A stretch of DNA of 64,000 nt, from NCBI RefSeq assembly GCF_012844235.1, contig NZ_JABAGR010000002.1:310001-374000 (forward strand), written 5' to 3'. Below the pieces are notes generated by a model. It saw only the letters and a list, made by a program, of their open reading frames with translations, ran no database searches and was not told the DNA's origin. This document shows positions 1 through 64,000 of this stretch, piece after piece; position 1 is the stretch's first letter; each line of letters begins with the position of its first letter. Origin of the DNA: Parafannyhessea umbonata (GTDB lineage Bacteria; Actinomycetota; Coriobacteriia; Coriobacteriales; Atopobiaceae). A program made the position numbers and the translations under genes.

Positions 1-145
1 GATGTGCAACTGCGGCGCGCTTACGCTCGAGGAGCTGCGCGACAAGGCGAAGATCACGCTCGTCTCTTCCACCTCGCTCGTCGAGGGCGGCGCGCACGAC
101 GTCATCCTGAAGGACTCCGACTCCAGCACGAACTTCAGGTCGTAG
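1..145 (+). CDS. guaB: IMP dehydrogenase, C-terminal end (partial)
   Basis: The window opens inside a gene. Reading from base 2, 47 codons remain before the TAG at 143-145. The residues (MCNCGALTLEELRDKAKITL followed by a VSSTSLVEGGAHDV segment) resemble the end of the long IMP dehydrogenases of Gram-positive bacteria, which oxidise IMP to XMP, the committed step to GMP. The catalytic loop lies upstream and is not visible, so the call rests on the tail only. A strong intrinsic terminator follows within 50 bases, so this gene ends its transcription unit. A related TIM-barrel dehydrogenase such as GMP reductase is the main alternative. Confidence 0.7.
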   Translation, partial: MCNCGALTLEELRDKAKITLVSSTSLVEGGAHDVILKDSDSSTNFRS

Positions 146-190
146 TGCAAATCCGCGTCTAGCCGCGGGCGCCCGACTGATGTAGCATTG

Positions 191-230
191 ACCCACCGCC
201 AACTCATAGCGTGGCGGTGGGTTTTTGTTT
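191..230 (+). terminator. Intrinsic terminator of the guaB unit
   Basis: A perfect 10-bp stem, ACCCACCGCC (191-200) with GGCGGTGGGT (213-222), is followed by TTTTTGTTT. It separates guaB from the serine acetyltransferase. An open reading frame of the latter extends back into the hairpin, but starting there would place the start codon inside the terminator. Confidence 0.92.
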
Positions 231-261
231 GGGACGACGTCCGCGCGCGGACGATGGGGTG

Positions 262-1182
262 ATGAGCATGAAGAGTTGCGGTGTGGCGGAGCGACTGGCT
301 GCCATGAACGTGGAGTACGCTGCCGAGAAGAGCTTCTTCGGCGGCACGCGGCGTCACTTTCCAAGCAGGAGCGCCTGCGTCGAGCTGATCTCGGACATAC
401 GTCGCCTGCTGTTTCCCGGCTACTTCGACAACGAGAGCGCGGCGGGGGAGAGCAACGATTACCTCACGCGCGAGCGCATCCTGCACATCGAGCGCGTGCT
501 GCAGGGGCAGGTGCTCGAGGCGCTGCTGTTCGACGACGGCGACCTGAGCCGCGACGAGGCGGGAAAGCGCGCCTCCCACGTGGCGAACGTTTTTCTCGAC
601 AGCCTGCCCCAGGTCCTCGAGCTCCTGATGACGGACATCCAGGCGCTCTACGACGGAGACCCCGCGGCAGGAAGTCTCGAAGAGGTGCTCGTCGCATATC
701 CCGGCCTGTACGCAATCTTCGTCTATCGCATCGCCCACGTTCTGTACGGGCTTAACGTGCCCCTTATCCCGCGACTGATGAGCGAGCACGCCCACAGCAA
801 GACGGGAATCGACATCAATCCCGGCGCAAACATCGGCAAGTACTTCTTCATCGACCACGGCACGGGCGTCGTCATCGGCGAGACCACCGACATCGGCGAT
901 CACGTGAAGATCTACCAGGGCGTCACGCTCGGCGCGCTCTCCACCCGCAAGGGCCAGCTCCTCTCGGGAAAGAAGCGCCACCCCACGCTCGGGGACTACG
1001 TCACGGTGTACTCGAACGCGTCCATCCTGGGAGGCGAGACCGTCATCGGAAGCGGTGCCGTCATCAGCGGCTCCGCCTTCGTGTGCGAGTCCGTCCCGCA
1101 GAACGCGCGCGTCATCCTTAACCAGGAGACCATCGTCCACAAGCCGGACGACGCAGAGCCGGCGTGGTGCTACGTGATCTAG
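262..1182 (+). CDS. cysE: Serine O-acetyltransferase (EpsC/CysE type)
   Basis: The 306-residue product is a hexapeptide-repeat acetyltransferase that makes O-acetylserine from serine and acetyl-CoA, the first step of cysteine synthesis. An alpha-helical N-terminal domain is followed at about residues 165-275 by the left-handed beta-helix: DINPGANIGKYFFIDHGTG, VIGETTDIGDHVKIYQGV and later GGETVIGSGAVI turns. The length (about 300) and the N-terminus resemble the EpsC subgroup. The frame is open from a GTG at 211, but that codon lies in the upstream terminator. ATG 262 (or 268) preceded by GATGGGG is preferred. It stands alone after the terminator and converges on the lipoprotein gene. No cysK partner is seen here. 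Confidence 0.9.
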   Translation: MSMKSCGVAERLAAMNVEYAAEKSFFGGTRRHFPSRSACVELISDIRRLLFPGYFDNESAAGESNDYLTRERILHIERVLQGQVLEALLFDDGDLSRDEAGKRASHVANVFLDSLPQVLELLMTDIQALYDGDPAAGSLEEVLVAYPGLYAIFVYRIAHVLYGLNVPLIPRLMSEHAHSKTGIDINPGANIGKYFFIDHGTGVVIGETTDIGDHVKIYQGVTLGALSTRKGQLLSGKKRHPTLGDYVTVYSNASILGGETVIGSGAVISGSAFVCESVPQNARVILNQETIVHKPDDAEPAWCYVI

Positions 1183-1195
1183 GCATACGCGCACA

Positions 1196-1636
1196 TCAGC
1201 TGTAGGACCCGTCGTCGGAGCTCGCGGGCCTCACCTCGACGGCGCGCTCGCTCTCGTATGCCATGAGGTCGATGTAGTACTGCTGGGTGTCAGTGTTCCA
1301 GTCGTCCTTCGCGTCGTACGCCTTGTTCAACTTCTCCAGCGACTTGCTCAGCGCCTCGAGCTTCGACCGCGTCTTCGTTGCGAGCTCCATGCTCGTGTCG
1401 ACGGACGCGGCCTCCTGCTTCTTGTACGCCTCGACGTAGGCGTCGGTGTCGTCCATGACCCTCTTGCCGGCCTTCGCGACCCTTTCGTCGACCTTCGCGG
1501 GGTCATACGGCACCCTTACGGAGGCCCCCACGGAGCCGTCGGACCCAGAACCCGGCGAGATAACACCTCCCGAGCACGCCCCAAGCGACAGGGCGATGGC
1601 CGCGGCCGACACGATGGCAATGGCGTTCCTTGACAT
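1196..1636 (-). CDS. Small secreted lipoprotein of unknown function
   Basis: The 146-residue product starts at ATG 1636 (minus strand), preceded by AAAGGAGAA. Its signal peptide is MSRNAIAIVSAAAIA followed by the lipobox LSLGAC, so Cys21 would be lipidated and anchor the protein outside the membrane. The mature part has a short Gly/Ser linker, then a charged, helix-rich region with many Lys, Glu and Asp and the motif DTQQYYIDLMAYE near the end. No known family was recognised. An open frame runs upstream to 1798 but lacks a ribosome site and would bury the signal peptide. It is divergent from leuS and convergent with cysE. Confidence 0.78.
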   Translation of the reverse strand: MSRNAIAIVSAAAIALSLGACSGGVISPGSGSDGSVGASVRVPYDPAKVDERVAKAGKRVMDDTDAYVEAYKKQEAASVDTSMELATKTRSKLEALSKSLEKLNKAYDAKDDWNTDTQQYYIDLMAYESERAVEVRPASSDDGSYS

Positions 1637-1695
1637 GCGCTTCTCCTTTGATCGGGCGTTTGCTGCGCCATGCAGCCTCCAGGCCAACGAAACCC

Positions 1696-1710
1696 GTTCA
1701 GAAATTGAAC
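1696..1710. repeat. Palindrome in the lipoprotein-leuS divergent region
   Basis: GTTCA-GAAAT-TGAAC is a perfect inverted repeat with a five-base centre in the 275-bp region between two divergent genes. A second one, CGTTGT-ggcg-ACAACG, lies at 1798-1813. Both could be operators or simple hairpins; the sequence alone does not decide. Nothing else is recognised in this interval apart from the leuS promoter box. Confidence 0.4.
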
Positions 1711-1857
1711 AGCAACCGCGCGCGCGGGGTCGTCGCGCGGCGGTGCTAATTGGTCTGCGAGCGGCAGGGCCGCAGCGGTTGGGGCGTCCTGGGGCCACGT
1801 TGTGGCGACAACGTTTACGCCGCGTAACGCGCCGGCATGCTGTCCGGTGCGTTTCGC

Positions 1858-1863
1858 TATACT
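1858..1863 (+). promoter_or_regulatory. Candidate -10 box for leuS
   Basis: TATACT lies 48 bases before the leuS start, so transcription would begin near 1870 and leave a leader of roughly 40 bases. No convincing -35 hexamer is seen at the expected distance. The leader is too short for a T-box, and the conserved T-box sequence was not found. Confidence 0.5.
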
Positions 1864-1911
1864 AGGGCGTGCTAAATTGCAGCTAGTGTGCATTGCTAGG
1901 AGAGGAACCAA

Positions 1912-4476
1912 ATGGCTGACAACAACGACGCCGCCGAGGGCACGTTCCCGGCGTACGACGCGCAGGCGATAGAGACCAAGTGGCAGAGGATCTGGGAGGA
2001 AGAGGACCTCTACAAGACGGACACGGACCCGGCGAAGCCGAAGAAGTACGTGCTCGAGATGTTCCCGTACCCCTCGGGCGACCTGCACATGGGCCACGCG
2101 CGCAACTACACCATCGGCGACGCGATGGCGCGCCAGGCCCGCATGCGCGGCTACGACGTGCTGCATCCCATGGGCTTCGACGCGTTCGGCCTCCCCGCCG
2201 AGAACGCGGCCATCAAGCACAACACGCAGGCGTCCAAGTGGACGCACCAGAACATCGCGCAGGCCGTCAAGACCATGAAGCGCATGGGCTTCAGCTACGA
2301 CTACGACCGCATGTTCAACACCTGCGACCCCGAGTACTACAAGTGGGGCCAGTGGATGTTCATCCAGATGTGGAAGAAGGGCCTGGCGTACCGCGCCACG
2401 AGCCCCGTGAACTGGTGTCCGACGTGCAAGACCGTGCTCGCGAACGAGCAGGTCGTCGATGGCAGGTGCTGGCGCTGCGGCTCCGTGCCCGAGAAGCGCA
2501 ACCTCAGCCAGTGGTACCTCAAGATCACGGACTACGCGCAGGAGCTGCTAGACGACCTCGACAAGCTCACCGGCTGGCCGGAGAACGTGAAGGCGCAGCA
2601 GCGCAACTGGATCGGCCGCTCCGAGGGAGCCGAGATTGACTTCCGCCTCGCCGCCGAGGACGGCGTGACCCCCACGGACCGCAAGGTGACCGTGTTCACC
2701 ACGCGCGCCGACACGCTGTTTGGCGTGAGCTTCATGGTTCTGCCGCCCGAGAGCGACCTCGCGGCGGAGCTGGTTGCCGGCACGAAGTACGAGGCCGACT
2801 TCAAGGCGCTGAAGGCCGCGACCGAGAAGGTCTCGGCCGTCGACCGCCAGGGCTCGGAGCGCGAGAAGCACGGCGTCTTCACCGGCCGCTACGTCATCAA
2901 CCCGATCAACGGCCGGCCCGCGCCCGTGTGGGTCGCGGACTACGTCCTCATGGACTACGGCACTGGCGCCGTCATGGGCGTGCCCTGCGGCGACCAGCGC
3001 GACTTCGACTTCGCCCGCAAGTACGGCCTGGAGATCGCGCCGATCATCTGCGAGAAGGACGACCCCCTGTACGAGGAGCTCAAGGACGAGAAGGAGCTCC
3101 GCGTACGCTCCGTGGACTGGGACAAGGCCATGGTGGCCGAGGGATACCTCGTGCAGTCCGGCGAGTTCACGGGCCTGAAGGGCGGCAAGCACTCCGAGGC
3201 GGTCGACGCGATCACCGCGTGGCTGAAGGAGCACGACTGCGGCCGCCCGACGGTGCAGTTCCGCCTGCGCGACTGGCTCATCAGCCGCCAGCGCTACTGG
3301 GGCAACCCCATCCCCATGATCCACTGCGACCACTGCGGTGACGTGCCCGTCCCCGAGGACGAGCTCCCGGTCCTTCTCCCCGAGAACCTCGACCTGGGCG
3401 CCGGCGACACGCTGGCGGAGTATGCGCCGTTCTACGAGACGACGTGCCCCAAGTGCGGCCGCCCCGCGAAGCGCATCACGGACACGATGGACACGTTCAC
3501 GTGCTCCAGCTGGTACTACCTGCGCTACTGCGACCCCCACAACGACGAGGCGCCGTTCTCTAAGGAGGCCGTGGACCGCTGGATGCCGGTGGACAACTAC
3601 ATCGGCGGCATCGAGCACGCCATCCTACACCTGCTGTACAGCCGCTTCTGGACGAAGGTCCTGCGCGACCTTGGCATGGTCGACGTGGACGAGCCGTTCA
3701 CGAACCTGCTGTGCCAGGGCATGGTGAAGGACGAGAACGGCGACACCATGAGCAAGTCCAAGGGCAACGTCGTGCCGCCCTCAAGCGTGATCGACCCGTA
3801 CGGCGCTGACACCATGCGCCTGGCGATCCTGTTCGTGGCGCCGCCCGAGAAGGACTTCGACTGGGATCCCGAGGCCGTTGCCGGCGCGAACCGCTTCATC
3901 AAGCGTGCGTGGCGCGTGGTGTGGCAGCTCGTCGACGGCGCCAAGGCCGGCGAGGTGGACGCGAAGGCGCTCGACGCGGATGCGAAGGAGCTGAACCGCG
4001 TCCTGCACGAGATGGGCATCAAGTGCACGAACGACTTCGACCGTGGCCAGTTCAACACCGCTATCTCTGCGGTGATGGAGCTGACGAACGCCGCGAGCAA
4101 GTACGTGAACGACGTGGACGCCGAGAAGCGCGACGGCGCGCTGTGCCACCGCGTCGCCCACGACATCGTGACCATGCTCGCGCCGATCTGCCCGCACTGG
4201 GCGGAGGAGCTGTTCCACGAGGCGCTTGGCATGACGGGCTCCGTGTACAACGAGCCCTGGCCCGAGTTCGACGCCGCGCAGGCGAAGAGCGACACCGTCG
4301 AGATTGCCGTGCAGATCAAGGGCAAGGTGCGCGCCCGCATCAACGTCCCGGCCGACGCGAAGAAGGACGAGCTCGAGGCGGCCGCGAGGGAGGCCGTAGC
4401 CGCGCAGCTTGAGGGCAAGGACATCAAGAAGGTCATCGTGGTGCCCGGGAGGCTCGTGAACATCGTCGCGCTGTAG
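1912..4476 (+). CDS. leuS: Leucyl-tRNA synthetase
   Basis: The 854-residue class I aminoacyl-tRNA synthetase charges tRNA-Leu with leucine in the cytosol. The ATP-binding HIGH motif appears as HMGH at about residues 58-61 within GDLHMGHARNYTIGD. A zinc-type CPTC...CWRC cluster lies near 165-190. The CP1 editing domain occupies roughly 225-420 (VFTTRADTLFGVSFMV), and the KMSKS motif appears as TMSKSKGN near 613. An anticodon-binding domain and a small C-terminal domain end with VVPGRLVNIV. ATG 1912 is preceded by AGGAGAGGAA. The length is normal for bacterial LeuRS. It is a single-gene unit. Confidence 0.97.
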   Translation: MADNNDAAEGTFPAYDAQAIETKWQRIWEEEDLYKTDTDPAKPKKYVLEMFPYPSGDLHMGHARNYTIGDAMARQARMRGYDVLHPMGFDAFGLPAENAAIKHNTQASKWTHQNIAQAVKTMKRMGFSYDYDRMFNTCDPEYYKWGQWMFIQMWKKGLAYRATSPVNWCPTCKTVLANEQVVDGRCWRCGSVPEKRNLSQWYLKITDYAQELLDDLDKLTGWPENVKAQQRNWIGRSEGAEIDFRLAAEDGVTPTDRKVTVFTTRADTLFGVSFMVLPPESDLAAELVAGTKYEADFKALKAATEKVSAVDRQGSEREKHGVFTGRYVINPINGRPAPVWVADYVLMDYGTGAVMGVPCGDQRDFDFARKYGLEIAPIICEKDDPLYEELKDEKELRVRSVDWDKAMVAEGYLVQSGEFTGLKGGKHSEAVDAITAWLKEHDCGRPTVQFRLRDWLISRQRYWGNPIPMIHCDHCGDVPVPEDELPVLLPENLDLGAGDTLAEYAPFYETTCPKCGRPAKRITDTMDTFTCSSWYYLRYCDPHNDEAPFSKEAVDRWMPVDNYIGGIEHAILHLLYSRFWTKVLRDLGMVDVDEPFTNLLCQGMVKDENGDTMSKSKGNVVPPSSVIDPYGADTMRLAILFVAPPEKDFDWDPEAVAGANRFIKRAWRVVWQLVDGAKAGEVDAKALDADAKELNRVLHEMGIKCTNDFDRGQFNTAISAVMELTNAASKYVNDVDAEKRDGALCHRVAHDIVTMLAPICPHWAEELFHEALGMTGSVYNEPWPEFDAAQAKSDTVEIAVQIKGKVRARINVPADAKKDELEAAAREAVAAQLEGKDIKKVIVVPGRLVNIVAL

Positions 4477-4549
4477 CGCGTGTCCTGCCGCGCTGCGTCC
4501 GCGGCTGCCGCGGACGGCGACGGACGCGCCGGGGTTGCGAAGAAATTGT

Positions 4550-4584
4550 GTCGGCCCGACGCGTCTGGCGGGCGCGGGGCCGAC
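4550..4584. repeat. Inverted repeat after leuS
   Basis: GTCGGCCC (4550-4557) is mirrored by GGGCCGAC (4577-4584) just upstream of the rimP promoter box. It lacks a T tract, so it is a poor intrinsic terminator. It may be a factor-dependent 3' hairpin of leuS or an operator for the next unit. Confidence 0.35.
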
Positions 4585-4585
4585 G

Positions 4586-4594
4586 TGCTAGAGT
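4586..4594 (+). promoter_or_regulatory. Candidate extended -10 promoter of the rimP-nusA-infB operon
   Basis: TGCTAGAGT reads as an extended -10 element (TG-n-TAGAGT). Transcription would begin near 4601, leaving a leader of about 90 bases that contains the hairpin at 4621-4660. No clear -35 was seen. A similar TGCTAGCAT element precedes the polysaccharide exporter genes. Confidence 0.4.
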
Positions 4595-4620
4595 ATCTAT
4601 AGCTTAATCGTGATTGTTCG

Positions 4621-4660
4621 AGGAAGTGGGGTGGATTTTCTCGCCCCGCTTCCTTTCTGT
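4621..4660 (+). promoter_or_regulatory. Attenuator-like hairpin in the rimP leader
   Basis: GGAAGTGGGG (4622-4631) pairs with CCCCGCTTCC (4644-4653), with one G-U pair, and is followed by TTTCTGT. It has the form of an intrinsic terminator placed between the operon promoter and rimP. The 3' arm CTTCC could instead pair with GGAAG at 4679-4683, next to the rimP ribosome site. Premature termination control of this operon is an inference. Confidence 0.6.
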
Positions 4661-4691
4661 ATGTCGGGCCGCAGCCCGGGAAGGAGGACCC

Positions 4692-5162
4692 ATGGCGTCC
4701 ACGGATATCGAGAGGGAGCTGCTTGCCGCGCTCGAGGCGGCCGCCCCGGAGCACGGCATCGACGTGGTGGACGTCGAGGTCGTCGGCGCGTCGAAGGCGC
4801 CGGTCGTGCGCGTGAGGCTCGACCATGCGGACGAGTCACTGCCCACGATAACGCTGGACGAGGTCACGGCCCAGAGCGACTGGGTGAACGCGGTCATCGA
4901 CGAGAGGGACCCGTTCCCGGGCTCGTACACGCTCGAGATATCGAGCCCCGGCCTGTCGAGGCCGCTGCGCCGCGCGCACGACTTCGAGCGCTTCGCGGGC
5001 GAGGACGTGTCGCTGAACACGTTCGACCGCGAGGGACGCAGGCACTACACGGGCACGCTGAAGGGGCTCGTGGACGGCAGGGTCGTCGTGGAGTGCGACG
5101 GCGAGGAGTTCTCGTTCGGTCTTGACGACATCAAGAGCTGCAAGATAAAGCCAAGGTTCTAG
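4692..5162 (+). CDS. rimP: Ribosome maturation factor RimP
   Basis: The 156-residue protein is needed for late maturation of the 30S ribosomal subunit. Its N-terminal alpha/beta domain carries the family pattern (GIDVVDVEVVG then VRVRLDH), followed by the SPGLSRPLRR motif at about residues 83-92. A small SH3-like C-terminal domain ends with DDIKSCKIKPRF. ATG 4692 follows a strong AAGGAGGA site; the frame is open further upstream but without a better start. It is the first gene of the rimP-nusA-infB-rbfA run, the usual bacterial order. Confidence 0.93.
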   Translation: MASTDIERELLAALEAAAPEHGIDVVDVEVVGASKAPVVRVRLDHADESLPTITLDEVTAQSDWVNAVIDERDPFPGSYTLEISSPGLSRPLRRAHDFERFAGEDVSLNTFDREGRRHYTGTLKGLVDGRVVVECDGEEFSFGLDDIKSCKIKPRF

Positions 5163-5223
5163 GCAACGCGGCCGGCGGGCGCCGGCATTGGATTTCGAAT
5201 CTTAACTCGTGAGAGGAAGCACC

Positions 5224-6471
5224 ATGGCATCAGAGATGATGGAAGCACTTATGGCACTGTGCCAGGAGAAGCACATCGACGAGCTGTACCTGATCGACCA
5301 GCTCGAGCAGTCCCTGGCGAAGAGCTATGCCGAGGTCATGCACCTGCAGGACGGCGCGCGTGTGACGATCGACCGCGAGACGGGCAAGGTCTACGTGTAC
5401 AAGCTCGTCCCGAAGGAGGAGTCCTGGGACGACGAGACCGGCCTGTACACCGACTTCGACGAGGTGGACGTGACGCCTAAGGACACGAGCCGCACCGCGT
5501 ACACGCACGCGAAGTCCGTCATCAACGACATAGTGCGCAACGCCGGGCGCCAGCAGATCTACGAGGAGTTCTCGAAGCGCATCGGCGACATCATCACGGG
5601 CACCGTGCTGCAGACGACGCCGGACTTCGCCATCATCAAGATACGCGAGGGCGTCGAGGCGGAGCTGCCGTACTTCGACCAGCGCCGCTACCCGGACGAG
5701 CTGAACGAGCGCCCCGCGGGCGAGCGCTACTCCCACCACCAGCAGATCCGCGCGATCATCATCGACGTGCGCGACCCCAACAGCAACCAGCAGCCCGTGC
5801 GCGGCGAGCGCCAGCGCCCGTCCATCGTGGTGTCCCGCACCCATCCGGACCTCATCCGCAGGATGTTCGAGCTCGAGGTGCCAGAGGTCTACGACGGAGT
5901 CGTCGAGATCCGCTCCATCGCGCGCGAGGCCGGCGTCCGCTCGAAGGTGGCCGTGAGCTCGCTTGACGACCGCCTCGACCCGGTGGGCGCCTGCGTCGGC
6001 CCGAAGGGCAGCCGCGTGCGTGCCGTCGTGTCCGAGCTGCGCGGCGAGCGCGTGGACGTGGTGCTCTGGAGCGACGACCCCGCGAAGTGCGTCGCGAACG
6101 CGCTGTCCCCGGCGCGCGTCTCGCGCGTGCTGGTGGACGACGAGGACAACTACGCCACGGTCATCGTTCCGGACGACCAGCTGTCCCTCGCCATCGGCAA
6201 GGAGGGCCAGAACGCCCGGCTGGCCGCGAGGCTCACGGGCATGCACATCGACATCAAGAACGAGTCGCTTGCGCGCAAGGTCATGAGCGAGATGCCCGAG
6301 GACGTGGACGTCGTCGCGGAGGAGGGCGAGCACCGCTGCGAGTACACCGGGCCGACCGGCATCCAGTGCCGCAACATGGCGCGCCCGGGCTCGCGCTTCT
6401 GCGGCATCCACGAGAAGCTCGCGCAGTACGCGGACTCCACCGTGTCCGACGATCCCGACTCCCTGATCTAG
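5224..6471 (+). CDS. nusA: Transcription termination/antitermination factor NusA with a Cys3His tail
   Basis: The 415-residue protein binds RNA polymerase and nascent RNA and modulates pausing, termination and antitermination. In order it has the N-terminal polymerase-binding domain, an S1 domain (about 130-195, [18 protein letters not shown]), and KH1 and KH2 ([14 protein letters not shown], then [17 protein letters not shown] near 315-330). The end is unusual: after VVAEEGEH comes C372, C382, C393 and H396 in a compact possible zinc-binding motif, then an acidic tail. ATG 5224 follows GAGAGGAAG; a GTG at 5209 is in frame but overlaps the ribosome site. The usual neighbours ylxR and ylxQ between nusA and infB are absent. 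Confidence 0.95.
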
Positions 6472-6525
6472 CTGCGAGTCGAAAGAATATGAACGTTTCC
6501 CGTCCCACTCTGGAAGGTTGGTTTT

Positions 6526-9162
6526 ATGGCAAAGACTCGTGTGCATGATCTGGCCAAGGAATATGGAATGACGAGCAAGGAGATGCTTGGTCACCTTGCC
6601 GAGATGAAGATACCCGCGAAGTCGCCCTCGTCCACGCTCGAGGACGCGTACGTCTCCATCATTCGCAAGAAGCTGAAGCCGATCCTGGAGGCGCGCGCCG
6701 CCGAGATCGAGGCGCAGAAGCGCGCCGAGGCAGAGGCGAAGGCGAAGAAGGAGCGCGAGGAGGCCGCCAAGGCCGAGAAGGAGCGCATCGCCGCCGAGAA
6801 GCGCCGCGAGAAGGAGCGCGCCGAGGAGGAGAGGCGCCGCGCCGCCGAGGAGGCCGCGCGCAAGAAGGCCGAGGAGGAGCGCCTTGCGGAGGAGAAGCGC
6901 CGCAAGGAGGAAGAGGAGCGCAACCGCGTGCGCGACAACGCCCCGAAGTCCATCCCGTCCTTCACGAGCCTGCTCGACCAGATCGCCCAGCAGGAGGAGA
7001 TCCTGAAGGAGCAGGCCGAGGAGCAGGCGAAGAAGAAGGAGGAGAGCAGGGGGCCGCGCAGGGACCGCCGCGGCGAGAAGGGCGCGGAGTCCCAGCACAG
7101 GAGCTCCCACAGGGCTCCCGTCGCCCCCGGTGAGATGGAGGGCGAGTCCGATCACTCCGGCAAGGGTCACGGCAAGGGCGGCCGCAAGGGCCAGCGCCGC
7201 GGCGGCCAGGGCGAGGACCGCTACAGCCGCATGGCCCGCGAGGCGGAGGAGTACAACCAGGTCCTGGAGGAGGCGCGCGAGGCCGTCGAGGAGGCGACGC
7301 GCGAGTCCACCGGACGCCGCAAGAAGCGCAAGGAGCGCAGGAAGAAGCAGCAGGCCGAGAAGGCTGAGGAGAAGCGCATAGAGGAGGCCATCGCAAACGA
7401 CCAGGACCTGTCCCAGCTCGACACGGTCAAGGTCCCGCAGGGCTCCACCGTCGCGGAGCTCGCCGATCTTCTCGGCGTTCCCGCGAACGACATCATCAAG
7501 CGCCTGTTCCTGCTCGGCACGCCGCTCACGGTGACGGAGTCCATGTCCGACGACCTCATCGAGCTCGTCGCCGACGACCTCGGCCGCGAGATCAAGATCA
7601 TGACGAAGGAGGAGGAGAACTCCTTCTCGTTCTACGACGACCCGAAGGACCTGAAGCCGCGTCCGCCCGTCGTCACGGTCATGGGCCACGTCGACCACGG
7701 CAAGACGTCGCTTCTGGACGCGATTCGCCACACCGGCGTCGCCGCGGGCGAGGCCGGCGGCATCACGCAGGCCATCGGCGCCTCGCAGGTGCAGATCAAC
7801 GGTCGCACGATCACGTTCATCGACACGCCGGGTCACGAGACGTTCACCGCCATGCGTGCGCGTGGCGCGAAGGTGACGGACATCGTCATCCTGATCGTCG
7901 CCGCCGACGACGGCGTCATGCCGCAGACCATCGAGTCCATCAACCACGCGAAGGCCGCCGAGGTCCCCATCATCGTGGCCGTCAACAAGATCGACAAGCC
8001 CGGTGCCGACCCGACGCGCGTGCGCCAGGAGCTGACCGAGTACGGCATCATCCCGGAGGAGTGGGGCGGACAGAACATGTTCGTCGACATCTCCGCGAAG
8101 AAGAAGATCGGCATCGACGACCTGCTCGAGGCCGTCCTGCTCGAGGCCGACGTGCTCGAGCTCAAGGCGAACCCGGACACGTTCGCGTCCGGCAACGTCC
8201 TCGAGGCGAAGCTCGACCGCGGTCGCGGCTCCGTCGCGACGCTGCTGGTCAACCGCGGCACGCTGCGCGTGGGTGACGCGATCGTCGCGGGCATGTCCTA
8301 CGGCAAGATCCGCGCCATGATCGACTCGCGCGGCAACAACGTGAAGGAGGCCACGCCGTCGACGCCGGTCGAGGTGCTCGGCCTGCAGAGCGTCCCCATG
8401 GCCGGCGACGAGTTCCGCGTGTTCCAGGACGAGCGCGAGGCGCGCAGCCTCGCTGACGAGCGCGCCCTCAAGGCCCGCATCGAGGAGCAGAACAAGGTCA
8501 AGCACGTCACGCTCGAGAACCTGTTCGACACCATGGCCGACGCCGAGGTGAAGGAGCTCAACCTCATCATCAAGGCGGACGTCCAGGGCTCGATCGAGGC
8601 CCTTCAGGACTCGCTGGACAAGATGGACCAGTCCGAGGTGCGCATCAACACGATCCACTCCGCCGTCGGTGCCATCACGGAGACCGACGTCACCCTGGCG
8701 GACGCCTCGAACGCGATCATCATCGGCTTCGGCGTGCGTCCGGATGCCAAGGCGAAAGCCGCTGCGGAGCGCGACGGCGTCGAGATCCGTACCTACAGCG
8801 TCATCTACAAGGCCATCGAGGACATCGACGCCGCCCGCATCGGCATGCTCAAGCCGACGGAGCAGGAGGTCCAGACCGCGACCATCGAGGTCCGCAACAC
8901 GTTCAAGGTGCCGAAGGTCGGCATCGCCGCGGGCTGCATGGTCCAGGACGGCGAGGTCTCGCGCGACGACCTCTGCAGGCTCGTCCGCGACGGCATCGTC
9001 GTGTACGAGGGCAAGCTCGCGTCGCTGCGCCGCTACAAGGACGACGTGAAGTCCGTCAAGGCCGGCTTCGAGTGCGGCATCGGCCTCGAGAACTTCCAGG
9101 ACATCCACGTGGGCGACGTCATCGAGTCCTACCGCATCGAGGAAGTAGCACGTACGGAGTAG
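6526..9162 (+). CDS. infB: Translation initiation factor IF-2
   Basis: The 878-residue GTPase delivers initiator fMet-tRNA to the 30S subunit and promotes subunit joining. It opens with an IF2N domain ([20 protein letters not shown]), continues with a long charged Glu/Lys/Arg and Gly/Arg-rich linker (about 60-280), then a second IF2N-like segment. The G domain has GHVDHGKT (387-394), DTPGHETF (about 433) and NKID (about 487). Domains II-IV follow, ending [16 protein letters not shown] 6526 follows CTGGAAGGTTGG. It lies 54 bases after nusA, with rbfA four bases downstream. Confidence 0.97.
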
Positions 9163-9166
9163 AGAC

Positions 9167-9580
9167 ATGAAGCAGAACCAGAATTCCCGACGCGCGAACA
9201 ACCTCGCGCGCGAGAAGCTCGCCAACATCCTCCTGTTCGAGGTTTCCGACCCCGACCTCGCGCTCGTAACCCTCACGGGCGTGGAGGTCTCGGTCGACAA
9301 GTCCGTGCTGAAGGCCTACGTCAGCTGCGACCGCGACCGCTACGAGTCCGTGGCGGCCGCCCTCCAGCGGGCGAAGGGCCGCATCCGCAGCCTCTTGGGC
9401 CACGCCCTGGGCTGGCGGGTGACGCCGGAGCTCATCTTCCAGATCGACACCACGGCGGACGAGGCCGAGCGCATCGCCATCGCGCTCGAGAACGTTCCGC
9501 CCACGCTCTCGGTCGAGAAGGACGAGAACGGCTATCCCCTAGGCGAGGCGCCCGCGGGCGACGAGGAGAGAGGCGAGTAG
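9167..9580 (+). CDS. rbfA: Ribosome-binding factor A
   Basis: The 137-residue KH-fold protein helps 16S rRNA processing and 30S maturation, acting with RimP and Era. Typical features are the N-terminal RRANNLAREKLANIL, the segment DPDLALVTLTGVEVSVDKS and LGWRVTPELIFQID, which is close to the family pattern of RxxPxLxFxxD. The C-terminus is a short acidic tail. It starts four bases after infB and seven bases before nrnA, so it is co-transcribed with them. Confidence 0.93.
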   Translation: MKQNQNSRRANNLAREKLANILLFEVSDPDLALVTLTGVEVSVDKSVLKAYVSCDRDRYESVAAALQRAKGRIRSLLGHALGWRVTPELIFQIDTTADEAERIAIALENVPPTLSVEKDENGYPLGEAPAGDEERGE

Positions 9581-9587
9581 CCCGGCC

Positions 9588-10691
9588 ATGGGTCTTAGCA
9601 AGAACCCCGAGCAGGAGGCGCGCTTCGCGGAGATAGCGCGCCTCATAGAGAAGAGCTCGACCATCGCGATCTGCGCGCACACCAATCCCGACGGCGACGC
9701 CCTGGGATCCACCCTGGGGCTCGCCCGGGTCATTGGCATGCGCTGGCCCGAGAAGCGCGTCTGCGGACTGCTGGCGGATGCGGACGACGTGCCCAGGATC
9801 TACTCGTACCTCCCGGGCAGCGCCGGACTCGTCCGCGCATGCGACTACGAGGGCGACCCCGACCTGTTCGTCAGCGTCGACCTCTCCGTCGCCCACAGGC
9901 TGAACGACGCGGAGCCCGTGATGCGCAGGTCTGCCCGCACGGCGATCATCGACCACCACCCGTGCGAGGAGCCGTACGCCGACGCGAGCCTCATCCGCCC
10001 GAGCGCGGCCGCCACGGGCGTGCTCGTCGCGGAGTTTGCCCTGTACCTCGGCGTCGAGATTACGAGCGACGTCGCGCGATGCCTGTACTGCGCCATCGCG
10101 ACGGACACCGGCCGCTTCCAGTACCAGAACGCGGACCCGGAGGCGTTCTCCGTCGCGTCGCTGCTCGTGGACTGCGGCGCGTCGCCGTCAGAGCTCTCGC
10201 TCAACGTGTACCAGAACTTCAGCCTGTCGTTCCTGCACCTCGAGGCGCTCGTGATGGGCCGCATCACGAGCTTCGCGGGCGGAAAGATCACGTACAGCTA
10301 CGCCACGTCCGCGGACCTGGAGCGCACGGGCGCGAGCCTGGACGAGTGCGACGGCCTCGTGGACGTCGTGCGCAGCGTGTCCGGCTCTGAGGTCGCGCTG
10401 TTCCTTAAGGAGGTGCCCGGCGGCAAGGTGCGCGGAAACATCCGCTCGAAGACGGACAAGGACGTCTCGCAGATCGCGAGGCTCCTTGGGGGCGGCGGTC
10501 ACAAGGCCGCTGCCGGGTTCACGTTCGACGGCGACATCGACCAGGCGCTCGCGGCGGTGCTGCCGCCGCTGCGCTCGCTGTTCGAGTACGTCGACCCGGA
10601 CGGCACCATCATCGGAGAGCGGCTGGACCCCCGGCTGATCGAGGCTGACCGCGCGGCGCGCAGGGCCGCGCAGGCTGGAAGCGGTGAGTAG
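9588..10691 (+). CDS. nrnA: DHH-family phosphoesterase, NrnA type (oligoribonuclease / pAp phosphatase)
   Basis: The 367-residue protein has the DHH phosphoesterase signature: NPDGDALGS (about 33-41), IIDHHP (about 120-125), a central ATDTGRFQYQN motif, and the DHHA1 glycine-rich motif GGGGHKAAAG near residue 301. NrnA enzymes degrade short oligoribonucleotides and dephosphorylate pAp, finishing mRNA turnover and sulfur metabolism. The gene lies between rbfA and truB, as in Firmicutes. Some family members prefer cyclic dinucleotides; that cannot be excluded from sequence. The stop abuts the truB start codon. Confidence 0.88.
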   Translation: MGLSKNPEQEARFAEIARLIEKSSTIAICAHTNPDGDALGSTLGLARVIGMRWPEKRVCGLLADADDVPRIYSYLPGSAGLVRACDYEGDPDLFVSVDLSVAHRLNDAEPVMRRSARTAIIDHHPCEEPYADASLIRPSAAATGVLVAEFALYLGVEITSDVARCLYCAIATDTGRFQYQNADPEAFSVASLLVDCGASPSELSLNVYQNFSLSFLHLEALVMGRITSFAGGKITYSYATSADLERTGASLDECDGLVDVVRSVSGSEVALFLKEVPGGKVRGNIRSKTDKDVSQIARLLGGGGHKAAAGFTFDGDIDQALAAVLPPLRSLFEYVDPDGTIIGERLDPRLIEADRAARRAAQAGSGE

Positions 10692-11630
10692 TTGAAGCGA
10701 GGACAAAGCGGAATAAACTGCCTGCTGGCCATAGACAAGCCGGTGGGCCTGAGCAGCCATGACGTAGTGAACCACGTGCGCAGGGCGCTGGGCGAGAAGC
10801 GCGTCGGCCATGCCGGCACGCTGGACCCGCTCGCGTCCGGCGTGCTCGTCGTGGGCGTGGGCCAGGGCACGCGGCTCATGGGCCTGCTGACGGCGGACAC
10901 GAAGTCCTACGTCGCGCGCATCGCGTTCGGCACGCAGACCGCCACGGACGATGCCGAGGGCGAGGTCGTGCTGCGCAGGGATGCGCCGGCGGACGTCCTC
11001 TCGCGCGAGTTCGCGGCCGGCGTCGTGGCCGGGCTCGAGGGCGAGCAGGACCAGGTGCCGCCGTCCTTCTCGGCCATATCGGTCGGGGGCGTCAGGGCGT
11101 ACGAACGCGCGCGCAAGGGCCAGGAGGTCGAGCTGAAGAGCCGGCACGTGACGATCATGAGCTCGGTGCTTCTGGACGTGGTCGCGGAGGGGCCGGACGG
11201 CCAGCCGTGCTGGGACTGCGCGTTCACCGTGTCGAAGGGCACGTACGTGCGCAGCATCGCGCGCGACCTGGGCGCCTCGCTCGGGAGCGCCGCGCACCTG
11301 GTGGAGCTCAGGCGCACGGCGTCCGGGGGCATCGGTCTCGCGGACTGCATCGCCCTGGAAGAGCTCGAGCGGCGCGGCGCGGGGGCGCTTGCGGAGTGCG
11401 CGCTCGACCCCGTGCGGAAGCTGGGGCTTCCCGCGCGCGAGCTAACGGTGGACGAGCTTGCGGACGTGCGCTGCGGCAAGCGCGTTACGTGCACGGACGC
11501 GGGGCTGCCCGAGGGCGGCCGCGTGTGCCTGACGTTTGGCGACGCCCTGGTGGGCATATGGGAGCGCGAGGGCGAGCGGCTTCGCTGCCAGATCAACTTC
11601 CCCTCCGGCGTCACGGGGGTGGCGCGGTGA
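10692..11630 (+). CDS. truB: tRNA pseudouridine(55) synthase TruB
   Basis: The 312-residue enzyme isomerises U55 in the T-loop of tRNAs. The N-terminal KPVGLSSHDVVNHVRR and the catalytic motif GHAGTLDPLASGVL (Asp near residue 42) are intact; VPPSFSAISVGG and KGTYVRSIARDLG follow, and a C-terminal PUA-like domain ends the protein. The start is TTG 10692, directly after the nrnA TAG, with GGAAGCGGTGAG upstream; there is no ATG before the conserved domain. The last four bases overlap ribF as GTGA, which indicates translational coupling. Confidence 0.93.
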   Translation: MKRGQSGINCLLAIDKPVGLSSHDVVNHVRRALGEKRVGHAGTLDPLASGVLVVGVGQGTRLMGLLTADTKSYVARIAFGTQTATDDAEGEVVLRRDAPADVLSREFAAGVVAGLEGEQDQVPPSFSAISVGGVRAYERARKGQEVELKSRHVTIMSSVLLDVVAEGPDGQPCWDCAFTVSKGTYVRSIARDLGASLGSAAHLVELRRTASGGIGLADCIALEELERRGAGALAECALDPVRKLGLPARELTVDELADVRCGKRVTCTDAGLPEGGRVCLTFGDALVGIWEREGERLRCQINFPSGVTGVAR

Positions 11631-12694
11631 GCGAGGAGGTCCTGGGCCAAGAGCTGCCGCTTGACGAAGAGTCGCTCGCCGGCCTGGTACGCGGCGGCCT
11701 GTTTATGCGCCGCGGGGCGTACGTGCGCCGCGACGTGCGGCATGGCACGGCCTACGTGCGCCAGGGCTCGGAGCTGCCCGCGGGGTGCGACGCCGTCATC
11801 TCCATCGGCGCGTTCGACGGGCTGCACGCCGGGCACCGCGCGCTCATTGCGGCGGCGCGGCGCGAGGCGGACGAGCGGGGCCTGCCGTGCGTGGTCGTGA
11901 CGTTCGACCCGGACCCGGACGTGCTACTGGTGGGGGAGGAGCCGTCCACCAGGCTCCTTGCCACGGCGGACAGGGTGCGCGCCATCGAGTCCCTGGGCGC
12001 GGACGCCGTCGTGGTGCTGCGCTTTGACGAGGAGCTTGAGCAGACCGGCTACCAGGACTTCGTCACGCAGGTGCTTGGCGGGGTCGTTCGCCCGGCCTCA
12101 ATCCACGTCGGCACCAACTTCAGGGTCGGCGCCGGAGGCAGGGGGGACGTGCGTGCGCTCGCGGCGTTCTGCGACGGCCTGGGCTGCGCCGTGCACGGCC
12201 ACGACCTCGTGACTCGGGGCGGAAGCCCGGTCTCCAGCACCAGGATCCGCAGCCTTCTGCACAAGGGCGCGGTGGAGGACGCCGCCGGGCTCCTCGAGCG
12301 CCTGCACTTCGTGCGCGGCACCGTGGAGCACGGCCGCGGCGAGGGCACCGCGTTTGGCTTTCCGACGGCGAACGTGCGCACTTCTCCCGTGGACTGCATG
12401 CCAAGGGCGGGCGTGTACGCGTGTGTGGTGTGCGACGGGAGGACGGCGTGGCCGGCGGCGGTCAACGTGGGGAAGCCGCCCACGTTCAGCGCGCCGGAGG
12501 ACAACTTCCTCGAGGCGAACCTCGTGGGGTTTGCCGGCGACCTGTACGGAAGCGAGGTGAGCGTCCTCTTCGCGCGGTGGCTGCGCGCCTCCAGGCCCTT
12601 CGATTCGACCGAGGAGCTGGAGCGTGTGGTTCTTGGCAACATAGACTGGGTACGAATTAACCTAGGCTCTTGCGGAGTGGGGGTGGACGCTTGA
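11627..12694 (+). CDS. ribF: Bifunctional riboflavin kinase / FAD synthetase
   Basis: The 355-residue enzyme phosphorylates riboflavin to FMN and adenylates it to FAD. The nucleotidyltransferase motif GAFDGLHAGH lies near residues 60-70 and the kinase motif FGFPTANV near 242-249, followed by the PPTF segment. The GTG start at 11627 overlaps the truB stop (GTGA). It gives about 40 more residues before the nucleotidyltransferase domain than common RibF proteins; an in-frame ATG at 11705 would give 329 residues but lacks a clear ribosome site. The gene ends overlapping dnaG as TTGA. In Firmicutes rpsO and pnp usually follow; here they are 33 kb away. Confidence 0.92.
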   Translation: MSEEVLGQELPLDEESLAGLVRGGLFMRRGAYVRRDVRHGTAYVRQGSELPAGCDAVISIGAFDGLHAGHRALIAAARREADERGLPCVVVTFDPDPDVLLVGEEPSTRLLATADRVRAIESLGADAVVVLRFDEELEQTGYQDFVTQVLGGVVRPASIHVGTNFRVGAGGRGDVRALAAFCDGLGCAVHGHDLVTRGGSPVSSTRIRSLLHKGAVEDAAGLLERLHFVRGTVEHGRGEGTAFGFPTANVRTSPVDCMPRAGVYACVVCDGRTAWPAAVNVGKPPTFSAPEDNFLEANLVGFAGDLYGSEVSVLFARWLRASRPFDSTEELERVVLGNIDWVRINLGSCGVGVDA

Positions 12695-14673
12695 TAACGG
12701 ACGAGGACAAGGAGCGCGTGCGGCAGGCGACGGACATCCTGCAGCTCGTGGGCGAGACCGTGGAGCTGAAGCGCCGCGGCGCGGACTATTGGGGCTGCTG
12801 TCCGTTCCACCACGAGAAGAGCCCGTCGTTTCACGTGAACCCCACCACGGGGCTGTGGAAGTGCTTTGGCTGCGGCGCCGGGGGAGACGTGTTCGCCTAC
12901 GTCATGAAGCGCGAGAGCCTGGACTTTCCCGACTCCATACGCTACCTGGCCGACAAGGCGGGCATCGAGCTTACGGAGGAGCGCGGCGCCGCCCGCAAGG
13001 GGCCGCGGCGCAACCGCCTGATAGAGTGCCTGACCGAGGCGGAGCGGTTCTACAACACCATGCTGCTGCGCGGCCGCGGCGAGGGGCCGGACGCCGGGCG
13101 CGCCTACCTGGCCGGCCGCGGCTTTGGCTCGGACGTGTGCCGCCGCTGGGGCCTGGGGTTCGCGGCCGGGCACCAGACGCTCGTGGAGCACCTGCGCAAG
13201 CTCGGCTTCTCCATGCAGGAGATCCTGGCTTCGGACCTTGCGCTGCAGGGGCAGGGCGGAAGGCTCCGCGACAGGTTCTTCGACCGCGTGATGTTTCCCA
13301 TCCACGACGAGCAGGGCCGTACCATAGCGTTTGGCGGCAGGGTCATGGGCGACGCGAAGCCCAAGTACCTCAACACCAAGGAGACCGCGGTCTTCTCGAA
13401 GCGCAAGCACCTGTTCGCGTTCGACCGCGCGAAGGAGTCCATGGCCGCCACGGGCACGTGCATCGTGTGCGAGGGCTACACGGATGTCATGGCGATGCAC
13501 GAGGCGGGGTTCGCCAACACGGTGGCCACGCTGGGCACCGCGCTCACGATGGACCACGTGAAGCTGATAGAGCGCTTCGCGAAGCGGCGCATCATCTGCA
13601 TGTTCGACGGCGACGAGGCCGGGCAGCGCGCCGCGGAGCGCGCCGTGCAGTACATCGACAAGACGAGCGTCGAGATGCTGTGCGTGGTGCTGCCGGACAA
13701 CCTGGACCCGATGGAGTTCCTCTCCGCCCGGGGCGCGGACGCGCTTCGGCCCATCCTGGAGGCGGCCCAGCCGCTCATGGACTTCGTGTTTGGCAAGCGG
13801 CTCGCCGGCTACGACCTCTCCGTCCCCGGAAAGCGCGTCGCAGCGCTGAACGACATGGCGGGCGTCCTTGCGCCCCTGGGCGACAGCATGCTGCTGGACG
13901 GCTACGCGCTGCAGCTGGGCGACATGCTGGGGTTCGACGTGGCGCGGGTGAAGCAGGTCATTCGCGAGCGTGCCGCCACGGAGCGCCGCAAGGCCGGCCA
14001 GCGCGACGGGGGAGGGCGCGCGGATGGGCGCCGGCAGCCGACAGGCGCGTCGTCGCGTGACGTGCCGCCGTACGACGCGCCCACCTACCATGAGGAAGGC
14101 GGCTATGGCAGCGGCTACGATGACGGCGCGTACGATGCCTACGACGGTCCGTACGCGCCCGCGGACGGAGGCGCTGGGCGAGAAGGGCAGGGCGTCTCGA
14201 CCGCGGCGCTCTCGAACGACGAGAGGATGCAGTCGGCCGCGGAGCGCGAGCTTCTCGCCATGATTGCGTCGCACCCGGACGTGATGCGCGGCCACGGGGA
14301 GCGCATCGCCACGTTCACGTGGTCCGACTCGCGCTACGAGGCCATGGCGTGGGCCATGCTCGCGACCCCCGCGGGCACGCCGCCCGCGGACGTGGTGCGC
14401 GCGGCGGCGGGCGTAGTGGCCGAGGCCCCGCAGATACTTGCGGGCGGCAGGCTCGAGGTCACGTCGCGCATGCCCGCCGACCAGCGGGCGAACTTCCTGC
14501 TCGACGTCGTGGAGCTGTGGAGCAAGCGCCGCGAGGTGCGCGAGATAAAGGCAAGGCTGCGCCTGTCGTCGTCCACGGTGCCCGACGAGGGGCAGATAGA
14601 GCTCTTCAGGAGGGCGACGGAGCTCCAAAAGCGTATTAATGAGCTGTCAAATAGCGTTTCTGCCGTTGTGTAG
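12691..14673 (+). CDS. dnaG: DNA primase
   Basis: The 660-residue primase makes RNA primers at the replication fork. The CHC2 zinc finger (CPFHHEKSPSF ... WKCFGCGAGGD, about 36-65), the catalytic core, and the TOPRIM motif VCEGYTDVMAMHEAG (about 258-272) with FDGDEAGQRAAERA are intact. Between the core and the C-terminal helicase-binding domain lies a low-complexity linker of roughly 75 residues rich in Tyr, Gly, Asp and Arg (about 430-510). The start is TTG 12691 in a TTGA overlap with ribF; it gives the N-terminus M-I-T-D-E-D-K-E-R-V typical of DnaG. rpoD follows. Confidence 0.94.
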   Translation: MITDEDKERVRQATDILQLVGETVELKRRGADYWGCCPFHHEKSPSFHVNPTTGLWKCFGCGAGGDVFAYVMKRESLDFPDSIRYLADKAGIELTEERGAARKGPRRNRLIECLTEAERFYNTMLLRGRGEGPDAGRAYLAGRGFGSDVCRRWGLGFAAGHQTLVEHLRKLGFSMQEILASDLALQGQGGRLRDRFFDRVMFPIHDEQGRTIAFGGRVMGDAKPKYLNTKETAVFSKRKHLFAFDRAKESMAATGTCIVCEGYTDVMAMHEAGFANTVATLGTALTMDHVKLIERFAKRRIICMFDGDEAGQRAAERAVQYIDKTSVEMLCVVLPDNLDPMEFLSARGADALRPILEAAQPLMDFVFGKRLAGYDLSVPGKRVAALNDMAGVLAPLGDSMLLDGYALQLGDMLGFDVARVKQVIRERAATERRKAGQRDGGGRADGRRQPTGASSRDVPPYDAPTYHEEGGYGSGYDDGAYDAYDGPYAPADGGAGREGQGVSTAALSNDERMQSAAERELLAMIASHPDVMRGHGERIATFTWSDSRYEAMAWAMLATPAGTPPADVVRAAAGVVAEAPQILAGGRLEVTSRMPADQRANFLLDVVELWSKRREVREIKARLRLSSSTVPDEGQIELFRRATELQKRINELSNSVSAVV

Positions 14674-14693
14674 GCGGCATTTTTGGGTAAACT
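14666..14693 (+). promoter_or_regulatory. Candidate rpoD promoter
   Basis: TTGTGT (14666-14671) and TAAACT (14688-14693) are separated by 16 bases across the dnaG stop codon. Transcription would begin near 14700, about 24 bases before the rpoD GTG. It would give rpoD an independent promoter. Confidence 0.45.
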
Positions 14694-14723
14694 CCCTATC
14701 GCATCTGCGTAGAAAGGAAATAC

Positions 14724-16091
14724 GTGGCTAACAACAAGGCTACTGCCGAGGGCTCCTCGCAGCTGTCTGACGAGCTTGACGGCATCGTCCAGAAGCTCGT
14801 GAAGCAGGCGTCCGGCTCCAACAACAGCATCACCGAGGACGACATCCAGCTGGCCATCGCCGAGGTGGACGTGGACGACGACGAGCTTTCGGACATGTAC
14901 GACGCCATCCGCGCCAAGGGCGTCGACATCGCGAACGCGGAGGACGGCGGCTCCGCCATGGGCGAGTCCGACGACCTCGACGACGAGGACGACGAGGACG
15001 AGCTCGAGGACGGGGACGACCTCGACGAGGAGGACGAGGAGCTGGCGGAGGCCCGCAAGGAGGCCCGCGCCGCAAGCGAGATCCTGCGCTCCTCCACCCC
15101 TAAGAGCAAGACCCGCAAGCGCTCTTCCAGGGCGCGCTCGCGCCGCACGGACAGCTCGACCGTGATGCTGACCGGCGACCCGGTGCGCATGTACCTGAAG
15201 GAGATTGGCAAGGTAGACCTGCTGACCGCCCAAGAGGAGGTCAACCTCGCCATGAAGATCGAGGCCGGCACCGAGGCCTCCAAGAAGCTCGAGGCCGCGG
15301 AGAACGGCGAGATCGAGCTCACCCGCGCCGAGCAGCGTCGCCTCATGCGCATCGAGCAGGTGGGCCTCGAGGCCAAGCAGTCGCTCATCAGCGCCAACCT
15401 CCGCCTCACGGTCTCCATCGCCAAGCGCTACGTCGGCCGCGGCATGCTGTTCCTCGACCTCATCCAGGAGGGCAACCTCGGCCTCATCCGTGCGGTCGAG
15501 AAGTTCGACTACACGAAGGGCTTCAAGTTCTCCACCTATGCCACGTGGTGGATCCGCCAGGCGATCACCCGCGCCATCGCGGACCAGGCGCGCACCATCC
15601 GCATCCCCGTCCACATGGTCGAGACCATCAACAAGCTCGTCCGCGTGCAGAGGCAGCTTCTGCAGGACCTCGGACGCGACCCCACCCCCGAGGAGATCGG
15701 CGCGGAGATGGGCATCTCCGCGGACCGCGTGCGCGAGATCCAGAAGATCAGCCAGGAGCCCGTCTCGCTCGAGACGCCAATCGGCGAGGAGGAGGACTCC
15801 CAGCTCGGCGACTTCATCGAGGACTCCACGGCCGTCGCGCCTCCGGAGGCCGCGAGCGACTCCATGCTTCGCGAGCAGCTTGAGCAGGTGCTTGACAGCC
15901 TCGCGGACCGCGAGCGCAAGGTCATCAAGTTCCGCTTTGGCCTCGAGGACGGGCATCCTCGCACGCTCGAGGAGGTCGGCCGCGAGTTTGGCGTAACGCG
16001 CGAGCGCATCCGCCAGATCGAGAGCAAGACGCTGGCAAAGCTGCGCCATCCGTCGCGCTCCGGCCGCCTGAAGGACTATATCGAGGACTAG
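14724..16091 (+). CDS. rpoD: RNA polymerase primary sigma factor (RpoD/SigA)
   Basis: The 455-residue sigma-70 factor directs RNA polymerase to housekeeping promoters. Region 1.1 ([19 protein letters not shown]) is followed by a very acidic stretch at about 82-110 and a Lys/Arg-rich patch, then region 1.2 ([17 protein letters not shown]). Region 2 contains [20 protein letters not shown] and [14 protein letters not shown], region 3 follows, and region 4 includes the helix-turn-helix [23 protein letters not shown] 14724 is preceded by AGAAAGGAAA. Short length and intact regions 1.2-4 fit actinobacterial and Firmicute primary sigmas. A hairpin terminator follows. Confidence 0.96.
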
Positions 16092-16124
16092 CGTCCGTGC
16101 GCCGACCACATGCGTCATCAGGCG

Positions 16125-16162
16125 AGAAGGACCCGCTCCCATGCACGGGGGCGGGTCCTTCT
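16125..16162 (+). terminator. Terminator after rpoD
   Basis: AGAAGGACCCGC pairs perfectly with GCGGGTCCTTCT, with further inner pairs, 34 bases after the rpoD stop. The tail is only CTTCTCTGC, so it is T-poor but the stem is strong. Confidence 0.75.
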
Positions 16163-16235
16163 CTGCATCGGGCTCGTTACTTGCGACGATGGGGCGGCTA
16201 CGCCATCCTGCGCAAGGAACGCGGCAGTGCAGACG

Positions 16236-16628
16236 CTAGAACGCGAGGTCCTCGACCATCATCGGCTCGGTCTGGTAGCGCAGTGGCTCAAGCTCGTCAA
16301 CGGTGTGGTAGCCGGATGGCGCGGCGAGCACGGTCGGGATGCGCTGCACGATGGTGGTGCAGGGAGCGATGTCGTCCACCAGGCTGAAGAGCGTCAGGAT
16401 CGCGATGCCGGGGGCGCATCCGTCGAGGACGGCGTCCGCGTCGTCCGAGAGCTTCACGCCGAGCTTGACGGGAAGCCCCGCGAAGTCTCACGCGTACATG
16501 CCGATGACAGCGGGGTTCGTGTCGATGGCGACCACAAGCTGCGCGCCATGCTCGTGCAGGTAGCGAATGGTATACTTCGCCATCTTTCCGCAACCATACT
16601 GTACGACCCTGATTGGCCTGCGACCCAT
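16236..16628 (-). pseudogene. Decayed DapB-like / 2,4-diaminopentanoate dehydrogenase-like gene
   Basis: From ATG 16628 (minus strand) the frame reads [20 protein letters not shown]..., a Rossmann NAD(P)-binding start with GCGKMA, then [12 protein letters not shown]. It meets an in-frame TGA at 16488-16490 and continues in the same frame as DFAGLPVKLGVKLSDDADAV ... PCTTIVQRI. It then jumps to a C-terminal segment (PTVLAAPSGYHTVDELEPLR) and stops at 16236. Intact relatives are about 330-360 residues; this has about 130 codons. An internal in-frame deletion plus a nonsense change, possibly CGA to TGA, explain it. The family assignment is from memory of the motifs. It lies alone between rpoD and tRNA genes, with no clear ribosome site. 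Confidence 0.62.
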
Positions 16629-16856
16629 AGCAAACCTACTCGGACGTTCCGCCTGCCGGGTGCCGGCGGATTGACGCGCCTGTGCGCTTGGGCGTGTTAT
16701 ACCGCATTGACCTGCGGATATGTTGGTCCGCTTTTCACAATTAGCGCGCCGGTGCACCGGTTGGCGGGCGCGCGTCCACGACTTTGAGGATGCGGACGCG
16801 CACGCGCAGGCGCGTTTGTGGAGGCTCTTTGACGCAAAAAAATCCGCGATTCTTGC

Positions 16857-16884
16857 TTGCATGCGGCAAGATGTCTGTTATAGT
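16857..16884 (+). promoter_or_regulatory. Promoter of the tRNA-Asn pair
   Basis: TTGCAT (16857-16862) and TATAGT (16879-16884), 16 bases apart, lie 20 bases before the first tRNA. The position is right for a tRNA promoter. Confidence 0.6.
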
Positions 16885-16903
16885 TTCTACCGCACTAAGA
16901 CAT

Positions 16904-16978
16904 TCCCCGGTGGCGCAGTGGTAGCGCAGCTGACTGTTAATCAGCGTGTCGCAGGTTCGAACCCTGCCCGGGGAGCCA
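16904..16978 (+). tRNA. tRNA-Asn (GTT), copy 1
   Basis: The cloverleaf folds with a TCCCCGG/CCGGGGA acceptor stem, a D arm around GCGCAGTGGTAGCGC, an anticodon loop CTGTTAA with anticodon GTT at 16936-16938, and a T arm GCAGG-TTCGAAC-CCTGC. The 3' CCA is encoded (16976-16978). It is identical to the copy at 16982. Confidence 0.96.
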
Positions 16979-16981
16979 TCT

Positions 16982-17056
16982 TCCCCGGTGGCGCAGTGGT
17001 AGCGCAGCTGACTGTTAATCAGCGTGTCGCAGGTTCGAACCCTGCCCGGGGAGCCA
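16982..17056 (+). tRNA. tRNA-Asn (GTT), copy 2
   Basis: This is a second identical gene, 78 bases after the first, with anticodon GTT at 17014-17016 and encoded CCA at 17054-17056. Only three bases lie between the copies, so they form one transcript that must be processed. Tandem duplication is the simple explanation. Confidence 0.96.
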
Positions 17057-17065
17057 GCAGATCAG

Positions 17066-17100
17066 AGGCCGGAAGAGAAGATCTTCCGGCCTTTCTTGTT
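17066..17100 (+). terminator. Terminator of the tRNA-Asn unit
   Basis: AGGCCGGAAGA (17066-17076) pairs perfectly with TCTTCCGGCCT (17082-17092), followed by TTCTTGTT. It starts ten bases after the second tRNA. Confidence 0.92.
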
Positions 17101-17169
17101 GTCTGGCCCTTCTCGCCTGCGCCTTGCCGATTTGGAGTCTCCGCTCTTTGTATGGCGAGGACACGGCTG

Positions 17170-17178
17170 TGCTAGCAT
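17170..17178 (+). promoter_or_regulatory. Candidate extended -10 promoter of the polysaccharide exporter genes
   Basis: TGCTAGCAT fits an extended -10 (TG-n-TAGCAT). Transcription would start near 17185, almost at the ATG at 17188, while a TTG at 17215 has a GGAGG upstream. No clear -35 is present. Confidence 0.42.
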
Positions 17179-17187
17179 TTTCCTGTC

Positions 17188-18036
17188 ATGCAGACCAACG
17201 TTTTCGGAGGCAAATTGAACGCCGAGAAGAATACCGGGGCAGTCTCTGCAAAGGACGCGTGGTACCCACCGTCAAGGCGCGACTGGTTCATCCTGAGGCA
17301 GCTCGTCTCCAAGGACTTCAAGCTCAAGTATCGCAGGAGCACACTCGGCGTCGTGTGGAGCGTGCTGAACCCGCTGCTCATGATGCTCGTCATGGCGGCG
17401 GTGTTTGGCTCGTTCATGCGCTACAACGACCCGTCGCTCGGCAACTATGCGGTCTACCTCATCCTGGGAAACACCGCGTTCCAGCTCATGAGCGACGCGA
17501 CGAACCAGGGCATGTGCTCCATCATCTGGGCGTCGTCGCTGCTGAAGAAGGTCAAGATCAACCGCTACGTCTTCCCCGTGCAGAAGGTGCTGTTTGCCGG
17601 CGTCAACTACGGCTTCTCGCTCATCGCGATCGCGCTCGTCATGATCGTGGAGCGCGTGCCGCTCACGTGGACCTCGGTGCTCATGCCTTTCGCGCTGCTC
17701 ACGCTCGTGGTGTTCTGCATCGGCCTCTCGCTTCTGCTCTCCGCGCTCTCCGTGTTCTTCCGCGACGTCATCCACCTGTGGGGCGTCGTGCTCACGGCGT
17801 GGACCTACGCGACGCCGCTCTTCTACCCCTTCAAGATCCTGCCGCACTGGATGCAGGTCGCCGAGAAGTTCAACCCCATGTACATCTACATCACCTACAT
17901 CCGCGACGTCATCCTGTACCACACGGTGCCCTCCGTCGGCATGCACGTTGCGTGCCTGGGGTTCGCACTGGTGGCGCTTGGCATCGGCTACGCCGTGTTC
18001 CACAAGAACGAGCACAAGTTCATCCTCTACATCTAG
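17188..18036 (+). CDS. Polysaccharide/teichoic-acid ABC transporter permease (TagG/Wzm type)
   Basis: The 282-residue integral membrane protein belongs to the ABC-2 permeases that export lipid-linked surface polysaccharides. After a cytoplasmic start come LVSKDFKLKYRRSTLGVVWS, the typical entry to this family, and about six membrane segments (VLNPLLMMLVMAAVFGS, YGFSLIAIALVMIV, VLMPFALLTLVVFCIGLSLL and others). The motif SVFFRDVIHLWGVVLTAWTY is also typical. ATG 17188 has no ribosome site and could be nearly leaderless; TTG 17215 lies four bases after GGAGG and would shorten the product by nine residues. The ATPase follows after 23 bases. Confidence 0.9.
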   Translation: MQTNVFGGKLNAEKNTGAVSAKDAWYPPSRRDWFILRQLVSKDFKLKYRRSTLGVVWSVLNPLLMMLVMAAVFGSFMRYNDPSLGNYAVYLILGNTAFQLMSDATNQGMCSIIWASSLLKKVKINRYVFPVQKVLFAGVNYGFSLIAIALVMIVERVPLTWTSVLMPFALLTLVVFCIGLSLLLSALSVFFRDVIHLWGVVLTAWTYATPLFYPFKILPHWMQVAEKFNPMYIYITYIRDVILYHTVPSVGMHVACLGFALVALGIGYAVFHKNEHKFILYI

Positions 18037-18059
18037 TCCCCGTCAGATCGGTGCAAACT

Positions 18060-18842
18060 ATGGCAAAGCCAATCCTCACGCGTCCCAGCATCCCGCCCGA
18101 GGATGCGGAGACCGTCATCGACGTCGATGACGTCTCCATGATCTTCAACATCGCCTCCGAGCAGTTCAACTCCCTCAAGGAGTATTTCATCGCGCTTGCG
18201 CGCCACGAGCTCAAGTTCAAGGAGTTCCGCGCGCTCAACCACATCAACTTCAAGGTCAAGCGCGGCGAGGCGTTCGGCCTCGTCGGCACCAACGGCTCCG
18301 GCAAGTCCACCATGCTCAAGATCATCGCGGGCGTGCTCGAGGCGTCGGAGGGCACGTGCACGGTGCGCGGCACCATAGCCCCGCTCATCGAGCTCGGCGC
18401 CGGCTTCGATATGGAGCTCACCGCAAAGGAGAACATCTACCTGAACGGTGCGCTCCTGGGTTACCGCAAGGAGTTCATCGACGAGCACTTTCAGGACATC
18501 GTGGACTTCGCAGAGCTGCAGAACTTCATGGACATGCCGCTCAAGAACTACTCTTCCGGCATGGTGGCGCGCATCGCCTTCGCCATCGCCACGATTACGG
18601 AGCCGGACATCCTCATCGTCGACGAGACGCTCTCCGTTGGCGACTTCCTGTTCCAGCAGAAGTGCGAGCGTCGCATCAAGGAGCTCGTCGACGCCGACGA
18701 CGTCACCGTCCTTCTCGTCAGCCACAACATCGACCAGGTCGAGCGCCTGTGCGACCGCGTCTGTTGGATAGAGAAGGGCCAGGAGCGCATGGTCGGCCCA
18801 ACCGACGAGGTGTGCGCCGCGTACAAGAGCCTCGGGAACTAG
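18060..18842 (+). CDS. Polysaccharide/teichoic-acid ABC transporter ATP-binding protein (TagH/Wzt type)
   Basis: The 260-residue ATPase powers export with the upstream permease. Walker A is GTNGSGKST (about 79-87), the signature is YSSGM (about 163) and Walker B is ILIVDE (about 185), followed by the switch His in LLVSHN. The N-terminal stretch SMIFNIASEQFNSLKEYFI is typical of polysaccharide-export ATPases. It lacks the C-terminal carbohydrate-binding domain of some Wzt proteins and ends soon after the ATPase core, as in short TagH forms. ATG 18060 has only a weak ribosome site (ATCGGTG). A glycosyltransferase begins ten bases later. Confidence 0.92.
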   Translation: MAKPILTRPSIPPEDAETVIDVDDVSMIFNIASEQFNSLKEYFIALARHELKFKEFRALNHINFKVKRGEAFGLVGTNGSGKSTMLKIIAGVLEASEGTCTVRGTIAPLIELGAGFDMELTAKENIYLNGALLGYRKEFIDEHFQDIVDFAELQNFMDMPLKNYSSGMVARIAFAIATITEPDILIVDETLSVGDFLFQQKCERRIKELVDADDVTVLLVSHNIDQVERLCDRVCWIEKGQERMVGPTDEVCAAYKSLGN

Positions 18843-18851
18843 GGGAGCGCC

Positions 18852-19913
18852 ATGCCTTCCGCATCCGTCCTCGTACCCATCTACAACGTCGAGAGGTACC
18901 TCCCGGCATGCCTGGAGTCGCTCCGCGCGCAGGAGGGGGACTACGAGTTCCTCTGCCTGGACGACGGCTCGACCGATGGCTCAGCGGGAATCGCGGCGGA
19001 GTTCGCCGAGAAGGACGGGCGCTTCCGGCTGATACGCAAGGCGAACTCCGGCTACGGCGACACGCTGAATCGCGGCCTCGAGGAGGCCCGCGGCGAGTAC
19101 GTGGGCATCCTGGAGTCCGACGACGTCATGTACCCGGATGCGCTCGAGACACTGCTTCGTGCCGCGAAGGGTGCCAGGGCGGACCTCGCAAAGGGCACGT
19201 ACTCGCTCTGGTGGTCTGCCGACGGCCGCGACGTGGTGCAGCACGAGGTCCCGCAGCAGCTGCTGGGCAAGGTGGTGCGCCCGCGCGAGCACGACTTCTG
19301 CTACCTGCTGAAGCCGACGGACTGGAGCTGCCTGTACCGCGCGGAGTGGCTCTCTCGCGAGGGCATTCGCTTCCTGCCCACGCCGGGCGCGGCGTTCCAG
19401 GACACGTCGTTCATGTTCAAGGCGCTCTGCTCAACGGACCGGGCGGTGTTTCTGGACGTGCCCGTGGTCCACTACCGCCAGGACAACGAGGGATCTTCCA
19501 TCAACTCGGAAAGCAAGGCGTACGCGGTCTGCGGCGAGTACGACGAGATAGAGCACTGGCTCGCCCTGCATGCCGACGACGCCTTCGCCGACAGGATGCG
19601 TCTGGGCTTCCAGGTGTCGAAGCTGAACGCGTACCTGTGGAACCTCGACCGCCTGAAGGACGACCTTGCGCCGGAGTTCGCGCACCGTATCGCGAGCGAG
19701 TTCTCTGCGTACGCGAGCAGGGGAGAGATTGACTGGCCCGCCTGGGACGCGTGGAAGGCCACGAACCTGAGGGCGATCCTTCGCGACCCGGACCACTACC
19801 TCGCCGTCAGGAGCCGCTACCACGGGCCGGGTGCCGCGGCCAAGGCCCGCTTCGCGCTGCACCTCGCGGGGCCGGCCGGCCTCGCCCAGGCGCTCGGCGG
19901 CAGGAGGGGATAG
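18852..19913 (+). CDS. Family 2 glycosyltransferase
   Basis: The 353-residue GT-A enzyme probably adds a sugar to the polymer exported by the adjacent transporter. The N-terminal SVLVPIYNVERYLPACLESL, the nucleotide-binding DDGSTDGS (about 37-44), NSGYGDTLNRGLEEARGEYV and the metal-binding ESDD (about 93) are intact. The central part includes DTSFMFKAL and RQDNEGSS. No membrane segment is seen, so it is cytosolic or peripheral. Donor and acceptor cannot be told from sequence. ATG 18852 is preceded by AGGGGAGCGCC. Confidence 0.87.
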   Translation: MPSASVLVPIYNVERYLPACLESLRAQEGDYEFLCLDDGSTDGSAGIAAEFAEKDGRFRLIRKANSGYGDTLNRGLEEARGEYVGILESDDVMYPDALETLLRAAKGARADLAKGTYSLWWSADGRDVVQHEVPQQLLGKVVRPREHDFCYLLKPTDWSCLYRAEWLSREGIRFLPTPGAAFQDTSFMFKALCSTDRAVFLDVPVVHYRQDNEGSSINSESKAYAVCGEYDEIEHWLALHADDAFADRMRLGFQVSKLNAYLWNLDRLKDDLAPEFAHRIASEFSAYASRGEIDWPAWDAWKATNLRAILRDPDHYLAVRSRYHGPGAAAKARFALHLAGPAGLAQALGGRRG

Positions 19914-19915
19914 CC

Positions 19916-20971
19916 ATGCCGCGCATGTCCATCGTGATTCCCGTGTACAACGCGGAGCGCTACCTTAGGGCGTGCCTCGCGTCCGTGCTGGGACAGACCA
20001 TGCGCGACCTCGAGGTCATCTGCGTCGACGACGGCTCCACGGACGATTCGCCGCGCATCCTGGACGAGTGCGCGGCGCGCGACGAGCGCCTGCGCGTCAT
20101 CCACCAGAGAAACGCCGGTGCCGGCGCCGCGCGCAACGCCGGCATGGACCGGACCACGGGGGACGTCCTTCTCTGCGTGGACGCGGACGACACGCTCGCG
20201 CCCGACGCGTGCGAGGTCGTTTCGGACTCCTTTGCGCGAACGGGTTGCGAGGTCATGTGCTTCGGCTTCACGTGCGTGCCGGCCGACCGCACGCCGGCGG
20301 CCATCGCAAACAGGCTCCGCCCGCGCGACGCGCTCATCGAGGGCTTCCATCCCGAGGTGCTCTTCACCGAGAACGTCAGGCCCTTCTCGTGGCGGTGCGC
20401 CCTATCGCGCGAGTTCTGCGAGCGCGTCGGTGCGCGCTACGACGAGGCGCTCACGCTCGGAGACGACCAGTACTTCCTGTTCTACGTGTACCCTCGAGCG
20501 CGGAGGATCCTGCTCTGCTCCAGGCAGCTGTACGCGTACCGCATGACCGACGCATCCATGATGCACGCCGCGTCCGCGAGCGGGGCGAGCCTCGCGAAGA
20601 AGCTCTCCAGGCACCGCGACGCCGTGGCGGCGATACTTTCGGACTGGAAGTCGAGCGGGTGGCAGGACGTCTGCGCGGGGCGCATGCTCGACTGGGACGT
20701 GGACCTCGTGCTCCTGGACGCAAGCGCGCTTCCCGAGGCGGAGCAGACGAAGTTCTGGAGCGACTACCTGGGCGTGCTCGCGGACTACTTTGGAGAAGAG
20801 CGGCTGCGCGGCGCCGGCGGCGCCACGGGCGCGGTGCTTCGCGACGTGAGGGGCCGCCTTTCGGGCTCTCGCGCGGGCGCCTGCGTGCGCAGGGGCACCG
20901 TCGCCGCGTTCTACCTGCGGCAGCGCGGGCTCGTCAACTGCGTGCGCCGCGTGGTGAGGTCGCGCTTCTAG
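19916..20971 (+). CDS. Family 2 glycosyltransferase
   Basis: The 351-residue GT-A enzyme is related in fold to its upstream neighbour but clearly different in sequence. It begins MSIVIPVYNAERYLRACLAS, has DDGSTDDS (about 37-44), QRNAGAGAARNAGMDRT and the metal-binding DADD (about 87-90). The C-terminal third is Arg-rich and basic, suggesting a membrane-peripheral enzyme. ATG 19916 follows GGAGGGGATAGCC, two bases after the preceding stop. The donor sugar is not predictable. It is the last gene of the export cluster; the pyrimidine operon promoter lies about 50 bases downstream. Confidence 0.86.
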   Translation: MPRMSIVIPVYNAERYLRACLASVLGQTMRDLEVICVDDGSTDDSPRILDECAARDERLRVIHQRNAGAGAARNAGMDRTTGDVLLCVDADDTLAPDACEVVSDSFARTGCEVMCFGFTCVPADRTPAAIANRLRPRDALIEGFHPEVLFTENVRPFSWRCALSREFCERVGARYDEALTLGDDQYFLFYVYPRARRILLCSRQLYAYRMTDASMMHAASASGASLAKKLSRHRDAVAAILSDWKSSGWQDVCAGRMLDWDVDLVLLDASALPEAEQTKFWSDYLGVLADYFGEERLRGAGGATGAVLRDVRGRLSGSRAGACVRRGTVAAFYLRQRGLVNCVRRVVRSRF

Positions 20972-21023
20972 GCGTGCCTTCCGTTCCTTCGGACGCGCGT
21001 TTCGTGTGCGGGAAAATTAGTCG

Positions 21024-21051
21024 TTGCGTTGGAAGAAATTCCGCGTATATT
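21024..21051 (+). promoter_or_regulatory. Promoter of the pyr operon
   Basis: TTGCGT (21024-21029) and TATATT (21046-21051), 16 bases apart, place the transcription start near 21058, just before the PyrR-binding element. Confidence 0.6.
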
Positions 21052-21060
21052 GAATGCAAC

Positions 21061-21169
21061 CCTTTAAGCACGGTGCGAGACGCCGGCAAGGAACATATGC
21101 CCTGCGGGGCCATGAACGCCTTCCTGACGCCTGTGTACCGTGTACCAACGGGACATTGGCGTCTTTTTT
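21061..21169 (+). promoter_or_regulatory. PyrR-responsive attenuator leader
   Basis: The leader opens with CCTTTAAGCACGGTGC followed by GAGACGCCGGCAAGG (21061-21091). CCTT/AAGG closes the element and GGTG/CGCC closes a CGAGA loop, much like the Bacillus PyrR anti-antiterminator (AGUC...GAGA...GGCU). Downstream GACGCC (21126-21131) and GGCGTC (21158-21163) with six T's form an intrinsic terminator. With high UMP, PyrR would bind the first element and favour termination before pyrR. The mechanism is established in Bacillus; its use here is inferred from sequence and context. Confidence 0.82.
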
Positions 21170-21181
21170 GGAAGGAGTGCC

Positions 21182-21754
21182 ATGGCTGAGAACAAGCCAA
21201 AGGCGGTCATCATGGATGGCCAGGCGATGGAGAGGGCCATCACCCGCATCGCCCACGAGATCGTCGAGCACAACGAGGGCTCCGACGACATCGCGCTCGT
21301 CGGCATCATCCGCCGCGGAGAAACGCTTGCGACGAGGCTTGCGGACGCGATCGAGGCCATAGAGGGAAATAGGCCGAAGGTCGGCTCCCTCGACATTAGC
21401 TTCTATCGCGACGACTTCATGCGCAACGTCGCCCCCGTGCTGCACGGCACCAACATCCCCTTCAACATCGACGGCGCGAACATCGTCCTGGTGGACGACG
21501 TGCTGTACACGGGCCGCACCGTGCGCGCCGCGCTGAACGCCCTCACGGACTACGGTCGCCCCAAGACGGTCCAGCTGGCGGTCATGGTGGACCGCGGCCA
21601 CCGCGAGCTGCCCATCCGCGCCGACTACGTTGGCAAGAACGTACCGTCCTCGCACGAGGAGGACGTGCGCGTGTGCATAGAGCCTCTCGACGATCACAAC
21701 TCCGTCGAGATCTGGGACATCAACGTCGAAAAGAAAGCTGGAGGTGCGAACTAG
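21182..21754 (+). CDS. pyrR: Pyr operon attenuation regulator / uracil phosphoribosyltransferase PyrR
   Basis: The 190-residue protein is a PRTase-fold RNA-binding regulator. The PRPP-binding motif [17 protein letters not shown] (about 101-117) is intact, as are [13 protein letters not shown] and [20 protein letters not shown]. It senses UMP and binds the leader RNA at 21061, and may convert uracil to UMP. ATG 21182 follows GGAAGGAG; an upstream in-frame ATG at 21140 lies inside the terminator hairpin. It is the first gene of pyrR-B-C-K-D-F, with pyrB starting directly after the stop. Confidence 0.96.
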
Positions 21755-22693
21755 ATGCTATCCGTCAAGAACCTCATCGACACGTACAGCCTGACCGCCG
21801 ATGACATCACGCAGATCCTTGACACGGCGGCCGCGTTCGAGTCCGTCAACAATGGCCGCGTGATCAAGAAGGTGCCGGCGCTGCGCGGTCGCACGATCGT
21901 GAACCTGTTCCTGGAGCCGTCCACGCGCACGAAGAGCTCGTTCGAGCTGGCCGAGAAGCGCCTGTCCGCGGACTCGCTGTCCATGGGAGGCAGCACGTCC
22001 TCCGTCGTGAAGGGCGAGAGCCTGGCGGACACCATCCAGACCATCGACGCCATGAACGTCGACATGTTCATCTGCCGCGCGAGGCTCGCCGGCACCCCGC
22101 AGAAGATCACCGAGAACACCGACGCCGTGGTCATCAACGCGGGAGACGGCAAGCACCAGCACCCGACGCAGGCCATGCTCGACCTGTACACCATCCGCAA
22201 GCACTTCGGCCACCTCGACGGCCTGAAGGTCGCCATCGTGGGCGACCTCGCTCACAGCCGCGTGTGCGGCTCGCTCGCCCCCGCGCTCAAGACCATGGGT
22301 GCCGAGGTCACGCTCGTGGGGCCCCCGACGTTCCAGGTGGACGACCCCGACTGGTTCGGCTGCCCGCAGACGTGGAGCCTCGACGAGGTCATCGACTCCG
22401 TCGACGTCGTGTACATGCTCCGCGTCCAGCTGGAGCGCATGGAGGGCGCGACGATCCCGTCCCGTCGCGAGTACAACCGCCTGTACGGCCTCGACATGAA
22501 GCGCGTCAGCCGCATGAAGGACAACGCGATCATCTGCCACCCCGGCCCCATGAACCGCGGCATGGAGATCAACGCGGACGTCGCGGACTGCGCACGCTCC
22601 AGGATTCTTGACCAGGTCAACGCCGGTGTCCTCACCCGCATGGCCGAGATGTACCTGCTTCTGGGAGGAGAGAACAATGGCATTTCTGCTTAA
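21755..22693 (+). CDS. pyrB: Aspartate carbamoyltransferase catalytic subunit
   Basis: The 312-residue enzyme condenses carbamoyl phosphate with aspartate, the first committed step of pyrimidine synthesis. The carbamoyl-phosphate motif EPSTRTKSSFE (about 52-62) and the DGKHQHPTQAMLD loop (about 131-143) are intact, and CHPGPMNRGMEI occurs near the end. No pyrI regulatory gene is present, so it probably acts as an unregulated trimer, with control at the PyrR leader. It begins at the base after the pyrR stop and overlaps pyrC by 17 bases. Confidence 0.96.
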   Translation: MLSVKNLIDTYSLTADDITQILDTAAAFESVNNGRVIKKVPALRGRTIVNLFLEPSTRTKSSFELAEKRLSADSLSMGGSTSSVVKGESLADTIQTIDAMNVDMFICRARLAGTPQKITENTDAVVINAGDGKHQHPTQAMLDLYTIRKHFGHLDGLKVAIVGDLAHSRVCGSLAPALKTMGAEVTLVGPPTFQVDDPDWFGCPQTWSLDEVIDSVDVVYMLRVQLERMEGATIPSRREYNRLYGLDMKRVSRMKDNAIICHPGPMNRGMEINADVADCARSRILDQVNAGVLTRMAEMYLLLGGENNGISA

Positions 22694-23972
22694 GGGCGCA
22701 CACGCCGTCGACCCGCAGATAGGACTCGACGAGGTAGTCGACGTCCTTCTCGACGGAAAGGAGATCGTCGAGGTGGGCCATGGCCTGGAGGCCCCCGAGG
22801 GTGCCGAGGTCATCGATGCCGCGGGCAAGTACCTGGTTCCCGGCCTCGTCGACATGCACGTGCACTTCCGCGACCCCGGCTTCGAGTACAAGGAGACCAT
22901 CGAGACCGGCTCTCGCGCGGCGACGCACGGCGGCTTCACGGACGTGGCGACCATGCCGAACACCGACCCCGTGACCGACACGGGCACGGGCATCCGCTAC
23001 CAGATCGACCGCGGCCGAGCGGCCGGGCTCTGCCACATCCGCCCGATCGGCGCGCTCACCCGCGGCGAGAAGGGCGAGGCCCTCGCGGAGATCGGCGACA
23101 TGGTGCTCGAGGGCGCCTGCGCCTTCAGCGACGACGGCCACGGCGTGCAGGGCGCCGGCATGATGCGCACCTGCATGGGCTACGTGTCGCAGTTCGACCG
23201 CGTCGCGATCGCGCACTGCGAGGACGAGTCCCTCACGGCCCACGGCGTCATCAACGAGGGCAAGGCCTCCACGCGCCTTGGCATGTTCGGCTGGCCGGCG
23301 CTGGGCGAGGAGCTCGAGATCTACCGCGACATCGAGCTCTGCCGACTCACCGGCTGCCCGCTGCACATCGCGCACATCTCCACCGAGAAGGGCCTGGACC
23401 TGGTGAGGGCCGCGAAGGCCGAGGGGCTGCCCGTCACGTGCGAGGTCACCCCGCACCACCTGTTCCTGAACGAGGACGACATCGACAGCACCTACAACAC
23501 CAACCTGAAGATGAACCCGCCGCTGCGCCTGAAGAGCGACATGCTCGCCCTGCGCAAGGGCATCGTCGACGGCTCGATCGACTGCCTCGTGACGGACCAC
23601 GCGCCCCACGCCCAGCACGAGAAGGACTGCGAGTGGGAGATCGCGTTCTTCGGGACCATCGGCCTCGAGACCTCGCTTCCCCTCATGCTCACGAACATGG
23701 TCCGCACCAGAGAGATCAGCTGGAGCAGGCTCGTCGAGGTCATGGCCGTCAACCCGCGTCGCGTGCTCAGGCTCGCCGACGTGAAGATCGAGAAGGGCTC
23801 CAAGGCCGACCTCACGCTGATCGACCCCGAGAAGGAGATCACCGTGACCGAGGACTACTTCGAGAGCAAGTCCAAGAACTCCGCGTTTTTGGGCGACACG
23901 CTCATGGGCGTCGCCTCGGACGTCTTCGTCGACGGCAAGCGCACGCTCGCCAACGGCGTGGTGGCCCAGTAA
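22677..23972 (+). CDS. pyrC: Dihydroorotase
   Basis: The 431-residue class I amidohydrolase closes carbamoyl-aspartate to dihydroorotate. Zinc ligands are in VDMHVHFRDPG (about 58-68) and later HCEDE, CPLHIAHIST and TDHAPH. ATG 22677 lies inside the end of pyrB, after CTGGGAGGAGA; the frame is open further upstream but the extra residues do not fit the family. Length and motifs match Gram-positive PyrC. Confidence 0.96.
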   Translation: MAFLLKGAHAVDPQIGLDEVVDVLLDGKEIVEVGHGLEAPEGAEVIDAAGKYLVPGLVDMHVHFRDPGFEYKETIETGSRAATHGGFTDVATMPNTDPVTDTGTGIRYQIDRGRAAGLCHIRPIGALTRGEKGEALAEIGDMVLEGACAFSDDGHGVQGAGMMRTCMGYVSQFDRVAIAHCEDESLTAHGVINEGKASTRLGMFGWPALGEELEIYRDIELCRLTGCPLHIAHISTEKGLDLVRAAKAEGLPVTCEVTPHHLFLNEDDIDSTYNTNLKMNPPLRLKSDMLALRKGIVDGSIDCLVTDHAPHAQHEKDCEWEIAFFGTIGLETSLPLMLTNMVRTREISWSRLVEVMAVNPRRVLRLADVKIEKGSKADLTLIDPEKEITVTEDYFESKSKNSAFLGDTLMGVASDVFVDGKRTLANGVVAQ

Positions 23973-23981
23973 CGCACTATC

Positions 23982-24016
23982 ATGGTGGCGCGGGCCGCTG
24001 GGCCTCGCGCCACCAT
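23982..24016 (+). promoter_or_regulatory. Perfect hairpin between pyrC and pyrK
   Basis: ATGGTGGCGCG (23982-23992) pairs perfectly with CGCGCCACCAT (24006-24016), and the loop holds GGCC...GGCC that can extend it. Only TCTCTT follows. It may lower downstream expression, or protect or define a processing point of the mRNA, rather than fully terminate. Confidence 0.6.
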
Positions 24017-24036
24017 TCTCTTGAAAGGAGGCCGCC

Positions 24037-24828
24037 GTGCAGCCAAGTGCCAAGGTGCACCTGTACGACTTCAGCGTGCGCTCGAACGAGGCCGTGGGCA
24101 GGGACGTCTTTCGCATGGTGATGGAGTCGCCGGAGCTCGCGGGCGAGCTCGCGCCCGGCCAGTTCATGAACATCGCCGTGCCGGGCGACGCGTCGCACAT
24201 CGTGAGGATCCCGCTGTCGTTCGCTGGCGCGGACGCGGGCGCCGGGACGATAGAGCTCGTGTACGCGGCGGTCGGCGAGGGAACGCGCCGGCTTTCTCGG
24301 ATGGGCGCGGGGTCCGGCTCGACCGTGGTGGGCCCGTGCGGCAACGGCTGGCGCGTGGCGCCGGGCGGCCGTGCGCTCGCCGTGGCCGGGGGCGTCGGCG
24401 CGCCCCCCGTCATTGCGGCGGCGCGGGCGCTCGTGGCGGCCGGGCGCGACGTGGACGTCATCCTCGGTGCGCAGACGAAGGACCGCCTCTGGGGCGAGAA
24501 GGACGCGCACGACCTCGGCGCGAGCGACGTCGTGGTCACGACCGACGACGGCTCGTACGGCCGGAGGGGCTTCACGACCCAGGCGATGGAAGACCTTCTC
24601 GCCCAGCGAGACTACGACCTCGTGGTGACGTGCGGCCCGTCAGTCATGATGGCCGGGGTGGCCCGGCTGGCCGAGGCCGCGCACGTGGCGTGCCAGGCGT
24701 CGCTCGAGCGGATGATGACCTGCGGCTTCGGCGCGTGCAGCACGTGCAACGTCGCCATGCGCGCCGGCGGCTACAAGTCGTGCTGCATGGACGGTCCGGT
24801 GTTCGACGCGGAGGAGGTGGCGTGGTGA
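24037..24828 (+). CDS. pyrK: Dihydroorotate dehydrogenase electron-transfer subunit PyrK
   Basis: The 263-residue iron-sulfur flavoprotein passes electrons from PyrD to NAD+. The FAD-binding part includes GQFMNIAV and RIPLSFAGAD; the NAD domain is AVAGGVGAPPVIAAARAL (about 113-130). The [2Fe-2S] ligands form MTCGFGACSTCNVAM plus SCCMDGPVF (about 227-258). GTG 24037 follows AAAGGAGG. Its last four bases overlap pyrD as GTGA, consistent with subunits made in equal amounts. Confidence 0.94.
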   Translation: MQPSAKVHLYDFSVRSNEAVGRDVFRMVMESPELAGELAPGQFMNIAVPGDASHIVRIPLSFAGADAGAGTIELVYAAVGEGTRRLSRMGAGSGSTVVGPCGNGWRVAPGGRALAVAGGVGAPPVIAAARALVAAGRDVDVILGAQTKDRLWGEKDAHDLGASDVVVTTDDGSYGRRGFTTQAMEDLLAQRDYDLVVTCGPSVMMAGVARLAEAAHVACQASLERMMTCGFGACSTCNVAMRAGGYKSCCMDGPVFDAEEVAW

Positions 24829-25748
24829 GCAAGGTCTCCATGGCCGTCGACCTGGGCGGCATAAGGATGAAGAACCCCGTGAACACCGCGTCCGGCACAT
24901 TTGGAAACGGCTGGCAGTTCGAGGGGTTCTACGACGTGGGAGAGCTCGGAGCCATCACGACGAAGGGATGCGCGGCCAAGGCGTGGGACGGGAACCCCGC
25001 GCCGAGGATGTGCGAGCTGCCCTCGGGCATCATGAACTCCGTGGGGCTCCAGAACCCCGGCGTTAGCGCCTTCGTTGCGAGCTACGGCGAGTACCTCGCG
25101 GGACTGGAGCGGCGCGGCTGCAGGGTCATCTGCCAGGTGGCCGGACACTCCGTAGAGGAGTACGTGCGGGCGCTGGAGCTCTTCGAGGAGCTGGCGCCGT
25201 TCGCGTCCGGCTTCGAGATCAACATATCGTGCCCGAACGTGAGCAAGGGCGGTGCGGCCATGGGCGCTACGCCCGCCGCCGCGGCTGAGGTCATGGCCGC
25301 GGTGAGGCCGGTCACGAAGCGGCCCATCGTGGTGAAGATGGCGCCGCACGACGTGGGCGAGATCGCGCGGGCCCTCGAGGCGGAGGGCGCGGACGCGCTC
25401 TCGCTCATCAACACGATCCCCGGGATGGCGATCGACGTGCGCACGCGCAAAAGCAAGCTCTCGCGCCCGACTGCGGGCGTATCCGGCCCGGCCATACACG
25501 CGATCGCCGTGCGCATGGTGTGGGAGGCGCACAAGGCCGTCGACATCCCGCTCTGCGGCATCGGCGGCGTCACGAGCGGCGAGGACGCGGCGGAGTTCAT
25601 CCTGGCGGGCGCGACGGCGGTATCTGTGGGAACGGCGAACCTGGTGGATCCGACGGCCGCGCCCCGCGTCGAGCGCGAGCTGGAGGCCTGGGCGGAGTCC
25701 CAGGGCGTGAGTGACATCAACGAGCTGATTGGAGCCTTCGAATGCTAA
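24825..25748 (+). CDS. pyrD: Dihydroorotate dehydrogenase, class 1B catalytic subunit
   Basis: The 307-residue FMN TIM-barrel enzyme oxidises dihydroorotate to orotate using NAD+ through PyrK. The NTASGTFGNG start, INISCPN with the family catalytic Cys (about 134-140), VVKMAPH and GIGGVTSGEDAAEFILAGA are intact. The Cys in place of Ser and the adjacent pyrK identify class 1B. It starts at GTG 24825 within the pyrK stop and overlaps pyrF by seven bases. Confidence 0.95.
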   Translation: MSKVSMAVDLGGIRMKNPVNTASGTFGNGWQFEGFYDVGELGAITTKGCAAKAWDGNPAPRMCELPSGIMNSVGLQNPGVSAFVASYGEYLAGLERRGCRVICQVAGHSVEEYVRALELFEELAPFASGFEINISCPNVSKGGAAMGATPAAAAEVMAAVRPVTKRPIVVKMAPHDVGEIARALEAEGADALSLINTIPGMAIDVRTRKSKLSRPTAGVSGPAIHAIAVRMVWEAHKAVDIPLCGIGGVTSGEDAAEFILAGATAVSVGTANLVDPTAAPRVERELEAWAESQGVSDINELIGAFEC

Positions 25749-26467
25749 GTGACGACGAGGCGCGCGAGTCCATCATCATCGCGCTCGACTGCGACCGCGA
25801 CACCGCCATCGACCTTGCGACGCGCCTTCAGGGCAAGGCACGCTGGGTGAAGGTGGGCATGACGCTGTTCTACGCGGAGGGGCCCTCCATAGTGAGGGAG
25901 ATGCGCGACCGCGGATTCAAGGTGTTTCTCGACCTTAAGCTGCACGACATCCCGTTCCAGGTGAGGGGCGCGGCGCGTTCCGCGTCGCTCACGGGGGCGG
26001 ATCTGCTCTCCATCCACGGCATGGGCTCGTCCGAGATGGTGCGCCAGGCGCGCGCCGGCGTGGAGGACTCTGCGGAGCGGCGTGGCGGTGACAGGACGCG
26101 TCTGGTCGCGATATCGGTGCTGACGAGCATGGACCAGGACGCGCTTGCAGAGATCGGCATCGACGTGCCCGTGGAGCGCGAGGTGGAGCGCCTGGCCGGG
26201 ATGTCCGTGGGCGCGGGCGCAGACGGCATCGTTTGCTCGCCGCGGGAGGCCGCGCAGATGCGCGAGCTTCTGGGGCCGAAGGCGCTCATCGTGACGCCGG
26301 GCGTGAGGCCTAAGGGCGCGGCCGTGGGCGACCAGAAGCGCATCGCCACGCCGGCGAGCGCCATCGGCGCGGGCGCATCGATGCTCGTGATCGGAAGGCC
26401 GATCACCCAGGCGGACGACCCCGTGGAGGCCTACGAGGCCGTCGTGAGCGAGCTTTGCGAGGCGTAA
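25742..26467 (+). CDS. pyrF: Orotidine 5'-phosphate decarboxylase
   Basis: The 241-residue enzyme decarboxylates OMP to UMP, the last step of the pathway. The catalytic Asp-Lys-Asp array is in FLDLKLHDIPFQVRGAA (about 60-76); LIVTPGVRPKGAAVGDQ and VIGRPITQADDPVEAY are also typical of type I enzymes. It overlaps the pyrD stop by seven bases and ends the operon. pyrE and carAB are not in the window and must lie elsewhere. Confidence 0.95.
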   Translation: MLSDDEARESIIIALDCDRDTAIDLATRLQGKARWVKVGMTLFYAEGPSIVREMRDRGFKVFLDLKLHDIPFQVRGAARSASLTGADLLSIHGMGSSEMVRQARAGVEDSAERRGGDRTRLVAISVLTSMDQDALAEIGIDVPVEREVERLAGMSVGAGADGIVCSPREAAQMRELLGPKALIVTPGVRPKGAAVGDQKRIATPASAIGAGASMLVIGRPITQADDPVEAYEAVVSELCEA

Positions 26468-26549
26468 CTACCGCCTTTACGTGGAGAAATAGGGCCCAAT
26501 TGTGGTTTTAGGACCCTGCGCGAACCTATTTGGGAACAATACCCTTGTA

Positions 26550-26603
26550 AAATGGGCACCCAATTGGCAAACTATGTGCTTGCGATTGATGAGCTGCCCA
26601 TTT
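26550..26603. repeat. Inverted repeat in the pyrF-mihF spacer
   Basis: AAATGGGCA (26550-26558) is mirrored by TGCCCATTT (26595-26603) in a 181-bp spacer visibly richer in A and T than its surroundings. CCAATTG also occurs twice (near 26499 and 26571). A weak -10 (TAAAAT, 26548-26553) overlaps the left arm. These could be operators or a leader hairpin for mihF. No coding signal was seen in this spacer. Confidence 0.4.
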
Positions 26604-26648
26604 GCGAACGGGCATGCATTGATGTGAAACCTACTGTTTGGAGGAACC

Positions 26649-26957
26649 ATGGCACTACCTCAGCTTACGGACGAGCAGCGCAAGGCCGCACTTGAGAAGG
26701 CCGCACAGGCTCGCCACGAGCGCGCTGAGCTTCGCGACAAGATCAAGAAGGGCGAGATCTCCCTGGAGGATGTTCTCGACTCCGAGGATCCCATCGCGAG
26801 CCGCATGAAGGTCTCCGCCCTCATCGAGTCCCTTCCCGGCTATGGCAAGGCCAAGGCCTCCAAGATCATGGACGAGCTTGGCATCTCTGCCACGCGCCGC
26901 GTCAAGGGTCTGGGCGCCCGCCAGCGCGAGCAGCTCCTCGAGGTGCTCAACAAGTAA
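26649..26957 (+). CDS. mihF: Integration host factor, actinobacterial type (mIHF)
   Basis: The 102-residue nucleoid-associated protein binds and bends DNA. It has the MALPQLTDEQRKAALEKAAQ start, the RMKVSALIESLPGYGKAKA segment and the helix-two-turn-helix KIMDELGISATRRVKGLG found in mIHF of mycobacteria and streptomycetes. It is unrelated to the HU/IHF fold of proteobacteria. ATG 26649 follows TTTGGAGGAACC. Immediate linkage to gmk and rpoZ is the standard actinobacterial arrangement and a strong taxonomic marker. Confidence 0.94.
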   Translation: MALPQLTDEQRKAALEKAAQARHERAELRDKIKKGEISLEDVLDSEDPIASRMKVSALIESLPGYGKAKASKIMDELGISATRRVKGLGARQREQLLEVLNK

Positions 26958-26960
26958 GCG

Positions 26961-27536
26961 ATGAGGAAGCCTCGTTTATTCGTCATCTCCGGACCGTCAG
27001 GCGCAGGAAAGGGAACGCTCGTCTCCGCAGTGCGAGAAGAGCGTCCGGACCTGGGCCTGACGGTTTCTGCGACGACGCGTCCGCCTCGGCCCCATGACAT
27101 TCCGGACGTCTCGTACCACTTCCTCTCGGAGGAGGAGTTTGACCGTCGCATCGAGAGAGGCGATTTCCTGGAGTGGGCCGACGTGCACGGGCACAAGTAC
27201 GGTACCCTGCGCAGCGAGGTGGACGGCCTCATGGCCGCCGGCAAGTCCGTCATCCTCGAGATCGACGTCCAGGGCGCGTTCAACGTGAGGCGCATCTACC
27301 CGGACGCCGTGCTGGTGTTCATAGAGCCGCCGTCGCTGGAGGTCCTCGAACAGCGGCTGAGAGGGCGAGGCACCGAGGACGAGGCGTCTATCGAGCTTCG
27401 CCTTGCGAACGCCCGCCACGAGATGGACCTTGCGAAGGACTACGACGCGCGCGTGGTGAACGACGACCTCGCAACCGCCGTGAGGGACCTCGCGAACGTT
27501 CTTGAAAGCTACGAGATGGATGGAGGCAACTCCTAA
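26961..27536 (+). CDS. gmk: Guanylate kinase
   Basis: The 191-residue enzyme phosphorylates GMP to GDP. The P-loop GPSGAGKGT (about 10-18), SATTRPPRPHD, YHFLSEEEFDRRI and LEIDVQGAFNVRR are all present. ATG 26961 comes three bases after the mihF stop and the coding end abuts rpoZ, so the three genes are co-transcribed. Confidence 0.96.
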   Translation: MRKPRLFVISGPSGAGKGTLVSAVREERPDLGLTVSATTRPPRPHDIPDVSYHFLSEEEFDRRIERGDFLEWADVHGHKYGTLRSEVDGLMAAGKSVILEIDVQGAFNVRRIYPDAVLVFIEPPSLEVLEQRLRGRGTEDEASIELRLANARHEMDLAKDYDARVVNDDLATAVRDLANVLESYEMDGGNS

Positions 27537-27830
27537 ATGGCAGTTACCAAGCCAGAGATCGACGATCTTCTCGCCAAGACCGAGCACAACCCCTTCCTGC
27601 TGTGCGCCCTTGCGAGCAAGCGCGCCTGCGACATCAACAACATGATCCGCGGGCAGCACCTGCGCGTGACCGCGATCCAGGACTTCGACGACATCACGAC
27701 CGTGGTGAGCGGCGAGGACACGGTGTCCGTCGCGATGAACGAGATCGAGGACGGCACGCTGGGCTACGACAAGGACGAGTTCGACGAGGAAATCAAGGGT
27801 TCGAACGCACTCGTCGACCACAACCTGTAA
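27537..27830 (+). CDS. rpoZ: DNA-directed RNA polymerase omega subunit
   Basis: The 97-residue protein has the omega pattern: PEIDDLLAKTEHNPFLLCAL, then ASKRACDINNMIRGQ, which contacts the beta-prime subunit. An acidic C-terminal half is typical of Gram-positive omega. It starts at the base after the gmk TAA; the ribosome site GGATGGAGG lies within gmk. Confidence 0.92.
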   Translation: MAVTKPEIDDLLAKTEHNPFLLCALASKRACDINNMIRGQHLRVTAIQDFDDITTVVSGEDTVSVAMNEIEDGTLGYDKDEFDEEIKGSNALVDHNL

Positions 27831-27833
27831 GCC

Positions 27834-29120
27834 ATGGCTGACAGGGTTTGCCTCGTCCACTACCACGAGATCGGCCTGAAGGGCAAGAACCGCTCCACGT
27901 TCGAGAACCAGCTGGTTACGAACTTGCACAGGGCCCTGAGGTCGTTCGACGTGGCGGACATAAAGAGAATATCCGGCCACATCCTGGTGACGGCCGCCGA
28001 CGGCATGGCCACCGACGACATGGCACATGCGATATCGCGCGTGCCGGGAGTCGCGCGGGTGTCCGTTGCGTACGTGTGCCGCCAGGACCCAGAGGAGTAC
28101 TGCGCGGCCGCGGTGAGGGCACTTGGCGAGGCGGGGGAGTTCGGCTCGTTCAAAGTGCACGCCAGGAGGTCGTCCACCAACTACGAGCTGCACACGCTGG
28201 ACATCAACCGCCTCGTGGGAAGCGTCCTGTGCGAGAAGTTCCCCAACAAGAAGGTCGAGATGCACCACCCGGACGTCACGGTCATCGTGATGGTGGTGAA
28301 CGCGAGCGTGTACGTGTACACGGACACCGGCGTCGGCGTGGGCGGCCTTCCCGTTGGGACGGCCGGCAAGGTCGTGACGCTGCTCTCCAGCGGCTTCGAC
28401 TCTCCCGTCGCGACGTGGATGGTCGGTCGCCGTGGCGCCGTGTGCGTGCCCGTGCACTTCTCGGGCCGTCCGATGACGGCGGACACAAGCGAGTACCTGT
28501 GCCAGGACATCATCAACGCAATGGCGCCGTCCGGCATGGTCGGCCGCCTGTACGTGGTGCCGTTTGGCCAGAAGCAGCGCGAGATATCGCTCTGCGTGCC
28601 GCAGAGCCTGCGCATCATCACGTACCGCAGGGTGATGTTTGCCGTGGCGGAGCGCATCGCACGGATGGAGGGCGCGAAGGCGCTGGTGACGGGCGAGTCG
28701 CTGGGCCAGGTAGCCTCGCAGACGCTCGAGAACATCTCCGTCGTGAACGAGATGGTGAGCATGCCCGTGCTGCGGCCGCTCATTGGCTCTGACAAGCAGG
28801 AGATCATGCGCCGCGCGGAGGAGATCGGCACGTACGACATATCCGCGCAGGACGCGGCGGACTGCTGCACGCTGTTCATGCCGCGCCGCCCTGAGACGCA
28901 CGCGAAGCCGGACATGGTGCACGAGGCGTGGGACTCCTTCGACCACGACGCCATGATCGAGGAGCTGGTGCAGAGCGTGGAGTACGTCGACTTCGACCAG
29001 TGCCCCTCGTACAAGCCGCCCCGTCAGCTGAGGGCCCGCCACCGCGAGCTTGCCCCGGCACGGTTCGAACGCCGCGGCGATAAGGACGCGACGGGCGAGA
29101 AGGGCGCGGCCACGGAGTAG
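27834..29120 (+). CDS. thiI: tRNA 4-thiouridine synthase ThiI
   Basis: The 428-residue enzyme adenylates U8 of tRNA for sulfur insertion and may also support thiamine thiazole synthesis. It begins with a ferredoxin-like region (HYHEIGLKGKNRSTFE) and a THUMP domain (about 60-165), followed by the PP-loop LLSSGFDSPVATW (about 181-193). It has no C-terminal rhodanese domain, as in Gram-positive ThiI, so sulfur must come by another route such as a dedicated cysteine desulfurase. The last 40 residues are basic and Ala-rich. It starts three bases after rpoZ. Confidence 0.92.
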   Translation: MADRVCLVHYHEIGLKGKNRSTFENQLVTNLHRALRSFDVADIKRISGHILVTAADGMATDDMAHAISRVPGVARVSVAYVCRQDPEEYCAAAVRALGEAGEFGSFKVHARRSSTNYELHTLDINRLVGSVLCEKFPNKKVEMHHPDVTVIVMVVNASVYVYTDTGVGVGGLPVGTAGKVVTLLSSGFDSPVATWMVGRRGAVCVPVHFSGRPMTADTSEYLCQDIINAMAPSGMVGRLYVVPFGQKQREISLCVPQSLRIITYRRVMFAVAERIARMEGAKALVTGESLGQVASQTLENISVVNEMVSMPVLRPLIGSDKQEIMRRAEEIGTYDISAQDAADCCTLFMPRRPETHAKPDMVHEAWDSFDHDAMIEELVQSVEYVDFDQCPSYKPPRQLRARHRELAPARFERRGDKDATGEKGAATE

Positions 29121-29223
29121 GTGCGCGCTCGGCAAGCGGATCTTCTCGCACCTGCCTTTGGGCGACGTGCGCAGACAGGCGGAAGACATCTGCAATGCCG
29201 ATTTGAGACGCAGGATGCATGTG

Positions 29224-29262
29224 CCACCCCCGGTCCCATGATGGGACTGGGGGTGGTTTGCT
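29224..29262 (+). terminator. Terminator-like hairpin ahead of comEA
   Basis: CCACCCCCGGTCCCA (29224-29238) pairs with TGGGACTGGGGGTGG (29242-29256) around a three-base loop, followed by TTTGCT. It would end the thiI unit. The GGGGGTGG of the 3' arm is also the only purine-rich stretch at a usable distance before the comEA ATG, so the stem may hide its ribosome site. Confidence 0.75.
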
Positions 29263-30036
29263 ATGGCGCAAAGGGCAAGGGGGCCTGCGGGAGGGCTTTC
29301 TAAACGATACGGCCTGAGGGGGCGGAGGGGACCCGTCATTGCTGCGGCGCTGGCGGCGGCGTGCCTGGCAGTGGTAGGCGCTCTGCTGCTTCCCGGAAGG
29401 GGTGGTGGCTTTGAGGTGACGCGTGCGGAGGCAGGCGACGCGGTCACGCAGAAGAGGGCGAAGGGAGTACGGGACGCGCGCAAGGGCGAGGAGCGGGGAC
29501 AAGACGAGGGAAGCTCCGTCCCGGCGGCAAAGACAGGGGAGACGAAGGTCGCGGCCGTGATCGTGCACGTAGACGGGGCAGTGGAGAACCCGGGCGTGTA
29601 CAGGATATACACGTCGAGCCCGAGGGTGAACGACGCGGTGAGCGCGGCGGGTGGCCTTGAGGAGGACGCGGACACCACGAGGATCAACCTGGCAGCATCG
29701 CTTTCAGACGGACAGAAGGTGCACGTTCCGAGGCAGGGCGAGGAGGCGTCCGAGGACGTGGCGCAAGACGCCGTCGGCACGGAGGGCGCGGCCGCGGGGA
29801 CGGCGGGAGGCGCCGCTGGAGCGACGGGGGACTCCGCGGGCTCCGGCACCGTGGACATCAACACCGCAGATGCGACGGAGCTGCAGCGCCTGCCAGGCGT
29901 GGGCGAGGCGACGGCTGCGGCCATCGTGGAGGACCGGACGAGGAACGGACCGTTCGCAAGCCCGGAGGACATCATGCGCGTATCGGGCATAGGCGAGAAG
30001 AAGTTCGAGCGGATGCGGGCGATGATACGTGTCTGA
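29263..30036 (+). CDS. comEA: Competence protein ComEA (DNA receptor)
   Basis: The 257-residue protein has a short basic N-terminus, a membrane anchor (VIAAALAAACLAVVGALLL, about 26-44), a basic/acidic linker, an SLBB domain (VIVHVDGAVENPGVY, about 103-160), an Ala/Gly-rich spacer, and a helix-hairpin-helix pair (VDINTADATELQRLPGVG and VSGIGEKKFERM) that binds DNA. ComEA captures double-stranded DNA outside the membrane for uptake. ATG 29263 is only six bases after a stable hairpin. It overlaps comEC by eight bases. Confidence 0.92.
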   Translation: MAQRARGPAGGLSKRYGLRGRRGPVIAAALAAACLAVVGALLLPGRGGGFEVTRAEAGDAVTQKRAKGVRDARKGEERGQDEGSSVPAAKTGETKVAAVIVHVDGAVENPGVYRIYTSSPRVNDAVSAAGGLEEDADTTRINLAASLSDGQKVHVPRQGEEASEDVAQDAVGTEGAAAGTAGGAAGATGDSAGSGTVDINTADATELQRLPGVGEATAAAIVEDRTRNGPFASPEDIMRVSGIGEKKFERMRAMIRV

Positions 30037-32389
30037 CCACGAGTGGGTTCCAAACAGGCCGTGCGTGCCCTTCTCGCTCTACCTGCTGTGCGCGTGCGGC
30101 GCGGCGGCGCAGGTCGTGCTTGCGCTTCGGCTGCGCATGGGTCGCCCGTGGGCGGCGGTCGCGGCATGCGTGACCGCAATGGCGCTGGCGGCACGCGGCA
30201 TGGGGAGCGCCTCGCGCGCGACGGCGGCGATAGCGCGCGTCGTGCTCGCGGCCGGGACGTGCGGCATCTGCGCCTGCCTTGCCTGTGCGCAGGTGGAAGT
30301 GGCGGAAGGAACCGCCCGCGCGTTGGAGCGGAGTGCCGTCTCGTCGTGCGAGCTGGAGGTGTGCGCGGACGCGTCGCTCGGCACGAAGGGATACCGCGCC
30401 CGCGCCCACGTGTGGCGCGGCGGAGCACGCCTGGGCGACGTGTGGGTGCGCAGCGAGGAGCGATACGACATGGGGACGCGAATCCGCGCGGTGGGGAGGT
30501 TCAGCAGGGGGACCGGCGAGTGGAGACTCATGTCGGAGCGGCAGGGCGTGTGCGGGACGGTTAACGTCGTGCACGCGCTGAAGGTGACGCCGGCATCCGG
30601 CCCTCGCGCCTGGGTGAACGAGAGGAGGCTGGTGGCGCTTGCGGCCATGGAGCCGGAGCGCTCCGCCGCGCGCGCGATACTGGCAGGCAGCGTGTGCGGC
30701 TCGAAGGACGCCATGGCGAGGGTGGGAATAGACAAGGTGTTCGCCGCATGCGGCGTCGCGCACCTCGTCGCGGTGTCCGGCGGCCACATCGCGATCGTGG
30801 GTGCGCTCGTGGAGCGGCTGCTGGGAGGTACCAGGCTCGGTCCCGTGCCGCGAACGCTCGTACTGCTGGCGACGACGGGGCTCTTCGTGCTGTTCTGCGG
30901 CGCGCCTGTCTCTGCGGTGCGCTCGTGGCTCATGTGCCTGGTCGCCTTTGGCTCGAGGCTCGCGGGACGTCGTGGGCACTCGCTCTCGGCCGTGTGCGCC
31001 GTCGCGCTGGGAATGGTGATGGTCGACCCCGCCGTCACGGGTCAGGTGGGCTTCGTGCTGTCCGTCGCCTCTGTCGTGGGGCTCTGCCTGCTCTCGCCTT
31101 ACTTCGGCTACGTGCTGCGCCAGGTAGTGGCCCGCCCGCGACTTCCAGCACGGGTGCCGCGCCCCGTGAGGTGCGCCGTGGACCGTGGCGCGGACTTCGT
31201 GCGAGATACGCTGTCTGCGTGCCTCGTGGCGCAGTTCGCGACGGCGGCGATAACGTGCTCCATGTTCTCGCAGCTCTCGCTTGTGGCACCGCTCGCAAAC
31301 CTCGCTCTTGCGCTGCCGTTCACGGTCATGGTGGGCGCCGGCATGACGGTCGCGTGCCTTGCCGGGACTCCGCTTGCGGCCGTGCCGCTCGTGCCGTGCG
31401 ACGTTGCGGGGACGGCGGTGTCTTGGTTGCTTGGCTGGATGAGCCGGTTGCCGTACGCGTGCGTCGCCGTGAGCTGCGACATGGTGGTCGCCGGAATGAT
31501 TACGGTTGGCGTGACGGCTGCGATCCTCGTGTGGTGGCCGACGGTGAGGCGGGGTCCCGTGCTCGCGGTGACGGGCTCCCTTGCCGCCGTGTCGCTCTGC
31601 CTGCTGCTGAGGTGGAGGTTCTTCTCGCCCGCGCGCGTCTGCGTGCTGGACGTGGGCCAGGGGGACGCGATCCTCGTGCAGCAGGGAGCTTACGCCGTGC
31701 TCGTGGACGCCGGTCCTGACCAGGCTGCGGCCGCGGAGCTCGCCCGGCTGCACGTGATGCACATCGACGCCGTCGTGGTGACCCACATGCACGACGACCA
31801 CTTTGGGGGCGTGGGTGCCGTACTGGGCGAGGTGCCGTGCGACGCCGTGTTTGTGGCGAGGGGCGTTCGCGGCAACATTCCGGACGAGCTCAGGGAGGAG
31901 CTCGAGAGACGCGGGAAGGAGGACGTGCGCGAGGTGGGCGTGGGCGACGAGCTTGAGGTTGGCGACTTCAGGCTGTGCGTGGTATGGCCGGAGGAGCCGG
32001 TGGACGGAAGCGAGAACGCGGACTCCATCGAGCTTGCGCTGACGTACGACGACGGGCCCAGAACCATGTCGGGGCTGCTCACGGGCGATGCCGAGAAGGA
32101 CGAGACCGCAGGCGCGCTCTCGGCGGGCAGGGTGGGAGACGTCGACTTCCTGAAGGTGGGGCACCACGGATCGAAGGTCTCCGTCACGCCGGACGAGGCG
32201 CGCGAGCTTGCCCCGGAGGTCTCCGTCGCGAGCGCCGGCGCCCACAACCGCTACGGCCACCCGTCGCCGGAGTGCCGGTACGTGCTGGAGCGGGCCGGCT
32301 CGCGCTTCCTGTGCACGATGGACGTTGGGACGGTGACGCTGGAGCCGGGCGAGAGGGGCGTGCGCGTCTTTACGGAAAGGTCCCCGTGA
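30029..32389 (+). CDS. comEC: Competence protein ComEC/Rec2 (DNA uptake channel)
   Basis: The 786-residue polytopic membrane protein carries single-stranded DNA into the cell. An N-terminal membrane and OB-like part (about 1-190) precedes the competence domain with HLVAVSGGHIAIVGALV (about 245-261) and many membrane segments. The C-terminal metallo-beta-lactamase domain has VLDVGQGDAILV and VVTHMHDDHFGG (about 575-586), with GHHGSKVSVTPDE further on. GTG 30029 lies inside the end of comEA. No comEB (dCMP deaminase) sits between the two, unlike Bacillus. Confidence 0.93.
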   Translation: MSDHEWVPNRPCVPFSLYLLCACGAAAQVVLALRLRMGRPWAAVAACVTAMALAARGMGSASRATAAIARVVLAAGTCGICACLACAQVEVAEGTARALERSAVSSCELEVCADASLGTKGYRARAHVWRGGARLGDVWVRSEERYDMGTRIRAVGRFSRGTGEWRLMSERQGVCGTVNVVHALKVTPASGPRAWVNERRLVALAAMEPERSAARAILAGSVCGSKDAMARVGIDKVFAACGVAHLVAVSGGHIAIVGALVERLLGGTRLGPVPRTLVLLATTGLFVLFCGAPVSAVRSWLMCLVAFGSRLAGRRGHSLSAVCAVALGMVMVDPAVTGQVGFVLSVASVVGLCLLSPYFGYVLRQVVARPRLPARVPRPVRCAVDRGADFVRDTLSACLVAQFATAAITCSMFSQLSLVAPLANLALALPFTVMVGAGMTVACLAGTPLAAVPLVPCDVAGTAVSWLLGWMSRLPYACVAVSCDMVVAGMITVGVTAAILVWWPTVRRGPVLAVTGSLAAVSLCLLLRWRFFSPARVCVLDVGQGDAILVQQGAYAVLVDAGPDQAAAAELARLHVMHIDAVVVTHMHDDHFGGVGAVLGEVPCDAVFVARGVRGNIPDELREELERRGKEDVREVGVGDELEVGDFRLCVVWPEEPVDGSENADSIELALTYDDGPRTMSGLLTGDAEKDETAGALSAGRVGDVDFLKVGHHGSKVSVTPDEARELAPEVSVASAGAHNRYGHPSPECRYVLERAGSRFLCTMDVGTVTLEPGERGVRVFTERSP

Positions 32390-32433
32390 GCGCGGTCGGG
32401 TGTAGTATGGATGTCCTGACGAAGGGAGGAAGC

Positions 32434-33396
32434 ATGGCGAAGGCGGCGCTCTTGCCCGCATACCTCATAGTGGGCTCGGACGAACTCAAGAGCCGACAGG
32501 CCGTGACCAGGCTGAAGGGAAGGCTCGAGCCCGGGCTTGCCGCGTTCAACCTGGACGAGCACGTGGCGGGGCCGGACCTTGTGCCCGGAGACGTCGTGGC
32601 CTCGCTCAACACCATCCCCATGGGGACGGGCTTCAGGCTCGTGCTCATAACGAAGGCCGAGAAGCTTCCGAAGCCCGTATCGGAGGCGATCATCGCCTAC
32701 CTCAAGGACCCGAACCCCGGCTGCACGCTCTGCCTCGTGGCGACGACGCTCGCGAAGTCGACGCGCCTGTACAAGGCCGTGAAGGCGGTCGGCGAGCATT
32801 CGATAATCGACTGCGCACCGAAGAAGCGCTGGCAGCTGGCGCCGACGGTCGTGCGCATGGCCGCGCACTACGGCATGCAGACGGACGAGGCGGCCGCGGC
32901 GGAGCTCGTGAGCCGCGTGGGCGAGTCGACCACGATGATCGACGCGCAGCTGAGGTCCCTTGCGGCGCTCTGTCGCGAAAGCGGGCGCATCACCGTCACA
33001 GATGTGGAGCGAAACGTCGCGCGGACGGCCGAGGTGAAGCCGTGGGACTTCCTGGACGCGGTGTGCGCACGCGACGCCGCAAAGGCGCTCGGCCTGTACC
33101 ACCTGATGCAGAACCCGTCTCAGATTGCGCTCACGTCGCTTCTGTGCGGGCGCATACGCGAGCTGGTGTGCGCGAGGTCGCTTGCGGCCAGGGGAGAGGG
33201 CGGGCTCCTCGCATCCGAGCTCGGCAAGCAGCAGTGGCAGGTGAAGAACCACCTTTCGTGGGCACGACGCTTCGCGGACGGCGAGCTCGAGGGCTCGCTC
33301 GAGCGCTGCGCGAGGTGCGAGCGCGCGCTCAAGGGTGGCGATGACCCGGAGACAACGTTCGTCTTGCTCGTCCTCTACGTGTGCGGACGGGCATAG
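32434..33396 (+). CDS. holA: DNA polymerase III delta subunit
   Basis: The 320-residue protein opens the sliding clamp as part of the clamp loader. The N-terminal PAYLIVGSDELKSRQAV, the central LVATTLAKSTRLYKAV and WQLAPTVVRMAAHYG, and the C-terminal WDFLDAVCARDAAKAL ... KNHLSWARRF match HolA. It has no Walker motif, as expected for delta. ATG 32434 follows GAAGGGAGGA; an in-frame ATG at 32407 lacks a good site. It lies between comEC and rpsT as in Firmicutes. Confidence 0.91.
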   Translation: MAKAALLPAYLIVGSDELKSRQAVTRLKGRLEPGLAAFNLDEHVAGPDLVPGDVVASLNTIPMGTGFRLVLITKAEKLPKPVSEAIIAYLKDPNPGCTLCLVATTLAKSTRLYKAVKAVGEHSIIDCAPKKRWQLAPTVVRMAAHYGMQTDEAAAAELVSRVGESTTMIDAQLRSLAALCRESGRITVTDVERNVARTAEVKPWDFLDAVCARDAAKALGLYHLMQNPSQIALTSLLCGRIRELVCARSLAARGEGGLLASELGKQQWQVKNHLSWARRFADGELEGSLERCARCERALKGGDDPETTFVLLVLYVCGRA

Positions 33397-33484
33397 CTTA
33401 CCGACACGGTTTGTTTCTGCCAAGCAGGGCTGGCGGGACATGGCGCCACGGCACCTGCGTGGGATGACCTCCCGCATGAGAAAG

Positions 33485-33517
33485 ACAAAAAAAGACCCCG
33501 TCCTTCCGGGCGGGGTC
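33485..33517 (-). terminator. Terminator of rpsT
   Basis: Read on the minus strand, GACCCCG and CGGGGTC pair around a short loop and are followed by seven T's (A's at 33487-33493 on the plus strand). On the plus strand it has no T tail and would end holA only weakly. The stretch 33397-33484 shows no other feature. Confidence 0.9.
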
Positions 33518-33541
33518 GAAAAGACAGATTGTCGAACGGGC

Positions 33542-33805
33542 CTACTTCAGGGAGTTGACCAGCTTCTGCACGCCAGACTTGCGGTTGGAAGCCTGGTTCT
33601 TGTGGATGATGCCCTTGGAGGCTGCCTTGTCGAGGAGGCGGTTGGCCTTGTTGGCGGCAGCCTGTGCGGCGTCGGCATCCTTGGCGGTGACGGCGGCGCG
33701 GACGTCCTTGACGGCAGTCTTCAGCTCGGAGCGGACTGCCTTGTTGCGCATGCGCGCCTTCTCGGCGGTGATGATGCGCTTCTTCTGAGACTTGATGTTA
33801 GCCAC
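33542..33805 (-). CDS. rpsT: 30S ribosomal protein S20
   Basis: The 87-residue basic protein binds 16S rRNA early in 30S assembly. It starts NIKSQKKRIITAEKARMRNK and ends AASKGIIHKNQASNRKSGVQ, the family hallmark. The start is GTG 33805, preceded by GAAAGGAACC; a longer frame upstream has no site. It is one of very few minus-strand genes here, divergent from lepA, with a leader of roughly 90 bases. Confidence 0.95.
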   Translation of the reverse strand: MANIKSQKKRIITAEKARMRNKAVRSELKTAVKDVRAAVTAKDADAAQAAANKANRLLDKAASKGIIHKNQASNRKSGVQKLVNSLK

Positions 33806-33901
33806 GTGCGGTTCCTTTCGGTTCTGATCCTTGAGGCCTCTATTCTTTGAGGTGAAGGATGTGGGGTATCCGACACCTGACACGGCGAGGTCGACTTAGG
33901 G

Positions 33902-33910
33902 AGTATAGCA
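33902..33910 (-). promoter_or_regulatory. rpsT promoter, extended -10
   Basis: On the minus strand TGCTATACT fits an extended -10 (TG-n-TATACT). Transcription would begin near 33895. The resulting leader is long enough for S20 autoregulation, but no known S20 leader motif was recognised. Confidence 0.6.
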
Positions 33911-33971
33911 GAAGGCGCCCCGCGTGTCGCCGCGCATTTTGCCTGCGCGCAGGTGCGGGCATAAATTCACA

Positions 33972-34000
33972 TTCTGTCCAACGCATTCGTGGGTTATGAT
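33972..34000 (+). promoter_or_regulatory. Candidate lepA promoter giving a leaderless mRNA
   Basis: TTCTGT (33972-33977) and TATGAT (33995-34000) are 17 bases apart. The expected start point (about 34007) coincides with ATG 34008, and no good ribosome site precedes that ATG, so lepA may be leaderless. The -35 is a weak match. Confidence 0.45.
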
Positions 34001-34007
34001 GGGTCGC

Positions 34008-35815
<1,808 letters not shown>

Positions 35816-35819
<4 letters not shown>

Positions 35820-36901
35820 CGGAGCCCATGCAGCCCCAGACCCCCGCGGAGGTGCTGGACGAGTTTTCCCCCGCGGCGGCGCTGGGTGAGAAGATCTTCC
35901 CGTTTCCCTGCGAGAGCGACCTTCGATCCAGGCTCGAGGCGGCTCGCTACCTCATGGCGCCGATGGCCGGCGTCACGGACGCGGCGTATCGCCTGATGGC
36001 GCGCCGCGCCGGCGCGGGACTTGCGTACACGGAGATGGTGTCCGTCGCCGGGATCCACTACGGCGGCGAGACCGGTGGCCAGAAGACGTGGGATCTCGTG
36101 CTGCCGCACGACCCAGAGCCCGACATTGCGGTGCAGCTGTTTGGCAGCAAGCCGGAGCAGTTCCGCGAGGCGGCGTCCCGCGTGCAGGAGCGCCTGCAGG
36201 GGAGGCTCGCCCTCATCGACATCAACATGGCCTGTCCCGTGCCGAAGGTCACGCGCAAGGGCGAGGGGTCGGCGCTTCTGGACGATCCGGCGCTCGCGGC
36301 GGAAATCGTGCGCGCGTGCGTGGAGGAGGCGGACGTCCCCGTGACGTGCAAGATCCGCCGCAGCCGCCAGCCGGGCCCCGAGCAGGCGCCGGACTTCGCG
36401 TGCGCGATGGAGCAGGCGGGCGCGTCCGCGATCGCCGTGCACGGGCGCACGGCAAGCCAGCTGTACCGCGGCCAGGCGGACTGGAACGCCGTGCGCCACG
36501 TGGTCGAGGCGGTGGACGTGCCCGTCATCGGCTCCGGCGACGTGCTCGACGCGCACGCGGCCTCGGCCATGCGGGCCGCGACCGGCGTGGCCGCCGTCAT
36601 GGTGGCACGCGGCTCCTACGGAAACCCGTGGATCTTCTCGGCCGCGCGCGCCCTGGACGAGGGACGCGAGCCCGCCCATGTTGGCCCCGCGGAGCGGCTT
36701 GCCGCGTTTGAGTGCCACGTGCGGCTGCTTGCCGCCACGGGCGCGCACCTGGCGCGGGCGCGGAGCCTCGCGGGGTGGTACTTCAAGGGCATGCCGTACG
36801 CGGCGGAGTGGCGAAACCGCGCGATGGCGTGCGTGACGCTCGAGGACTACCTGGCGCTGGTTGGGGTGCTGCGCGAGCGGCTCGCGGCGGCGGGGCGGTA
36901 G
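35816..36901 (+). CDS. tRNA-dihydrouridine synthase (Dus family)
   Basis: The 361-residue FMN TIM-barrel enzyme reduces uridines in tRNA D-loops. After an N-terminal extension of about 38 residues come [49 protein letters not shown] with the catalytic Cys (about 140), [21 protein letters not shown] and [14 protein letters not shown]. Overall it resembles the DusB branch, but which uridine it modifies cannot be read from sequence. It overlaps lepA by four bases and ends two bases before hemW. Confidence 0.9.
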
Positions 36902-36903
36902 CG

Positions 36904-38130
36904 GTGGGCGTGGGCGCGTTGTACGTGCACGTGCCGTTCTGCCGCAGCAAGTGCGCGTACTGCGACTTCTCGTCGTGGGCCACGCGCGCGGGCGACCCGC
37001 TCATGGGGGCGTACGCGGCCTCCGCGGCGCGCATGGTGAGCCAGGCGGGGTCGATGGGGCTCCTCCGTGGCTGCCGCACGGGCTATCTGGGTGGGGGGAC
37101 GCCCACGTACCTGGGCGCGGACGTGCTCGGCGGGCTCGTGGCGGCCATGGCGCCGCACTGCCCGAGCGAGCTTACCGTCGAGGCGAACCCGGACTCGCTT
37201 ACCGATGACGTGCTGGACGCGCTCCTTGGCGCGGGTGCGACGCGCGTATCTGTGGGCGTGCAGAGCACGAACGCGGCCGAGCTCGCGGCGCTGGGCCGCG
37301 TGCACGGGCCAGCCCAGGCGCTCGACGCGCTCTCGCGGGGCGTGGCGGCGGGGCTCGACGTATCGTGTGACCTCATGTGCGCGACCCCGCTGCAGACGGA
37401 CGAGTCGTGGGAGAGGAGCCTTGCGGACGTGCTGTCCTGCGGCATCGGCCACGTGAGCGTGTACCCGCTCCAGATAGAGGACGACACGGCTCTTGGACGG
37501 CGCTACGCGGACGGGGACCCCGCGTTCAACGCGGAGGACGTGCAGGCTGCGCGCATGGAGGCGGCGGAGCGCGCCCTTGGCGCGGCGGGCCTTGCGCGCT
37601 ACGAGGTGGCAAGCTACGCACGGCCCGGCAAGGCGTGCGCCCACAACCGGGCGTACTGGACGGGCGTGCCGTACCTTGGCATAGGCACGGGCGCGTCTGG
37701 CATGCTGTGCGCTGGCGACTACGCGATCCTGCGCACCGCGGCGCCGCGCCTGCCCAAGGCGCCGGACGGCACGTGGCGCGTGCGCCTGACCGTCACGAGC
37801 GGGCGCCGCGCGTTTGCAGAGGCCGCGGGTATGGGAGACCTCTCGTACGACCTCGAGTTCCTGACCGAGCAGCAGGCCGCGGCCGAGGACCTGATGCTGG
37901 GGATGCGCCTTGCCAAGGGCGTGGGAGAAGGACTTCTCGCCCATGCGCGCCGCGCCCTCGGCGCGCAGGCGGTGGACGCGGCCGTGGCCGAGGCGCGGCG
38001 CGAGGGTCTTGCGCAGGAGCGCCCGGACGGCGGTCTTGCGCCCACGCGCCGCGGATGGCTCCTGGGAAACGAGCTCTATGGCATCATGTGGGACCTTGCC
38101 CCGGGCACGGTGCTTGAGGCGAGCGCCTGA
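36904..38130 (+). CDS. hemW: Heme chaperone HemW (radical SAM)
   Basis: The 408-residue protein has the radical-SAM cluster C13-x3-C17-x2-C20 (CRSKCAYCDF) after YVHVPF, the glycine-rich GGGTPTYLG, and the HemW/HemN pattern EANPDSLTDDVLDALLGAG. The C-terminal HemW domain ends GWLLGNELYGIMWDL. HemW lacks coproporphyrinogen oxidase activity and is thought to insert heme into respiratory enzymes; annotation as HemN is a common error. GTG 36904 is the first start after the dus stop; GTG 36910 is also possible. In Firmicutes hrcA-grpE-dnaK-dnaJ follows; here a DnaJ-like gene does. Confidence 0.9.
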   Translation: MGVGALYVHVPFCRSKCAYCDFSSWATRAGDPLMGAYAASAARMVSQAGSMGLLRGCRTGYLGGGTPTYLGADVLGGLVAAMAPHCPSELTVEANPDSLTDDVLDALLGAGATRVSVGVQSTNAAELAALGRVHGPAQALDALSRGVAAGLDVSCDLMCATPLQTDESWERSLADVLSCGIGHVSVYPLQIEDDTALGRRYADGDPAFNAEDVQAARMEAAERALGAAGLARYEVASYARPGKACAHNRAYWTGVPYLGIGTGASGMLCAGDYAILRTAAPRLPKAPDGTWRVRLTVTSGRRAFAEAAGMGDLSYDLEFLTEQQAAAEDLMLGMRLAKGVGEGLLAHARRALGAQAVDAAVAEARREGLAQERPDGGLAPTRRGWLLGNELYGIMWDLAPGTVLEASA

Positions 38131-38250
38131 GCGGGGGGCGGCGCGACGAGCCGCGCGCGGGCACCCCTGCGCGTGACCTGGGAGCATGGGGCGCGAGGTG
38201 GGGATTTCCTGCGCGGCGGCGCCGCATGAATAACGGGCGGCCGCATTGGA

Positions 38251-38256
38251 TAGAAT
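38251..38256 (+). promoter_or_regulatory. Candidate -10 box for the DnaJ-like gene
   Basis: TAGAAT lies 64 bases before the chosen start, in a 189-bp spacer that otherwise holds only GC-rich palindromes. No -35 or CIRCE-type inverted repeat was found. Confidence 0.35.
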
Positions 38257-38319
38257 TTTGACCGCATGCGCCGTTGGCGCGTGGGAACGCAGACAGGCGG
38301 CATGGATTCGGAGCCCCGC

Positions 38320-39453
38320 ATGGCATCAATGAACGAGAAGGACTACTACGCGATCCTGGGCGTGAGCAAGGACGCGTCCACCGACGAGATACGCAAGGCC
38401 TTCCAGCAGAAGGCGCGCAAGCTCCACCCGGACGTGAACAAGGCGCCGGACGCGGAGGAGCGCTTCAAGGAGGTGTCCGAGGCCTACGCGGTGCTCTCGG
38501 ACGAGCAGAAGCGCAGCCGCTACGACGCCATGCGCTCCGGATCCCCGTTTGGCGCGCCCGCGTACGGCGGCGGCTCGCAGGGCTACGGCGCGCCCGCGGA
38601 CCCGTTTGGCGGCGCGGACCCGTTTGGCTGGGGCTTCCCGTTTGGCGGCGGCGCCTATCGCCGCACGAGCGCCCGCCGTTCGCGCGCGTACAACCCGCGA
38701 GCCGGCGCGGACGTCACCATCGACGTGGAGCTGGACCAGGAGACCGCGCGCAAGGGCACGCGCCGCGGCGTCACGTACCAGCGCTACGTCGCGTGCGACG
38801 TGTGCCACGGCAGCGGGTCGGTCGAAAGCGAGCACGCGGAGACGTGCCCCACGTGCGGCGGCTCCGGCCACATCAGCCTTGACCTGACGGGGCTGTTCGG
38901 CTTCGGCGTGATGGAGATGGAGTGCCCGGAGTGCGAGGGCGCGGGCAAGGTCGTCGCGGACCCGTGCGAGGCGTGCGGCGGGTCCGGGCGCGTGCTCTCC
39001 GCGAGCGAGGTCGTGGTGGACATCCCCGCCAACTCGCACGACGGCGACGAGGTGCGCGTGAGGGGCATGGGCAACGCCGGCACGAACGGCTCGTCCTCCG
39101 GCGACTTCGTCTGCCGCGTGGGCGTGGCGGCGGAGCGCGTGAACCCGCTGCAGGCGCGCGGGTTCCAGACCGTGGGCTTCATGCTGCCGTTCGTGGTGCT
39201 GGGCGCCGTGTCGGGCACGATCGTGTCCATGCTGCCGTTCCTGGCCATCATGGCGGTCATCGCGGGCATGCAGATCAGCCGCGGCGGCGGCGTGGGCCAT
39301 GGCGGCACGTGGTGGAGGAAGGCCGCGACGCACGTGGGCAACGGCGTGCTGTCGGGCCTTTTGCTCGCGCTGCTCATGGTGCTCATGTTCCAGTGCAGCC
39401 CGTACGCGCGCTACTCCGGCGGAGCGGTCGCGCCCGGCGGCGCGAGCTTCTAG
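38320..39453 (+). CDS. DnaJ-like protein with membrane C-terminus
   Basis: The 377-residue protein starts with a complete J domain ([23 protein letters not shown] motif in KLHPDVNK), which stimulates Hsp70 ATPase. A Gly/Phe-rich region ([19 protein letters not shown]) and all four zinc repeats ([32 protein letters not shown]) follow. Only the first strands of the substrate-binding domain remain ([20 protein letters not shown]). The end is instead hydrophobic: a probable hairpin of two membrane segments (about 287-325) and a third (about 348-364). ATG 38320 follows GGAG; ATG 38302 is also in frame. It looks like a duplicate of dnaJ turned into a membrane-anchored co-chaperone. Confidence 0.83.
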
Positions 39454-39528
39454 CGCGTCCGGCTGGCGCGTTTGCAAAGGTTCCTGCGGGCCTTGGCCCG
39501 ACGTTCGACATGTGGGAGATAGGTAAGA

Positions 39529-40722
39529 GTGGCCTCTAAAGACTATTACGAGATTCTGGGCGTCGAGCGAGACGCCGACGCGAAGACGATCAAGCGCGCG
39601 TTCCTGAAGAAGGCGCGCGTGCTCCACCCCGACGTCAACAAGGAGCCCGACGCGGAGGAGAAGTTCAAGGAGGTCAACGAGGCGTACTCCGTCCTGTCGG
39701 ACGAGCGCAAGCGCTCGAACTACGACCGCTACGGCACCGCGGAGGGACCGGGCGGCTTCGGCTCGGACTACGTGGACATGTCGGACATCTTCGGCGGTGG
39801 CTTCGGCATCAACGACATCTTCGACTCGTTCTTCGGCGGCGGGCAGGGCGGAGGCTCTTCTCGCGCCGCCCGCACGCGCGGACGCGACATGGGCATCACC
39901 CTCAGGATCACGCTGGAGGAGGCCGCGGCCGGCTGCACCAAGACCATCGCGTACGACCGCCTTGCCCCGTGCGACGACTGCGGCGGCACCGGCGTGGCGG
40001 AGGGCGGCCACGTGAAGATGTGCGACAGGTGCCACGGCACCGGTCGCGTGGTAGAGGTGCAGCGCACGATCTTTGGCCAGATGCAGACCCAGACGACGTG
40101 CCCCGCGTGCCACGGTTCGGGCAAGGTCGTCGACAAGCCGTGCGAGACCTGCGAGGGCCAGGGCCGCACCCCCTCGCGCGAGACGGTGGACGTGAAGATC
40201 CCCGCCGGCGTGCACTCCGGCCAGTCGCTCACCGTGAAGGGCAAGGGCGAGGCGGGCGTGCGCGGCGACGCGTCCGGCGACCTCGTCGTGCGCGTGGAGG
40301 TCGCGGAGAGCGAGACGTTCCAGCGCCAGGGCGACGACCTGTTCTGCCGCGTGACGGTCGACTCGCTCGAGGCCATCGTGGGCACGACGGTGCGCATGCG
40401 GGGGATCCTTCCGGACGACGAGGTCGTGGTCGAGGTCCCCGCGGGCTGCTCCTACGGCCAGCAGGTGCGCGTGGAGCGCATGGGCATGCCGCGCGTGGGC
40501 ACGACGGCTCGCGGCAGCCTCATCGCGGTCGTCCAGGTCGTGCCGCCGAAGGACCTTACCGCCGAGCAACTCGAGAGCATCCGCAAGATCGTGGACGCGC
40601 GGGGCGAGAAGGACGCGGCGCGCGAGGGCGCGGCAGGTCCGGCGCGGGACGGCGCCTCGGCGGAGACCCGCAGGAAGCCGAAGTTCAAGGGCCGCGGGCG
40701 TCGCAACGGAAGGTCGAAGTGA
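39529..40722 (+). CDS. dnaJ: Chaperone protein DnaJ
   Basis: The 397-residue type I co-chaperone has a J domain (HPD in [11 protein letters not shown]), a short Gly/Phe region, the zinc domain with four CxxCxGxG repeats ([32 protein letters not shown]), and the full C-terminal substrate-binding domains. It delivers unfolded proteins to DnaK. The GTG start follows GGGAGATAGG. The basic tail ([15 protein letters not shown]) overlaps mtaB as GTGA. dnaK and grpE are not in the window. Confidence 0.95.
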
Positions 40723-41999
40723 CGGCCGCCCCGCGACCGAGGGTCGCGTTCGTGAACCTGGGCTGCCGCGTCAACCGCGTCGAGACCGACGTGATCGCAA
40801 GCGAGCTCGAGCGCCACGGCTGCGAGCTCGTGCCGGAAGGCGAGGCCCAGGCCATCGTCGTTAACACGTGCGCCGTCACGGGCGAGGCGGAGGCGAAGAC
40901 CCGAAAGACCGTCCGGCACGCGGCGGGCCTGCCGGGATGCCCCACCGTCGTCGCTACCGGTTGCGTCGCGAGCCTGTTCGCGGAGGAGCTCTCGGCCATC
41001 GCGGACAACGTGGTGGTGGAGCCCAACAAGGCGCGCGTCGCGGCGCGCGTGCTTGAGCACCTGGGCATAGTTGACGGGGCCGTGGACGATTCCGGCTCCG
41101 TCGTGAGCGTCACGCCCACGCCGACGGGCCGCATGCGCCCGGGCATAAAGATCCAGGACGGCTGCGACAACCGCTGCACGTACTGCATCGTGTGGAAGGC
41201 GCGCGGCGCCTCGCGCTCCATGGGCGCGGAAGAGGTCGTGGCGCGCGTGCGCGACGCGCAGTCCCGCGGCGCGCACGAGGTGGTGCTCACGGGCATCAAC
41301 CTCGGGCGCTTCGGCGCCGAGGCGCCGGACGGCACGAGGGTGGGCCTGCCGGGGCTCATCGAACTTCTCCTGAGGGAGACCTCGATCGAGCGCCTGAGGC
41401 TCTCTTCCATCGAGCCGCCGGACGTGACGGACGAGCTGCTGCGCGTCATGGGCGAAAACCCGGAGCGCGTGGCACCGTTCCTGCACGTGTGCCTGCAGTC
41501 CGGCTGCGACGCGACGCTGAGCCGCATGGGCCGCGTGTACGACACGGCGTACTTTGCCGACGTCGTGCGGCGCGCGCGGCGGGCGGTCCCCGGGATCGCG
41601 CTCGGCACGGACCTCATCGTGGGGTTCCCGGGCGAGAGTGACGAGGACTTCGAGCGGTCGCTCGAGTTCTGCCGCGACATGGCGTTCGCGAAGATGCACG
41701 TGTTCCGCTACTCAAGGCGCCCGGGCACGCCGGCGGCGCGCGCGGAGGGCCAGGTGGACCCCCACGTCATGGCGACGCGCAGCCGCCGCATGCGCGAGCT
41801 TGCGCAGCGGATGCGCCGCGAGCAGGCGCTTGAGCACGTTGGCGAGGAGGAGCTCGTCGTGGTGCAGTACCCGGGCCGCGGCGTCACGGGCGGGCTGTTC
41901 GACGCGCTCGTGGACCCAGGGATCGCGCTCGACTCGCTCGTGCGCGTGCGCGTGAGCTCCGTGATGGACGACGGAACGCTCGTGTGCGCCCGCACGTAG
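40719..41999 (+). CDS. mtaB: tRNA t6A37 methylthiotransferase MtaB
   Basis: The 426-residue radical-SAM enzyme adds a methylthio group to t6A37 in tRNAs reading ANN codons. The N-terminal UPF0004 domain has cluster Cys in [18 protein letters not shown] and ATGCVAS; the radical-SAM triad is [16 protein letters not shown]; a TRAM domain ends the protein. The sequence [11 protein letters not shown] and the [11 protein letters not shown] variant separate it from MiaB and RimO. It is coupled to dnaJ by a GTGA overlap, as the gene order in Firmicutes also suggests. Confidence 0.93.
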
Positions 42000-42000
42000 G

Positions 42001-42029
42001 TTGGGCGCGGACGCGAAAGCGTCTATCAT
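42001..42029 (+). promoter_or_regulatory. Candidate phoH promoter
   Basis: TTGGGC (42001-42006) and TATCAT (42024-42029) are 17 bases apart. The spacer contains a GACGC-GAAA-GCGTC hairpin sequence. The start point would be near 42036, leaving a short leader with AGGAGG before ATG 42060. Confidence 0.5.
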
Positions 42030-42059
42030 AGGGACAACGCATCGTCCGTCAGGAGGAAC

Positions 42060-43055
42060 ATGGAACCCACCCACGTCAGGCTCACCATACCGGACTCCGT
42101 CGACCCAACGCTGCTCATGGGGCCGGCGGACTCGCTCCTTCGCAGGATAGAGGGGGCATTCGACGCCATGGTCACCGTGCGCGGCAACCAGGTGAGCGTG
42201 ATCGGGCCCACGGACGTGGTGGACCAGGTGGTCTCCGTCTTTTCTCGCCTCATAAGGTGCGTGGAGAAGGGCGACGTCCCGACGACCGAAGACGTCGACC
42301 TGCTGATAGGCCAGGTGAGCCACGGGGCGAGCGACTCGTCGGACCTTTCGGACGACATCCTGCTCACGTACCGCGGGCGCGCCATACGCCCGAAGACCGC
42401 CGGGCAGAAGCGCTACATAGACTCCATCCGCGACAACACCATCACGTTTGGCATAGGCCCCGCAGGCACCGGCAAGACCTACCTCGCCATGGCCATGGCC
42501 GTGAGCGCGCTCAAGCGCCGTGAGGTGGGGCGCATCGTGCTCGCGCGGCCCGTGGTCGAGGCGGGGGAGTCCCTGGGCTACCTGCCCGGAACGCTGCAGG
42601 AGAAGCTGGACCCGTACGTGCGGCCGCTGTACGACGCGCTGTTCGACATGACGGACATGGAGAAGGGCAACGCCCTCATCGAGCAGGGCGTCATCGAGAT
42701 CGCCCCGCTCGCGTTCATGCGCGGGCGCACCATGAACGACGCGTTCGTGATCCTGGACGAGGCCCAGAACACGACGCCGGACCAGATGAAGATGTTCCTC
42801 ACGAGGCTGGGCTTCGGGTCGAAGTTCGTCGTGACGGGCGACCTCACCCAGCGCGACCTGCCCGGCAGGAACGGGCTGGAGTCCGCCCGCGCCGTGCTTG
42901 GGGACGTGGACGACGTGAGCTTCGTGGACCTTGGCAGAAACGACATCGTGCGGCACTCGCTCGTGGCGAAGATCGTGGACGCGTACGACAGGGCGCAGGG
43001 CGCGTACGCCGCGGGGACCGCCGCGGGAAGGGAGACCACCCGACATGGGGAATAG
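42060..43055 (+). CDS. phoH: PhoH-like ATPase
   Basis: The 331-residue protein has an N-terminal KH-like region (about 1-85), then a P-loop ATPase with GIGPAGTGKTYLAMAMA (Walker A about 131-139), LARPVVEAGESLGYLPG, and Walker B VILDEAQNTTPDQMKMFLTR followed by VVTGDLTQRDLPG. PhoH-like proteins are linked to RNA turnover with YbeY, though the exact role is unsettled. It overlaps ybeY by 11 bases, the standard pairing. AGGAGGAACA precedes the ATG. Confidence 0.93.
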   Translation: MEPTHVRLTIPDSVDPTLLMGPADSLLRRIEGAFDAMVTVRGNQVSVIGPTDVVDQVVSVFSRLIRCVEKGDVPTTEDVDLLIGQVSHGASDSSDLSDDILLTYRGRAIRPKTAGQKRYIDSIRDNTITFGIGPAGTGKTYLAMAMAVSALKRREVGRIVLARPVVEAGESLGYLPGTLQEKLDPYVRPLYDALFDMTDMEKGNALIEQGVIEIAPLAFMRGRTMNDAFVILDEAQNTTPDQMKMFLTRLGFGSKFVVTGDLTQRDLPGRNGLESARAVLGDVDDVSFVDLGRNDIVRHSLVAKIVDAYDRAQGAYAAGTAAGRETTRHGE

Positions 43056-43548
43056 CTACGACATCGTGCTCGAGGAGGGCGTCGTGTGCCCGGTTGGCAC
43101 GGACGAGATCCGCGAGGACTGCGACTTCGTGCTCAGGAGCGAGGGCGTAGGGAGGCCGTGCATGGTCTCCGTCTCCGTCGTGGGGGACGCGCGCATGCGC
43201 GAGCTCAACGCCGAGTGGCGCGACCAGGACCGCGTGACGGACGTGCTGTCGCTGGAGTGCGAGCGCCCGGACGACGCGGACCTCGCGCCCGGCGAGCCGT
43301 GCGAGCTTGGCGACATCGTGCTCGCGCCCGCCTACATCGAGCGCCAGGCCAAGGGCTTTGGCACGACGCCTGCGGACGAGTTCCGGCTGCTCTTGGTGCA
43401 CGGCATGCTGCACCTCCTGGGCTACGACCACCTGGAGGACGACGAGGCCGAGGTCATGGAGGCCCGCGAGGACGAGCTGCTGCGTCAGATCAGGACGGAC
43501 CGCGCCATCGACCACGTGACCCTCACGCGCCACCGGGGCGGTGAGTAG
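43045..43548 (+). CDS. ybeY: Endoribonuclease YbeY
   Basis: The 167-residue metalloprotein acts in 16S rRNA 3'-end maturation and ribosome quality control. The zinc motif HGMLHLLGYDH (about 119-129) is intact, and DRVTDVLSLE and LGDIVLAPAYIERQA are typical. ATG 43045 lies within phoH after AAGGGAGACC; the frame continues upstream but without conserved residues. dgkA starts two bases after its stop, followed by era, which cooperates in 30S maturation. Confidence 0.95.
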   Translation: MGNSYDIVLEEGVVCPVGTDEIREDCDFVLRSEGVGRPCMVSVSVVGDARMRELNAEWRDQDRVTDVLSLECERPDDADLAPGEPCELGDIVLAPAYIERQAKGFGTTPADEFRLLLVHGMLHLLGYDHLEDDEAEVMEAREDELLRQIRTDRAIDHVTLTRHRGGE

Positions 43549-43550
43549 AG

Positions 43551-43937
43551 ATGATACCCGGCCGCTCGCCGAGCCATCCCTCGTTCAGGCGGAGCTTCCT
43601 CTTCGCGCTGCAGGGCTTTCGAACAGCGCTTCGGCAGGAGCGCAACATCAAGGTCATGCTCGCGGGCGGAGCGTTTGCCGTGGCGATGGGAATCATCCTG
43701 CGGATTGACGCCGTGAGCTGGGCCATCGTGCTCGTGTGCTGCGGCATGGTCATCGCGGCCGAGCTCCTTAACACCGCGATCGAGACCGTGGTCGACCTGG
43801 TGTCGCCGGAGTTCCACCCGCTTGCGGGCCAGGCGAAGGACATCGCGGCCGCGGCGTCGTGGGTGCTGAGCCTGACCGCGGCCGTCGTGGGCGTCATCGT
43901 GTACGCGAACGCGCTCGTGAGGCTGTTGGCCGGCTAG
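43551..43937 (+). CDS. dgkA: Diacylglycerol/undecaprenol kinase
   Basis: The 128-residue membrane protein has three hydrophobic segments and the family active-site sequence AAELLNTAIETVVDLVSPEF with AGQAKDIAAAASW. Gram-positive members preferentially phosphorylate undecaprenol, recycling the lipid carrier for wall synthesis; that preference is inferred from lineage. ATG 43551 lies directly after the ybeY stop, with GGGGCGGTGAGTAG upstream. Confidence 0.92.
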   Translation: MIPGRSPSHPSFRRSFLFALQGFRTALRQERNIKVMLAGGAFAVAMGIILRIDAVSWAIVLVCCGMVIAAELLNTAIETVVDLVSPEFHPLAGQAKDIAAAASWVLSLTAAVVGVIVYANALVRLLAG

Positions 43938-43957
43938 GCGCCGCACGGGGAAAGACC

Positions 43958-43976
43958 GGCACCCGGAGCCGGTGCC
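43958..43976 (+). promoter_or_regulatory. Hairpin between dgkA and era
   Basis: GGCACC (43958-43963) pairs with GGTGCC (43971-43976) around a seven-base loop, with no T tract. A TTG that could extend the era frame follows immediately, but a start there is unlikely. It may be a processing or mild attenuation signal. Confidence 0.4.
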
Positions 43977-44036
43977 TTGGCCGTGCACGGCGCGGCCAAG
44001 AACGTAGAGGACGCAATCACCCAGGGGGTGCGCTCC

Positions 44037-44975
44037 ATGGAAAAGGACGAGAAGGGCCAGATGGGCGAGAAGGGCGAGGCGCCGTTCAGGAGCGGCTTCG
44101 TCGCGCTGGTGGGACGGCCCTCGGTCGGCAAGTCGACGCTTTTGAACGCCGCGGTGGGCGGCAAGCTCGCCATCACGAGCCCCGTCGCGCAGACGACGCG
44201 CAGGCGCATGCGGGCCGTCGTGAACACGCCGGGCTCGCAGCTCGTGATCGTGGACACGCCGGGCCTGCACAAGCCGAAGGACGCCCTGGGCAAGGAGCTG
44301 AACAAGGTGGCGCTCGGCGAGCTGGGCGACGTGGACGTGGTGGCGTTTCTCGTCGACGCGACGAAGCCCGTCGGCAGGGGCGACGAGTGGGTCGCGAAGC
44401 ACGTGGCGGCCTCGAGGGCGCCGTTCAAGCTGCTCGTGATCACGAAGGCGGACCTCGCGAAGCCCGAACAGGTGAGGTCGCAGCTCGACGCGGCGTCCGC
44501 GCTCGCGAGGTTCGACGACGCCATGGTCATATCCGCGAAGGAGGGCTTCAACGTCGACTCGTTCGTGAGCCTGGTGGGCGAGCACCTGCCCGAGGGCCCG
44601 CGGTGGTTCCCGGAGGACATGGACTGCGACGCGACGGACGAGGAGCTCGTGGCGGAGTTCGTGCGCGAGAAGGTGCTGAACAACCTGCGGCAGGAGGTCC
44701 CGCACTCCGTGGGCGTCATCTGCGACGACATCGACTGGCGCAAGGACGGGCTCGCCTCGATACGCGCGACCATCATCGTCGAGCGCGAGGGCCAGAAGGG
44801 CATCGTGATCGGCAAGGGCGGCCAGATGATCAAGCGCATCGGCACCCAGGCGCGCCGTGACGTGGAGCGGCTGTTCGACACGAAGGTGTTCCTGGACCTT
44901 CAGGTGCGCGTGCAGCCGCAGTGGCGCCGCGACCAGAACGAGATCCGCCGCCTGGGCTACGACTACGAGGAGTAG
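44037..44975 (+). CDS. era: GTPase Era
   Basis: The 312-residue GTPase binds the 3' end of 16S rRNA during 30S maturation. The G domain has GRPSVGKST (about 26-34), [22 protein letters not shown] and ITKAD; the C-terminal KH domain includes [21 protein letters not shown] 44037 follows AGGGGGTG; an upstream TTG at 43977 adds about 20 unconserved residues right after a hairpin. recO follows in six bases. Confidence 0.95.
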
Positions 44976-44981
44976 CGTCCC

Positions 44982-45734
44982 GTGGCCGGAAGGAGGAGCG
45001 TCCGCACCAGGGCGATCGTGATCGACAGGAGGACCCGCCTGAAGGAGCAGGACCTGATCCTGACGCTGCTTACGCAGGACGGCCAGCGCGCGGACGTGAT
45101 CGCGAAGGGCGGCCTGAAGCCGGGAGGGCGCCTCGCCGCGCGCGTGGAGCTCTTCAGCGAGACGGACTTCCTCATCGCAAGCGGGCGCAGCCTCGGCATC
45201 ATCACGGAGGCCGCGACGGTAAACCCGCACGCGGGGCTTCGCGGCGACATGGCGCGCGTGAGCGCGGCGTCGTGCGTGTGCGAGGTGGCGCGTCTCACGT
45301 GCTTCGAGGACATGCCGGACCCGTACCTGTTCGCGATATGCTCGCGCGCGCTCACGGCGTGCGAGCAGGCTTCGGACCAGGAGCGCCTCGACCTCGTCGT
45401 CGCCGCGTACACGTTCAAGGTAACGGCGCACGGCGGCTGGAGGCCGGAGCTGCGGCGTTGCACGCTCTGTGGCGACGAGGACGTCGCGTTCTTCTCGCCC
45501 CGCGCCGGAGGAATGCTGTGCGCGAGCTGCGCCAAGGACGTGGCCGGCGCCGTGCCCATGGGGCCTTTGGGCCGCGACCGCCTGCAGGCGCTCGTGAAGT
45601 CCACGTTCGACGACATCCTGCGGATGGAGCTTGGCGTCGACGTGACGACGGAGCTCGTCTCGCTCGCGCACGTGTGGGCGGCCACGCACCTGGACGCGCG
45701 CCTGCGCGCGTTCGAGTTCATGCTGAGCCTTTAG
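44982..45734 (+). CDS. recO: DNA repair protein RecO
   Basis: The 250-residue protein loads RecA on gapped DNA in the RecFOR pathway. An N-terminal OB fold ([20 protein letters not shown]), a helical middle and a zinc-like cluster CTLCG ... CASCAKD (about 154-182) match RecO. GTG 44982 follows GAGGAGTAG and is six bases from era, the common order. The gene ends the mtaB-phoH-ybeY-dgkA-era-recO series. Confidence 0.92.
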
Positions 45735-45937
45735 GGCCGAGCCCGCCGTCCGAGTTGTGTCGCAGTTGTGTTCCAAATGCGGTGATTGCGCCCGGGGCGA
45801 GAAAAGACGCGGGCGTCGCGGCTACGGCGTCCCCTCACGTGATACTATCAACCAGTCCGTACCCCCTACTTGGTGGCCCGCCCAATGCCAGACGGCCAAC
45901 CCAGTTCGGGGCGTATCTATGTGAAAGGGGTTTTACC
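45735..45937 (+). promoter_or_regulatory. rpsO promoter and leader region
   Basis: A -10-like TACTAT (45843-45848) preceded by TG-A would start transcription near 45855, leaving an 80-base leader. That leader contains paired GGCC and AACC/GGTT-type segments that could fold into an S15-binding structure, but no established motif was recognised. AAAGGGG is the ribosome site. The first 100 bases show nothing recognisable. Confidence 0.4.
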
Positions 45938-46216
45938 ATGGCAGTAAGCAAGGAGCGCAAGGCCGAGCTCATCAAGCAGTACGGCAAGGACGAGCACGAC
46001 TCCGGTTCCGCGCAGGTGCAGGTCGCGCTTCTGACCGAGCGCATCAAGGGCCTGACCGAGCACGTCAAGTTCCACAAGCACGACCACCACACCCGTCGTG
46101 GCCTGCTGATGCTCGTTGGCCAGCGTCGTCGCCTCCTGTCCTACATCAAGAAGCAGGACATCGAGGAGTACCGTCGCCTCATCAAGAGCCTCGGCATTCG
46201 CGACAACATCCAGTAA
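45938..46216 (+). CDS. rpsO: 30S ribosomal protein S15
   Basis: The 92-residue protein binds 16S rRNA and bridge B4. The conserved core is [40 protein letters not shown] and [17 protein letters not shown]. It is three residues longer than the usual 89. A leaky-looking terminator separates it from pnp, as in many bacteria. Confidence 0.97.
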
Positions 46217-46230
46217 CAAGGTGTTAAGAG

Positions 46231-46260
46231 GAGGGCGCCGGCATGGCGCTCTCTTTGTTT
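46231..46260 (+). terminator. Terminator between rpsO and pnp
   Basis: GAGGGCGCC (46231-46239) pairs with GGCGCTCTC (46245-46253), with one mismatch, and is followed by TTTGTTT. It probably allows some read-through into pnp. Confidence 0.75.
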
Positions 46261-46266
46261 GTCGGC

Positions 46267-46288
46267 CCGCCTGCAAAGGGGCAGGCGG
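46267..46288 (+). promoter_or_regulatory. Stable hairpin in the pnp leader
   Basis: CCGCCTGC (46267-46274) pairs perfectly with GCAGGCGG (46281-46288) around AAAGGG, 17 bases before the pnp start. In E. coli a leader hairpin of pnp is cut by RNase III and underlies PNPase autoregulation; a similar role here is only inferred from position. Confidence 0.5.
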
Positions 46289-46305
46289 AGATAAGAGGAA
46301 AAGTA

Positions 46306-48519
<2,214 letters not shown>

Positions 48520-48547
48520 GCCCGACGAGAGGCACTACGCATGAAGC

Positions 48548-48585
48548 GAGCGGGGAGTCCCAACCGGGGCTCCCCGCTCTTCTCG
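48548..48585 (+). terminator. Terminator of pnp
   Basis: GAGCGGGGAG (48548-48557) pairs perfectly with CTCCCCGCTC (48570-48579), followed by TTCTCG, 28 bases after the pnp stop. Confidence 0.85.
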
Positions 48586-48631
48586 TACGGAGAAATTGGT
48601 ACGTACGAAGGATGGATGCATTTAGGATAAA

Positions 48632-48757
48632 CTAACGGTTCTTGCGAATGTAGATGACGAGGGCCACGCACAGCAGAACCAAGGCTACGGGCTTGACAAT
48701 TTCAGAAACTATTTGAAGAATCGATGCGAGAGTGGCGAATGCAACATCGGGAGTCAT
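48632..48757 (-). CDS. Small single-span membrane protein (41 residues)
   Basis: On the minus strand ATG 48757 opens a 41-codon frame: MTPDVAFATLASILQIVSEI, then VKPVALVLLCVALVIYIRKN and a final R before TAG (48632-48634). A hydrophobic segment (about 22-37) is followed by a basic IRKNR end, as in small inner-membrane peptides or holin-like toxins. AAGGGGTGG lies upstream at a usable distance. It sits in a stretch poorer in GC than its surroundings, between the pnp terminator and rnj. No family was recognised; function unknown. The alternative is a chance frame. Confidence 0.5.
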   Translation of the reverse strand: MTPDVAFATLASILQIVSEIVKPVALVLLCVALVIYIRKNR

Positions 48758-49075
48758 ACATACCACCCCTTCTCAACGAAACAGACTACTTCTATTTCAT
48801 GATGACCTAAACGAGATGGAACTCGTGGAGTCTCGGTTAACGGAAAGAATCAATCGCCGAAAGCGTCAGGAATCTCTCTTCCTAGACTCAATTGACATAT
48901 GTGACGCGCATGGGCGTTTGCGCGCAATGACGAGAGCTTGTGTTTTCGAATCCACACCTGCATCACTAAAGATGTGGGCGGGCACACTACAATAGTTCTT
49001 TACGAAATGTCCGACAGCACAATGCTGCCGAAAAGATATTTGAGATACAAACCTGTCGAAAGGACAAATCTGACA
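48758..49075. other. Gene-poor, lower-GC spacer ahead of rnj
   Basis: These 318 bases are visibly richer in A and T than the flanking genes. A plus-strand frame from GTG 48732 to 48995 exists but has no ribosome site, overlaps the small membrane gene antisense and resembles nothing known. A -10-like TACAAT at 48988-48993 could drive rnj. The region may be a remnant of a lost gene or a regulatory leader. Confidence 0.5.
48988..48993 (+). promoter_or_regulatory. Candidate -10 box for rnj-ftsK
   Basis: TACAAT lies 82 bases before the rnj start. Transcription from about 49000 would leave a leader of some 75 bases. No convincing -35 was seen. Confidence 0.45.
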
Positions 49076-50740
49076 ATGGCGAAAAAGCAGACGCCGCTGA
49101 GGATCATCCCGCTGGGAGGCCTCGACGGCATTGGCAAGAACATGACCGCGTTCGAGTACGGCAACGACATGGTGCTCGTGGACGCGGGCCTGATGTTTCC
49201 CGACGACGAGCAGCCCGGCATCGACCTGGTGCTGCCCGACTACTCCTACGTGCTGGAAAACGAGGAGAAGCTTCGCGGCATCATCATCACGCACGGCCAC
49301 GAGGACCACACGGGCGCGCTGCCGTACCTGCTGATGGACCTGGGGCGCAAGGTGCCCATCTACTCGTCCAAGCTCACGCTGGGCATGATCGAGGCGAAGC
49401 TGCAGGAGTTCAAGCTGAACTCGCCCAAGTTCCGCGAGGTCAAGAACGGCACCCACATCAATCTGGGCGTCTTCAGCATCGACTTCTTCAGCATGACGCA
49501 CTCCATACCGGCTGCGCTCGGCGTGTACATGAGGACGCCGGCGGGATCGGTGCTCCACACGGGCGACTTCAAGCTGGACCAGACGCCCATCGACGGCGTG
49601 ACGCCCAACTACCAGGCAATCTGCAGGTACGGAACGCTGGGCATCGACCTTCTGATGTCCGACTCCACCAACGCGACGAGGCCGGGCTTCACCCAGTCGG
49701 AGGCCGCTGTGGGGCCGCAGCTGCGCCACATCATAAAGAACGCGACGGGCAGGGTGTTCGTGGCGTCGTTCTCGAGCCACATCCACAGGCTGCAGCAGGT
49801 GTGCGACGCCGCGACGGCCGTGGGCCGCAAGGTGGTCGTGACCGGCCGCTCCATGGTTAACAACACGAAGATCGCGCGCGAGCTGGGATACCTGAAGATC
49901 TCCCAGGAGGACATAATCGACGCGTACGACGTGAAGGACATCCCGGACGACAAGATCGTGGTGCTGTGCACCGGCAGCCAGGGAGAGCCCCTGAGCGCCC
50001 TCGGCCGCATGGCCGCGGGCGAGCACAAGTCGTTCACCATCACGTCCGACGACACCGTCATCATCAGCGCGACGCCCGTCCCCGGAAACGAGAAGAGCGT
50101 CCAGTCCATCATCAACTCGCTCTCGAAGATCGGCTGCACCGTGTACGACAGGTCGAACACCCTGGTGCACGTGTCCGGCCACGCGAGCCAGGAGGAGCTG
50201 AAGCTCATGCTCGCGATGACGAAGCCGCACAACTTCATGCCGGTGCACGGCGAGGCCGTCCACCTGCGCGCGCACGCGAAGCTCGGCCTGAAGATGGGCA
50301 TCAAGCCGGACCACATCTTCATCGCGGACAACGGCGACACGCTCGAGATGCGCAACGGCAAGGTCACATGGGGAGAGCCGGTTGAGTCCGGCGTCGTGTA
50401 CGTGGACGGCCTCTCCATCACGGACGCGGATCCCATCGTGTTCCGCGACCGCCAGAAACTCGCGAGCGACGGCATCGTTACGTGCGTCGTCACGTTCGCG
50501 CCGCGCAGCAAGAAGGTCGGCGACGTGGAGATCGCTTGCAGGGGCGTGTCGTTCAGCGGCGACGACCAGCTCATAACCGAGGCGCAGGACGTCGTGCGCG
50601 AGCACGTCTCGGTCACGGCCGGCAAGGAGGGCACGAGCATCGACATGCTCAGGAAGAACGCCCGCAACAGCCTCTCAAACTTCCTCTGGAGCAAGACCCA
50701 CACGCGACCCATGGTCATCCCGGTCGTGATGGAGGTTTAG
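49076..50740 (+). CDS. rnj: Ribonuclease J
   Basis: The 554-residue metallo-beta-lactamase/beta-CASP nuclease degrades mRNA from the 5' end and cuts internally. The zinc motif is THGHEDHTGALPYL (about 72-85); GDFKLDQTP, SDSTNATRPGFT, the beta-CASP block and HVSGHASQEEL ... NFMPVHGE are intact. ATG 49076 gives the usual length of about 555; ATG 49007 is in frame but the extra 23 residues look non-coding. AAAGGA lies a little far upstream (11 bases). ftsK begins at the base after the stop. Confidence 0.95.
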   Translation: MAKKQTPLRIIPLGGLDGIGKNMTAFEYGNDMVLVDAGLMFPDDEQPGIDLVLPDYSYVLENEEKLRGIIITHGHEDHTGALPYLLMDLGRKVPIYSSKLTLGMIEAKLQEFKLNSPKFREVKNGTHINLGVFSIDFFSMTHSIPAALGVYMRTPAGSVLHTGDFKLDQTPIDGVTPNYQAICRYGTLGIDLLMSDSTNATRPGFTQSEAAVGPQLRHIIKNATGRVFVASFSSHIHRLQQVCDAATAVGRKVVVTGRSMVNNTKIARELGYLKISQEDIIDAYDVKDIPDDKIVVLCTGSQGEPLSALGRMAAGEHKSFTITSDDTVIISATPVPGNEKSVQSIINSLSKIGCTVYDRSNTLVHVSGHASQEELKLMLAMTKPHNFMPVHGEAVHLRAHAKLGLKMGIKPDHIFIADNGDTLEMRNGKVTWGEPVESGVVYVDGLSITDADPIVFRDRQKLASDGIVTCVVTFAPRSKKVGDVEIACRGVSFSGDDQLITEAQDVVREHVSVTAGKEGTSIDMLRKNARNSLSNFLWSKTHTRPMVIPVVMEV

Positions 50741-53455
50741 ATGCCCTCTAAACGCAGCTCAAACGCACAACAGAAGAGAAGGGCAAAGGGCTCGGGCTCG
50801 GCCGGCCGCGGCAGGGCCCAGCGAGAGTCTCTGGTACCGGCGCGGGGCACTGCGGCGAACGACATCCTCGGGGTGGCGCTTATCGTCGTGTCCGTCGTCA
50901 TGTTCCTCTCGCTCGTGACCCCCACGAGCGCGCCCGTCACGCGTGCCCTGGGCGAGTTTTTGACCCTGTGCTTCGGCATGGGGGCGTTCCTGTGCCCCGT
51001 GGCGCTCATCGTGTACTCGTCAACGTTCTTCGTGGAGCGCGAGGGCTCTGCGGGAACGCGCGTCGCAGTGGGGCTTGCGCTCGTGGTGGCGGCGATCCTG
51101 GGAATACTGAGCATCAACGTGCCCGGTGCGGAGACGAACCCCGACGCCGTGCTCGTGGCGCAGGTCGCGGCGTCGCGCGGAGGGTACGTGGGCGGCGGCA
51201 TCGCGTGGTGCCTGCTTGAGTCCGTGGGCATGACGGTTGGCAACGTGGTGCTGGTGGGCGTGATAGCCGCCGGCGCGATAGTGTGCGGGTTCTCGCTATC
51301 CGGCGCCGTCGAAAGGCTGCGCGAGCGCTACCAGGCGTTCGAGGCGCGCCACGAGGCGGCGCGCCAGCAGCGCATGGCGGGCCGAGGCGCCGCGTACGAT
51401 GCGTATGACGAGACGCTCGACATGGCGCAGGACCCGTTTGCCGACCAGCACGACGCGGGCATGGCGCCCATCGCGGAGCGCCGCACCACGGTGTTCAGGC
51501 GCAACCAGGCCACCGCGGAGGCCGACATGAAGCCTGCGGAGGACGAGCCCGAGCAGAAGACGACCGTGCTCTCGAGCGCGAAGACCAAGATCCTGGAGCG
51601 CAGGCGCAAGAAGCACCCGCCCATCGACGAGGACGAGGCCGTTCCCGCGGGCTCCGTCAAAACGGACGGCGCGGAAGCTGCCGTGGCGCCTGCCGTGACG
51701 GCGCCGCTGCCGGTGGTGCCCGGCGAAAGGCCCGCCGCACAGCCGGCCGTGCCGGACTTCCTGCGAGACGCGAAGGGCTCGGGCATAGGCCGCAAGGGCA
51801 CATCTGACAGCGCGCGCAAGGCGCCGGGCGAGAAGGGCCGGGCGTCCCGGCCGGGCAAGGCCGCCGGGGCGAAGGCCGCGTCCGTGCAGACGGCCATGCC
51901 CATCGTGCCCGAGGGCGAGTCCTTCTCGCCCAAGGGCGCCGTCGCCGCGGCGCCAAAGGGCGTGAAGCGGCCCGGCGACGGCGTCGAGGACTACGAGCTG
52001 CCGCCGTTCTCGATGCTGAGCTCCAACCCCAACAGCGCGAACTCCGCCTCGAGCAAGGAGGAACTGGACGAGACGAAGGAGCGCCTGCAGGGGACGCTGC
52101 ACGAGTTCGGGCTTTCGAGCCGCGTCGTGGACTACGTCTCGGGGCCGCTCGTCACGACGTTCCGCATCGAGATGGGCGAGGGCGAGCGCGTCAGCAAGAT
52201 CAAGAACCTGGAGGACGACATCGCCCTCACGCTCGCTGCCGAGAAGGTGCGCATCTTCGCGCCCATTCGCGGCACGTCGTACGTGGGCATCGAGATCCCG
52301 AACAGCCGGCGCGCCAACGTGCACCTGGGAGACGTGCTGCCGTACGCCACAGGCGGCCCGCTCGAGGTGGCCATCGGACGCGACTCCGCTGGGAAGCCCG
52401 TCGTGGCTGACATCGCGAAGATGCCGCACATGCTGGTGGCCGGCACCACGGGCTCGGGCAAGTCCGTCATGATCAACTCCATGGTGATGTCGCTTCTGAT
52501 GCGCTCCACCCCCAAGCAGGTCAGGCTCATCATGATCGACCCCAAGCGCGTTGAGTTCAGCTGCTACAACGGGCTGCCGCACCTGTACGTGCCCGTCGTC
52601 ACGGACCCCCGCCAGGCTGCGAGTGCGCTGCAGTGGGCCGTGAGCGAGATGGAGCGCCGCCTGAAGGTGTTCGAGCGCGCGGGCGCCAGGAACATCAAGG
52701 TGTACAACCAGATGTGCACGACGGGCAAGCTATCCGAGATGGATAACCCGCCGGAGCCCATGCCGTACATCGTCGTGGTGATCGACGAGCTGTCCGACCT
52801 CATGATGACGGCCGGAAAGGACGTCGAGGCGTCCATCGTGCGCATCGCGCAGCTCGCGCGCGCCGCGGGCATACACCTGGTCATCGCGACGCAGCGCCCG
52901 TCCGCGAACGTCGTGACCGGCCTCATTAAGTCGAACATCGACAGCCGCGTGGCGCTGAAGGTGTCCTCCGGCATCGACTCGCGCGTCATCCTGGACGAGA
53001 CGGGAGCCGAGCGCCTGCTGGGCAACGGCGACATGCTGTTCAAGGACCGCGGGCTCGCGCCGCGAAGGGTGCTGGGCTGCTACACGTCGGACGACGAGAT
53101 AGAGTCCGTCGTGAGCTTCATCCGCGACCAGGCGGAACCGGACTACCACAACGAGATCCTCTCGCAGGTGGTGCCCGGCCAGCCGAGCGCGGGCGGCGGC
53201 GCTGACGTCGCGGAGGACGACGACCCGCTGGTGTGGGAGGCCGCGCAGATTGTTGTGGACTCTCAGCTGGGTTCCACCTCCGGGCTGCAGCGGCGCCTCA
53301 AGGTGGGCTACGCTAGGGCAGGCAGGATCATGGACATGCTCGAGGCGAAGGGGGTCGTCGGACCGCCGGAGGGCTCGAAGCCGCGCGAGGTGCTGCTGGA
53401 CAAGGACGGACTTGAGGAGCTCAGGGCCGCCGAGGCAAAGTACAGGGAGGTGTAG
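50741..53455 (+). CDS. ftsK: DNA translocase FtsK
   Basis: The 904-residue septal ATPase pumps chromosome ends during division. A basic start is followed by about four membrane segments (ILGVALIVVSVVMFLSLV to VVLVGVIAAGAIVCGFSLS, about 42-185), a charged linker of roughly 220 residues, and the alpha/beta motor with Walker A GTTGSGKSVMINS (about 568-580) and Walker B YIVVVIDELSDLM. The gamma winged-helix DNA-reading domain ends the protein (DSQLGSTSGLQRRLKVGYAR). It shares a run with rnj and the RodZ-like gene. Confidence 0.96.
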   Translation: MPSKRSSNAQQKRRAKGSGSAGRGRAQRESLVPARGTAANDILGVALIVVSVVMFLSLVTPTSAPVTRALGEFLTLCFGMGAFLCPVALIVYSSTFFVEREGSAGTRVAVGLALVVAAILGILSINVPGAETNPDAVLVAQVAASRGGYVGGGIAWCLLESVGMTVGNVVLVGVIAAGAIVCGFSLSGAVERLRERYQAFEARHEAARQQRMAGRGAAYDAYDETLDMAQDPFADQHDAGMAPIAERRTTVFRRNQATAEADMKPAEDEPEQKTTVLSSAKTKILERRRKKHPPIDEDEAVPAGSVKTDGAEAAVAPAVTAPLPVVPGERPAAQPAVPDFLRDAKGSGIGRKGTSDSARKAPGEKGRASRPGKAAGAKAASVQTAMPIVPEGESFSPKGAVAAAPKGVKRPGDGVEDYELPPFSMLSSNPNSANSASSKEELDETKERLQGTLHEFGLSSRVVDYVSGPLVTTFRIEMGEGERVSKIKNLEDDIALTLAAEKVRIFAPIRGTSYVGIEIPNSRRANVHLGDVLPYATGGPLEVAIGRDSAGKPVVADIAKMPHMLVAGTTGSGKSVMINSMVMSLLMRSTPKQVRLIMIDPKRVEFSCYNGLPHLYVPVVTDPRQAASALQWAVSEMERRLKVFERAGARNIKVYNQMCTTGKLSEMDNPPEPMPYIVVVIDELSDLMMTAGKDVEASIVRIAQLARAAGIHLVIATQRPSANVVTGLIKSNIDSRVALKVSSGIDSRVILDETGAERLLGNGDMLFKDRGLAPRRVLGCYTSDDEIESVVSFIRDQAEPDYHNEILSQVVPGQPSAGGGADVAEDDDPLVWEAAQIVVDSQLGSTSGLQRRLKVGYARAGRIMDMLEAKGVVGPPEGSKPREVLLDKDGLEELRAAEAKYREV

Positions 53456-53458
53456 CGC

Positions 53459-55213
53459 ATGCCACGTCCACGCTTTAGCGAGATGCTCGTCAACAGGAGG
53501 CGCCAGCTGGGCCTTTCGGTCAAGCAGGCCTCGAGCGTGCTGCGCCTCAAGGAGGAGGTGCTCATCGCCTTCGAGGAGGGCGACTTCGAGGCGATGCCCA
53601 AGAGCGGCTACGCACAGGGAATGCTGTCCTCCTACGCTCGCTACCTCGGCATGAACAGCCGCGAGGTCATCAACCAGTTCGCGAACGACCTGCGCGAGTG
53701 GGAGCGGCAGACCGCGGGCGGCAGGGCGAGAAGGACGAGGGCCGCGGGTCGCGACGAGCCCGTGTACGAGCTGCCGGGAGACCCCGCGAGCCGAAGGGCG
53801 AGCTACCGTGGCACGCCAGGCCTGCTGCCCACGTCCGGCGGTTTCGCGGGCGACCTCACCACGTTCTCCGCGGTGTCGAGCCCCCGCCCCAAGAACTCGC
53901 GCCCGAGCCCGCTCGTGAACTACCGGCAGAGCATGCAGCGCGCGACGGGCGACGATGCCTACGGACAGAGCTACCAGCAGGGGTACGGCCAAGGCTACCG
54001 GCAGGACGCCGGCTACAGCCGCGACCGGGGCTATGCCACCGGCGCGCCGCAGGGAGCGTACGGCCGCGTCTACGACGAGGACAGGCGATACACGGGACGG
54101 GACGTTCCCGTGCGCAGCGGAAGGCGTCGCACCCAGCAGCAGGGTAGGTACCGCCGCCAGCCCGACGAGTACGGCAACGCGGCGCGCTACACCGGTCGCG
54201 AGGGCAGGGCGGAACGCGCCGCGCGGGACAGCGTCATGACGCAGGACGTTTCCGGCCAGTACGTGGACGACCTCCGCTACGACGACGCGCGTCCGTACGA
54301 GGCCGCGTCCACGCGCTCCGGCCGCCAGTCGTCTCGCAACATCGCGAACATGCAGCGCCCCAACGTGCGGCGCCGTCCGCCGCAGGGCGGACGCGGCTCG
54401 CGCCAGCAGCGCGACGGCCGGCGCCGGGCCCCGCGTCACGGCGGCGTCCTGGGCGTCGTTGAGGCGTTCTTCTCGGATGGTCGCCGCGCCGCGGCGTTCG
54501 CGCTCGTCATAGCGGCCCTCATCATCACGGTGGTCATCATCTCGTCCGTGAGCTCGTGCGTCAGGAACCAGGGCGCCACGAGCGAGAAGACCGTGTCCGT
54601 GTCGACGTCGAGCTCCTCCTCAAGCACCAAGAAGAGCTCGTCCAAGACGTCGACCGAGAAGAAGGAGGCGGAGGAGGCCGCGGCGGCCGCTGCCGCCGAG
54701 AAGAAGGCGAAGGCCGAGAAGGAGGCCAACACCGAGACGAAGGTCACGGTGTCCGTGGCCGACGGCGAGGTCTCGTGGGTCGAGATCGAGGTGGACGGCA
54801 AGAGCGACGTTGCGGAACAAGTGACCGGCCCGTGGAAGAAGACGTACACGGTCACGGACTCCATCACCATACAGGTGAGCAACCCGACGGCCGTCTCCGT
54901 CAAGAAGAACGGCAAGAAGCAGAAGTTCGACTCGAAGACTGCGGGCGTCGGCTCGATCACGATCCAGGGCACGAAGGTGACCAAGACGGACGACGCCTCC
55001 AGCTCGGACGACGCGACGTCCACGAACGGCCAGGCGACCGATTCGGCAACGGGTACGACGGACGCGACGTCCACGGACGGCCAGTCCACGGACTCGACGA
55101 GCGGCACGTCGACGGACGCTGCGACGACGTCGACGCAGCAGACCGGAGCCACGTCGACCCAGACGACCGGCACCTCGACGAACCAGACGGGCCAGACGAC
55201 GGACAACGGATAG
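53459..55213 (+). CDS. RodZ-like helix-turn-helix membrane protein with long low-complexity arms
   Basis: The 584-residue protein starts with a RodZ-type cytoplasmic HTH (FSEMLVNRRRQLGLSVKQAS ... YAQGMLSSYARYLGMN, about 6-66), which in RodZ binds MreB. A cytoplasmic arm of about 260 residues rich in Arg, Tyr, Gly and Gln follows. One membrane segment (AAAFALVIAALIITVVIISS, about 343-363) leads to a Ser/Lys stretch, an Ala/Glu/Lys stretch, a DUF4115-like beta domain (VTVSVADGEVSWVEIEVDGK), and a Thr/Ser/Asp/Gln tail of about 85 residues. RodZ usually has about 300-340 residues. It starts three bases after ftsK, fitting a role in shape or division. Confidence 0.8.
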   Translation: MPRPRFSEMLVNRRRQLGLSVKQASSVLRLKEEVLIAFEEGDFEAMPKSGYAQGMLSSYARYLGMNSREVINQFANDLREWERQTAGGRARRTRAAGRDEPVYELPGDPASRRASYRGTPGLLPTSGGFAGDLTTFSAVSSPRPKNSRPSPLVNYRQSMQRATGDDAYGQSYQQGYGQGYRQDAGYSRDRGYATGAPQGAYGRVYDEDRRYTGRDVPVRSGRRRTQQQGRYRRQPDEYGNAARYTGREGRAERAARDSVMTQDVSGQYVDDLRYDDARPYEAASTRSGRQSSRNIANMQRPNVRRRPPQGGRGSRQQRDGRRRAPRHGGVLGVVEAFFSDGRRAAAFALVIAALIITVVIISSVSSCVRNQGATSEKTVSVSTSSSSSSTKKSSSKTSTEKKEAEEAAAAAAAEKKAKAEKEANTETKVTVSVADGEVSWVEIEVDGKSDVAEQVTGPWKKTYTVTDSITIQVSNPTAVSVKKNGKKQKFDSKTAGVGSITIQGTKVTKTDDASSSDDATSTNGQATDSATGTTDATSTDGQSTDSTSGTSTDAATTSTQQTGATSTQTTGTSTNQTGQTTDNG

Positions 55214-55282
55214 GTTTTCGATTCGCGAAGCGGGCGGGACGCGAGGCCGCGCCCCGCGACCGCGTAAGAAGGGAGATGAGGC

Positions 55283-55780
55283 ATGGCCAAGGAATCAAGC
55301 TTCGACGTGGTGTCGAGCATTGACATGCAAGAGGTGGACAACGCGTACCAGCAGGCGGCGCGCGAGCTCACGCAGCGCTACGACCTCAAGCAGAGCAACG
55401 CCACGATCGAGTTCTCGCGCAAGGACGAGACGTTCACCGTCACGGCGCCATCGGAGTTCGTGGCGGGGCAGGTCGTGGACGTGCTGAACGGCAAGCTGGT
55501 GAAGCGCGGCATAGAGCTGGGCGCCCTCAGGTGGGGCGAGCTCGAGCCAGCTACGGGCGCGGCCGTCAGGCGCCGCGCACAGCTCGTGCAGGGTATCGAC
55601 AAGGACACCGCCAAGAGAATCTCGAAGGACATCCGCGACCTCAAGCTCAAGTGCAAGGCGACGGTCGAGGGCGACAAGCTCCGTGTGAGCTCCGCATCGC
55701 GCGACACCCTGCAACAGGTCATCGCCGCTCTAAAGGAAAGGGACTATGGACAGCCTCTCCAGTTCACCAACTACCGCTAG
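55283..55780 (+). CDS. yajQ: Nucleotide-binding protein YajQ (UPF0234)
   Basis: The 165-residue protein has the YajQ pattern: SSFDVVSSIDMQEVDNAYQQ, RYDLKQSNATIEF, an RGIELGALRWG-like segment and KDTAKRISKDIRDLKLKCKA, ending RDYGQPLQFTNYR. Relatives bind nucleotides, and one in Xanthomonas binds cyclic di-GMP; the role here is unknown. ATG 55283 follows GAAGGGAGATG. It overlaps rimO by 35 bases in another frame. Confidence 0.92.
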   Translation: MAKESSFDVVSSIDMQEVDNAYQQAARELTQRYDLKQSNATIEFSRKDETFTVTAPSEFVAGQVVDVLNGKLVKRGIELGALRWGELEPATGAAVRRRAQLVQGIDKDTAKRISKDIRDLKLKCKATVEGDKLRVSSASRDTLQQVIAALKERDYGQPLQFTNYR

Positions 55781-57107
55781 CCCGCAGCGCTGCCTCTTCG
55801 TCACGCTCGGCTGTGCAAAGAACGAGGTCGACACGGACCGCATGCGCTCGCTTCTGATAGACGCGGGCTACGGCGTCGCGGAAAACGTCGACTCCGCGGA
55901 CGTCGTCCTCATCAACACGTGCTCGTTCCTGGCGTCCGCCACGTCCGAGTCCATCGACACCACGCTGGACCTCGCGGACGAGGTCAGCGCAGGCGTCCGC
56001 AAGAAGCCCATCGTCATGTGCGGTTGCGTGCCGTCGCGCTACGGCGACGACCTTGACGACCAGCTGCCCGAGGTCGCGGCTTTCGTGAAGGCCGACGAGG
56101 AGGACGGCATCGTGTCCGTCGTCGACTCCGTGCTCGGCAACGACGGGCGAGAAGGGCGTGCGGACCTCACCGGCACGCACCGCACCATCGAGGGCACGAG
56201 CGCGTTCGTGAAGATCAGCGAGGGCTGCGACCGATTCTGCGCGTTCTGCGCGATCCCCTACATCAGGGGTCGTTACAAGTCGCGAGAAGAGCAGGAGATC
56301 CTGGACGAGGTGTCCTCGCTCATGGAGGGCGGCGTCCGAGAGGTGGTCCTCATAGGCCAGGACACCGGCATCTGGGGCACGGACCTGGGCGACGGGCGCA
56401 ACCTCGCCTACCTGCTGCGCAGGGTCGCGGAGGTCGTGAGGCCGTACGACGGCTGGGTCCGCGTGCTGTACCTGCAGCCCGAGGGCATGACGGACGACCT
56501 CGTGAGCGTCATCCGCGACGTGCCTGAGGTTCTGCCGTACATCGACATCCCCATACAGCACTGCTGCGAGCGCGTGCTCAAGAGCATGGGGCGCTCCGGC
56601 TCCGAGGGGCAGCTGCGCCAGCTCTTCGCGCGCCTTCGCGCCGAGATTCCCGGCATGGTGCTCCGGACCACGGGGCTCGTCGGCTTCCCGGGGGAGACGG
56701 AAGAGGAGTTCGAGGCCCTTCTCGACTTCTTCAAGGAGCAGGAGTTCGACTACATGAGCGTCTTCCCGTACTCGAAGGAGGACGGTACGAAGGCAGCCAA
56801 CATGGAGGGCCAGGTTCCCGAGGACGTCAAGATGGACCGAGCGCAGCGGCTGCTCGACGTTGCGGAGGAGCTTGGATTCAGTGCCACGGCAAAGCACGTG
56901 GGCGAGAGGGTTAAGGTCATCATCGACGGCGTTGACGATTCGGACGACGGGGTGGAGCTCATCGGTCACACCTGGTTCCAGGCGCCCGACTGTGACGGTG
57001 CGGTTCACATCGAGTCCGGGGAGGCGACGGTTGGCGACGTCGTGACGGTCGACCTCGTGGATTCGTTCTGCTATGAGTTGGTCGGCGAGATTGTGGATGG
57101 AGAGTAG
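55746..57107 (+). CDS. rimO: Ribosomal protein S12 methylthiotransferase RimO
   Basis: The 453-residue radical-SAM enzyme methylthiolates an Asp of ribosomal protein S12. Cluster Cys lie in TLGCAKNEVDTDRM (Cys23), INTCSFLASA and MCGCVPSRYG; the radical-SAM triad is GCDRFCAFCAIPYIRGRYKS (about 159-178). LGCAKN and the CAIP-x-IRG variant are RimO hallmarks. A TRAM domain ends it. ATG 55746 after AAAGGAAAGG lies inside yajQ. pgsA follows in four bases. Confidence 0.94.
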   Translation: MDSLSSSPTTASPQRCLFVTLGCAKNEVDTDRMRSLLIDAGYGVAENVDSADVVLINTCSFLASATSESIDTTLDLADEVSAGVRKKPIVMCGCVPSRYGDDLDDQLPEVAAFVKADEEDGIVSVVDSVLGNDGREGRADLTGTHRTIEGTSAFVKISEGCDRFCAFCAIPYIRGRYKSREEQEILDEVSSLMEGGVREVVLIGQDTGIWGTDLGDGRNLAYLLRRVAEVVRPYDGWVRVLYLQPEGMTDDLVSVIRDVPEVLPYIDIPIQHCCERVLKSMGRSGSEGQLRQLFARLRAEIPGMVLRTTGLVGFPGETEEEFEALLDFFKEQEFDYMSVFPYSKEDGTKAANMEGQVPEDVKMDRAQRLLDVAEELGFSATAKHVGERVKVIIDGVDDSDDGVELIGHTWFQAPDCDGAVHIESGEATVGDVVTVDLVDSFCYELVGEIVDGE

Positions 57108-57111
57108 CCTG

Positions 57112-57711
57112 ATGGCAGGAAAAAAGAGCAGTATTTGGACCCCGGCGAACATCGTCACGTCCATTCGAGTCGTATTCGTGCCGATTTGGCTGGTTGCGGC
57201 CGAGGTCTGCGGCTCCGGCGACGGCAAGGCGTTCTCTGGTGCGGCGCTGTTCGTCGCGCTTTTTTACATGGTGCTGTCCCTCACGGACAAGCTCGACGGC
57301 TATCTTGCGCGTAGTCGCAACGAGGTGACCACGTTCGGTAAGTTCCTCGACCCGATCGCCGACAAGCTCGTCGTCATCGTGTCGCTGTGCTTCCTGCTGG
57401 AGCAGGGCGCGGTTTCCGCGTGGGTGCTCCTCATCATCGTCGCGAGGGAGTTCCTGGTGTCCGGCCTGCGCATGGTCGTGGCCTCCGAGGGCACCGTCAT
57501 CGCGGCGAGCAACCTCGGCAAGTGGAAGACCGCGACCACGATGGTCTCGATCTCCGGCCTGCTGCTTGTGCGCGCGCTTCCCGCGGGGCCCCTGTACACC
57601 GTCCTTCTGGGGATCTCGAACGTGCTGCTGATAATCGCGGTCGTCCTGACGGCATGGTCTGGCATCGACTACTTCATGAAGTCGTGGCGCTACATTGCGG
57701 ACGCAGACTAA
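57112..57711 (+). CDS. pgsA: CDP-diacylglycerol-glycerol-3-phosphate 3-phosphatidyltransferase
   Basis: The 199-residue membrane enzyme makes phosphatidylglycerol phosphate. The CDP-alcohol motif D-G-x2-A-R-x8-G-x3-D-x3-D is present in KLDGYLARSRNEVTTFGKFL and the following DPIADK (about 63-86). WTPANIVTSIRVVFVPIW opens the protein and about five membrane segments follow. ATG 57112 follows GGAGAGTAGCCTG. cinA, usual between pgsA and recA, is absent; a terminator follows instead. Confidence 0.92.
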   Translation: MAGKKSSIWTPANIVTSIRVVFVPIWLVAAEVCGSGDGKAFSGAALFVALFYMVLSLTDKLDGYLARSRNEVTTFGKFLDPIADKLVVIVSLCFLLEQGAVSAWVLLIIVAREFLVSGLRMVVASEGTVIAASNLGKWKTATTMVSISGLLLVRALPAGPLYTVLLGISNVLLIIAVVLTAWSGIDYFMKSWRYIADAD

Positions 57712-57757
57712 CCTTCTGCAACCTGAGTTGAATATCGCAAACTAGTTTCGGTACTTG

Positions 57758-57790
57758 GGACTCGGCACCACCGGGTCCTTTTGTTTTTCT
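57758..57790 (+). terminator. Terminator of the ftsK-pgsA run
   Basis: GGACTCGG (57758-57765) pairs with CCGGGTCC (57771-57778), with one G-U pair, and is followed by TTTTGTTTTTC. Confidence 0.9.
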
Positions 57791-57864
57791 CATGCGGCTC
57801 GCATGGCAAAGACTTCGGCAAAGCAAATGAGAAGCATCTGCGAGTGCGCTGCGCTAACATGGGG

Positions 57865-57901
57865 TGTCAACGTTGACATAGAACGGTTGTTCGTATAAGA
57901 T
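57865..57901 (+). promoter_or_regulatory. recA promoter with SOS-type operator and a second palindrome
   Basis: TTGACA (57873-57878) and TAAGAT (57896-57901) are 17 bases apart. The spacer holds GAACGGTTGTTC (57881-57892), which fits the Gram-positive LexA box GAAC-N4-GTTC. The -35 is the right half of a perfect 14-base palindrome, TGTCAACGTTGACA (57865-57878). LexA binding between -35 and -10 would block transcription; induction by DNA damage is inferred from the family pattern. Confidence 0.8.
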
Positions 57902-57930
57902 TGCGACTGGTAGCAGAGAAGGGGAGGGCA

Positions 57931-59031
57931 ATGGCCAAGAGCAAGGGTTCCGTGCGCGAGGTGCACGAGAAGACGTACGGAGAAGAGCGAGACAAGATGA
58001 TCGACGCGACCACGTCCGAGATCATCAAGAAGTTTGGCAAGGGCTCCATCATGAGGTACGGCGATGATGGCCCGGACCTCGAGATCGAGGCCATTCCGAC
58101 TGGCTCGCTCGCGCTGGACGCCGCACTCGGCATAGGTGGTGTTCCACGCGGCAGAATCATAGAGATCTACGGTCCCGAGTCCTCGGGAAAGACGACCCTC
58201 TCCCTCGAGATCCTGGCAGAGGCCCAGGCGATGGGTGGCGTGGTCGCATTCATCGACGCGGAACACGCCCTCGACCCAGGATATGCGGCGAGGATCGGCG
58301 TCGACATCGACGAGGTGCTGATCTCCCAGCCGGACACGGGAGAGCAGGCGCTTGAGATTTGCGACATGCTCGTTCGCTCCGGCGCCATCGACGTCGTCGT
58401 CGTTGACTCCGTTGCGGCACTCGTCCCGCGTGCGGAGATCGAGGGGGAGATCGGCGATACCACGGTGGGACTGCAGGCGCGTCTCATGAGCCAGGCGCTT
58501 CGAAAGCTCGCGGGCTCCCTTGCGAAGTCCAAGACCACGTGCATCTTCATCAACCAGCTTCGCGAGAAGATCGGCGTCATGTTCGGCAACCCCGAGACCA
58601 CGCCCGGCGGCCGAGCCCTCAAGTTCTTCTCGTCGGTGCGCATGGACATTCGCAGGATCGACTCCATCAAGAAGAACGGCGACGTCATCGGCAACCGCGT
58701 CAGGGTGAAGGTCGTCAAGAACAAGGTGGCTCCCCCCTTCAAGCAGGCGGAGTTCGACATAATGTACGGCACGGGCATCTCCAAGGAGGGCTCGATCCTG
58801 GACATGGCCGTCGACTACGGCGTCGTGGACAAGAGCGGCTCGTGGTTCACGTACGAGACGGAGCGCCTTGGACAGGGGCGAGAGGCGGCAAAGGAGTTCC
58901 TCGCGGAGAACCCCGACCTCAGGGACGAGATCGACCAGAAGGTGCGCGTCGCCTGCGGTCTCGCGCTCGGCGACGAAAGGGTCGGTGAGCCGGTCTCCAA
59001 GCCGGCCGATGGCGAGGGCAAGGAAGCTTAG
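57931..59031 (+). CDS. recA: Recombinase RecA
   Basis: The 366-residue recombinase pairs homologous DNA and triggers LexA self-cleavage. Walker [10 protein letters not shown] (about 79-87), [31 protein letters not shown], the L2 loop ([20 protein letters not shown]) and [12 protein letters not shown] are intact. The C-terminus is acidic/Gly-rich. ATG 57931 follows GAAGGGGAGG; an upstream in-frame TTG at 57901 overlaps the -10 box. recX starts two bases after its stop. Confidence 0.98.
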
Positions 59032-59033
59032 GC

Positions 59034-59690
59034 ATGGAGTCATGGGAGCTCAACCTCCCGAAAAGGGGCGAGGCTCGGCTCGGCGCGCGAAAGGCGCGCG
59101 CCGAGCTCGTCCTTTCGGAGGAGGGGTCGGAGCGAAGGCTGTCGATTCCCGTCGTGGTTGCGAAGCGTCTGAAGGGGATTGCCGACGAGAGGCCCTGGGC
59201 GGCCGATAGTGCGCGTTCCGTCATGGAGCTGGAACGGGACCTGGAGAGGAAGTGCTGCTCCGAGCGGGCGGAGTCGTTGCTTAACAGAAGGGACTACTCG
59301 ACCGCCGAGATGAGGGCGAAGCTTCTGGAGGACGGGTTCTATGGTCCAGTCGTCGACGAGTACCTCAGGCGCGCGAGCGACGTGGGGTTGCTTGATGACG
59401 CGAGATACGCCGACGCCTTCATACGCTCAAAGGTGTCGTCAGGGTGGGGCGAGCGAAAGGTGTCTGCCGCGCTGAGGGCGAGGGGCGTCGACGCAGGATG
59501 CCTCGACGGCTGGCCATTCGAGTACTTCGACGAGGTCAACGAGTTCGAGCGCGCCTTGCAGATCGCATCCAGGAAGACGTTCTCGGAGCGGAACAGGTTC
59601 TCCAAGGTGGTTCGCTTCGTGATGGGGAGAGGTTTCTCGGGGGCGGTTGCATATGGCGTGGCCCACAAGATTTGTGACGATGCAGAGTGA
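59034..59690 (+). CDS. recX: Regulatory protein RecX
   Basis: The 218-residue helical protein tunes RecA filaments. It has three-helix repeats with RAESLLNRRDYSTAEMRAKL, LLDDARYADAFIRSKVSSGW and GERKVSAALRARGV, which are the family core (about 80-155). The first 70 residues, with ARAELVLSEEGSERRLSIP, are less conserved. It is co-transcribed with recA, so it is under the same SOS operator. Confidence 0.9.
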   Translation: MESWELNLPKRGEARLGARKARAELVLSEEGSERRLSIPVVVAKRLKGIADERPWAADSARSVMELERDLERKCCSERAESLLNRRDYSTAEMRAKLLEDGFYGPVVDEYLRRASDVGLLDDARYADAFIRSKVSSGWGERKVSAALRARGVDAGCLDGWPFEYFDEVNEFERALQIASRKTFSERNRFSKVVRFVMGRGFSGAVAYGVAHKICDDAE

Positions 59691-59752
59691 GACTGCGTTT
59701 GCAGTAATTATGTTGCCAGAAGTACGACGCCTCATGTAAGCGGAAGGCCAGA

Positions 59753-59781
59753 TTGACAGTCTGCCCGAATAAACTTACGAT
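59753..59781 (+). promoter_or_regulatory. Promoter of rny
   Basis: TTGACA (59753-59758) and TACGAT (59776-59781), exactly 17 bases apart, form a near-consensus housekeeping promoter. The start would be near 59788, giving a leader of about 170 bases. Confidence 0.75.
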
Positions 59782-59894
59782 AAATGTGCCGTTTGAGTAT
59801 TTTCTCGTCTGCTGTTATGGCAGCTGACGTTCATTAGTTGATATCTGTTCTGCTGACATAGGCTTTCCAGGGCCGGGATTTTCCTCTGATGGCG

Positions 59895-59951
59895 GGTTCT
59901 GCCAAGAATGGCAGTCTCCTGAACCACTATGCACGTTCATACATCAAGGAG
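59895..59951 (+). promoter_or_regulatory. Candidate switching hairpin in the rny leader
   Basis: GGTTCTGCC (59895-59903) can pair with GGCAG (59910-59914) and GAACC (59921-59925), leaving TCTCCT (59915-59920) as a bulge. CTCCT is complementary to the rny ribosome site AGGAG (59947-59951), so an alternative fold could hide it. Regulation is inferred only from complementarity. Confidence 0.4.
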
Positions 59952-59958
59952 CCCAGAC

Positions 59959-61509
59959 ATGGAAATCGTAATTGGAATTGTCTGCCTCGTCGTAGGCGCG
60001 CTCGTCACCTATTTCGTGGTCACGAGTGGTAACAACTCGAAGGTCCAGGAGGCCAACAAGGCCGTCGAGGACGCGAGGGAACAGGCGGAGCGCATCGCAA
60101 GCGACGCGAAGCACGACGCGGAGACCGCGAAGAAGGCCGCGCTCGTAGAGGCGCGCGAGCAGATTCTGCAGCTGAAGCAGAAGTCCGAGTCTGACGAAAA
60201 GAAGCGCAAGCAGGAGATCCAGAAGCTAGAGAACAGGATCATGCAGCGCGAGGAGTCTCTCGACCGCAGGAATGACGCGCTCGACCGCAAGGAGCACCAG
60301 CTCTCGAGTCTCCAGGGGCAGCTAGACAAGCGCAAGAGCGAGGTGGACCAGCTCTTCCACAAGCAGACCTCGGAGCTCGAGCGCATCGCCGACCTCACGA
60401 GAGAGGATGCGCACCAGGAGCTGCTGGACAGGGTGCGTTCCGAGGCCGTCCGCGACGAGGCCCAGATCCTGCGCGAGTCGGAGCAGCGGGTTCGCGCGCA
60501 GGCTGACAAGACCGCACGAGAAATCGTCTCCACGGCCATTCAGCGCTGCGCCGCCGACCAGGCCGGCGAGATCACCGTCACCTCCGTGCACATTCCCTCC
60601 GACGACCTCAAGGGTCGTATCATCGGTCGAGAGGGAAGGAACATCCGAACCTTCGAGCAGGTAACGGGCGTATCCCTTGTAATCGACGACACGCCCGAGA
60701 CCGTCGTTCTCTCGAGCTTCAACCCCGTCCGCCGCGAGACGGCGCGCGTGGCGCTCGAGAACCTCATCGCGGACGGCAGGATTCATCCCGCGCGCATCGA
60801 GGAGATGTACAAGAAGGCCGAGAAGCTCGTGAGCGAACGCGTCCAGGAGGCTGGCGAGCAGGCTGCGTTCGACGCCGGCATCCACGACCTGCACCCGGAG
60901 CTCGTGAAGACGCTTGGCGCGCTGCGTTACCGGACGTCGTTCGGGCAGAACGTGCTGCAGCACTCGATTCAGGTGAGCGAGCTCTGCGGAATCATGGCGT
61001 CCGAGCTTGGCCTCGATCCCACTCCCGCCAAGAGGGCGGGGCTCCTCCACGACCTCGGAAAGGCAATCGACCACGAGGTCGAGGGCCCGCACGCGGTGAT
61101 TGGTGCCGACCTCTGCCGTCGCTATGGTGAGAAGCCCGAGATCGTGCACGCGATCGAGGCGCACCATGCCGACATCGAGCCCGACACCGTCCTCGACGCC
61201 CTCGTCCAGGCCGCCGACGCCATCTCGGCCGCACGACCTGGTGCTCGTCGCGAGTCCGCCGAGAACTACATTAAGAGGCTCGAAAAGCTCGAGGAGATCT
61301 CGAACGCCCATGAAGGCGTCGAGCGCACCTACGCCATGCAGGCCGGTCGCGAGCTCCACGTCATGGTTGAGCCCGAGAAGATCTCCGACGCCGAGGCCAC
61401 GGTGCTCGCCCACGACATCGCGAAGCAGATCGAGGACGAGATGGAGTATCCCGGTCAGGTGCGCGTCGTCGTGATTCGCGAGTCTCGCGCGGTCGACATC
61501 GCAAAGTAG
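59959..61509 (+). CDS. rny: Ribonuclease Y
   Basis: The 516-residue membrane-anchored endoribonuclease starts bulk mRNA decay. An N-terminal membrane segment ([19 protein letters not shown], about 3-21) is followed by a long coiled coil (about 25-190), a KH domain ([20 protein letters not shown]) and an HD domain ([29 protein letters not shown], with [13 protein letters not shown]). All metal ligands appear intact. ATG 59959 follows AAGGAGCC. It is five bases ahead of the GHKL gene, so both share the strong promoter. Confidence 0.96.
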
Positions 61510-61514
61510 CTGCG

Positions 61515-62597
61515 ATGTCCGATTCTGCGTCAAGCCTCGTGGACTTCGTCGCCTCCATGGGCGGCGAGAGGTCGCTGAGGGTAGAGGAGAACTACGGAGA
61601 CGGATTCGTCCGTCTCCGGGTTGCCGAGGCCGAAAGGCGTCAGGCAAAGCACGACATCCGCTGCATCGAGGACGTCGTGATAGAGATGCTTCGAAACTCG
61701 CGCGATGCCGGTGCCGAGAACATCTTCGTCGCGACGACGCGCGAGGGCGAGAAGCGCTACCTCACCGTCCTCGATGACGGATGCGGCATCCCGGAGGAGA
61801 TGCAGGACAGGATCTTCGAGGCACGTGTGACCTCGAAGCTCGAGTCAGTCCACATGGACCGGTGGGGAATTCACGGCAGGGGTATGGCGCTCTATTCCGT
61901 CAGGGAGAACGCCGAATCCGCACGGGTGATGTCATCGGCACCGGGACTTGGCAGCGCCATCAGGATCGTCACCGACGCAGGGACCCTTGCGGAGCGAAAG
62001 GACCAGTCTACCTGGCCGACGCTCGGTACGGACGAGGAGGGCAATCAGGTCGTCGCCACGGGTCCGCACAACATCGTGAGAACGTGCTGCGAGTTCGCGC
62101 TCGAGGAGCGGGGGAGATGCAACGTGTACTTCGGGTCGCCCGCCGAGATGGTGGCGACGGCCCGAAAGCGCGTCAAGCCTACGGTCGAAGGCTCTTCTCT
62201 ACTGTTCATCGACGACCTGGGCGAGCTGCCCGTGTTGGAGAGGATGCATGCCGCCGCGGACGCCTCCGAGCTCATGAGGGTCTCGGCGAGCCTTGGGCTC
62301 GATATGAGCGAGAGGACCGCGCACCGCATCATAGCGGGCCAGATACATCCGCAGCGGAGCGTGTTGAAGCGGCTCACGCACAAGAGCGACAAGTCGATCG
62401 AACGCGCGATCGACCTCATGAAGGACAGGCGCGGCCTGAAGATATCGAAGGGGGACGCGGAGGAATTCTCGCGCGCGGTCGAGAGGGACTTCAGGATCCT
62501 TGCGGACAAGTACTACCTGAACCTCTCGGACGAGCCGCGAATTCGCGTGTCCCGCGGAAAGATCGTCGTGACGTTCGACATAGACGAATCGGATTAG
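61515..62597 (+). CDS. GHKL ATPase of unknown function (MutL/TopoVIB-like ATP site)
   Basis: The 360-residue protein has a GHKL ATP-binding fold: N-box E57-x3-N61-x2-D64 in EMLRNSRDAGAENIFV, G1 box DDGCGIP (about 87-93), and G2 box HGRGMALYSVR (120-130). The DAGA after the N-box recalls MutL and topoisomerase VI B rather than histidine kinases. No His-phosphorylation box, receiver or membrane segment is seen. The C-terminal 120 residues (MSERTAHRIIAGQIHPQRSV ... YLNLSDEPRIRVSRGKIVVT) are basic and unfamiliar. It lies between rny and spoVS; a role in DNA or RNA metabolism is a guess. Confidence 0.75.
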   Translation: MSDSASSLVDFVASMGGERSLRVEENYGDGFVRLRVAEAERRQAKHDIRCIEDVVIEMLRNSRDAGAENIFVATTREGEKRYLTVLDDGCGIPEEMQDRIFEARVTSKLESVHMDRWGIHGRGMALYSVRENAESARVMSSAPGLGSAIRIVTDAGTLAERKDQSTWPTLGTDEEGNQVVATGPHNIVRTCCEFALEERGRCNVYFGSPAEMVATARKRVKPTVEGSSLLFIDDLGELPVLERMHAAADASELMRVSASLGLDMSERTAHRIIAGQIHPQRSVLKRLTHKSDKSIERAIDLMKDRRGLKISKGDAEEFSRAVERDFRILADKYYLNLSDEPRIRVSRGKIVVTFDIDESD

Positions 62598-62608
62598 AAT
62601 CACGGGGA

Positions 62609-62647
62609 TTGACGTTTGAGCAGGAAATGGTACCTTCAGTACGTCAA
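62609..62647 (+). promoter_or_regulatory. Candidate spoVS promoter with inverted repeat
   Basis: TTGACG (62609-62614) and TACCTT (62631-62636) could be a -35/-10 pair with a 16-base spacer. TTGACGT (62609-62615) is mirrored by ACGTCAA (62641-62647), so the element is bracketed by a 7-base inverted repeat. The rest of the spacer to 62698 holds only the spoVS ribosome site. Confidence 0.4.
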
Positions 62648-62698
62648 TAACCCATACCAGAAACGAAACAGCTCGCAGCGTAATCAGGAGTTACAGAG

Positions 62699-63016
62699 AT
62701 GGAGTTTCTCAAGGTCTCCAGCAAGTCGTCCCCGGCATCCGTAGCAGGTGCTGTCGCCGGCATGGTGAAGGACGGCGTCCCGGTGAACATGCAGGCGGTA
62801 GGAGCAGGAGCCGTCAACCAGGCCATAAAGGCCGTAGCCATCGCGCGTGGCTTCCTTATCCCCACAGGCGTGGACATTTCCTGTGCGCCCACGTTTGCCG
62901 ACATCGAAATCAACGGCGACAATAGGACGGCAATTCGAATAGCGGTCTATGTCCATCGCCTGGTTCCCGCGGCTCGCACGGAGTCGTCGCCACACGAAAC
63001 AACGGAGTTGGTCTAG
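62699..63016 (+). CDS. spoVS: SpoVS-family protein
   Basis: The 105-residue Alba-like protein carries the family core LKVSSKSSPASVAGAVAGMV and VNMQAVGAGAVNQAIKAVAI, ending in ARGFLIPTGVDISCAPTFAD. It has about 20 extra polar C-terminal residues. In Bacillus SpoVS affects coat assembly and septation; its retention in bacteria without other visible sporulation genes suggests a broader role, perhaps nucleic-acid binding. AGGAGTTACAGAG precedes ATG 62699. miaB starts two bases after the stop codon. Confidence 0.92.
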   Translation: MEFLKVSSKSSPASVAGAVAGMVKDGVPVNMQAVGAGAVNQAIKAVAIARGFLIPTGVDISCAPTFADIEINGDNRTAIRIAVYVHRLVPAARTESSPHETTELV

Positions 63017-63017
63017 C

Positions 63018-64000
63018 TTGTCTTACGTTCCACAGCTCGTAGGGAAAACCTACCACGTCCGAACGTTCGGATGCCAGATGAACCTTCACGACTCGGAAAG
63101 GGTGGCGGGTCTTCTGGACGACTGCGGTTGCGTCCAGGTAAGCGACGTCTCCGAGGCGGACATCGTCGTGTTCATGACGTGCTCCGTGCGCGAGAAGGCG
63201 GACACGCACCTGTACGGCGAGGCGTCGAACCTGGTGAGGTTGCCAAAGCCGCCCTGCGGGAGGCGCGTCGTTGCCATAGGCGGCTGCATTGCGCAGCGCG
63301 ATGGCGAGGCCCTCAAGAAGAAGATTCCCAACGTGGACGTCGTGTTCGGCACGAGCGCGCTCGCGTCCGTGCCACAGCTCCTGGTGGACGCCTTCGAGGA
63401 CGGCGACGATGGAGAGGTGTTCGTCGACACGGTCGAGGAGGGCAGGGGCTTCTCAACGGAGCTTCCGAGCCATCGCGAGCAGCAGTTCCACGCATGGGTT
63501 CCCATCATGACCGGTTGCAACAACTTCTGCACGTACTGCATCGTGCCGTACGTTCGCGGACGCGAGAAGAGCCGTGTCTTCGAGCGCATCGTGGACGAGT
63601 GCCGCCGCCTGGTGGACGACGGCGTGCGCGAGGTGACGCTGCTCGGCCAGAACGTCAACTCGTACGGCAAGGACCTATATGGCGAGCTTCGCTTTGCGGA
63701 ACTGCTTCGCGCGGTGGGAGAGACGGGTGTCGAGCGCATAAGGTTTACGTCATCGAACCCGAAGGACCTCTCGCCCGAGATCATCACCGCCATGGCGGAG
63801 GTGCCCAACGTGATGCCGCACCTGCACCTTGCAGTCCAGAGCGGCTCGTCGCGAGTGCTGAAGGCCATGAACCGTAGCTACACGCGAGAGCAGTACATCG
63901 ACCTTGCGAAGAGGATCAAGGCTGCCGTTCCGGGCATCGCGCTTACCACCGACATCATCGTCGGGTTCCCGGGGGAGACGGAAGAGGACTTCGAGCAGAC
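63018..64000 (+). CDS. miaB: tRNA i6A37 methylthiotransferase MiaB (partial, runs off the window)
   Basis: From TTG 63018 the frame stays open for 327 codons to the window end. It reads SYVPQLVGKTYHVRTFGCQM N, with cluster Cys19 in TFGCQMN, then FMTCSVREKA and GGCIAQRDG; the radical-SAM triad is MTGCNNFCTYCIVPYVRGRE (about 170-190), and LLGQNVNSYG and TDIIVGFPGETEED follow. These are MiaB hallmarks: it converts i6A37 to ms2i6A37 in tRNAs reading UNN codons. The TRAM domain is beyond the window. CGGAG lies ten bases before the TTG. No ATG precedes the conserved region. Confidence 0.94.
   Translation, partial: MSYVPQLVGKTYHVRTFGCQMNLHDSERVAGLLDDCGCVQVSDVSEADIVVFMTCSVREKADTHLYGEASNLVRLPKPPCGRRVVAIGGCIAQRDGEALKKKIPNVDVVFGTSALASVPQLLVDAFEDGDDGEVFVDTVEEGRGFSTELPSHREQQFHAWVPIMTGCNNFCTYCIVPYVRGREKSRVFERIVDECRRLVDDGVREVTLLGQNVNSYGKDLYGELRFAELLRAVGETGVERIRFTSSNPKDLSPEIITAMAEVPNVMPHLHLAVQSGSSRVLKAMNRSYTREQYIDLAKRIKAAVPGIALTTDIIVGFPGETEEDFEQ

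Follow-up and report, generated by a model that had tools for sequence, protein, structure and literature searches.

The GHKL gene and its neighborhood

The gene described here is an open reading frame on the forward strand (61515..62597) of the window, i.e., the whole stretch of 64,000 nucleotides that was analyzed. It starts with an ATG and codes for a protein of 360 amino acids that carries a GHKL ATP-binding domain. Immediately 5' is rny, coding for RNase Y (59929..61509, forward strand; 712 bits with TIGR03319, for which the cut-off is 454), preceded on the same strand by the open reading frames of recA and recX (57901..59690). The rny stop codon, ending at 61509, is separated from the ATG of the GHKL gene by five bases (ctgcg). 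On the 3' side we found spoVS, coding for an Alba-like protein (62699..63016, forward strand; PF04232, E 7.3e-34), and then miaB. This gene order had been pointed out in an earlier note on this DNA, and both the open reading frames and the profile matches of the neighbors bear it out. The spoVS gene (62699-63016) is kept in the family Atopobiaceae, in which we know of no spore formation. The annotated order in Collinsella aerofaciens is rimO-pgsA-cinA-recA-recX-rny-GHKL-spoVS-miaB-miaA-hflX, and there the product of the GHKL gene is labeled merely as “ATP-binding protein.”

Judging by sequence conservation, the reading frame is not a product of chance, because the residues of the ATP site are invariant across 38 diverse orthologs, with E57 kept in 37 of them. 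In addition, the dN values of three pairs ranged between 0.17 and 0.25 against dS values of 0.8–1.4 (close to saturation), indicating purifying selection.

The ATP-binding half

The GHKL (Bergerat-type) domain comprises residues 45–154 approximately (61647..61976, forward strand), as delimited with Pfam, NCBIfam, AlphaFold2 and Foldseek. The Pfam and NCBIfam matches span residues 49–164, with E values of 1.6e-10 for PF02518 and 1.8e-8 for PF13589 (Pfam). The score of HATPase_c was 41.8 (gathering cut-off 26.4) and that of HATPase_c_3 was 35 (cut-off 25), and both matched all 38 orthologs at E values of up to 0.1. The AlphaFold2 model of residues 51–160 had pLDDT values of 82–98 by block, and a Foldseek search matched it to the MutL N-domain and histidine-kinase CA domains.

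The N-box, EMLRNSRDAG (61683..61712, forward strand), has the form E57-x3-N61 and reads on as NSRDAGA; by analogy with GHL ATPases, E57 would be the general base and N61 a ligand of Mg-ATP, and D64 belongs to the same box. The G1 box DDGCGIP corresponds to residues 87–93 (61773..61793, forward strand; D87, G91 and P93 invariant in the 38 orthologs) and the G2 box HGRGMAL to residues 120–126 (61872..61892, forward strand; H120, G121, G123 and L126 invariant). Thus N61, D64, D87, G91, H120, G121 and G123 do not vary in any of the 38 orthologs, which come from across the phylum. The N, G1 and G2 motifs of the Bergerat fold being present, the protein belongs by its sequence to the GHKL ATPase superfamily, and the intact ATP site announced in the earlier note is confirmed. 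Also in agreement with that note, domain searches detected neither a kinase (DHp) nor a receiver domain, and nothing resembling a nuclease or a membrane part.

The C-terminal half

The rest of the protein (residues 156–360; 61980..62594, forward strand) forms a module that matches no recognized family and was modeled as a fragment with a pLDDT of 84 by AlphaFold2. Neither Pfam nor PDB sequence profiles gave a match to these residues, nor did any Pfam family match across the alignment. Five positions of the module are invariant in the 38 orthologs, Q164, N186, G207, R267 and R271. The whole protein was modeled from a 38-sequence alignment with a pLDDT of 87.6 and a pTM of 0.74; its significant fold matches are ATP domains, chiefly of MutL and histidine kinases (best E 8.5e-5), with TM values by query length of about 0.2–0.3. 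Modeled alone and compared to the PDB with Foldseek, the C-terminal half gave no match (best E 1.3). Hence this half, although confidently modeled, resembles in its predicted form no solved structure, and searches of Pfam, NCBIfam, PDB and folds found no full-length match of the protein to any characterized family.

A segment within this module (residues 250–273, SERTAHRI; 62262..62333, forward strand) looks like a helix-turn-helix, with predicted helices at residues 250–259 and 266–273 and a weak match to HTH_31 of Pfam in 3 of 36 members (best E 0.0024). In an hhalign comparison with XRE, the C-terminal segment outscored 100 column shuffles, yet the alignment was not in the HTH register, and the assignment to a helix-turn-helix of the XRE kind is weak. 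Weak matches to Cas1 profiles were also seen at residues 266–311 (62310-62447 of the window; E 0.0026 in PADLOC and 0.033 in Pfam). As the sole lead toward a defense system was the former, over 46 residues and judged to be due to chance, we discarded a role of this kind.

Distribution

We found the GHKL gene in 60 of the 61 genomes of Atopobiaceae (the one without it is a 57%-complete genome), always between rny and spoVS at the 56 named loci of this family, and in 149 of the 150 genomes of Coriobacteriia, of which it is a single-copy core gene. Across Actinomycetota it was present in 118 of the 297 genomes sampled, in one copy save for a case split over two contigs, and its presence is nearly all-or-none per family. 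A search with the A2 profile among the open reading frames of loci L117-L128 from genomes with rny and without the gene found no diverged copies. Beyond Actinomycetota the sample was thin (chromosomes or rny loci of six genera). One Acetoanaerobium and one Fusobacterium chromosome contained only partial GHKL-domain matches and no ortholog, and the annotated rny loci of Cytobacillus, Vescimonas, Monoglobus and Bacteroides had no GHKL gene. In Bacillota, e.g., Cytobacillus (L166), the slot between rny and spoVS that the GHKL gene fills here is occupied by a YmdB-type metallophosphoesterase (TIGR00282), an unrelated protein that is a phosphodiesterase and not a GHKL ATPase. No viral relative of the protein was found, which discards a phage gene, and the only match in the plasmid collection was a 900-kb Collinsella record containing housekeeping genes, so that we do not consider it a plasmid gene either.

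Association with RNase Y and SpoVS

RNase Y was detected in 190 of the 297 Actinomycetota genomes, among them all 118 that have the GHKL gene, while none of the 107 genomes devoid of RNase Y had it (Fisher P = 1.5e-32, a value inflated by shared descent, since the genomes are not independent). The two genes are also neighbors. In 104 of the 105 genomes with coordinates for both, the GHKL gene was on the same strand and at most about 550 nt downstream of rny (within 100 nt in 78 of the 105), these distances being taken from profile matches, so that the gaps are slightly overstated; in the sole exception it was located on a different contig. Within the sample, the GHKL gene thus occurs strictly in the company of rny, whereas spoVS and miaB are less fixed neighbors. 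Of the two partners suggested in the earlier note, RNase Y is the one favored by this strict co-occurrence and adjacency, the survey having found the rny-GHKL order conserved. The link to RNase Y is well supported by genomics; the mechanism proposed below is inferred.

The case for SpoVS, the other suggested partner, is weaker. SpoVS was found in 96 of the 297 genomes, and its gene is downstream of the GHKL gene in 85 of the 87 GHKL genomes with SpoVS on record. However, 31 of the 118 GHKL genomes gave no SpoVS match. In one family (f29) every sampled member bearing the GHKL gene is devoid of SpoVS and has the order recA-recX-rny-GHKL-miaB, and its GHKL proteins are full length, with matches that cover almost the entire family profile. 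Because this family keeps rny-GHKL without SpoVS, the firm partner is RNase Y and the link to SpoVS is secondary; we rejected a partner specific to SpoVS.

Other arrangements were observed around rny. Two families (L121, L122) have spoVS directly after rny and no GHKL gene, in one case on the opposite strand. Many Actinomycetota other than Coriobacteriia have, between spoVS and miaB, a gene for a PHP-domain phosphoesterase of about 275 amino acids (L094:7983-8801, PF02811, E 1.8e-13; the equivalents in L096, L097, L098 and L099 were judged by size and position). Downstream of rny or of the GHKL gene we also found a family of proteins of about 300 amino acids with an apparent N-terminal membrane helix (L101:6663-7574, L127:4128-5099 and L128:3817-4746), homologous to each other (E 1e-42 to 1e-21); that of L101 had no Pfam match.

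RicT without RicA and RicF

In Bacillus subtilis, RNase Y has accessory proteins, those of the Y-complex (RicT/YaaT, RicA/YmcA and RicF/YlbF), to which the GHKL protein has no detected sequence relation. The association of RNase Y with RicT is stable there only with RicA and RicF, and RicT is more widespread than the other two (PMC10470536). Within a sample of 150 genomes, PSP1 (the RicT/YaaT family) was present in 62 of the 63 with the GHKL gene vs. 7 of the 46 other genomes with rny, a tie tighter than that of SpoVS to the GHKL gene (family-level Fisher P = 1.7e-5, from a hand tally over related genomes). Seven sampled rny genomes thus have PSP1 and no GHKL gene. PF06133 (Com_YlbF, the family of YlbF/YmcA, i.e., RicA/RicF) appeared in only 2 of the 150, neither of them with the GHKL gene. 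However, control genomes outside Actinomycetota, e.g., Thermus and Thermotoga, also had PSP1 without PF06133, so that GHKL genomes are not alone in lacking RicA/RicF.

Relation to known families and alternative explanations

The closest relative of the first half of the protein, by both sequence and fold, is the MutL N-domain (TIGR00585; PDB 5x9y and 1nhh), with which it shares the Bergerat fold, the E-x3-N N-box, NSxDA, the TSK motif and the rG-AL-SI G2 box. The earlier note had considered a diverged mismatch-repair clamp of the MutL type lacking its endonuclease domain. TIGR00585 is indeed the best NCBIfam match (residues 50–164 only), MutL is the best PDB sequence match, and Coriobacteriia have no MutL, so that a replacement would fit, in Coriobacteriia alone. 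However, the score is 45.7 bits vs. a cut-off of 180, no S5/transducer, dimerization, endonuclease or other MutL C-terminal domain is recognized, the location of the gene follows rny, a different partner, and genomes of f29 contain one to three true MutLs besides the GHKL protein at separate loci. We thus reject membership in MutL and regard a clamp of this type as very improbable. As a side observation, MutL matches number two or three in most f29 genomes (e.g., G227, G199); often one of them covers the full length, while another is strong but confined to the N-terminal part. It is also unlikely, if less so, that the protein is a kinase with the GHKL fold, be it of the histidine-kinase CA or of the anti-sigma type, and phosphorylates RNase Y or another partner. 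PF02518 is the best Pfam match, many CA domains appear in the fold search (the ATP domain shares its fold and its G1 and G2 boxes with those of CckA, 5idm, and HK853), and the G2 box GRGMALYSI is like that of kinases. Yet the DHp/H-box domain with the phospho-accepting histidine is absent (no HisKA family match in Pfam), the C-terminal half is different, and the N-box, with E57 and NxxD64, is kept in 37–38 of the 38 orthologs. GHL ATPases have E and NxxD in this box, and kinases NxxK/R. RsbW/SpoIIAB anti-sigma kinases were absent among the 25 NCBIfam matches listed and are about half the size of the GHKL protein. TopoVIB/GyrB, whose S5 transducer has a conserved lysine and which works with a partner subunit, was rejected too (top6b, 17.4 bits vs. 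380.7; TopoVIB fold matches only at rmsd of at least 20). MORC/paraMORC proteins are, like this one, GHKL ATPases of prokaryotes that do not belong to the classic families, and are characterized by an S5 domain (GhXhhpXXRhl motif) and location in restriction-modification loci (PMC2292703), whereas the GHKL protein has no S5 match and resides in the housekeeping locus rny-spoVS-miaB.

Two other explanations take the proximity to rny as inherited. The GHKL gene could be conserved for an unrelated, housekeeping function, and its neighborhood would then reflect the inertia of gene order in slowly rearranging genomes. The recA-recX-rny-...-miaB order is widely kept, whether or not the GHKL gene is present. 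As recA and miaB are stable neighbors as well, such inertia may account for some of the adjacency to rny, and the distances of the GHKL gene correlate no less with those of miaB (r 0.86) than with those of rny (r 0.83). On the other hand, the gene is wholly absent from genomes without rny, no clear case of its separation from rny was found, and the rny-GHKL junction persists where other genes, such as spoVS and that of the PHP protein, are variably present; we give this explanation a minor but real chance. Somewhat less probable is an ATPase directed to DNA or the nucleoid and working with SpoVS or the recA neighborhood, the adjacency to rny being inherited synteny. The downstream position of spoVS, the presence of recA-recX upstream and the fact that, among characterized GHKL proteins, MutL proteins are the nearest in sequence speak for it, but the GHKL genomes without SpoVS, f29 among them, and the lack of any GHKL gene without rny speak against it.

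Proposed role

We consider that, in a number of lineages of Actinomycetota, the GHKL protein may serve RNase Y as a dedicated accessory factor, a reading to which we assign a probability of about one half. The protein would bind ATP through its GHKL domain and dimerize as MutL/GyrB-type ATPases do, acting as a clamp or switch, as we infer from GHL ATPases. The state of the ATP would then set the way in which RNase Y, RNA or a RicT-type partner is contacted by the C-terminal module, with its HTH-like, Arg-rich helix, and these contacts would decide when or where RNase Y cuts. Since RNase Y and PSP1/RicT are encoded in GHKL genomes and RicA/RicF-type proteins are not, the most specific role that we propose is the loading of RicT onto RNase Y. 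That in Actinomycetota an ATP-gated GHKL clamp, whose C-terminal fold would be one not seen before, takes the part that RicA/RicF have in Bacillus and loads RicT (PSP1) or RNA onto RNase Y, or positions it there, is a tentative idea that we find rather doubtful in this precise form; if it is true, we know of no earlier GHKL ATPase with a role in the decay of bacterial mRNA.

Our literature search found no paper joining RNase Y and GHKL and none describing this GHKL family. By sequence criteria, the protein represents a family that is new, although its superfamily is known, and its genomic link to rny is previously unreported. RNase Y initiates mRNA decay in many bacteria, and the control of its specificity is known mainly from Bacillota. 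Coriobacteriia are common actinobacteria of the human gut and, if the role proposed here is true, mRNA decay would be coupled to an ATP switch in them and in many actinobacterial families outside this class. The GHKL protein would then be a concrete candidate to explain the action of RicT-type proteins where RicA and RicF are missing.
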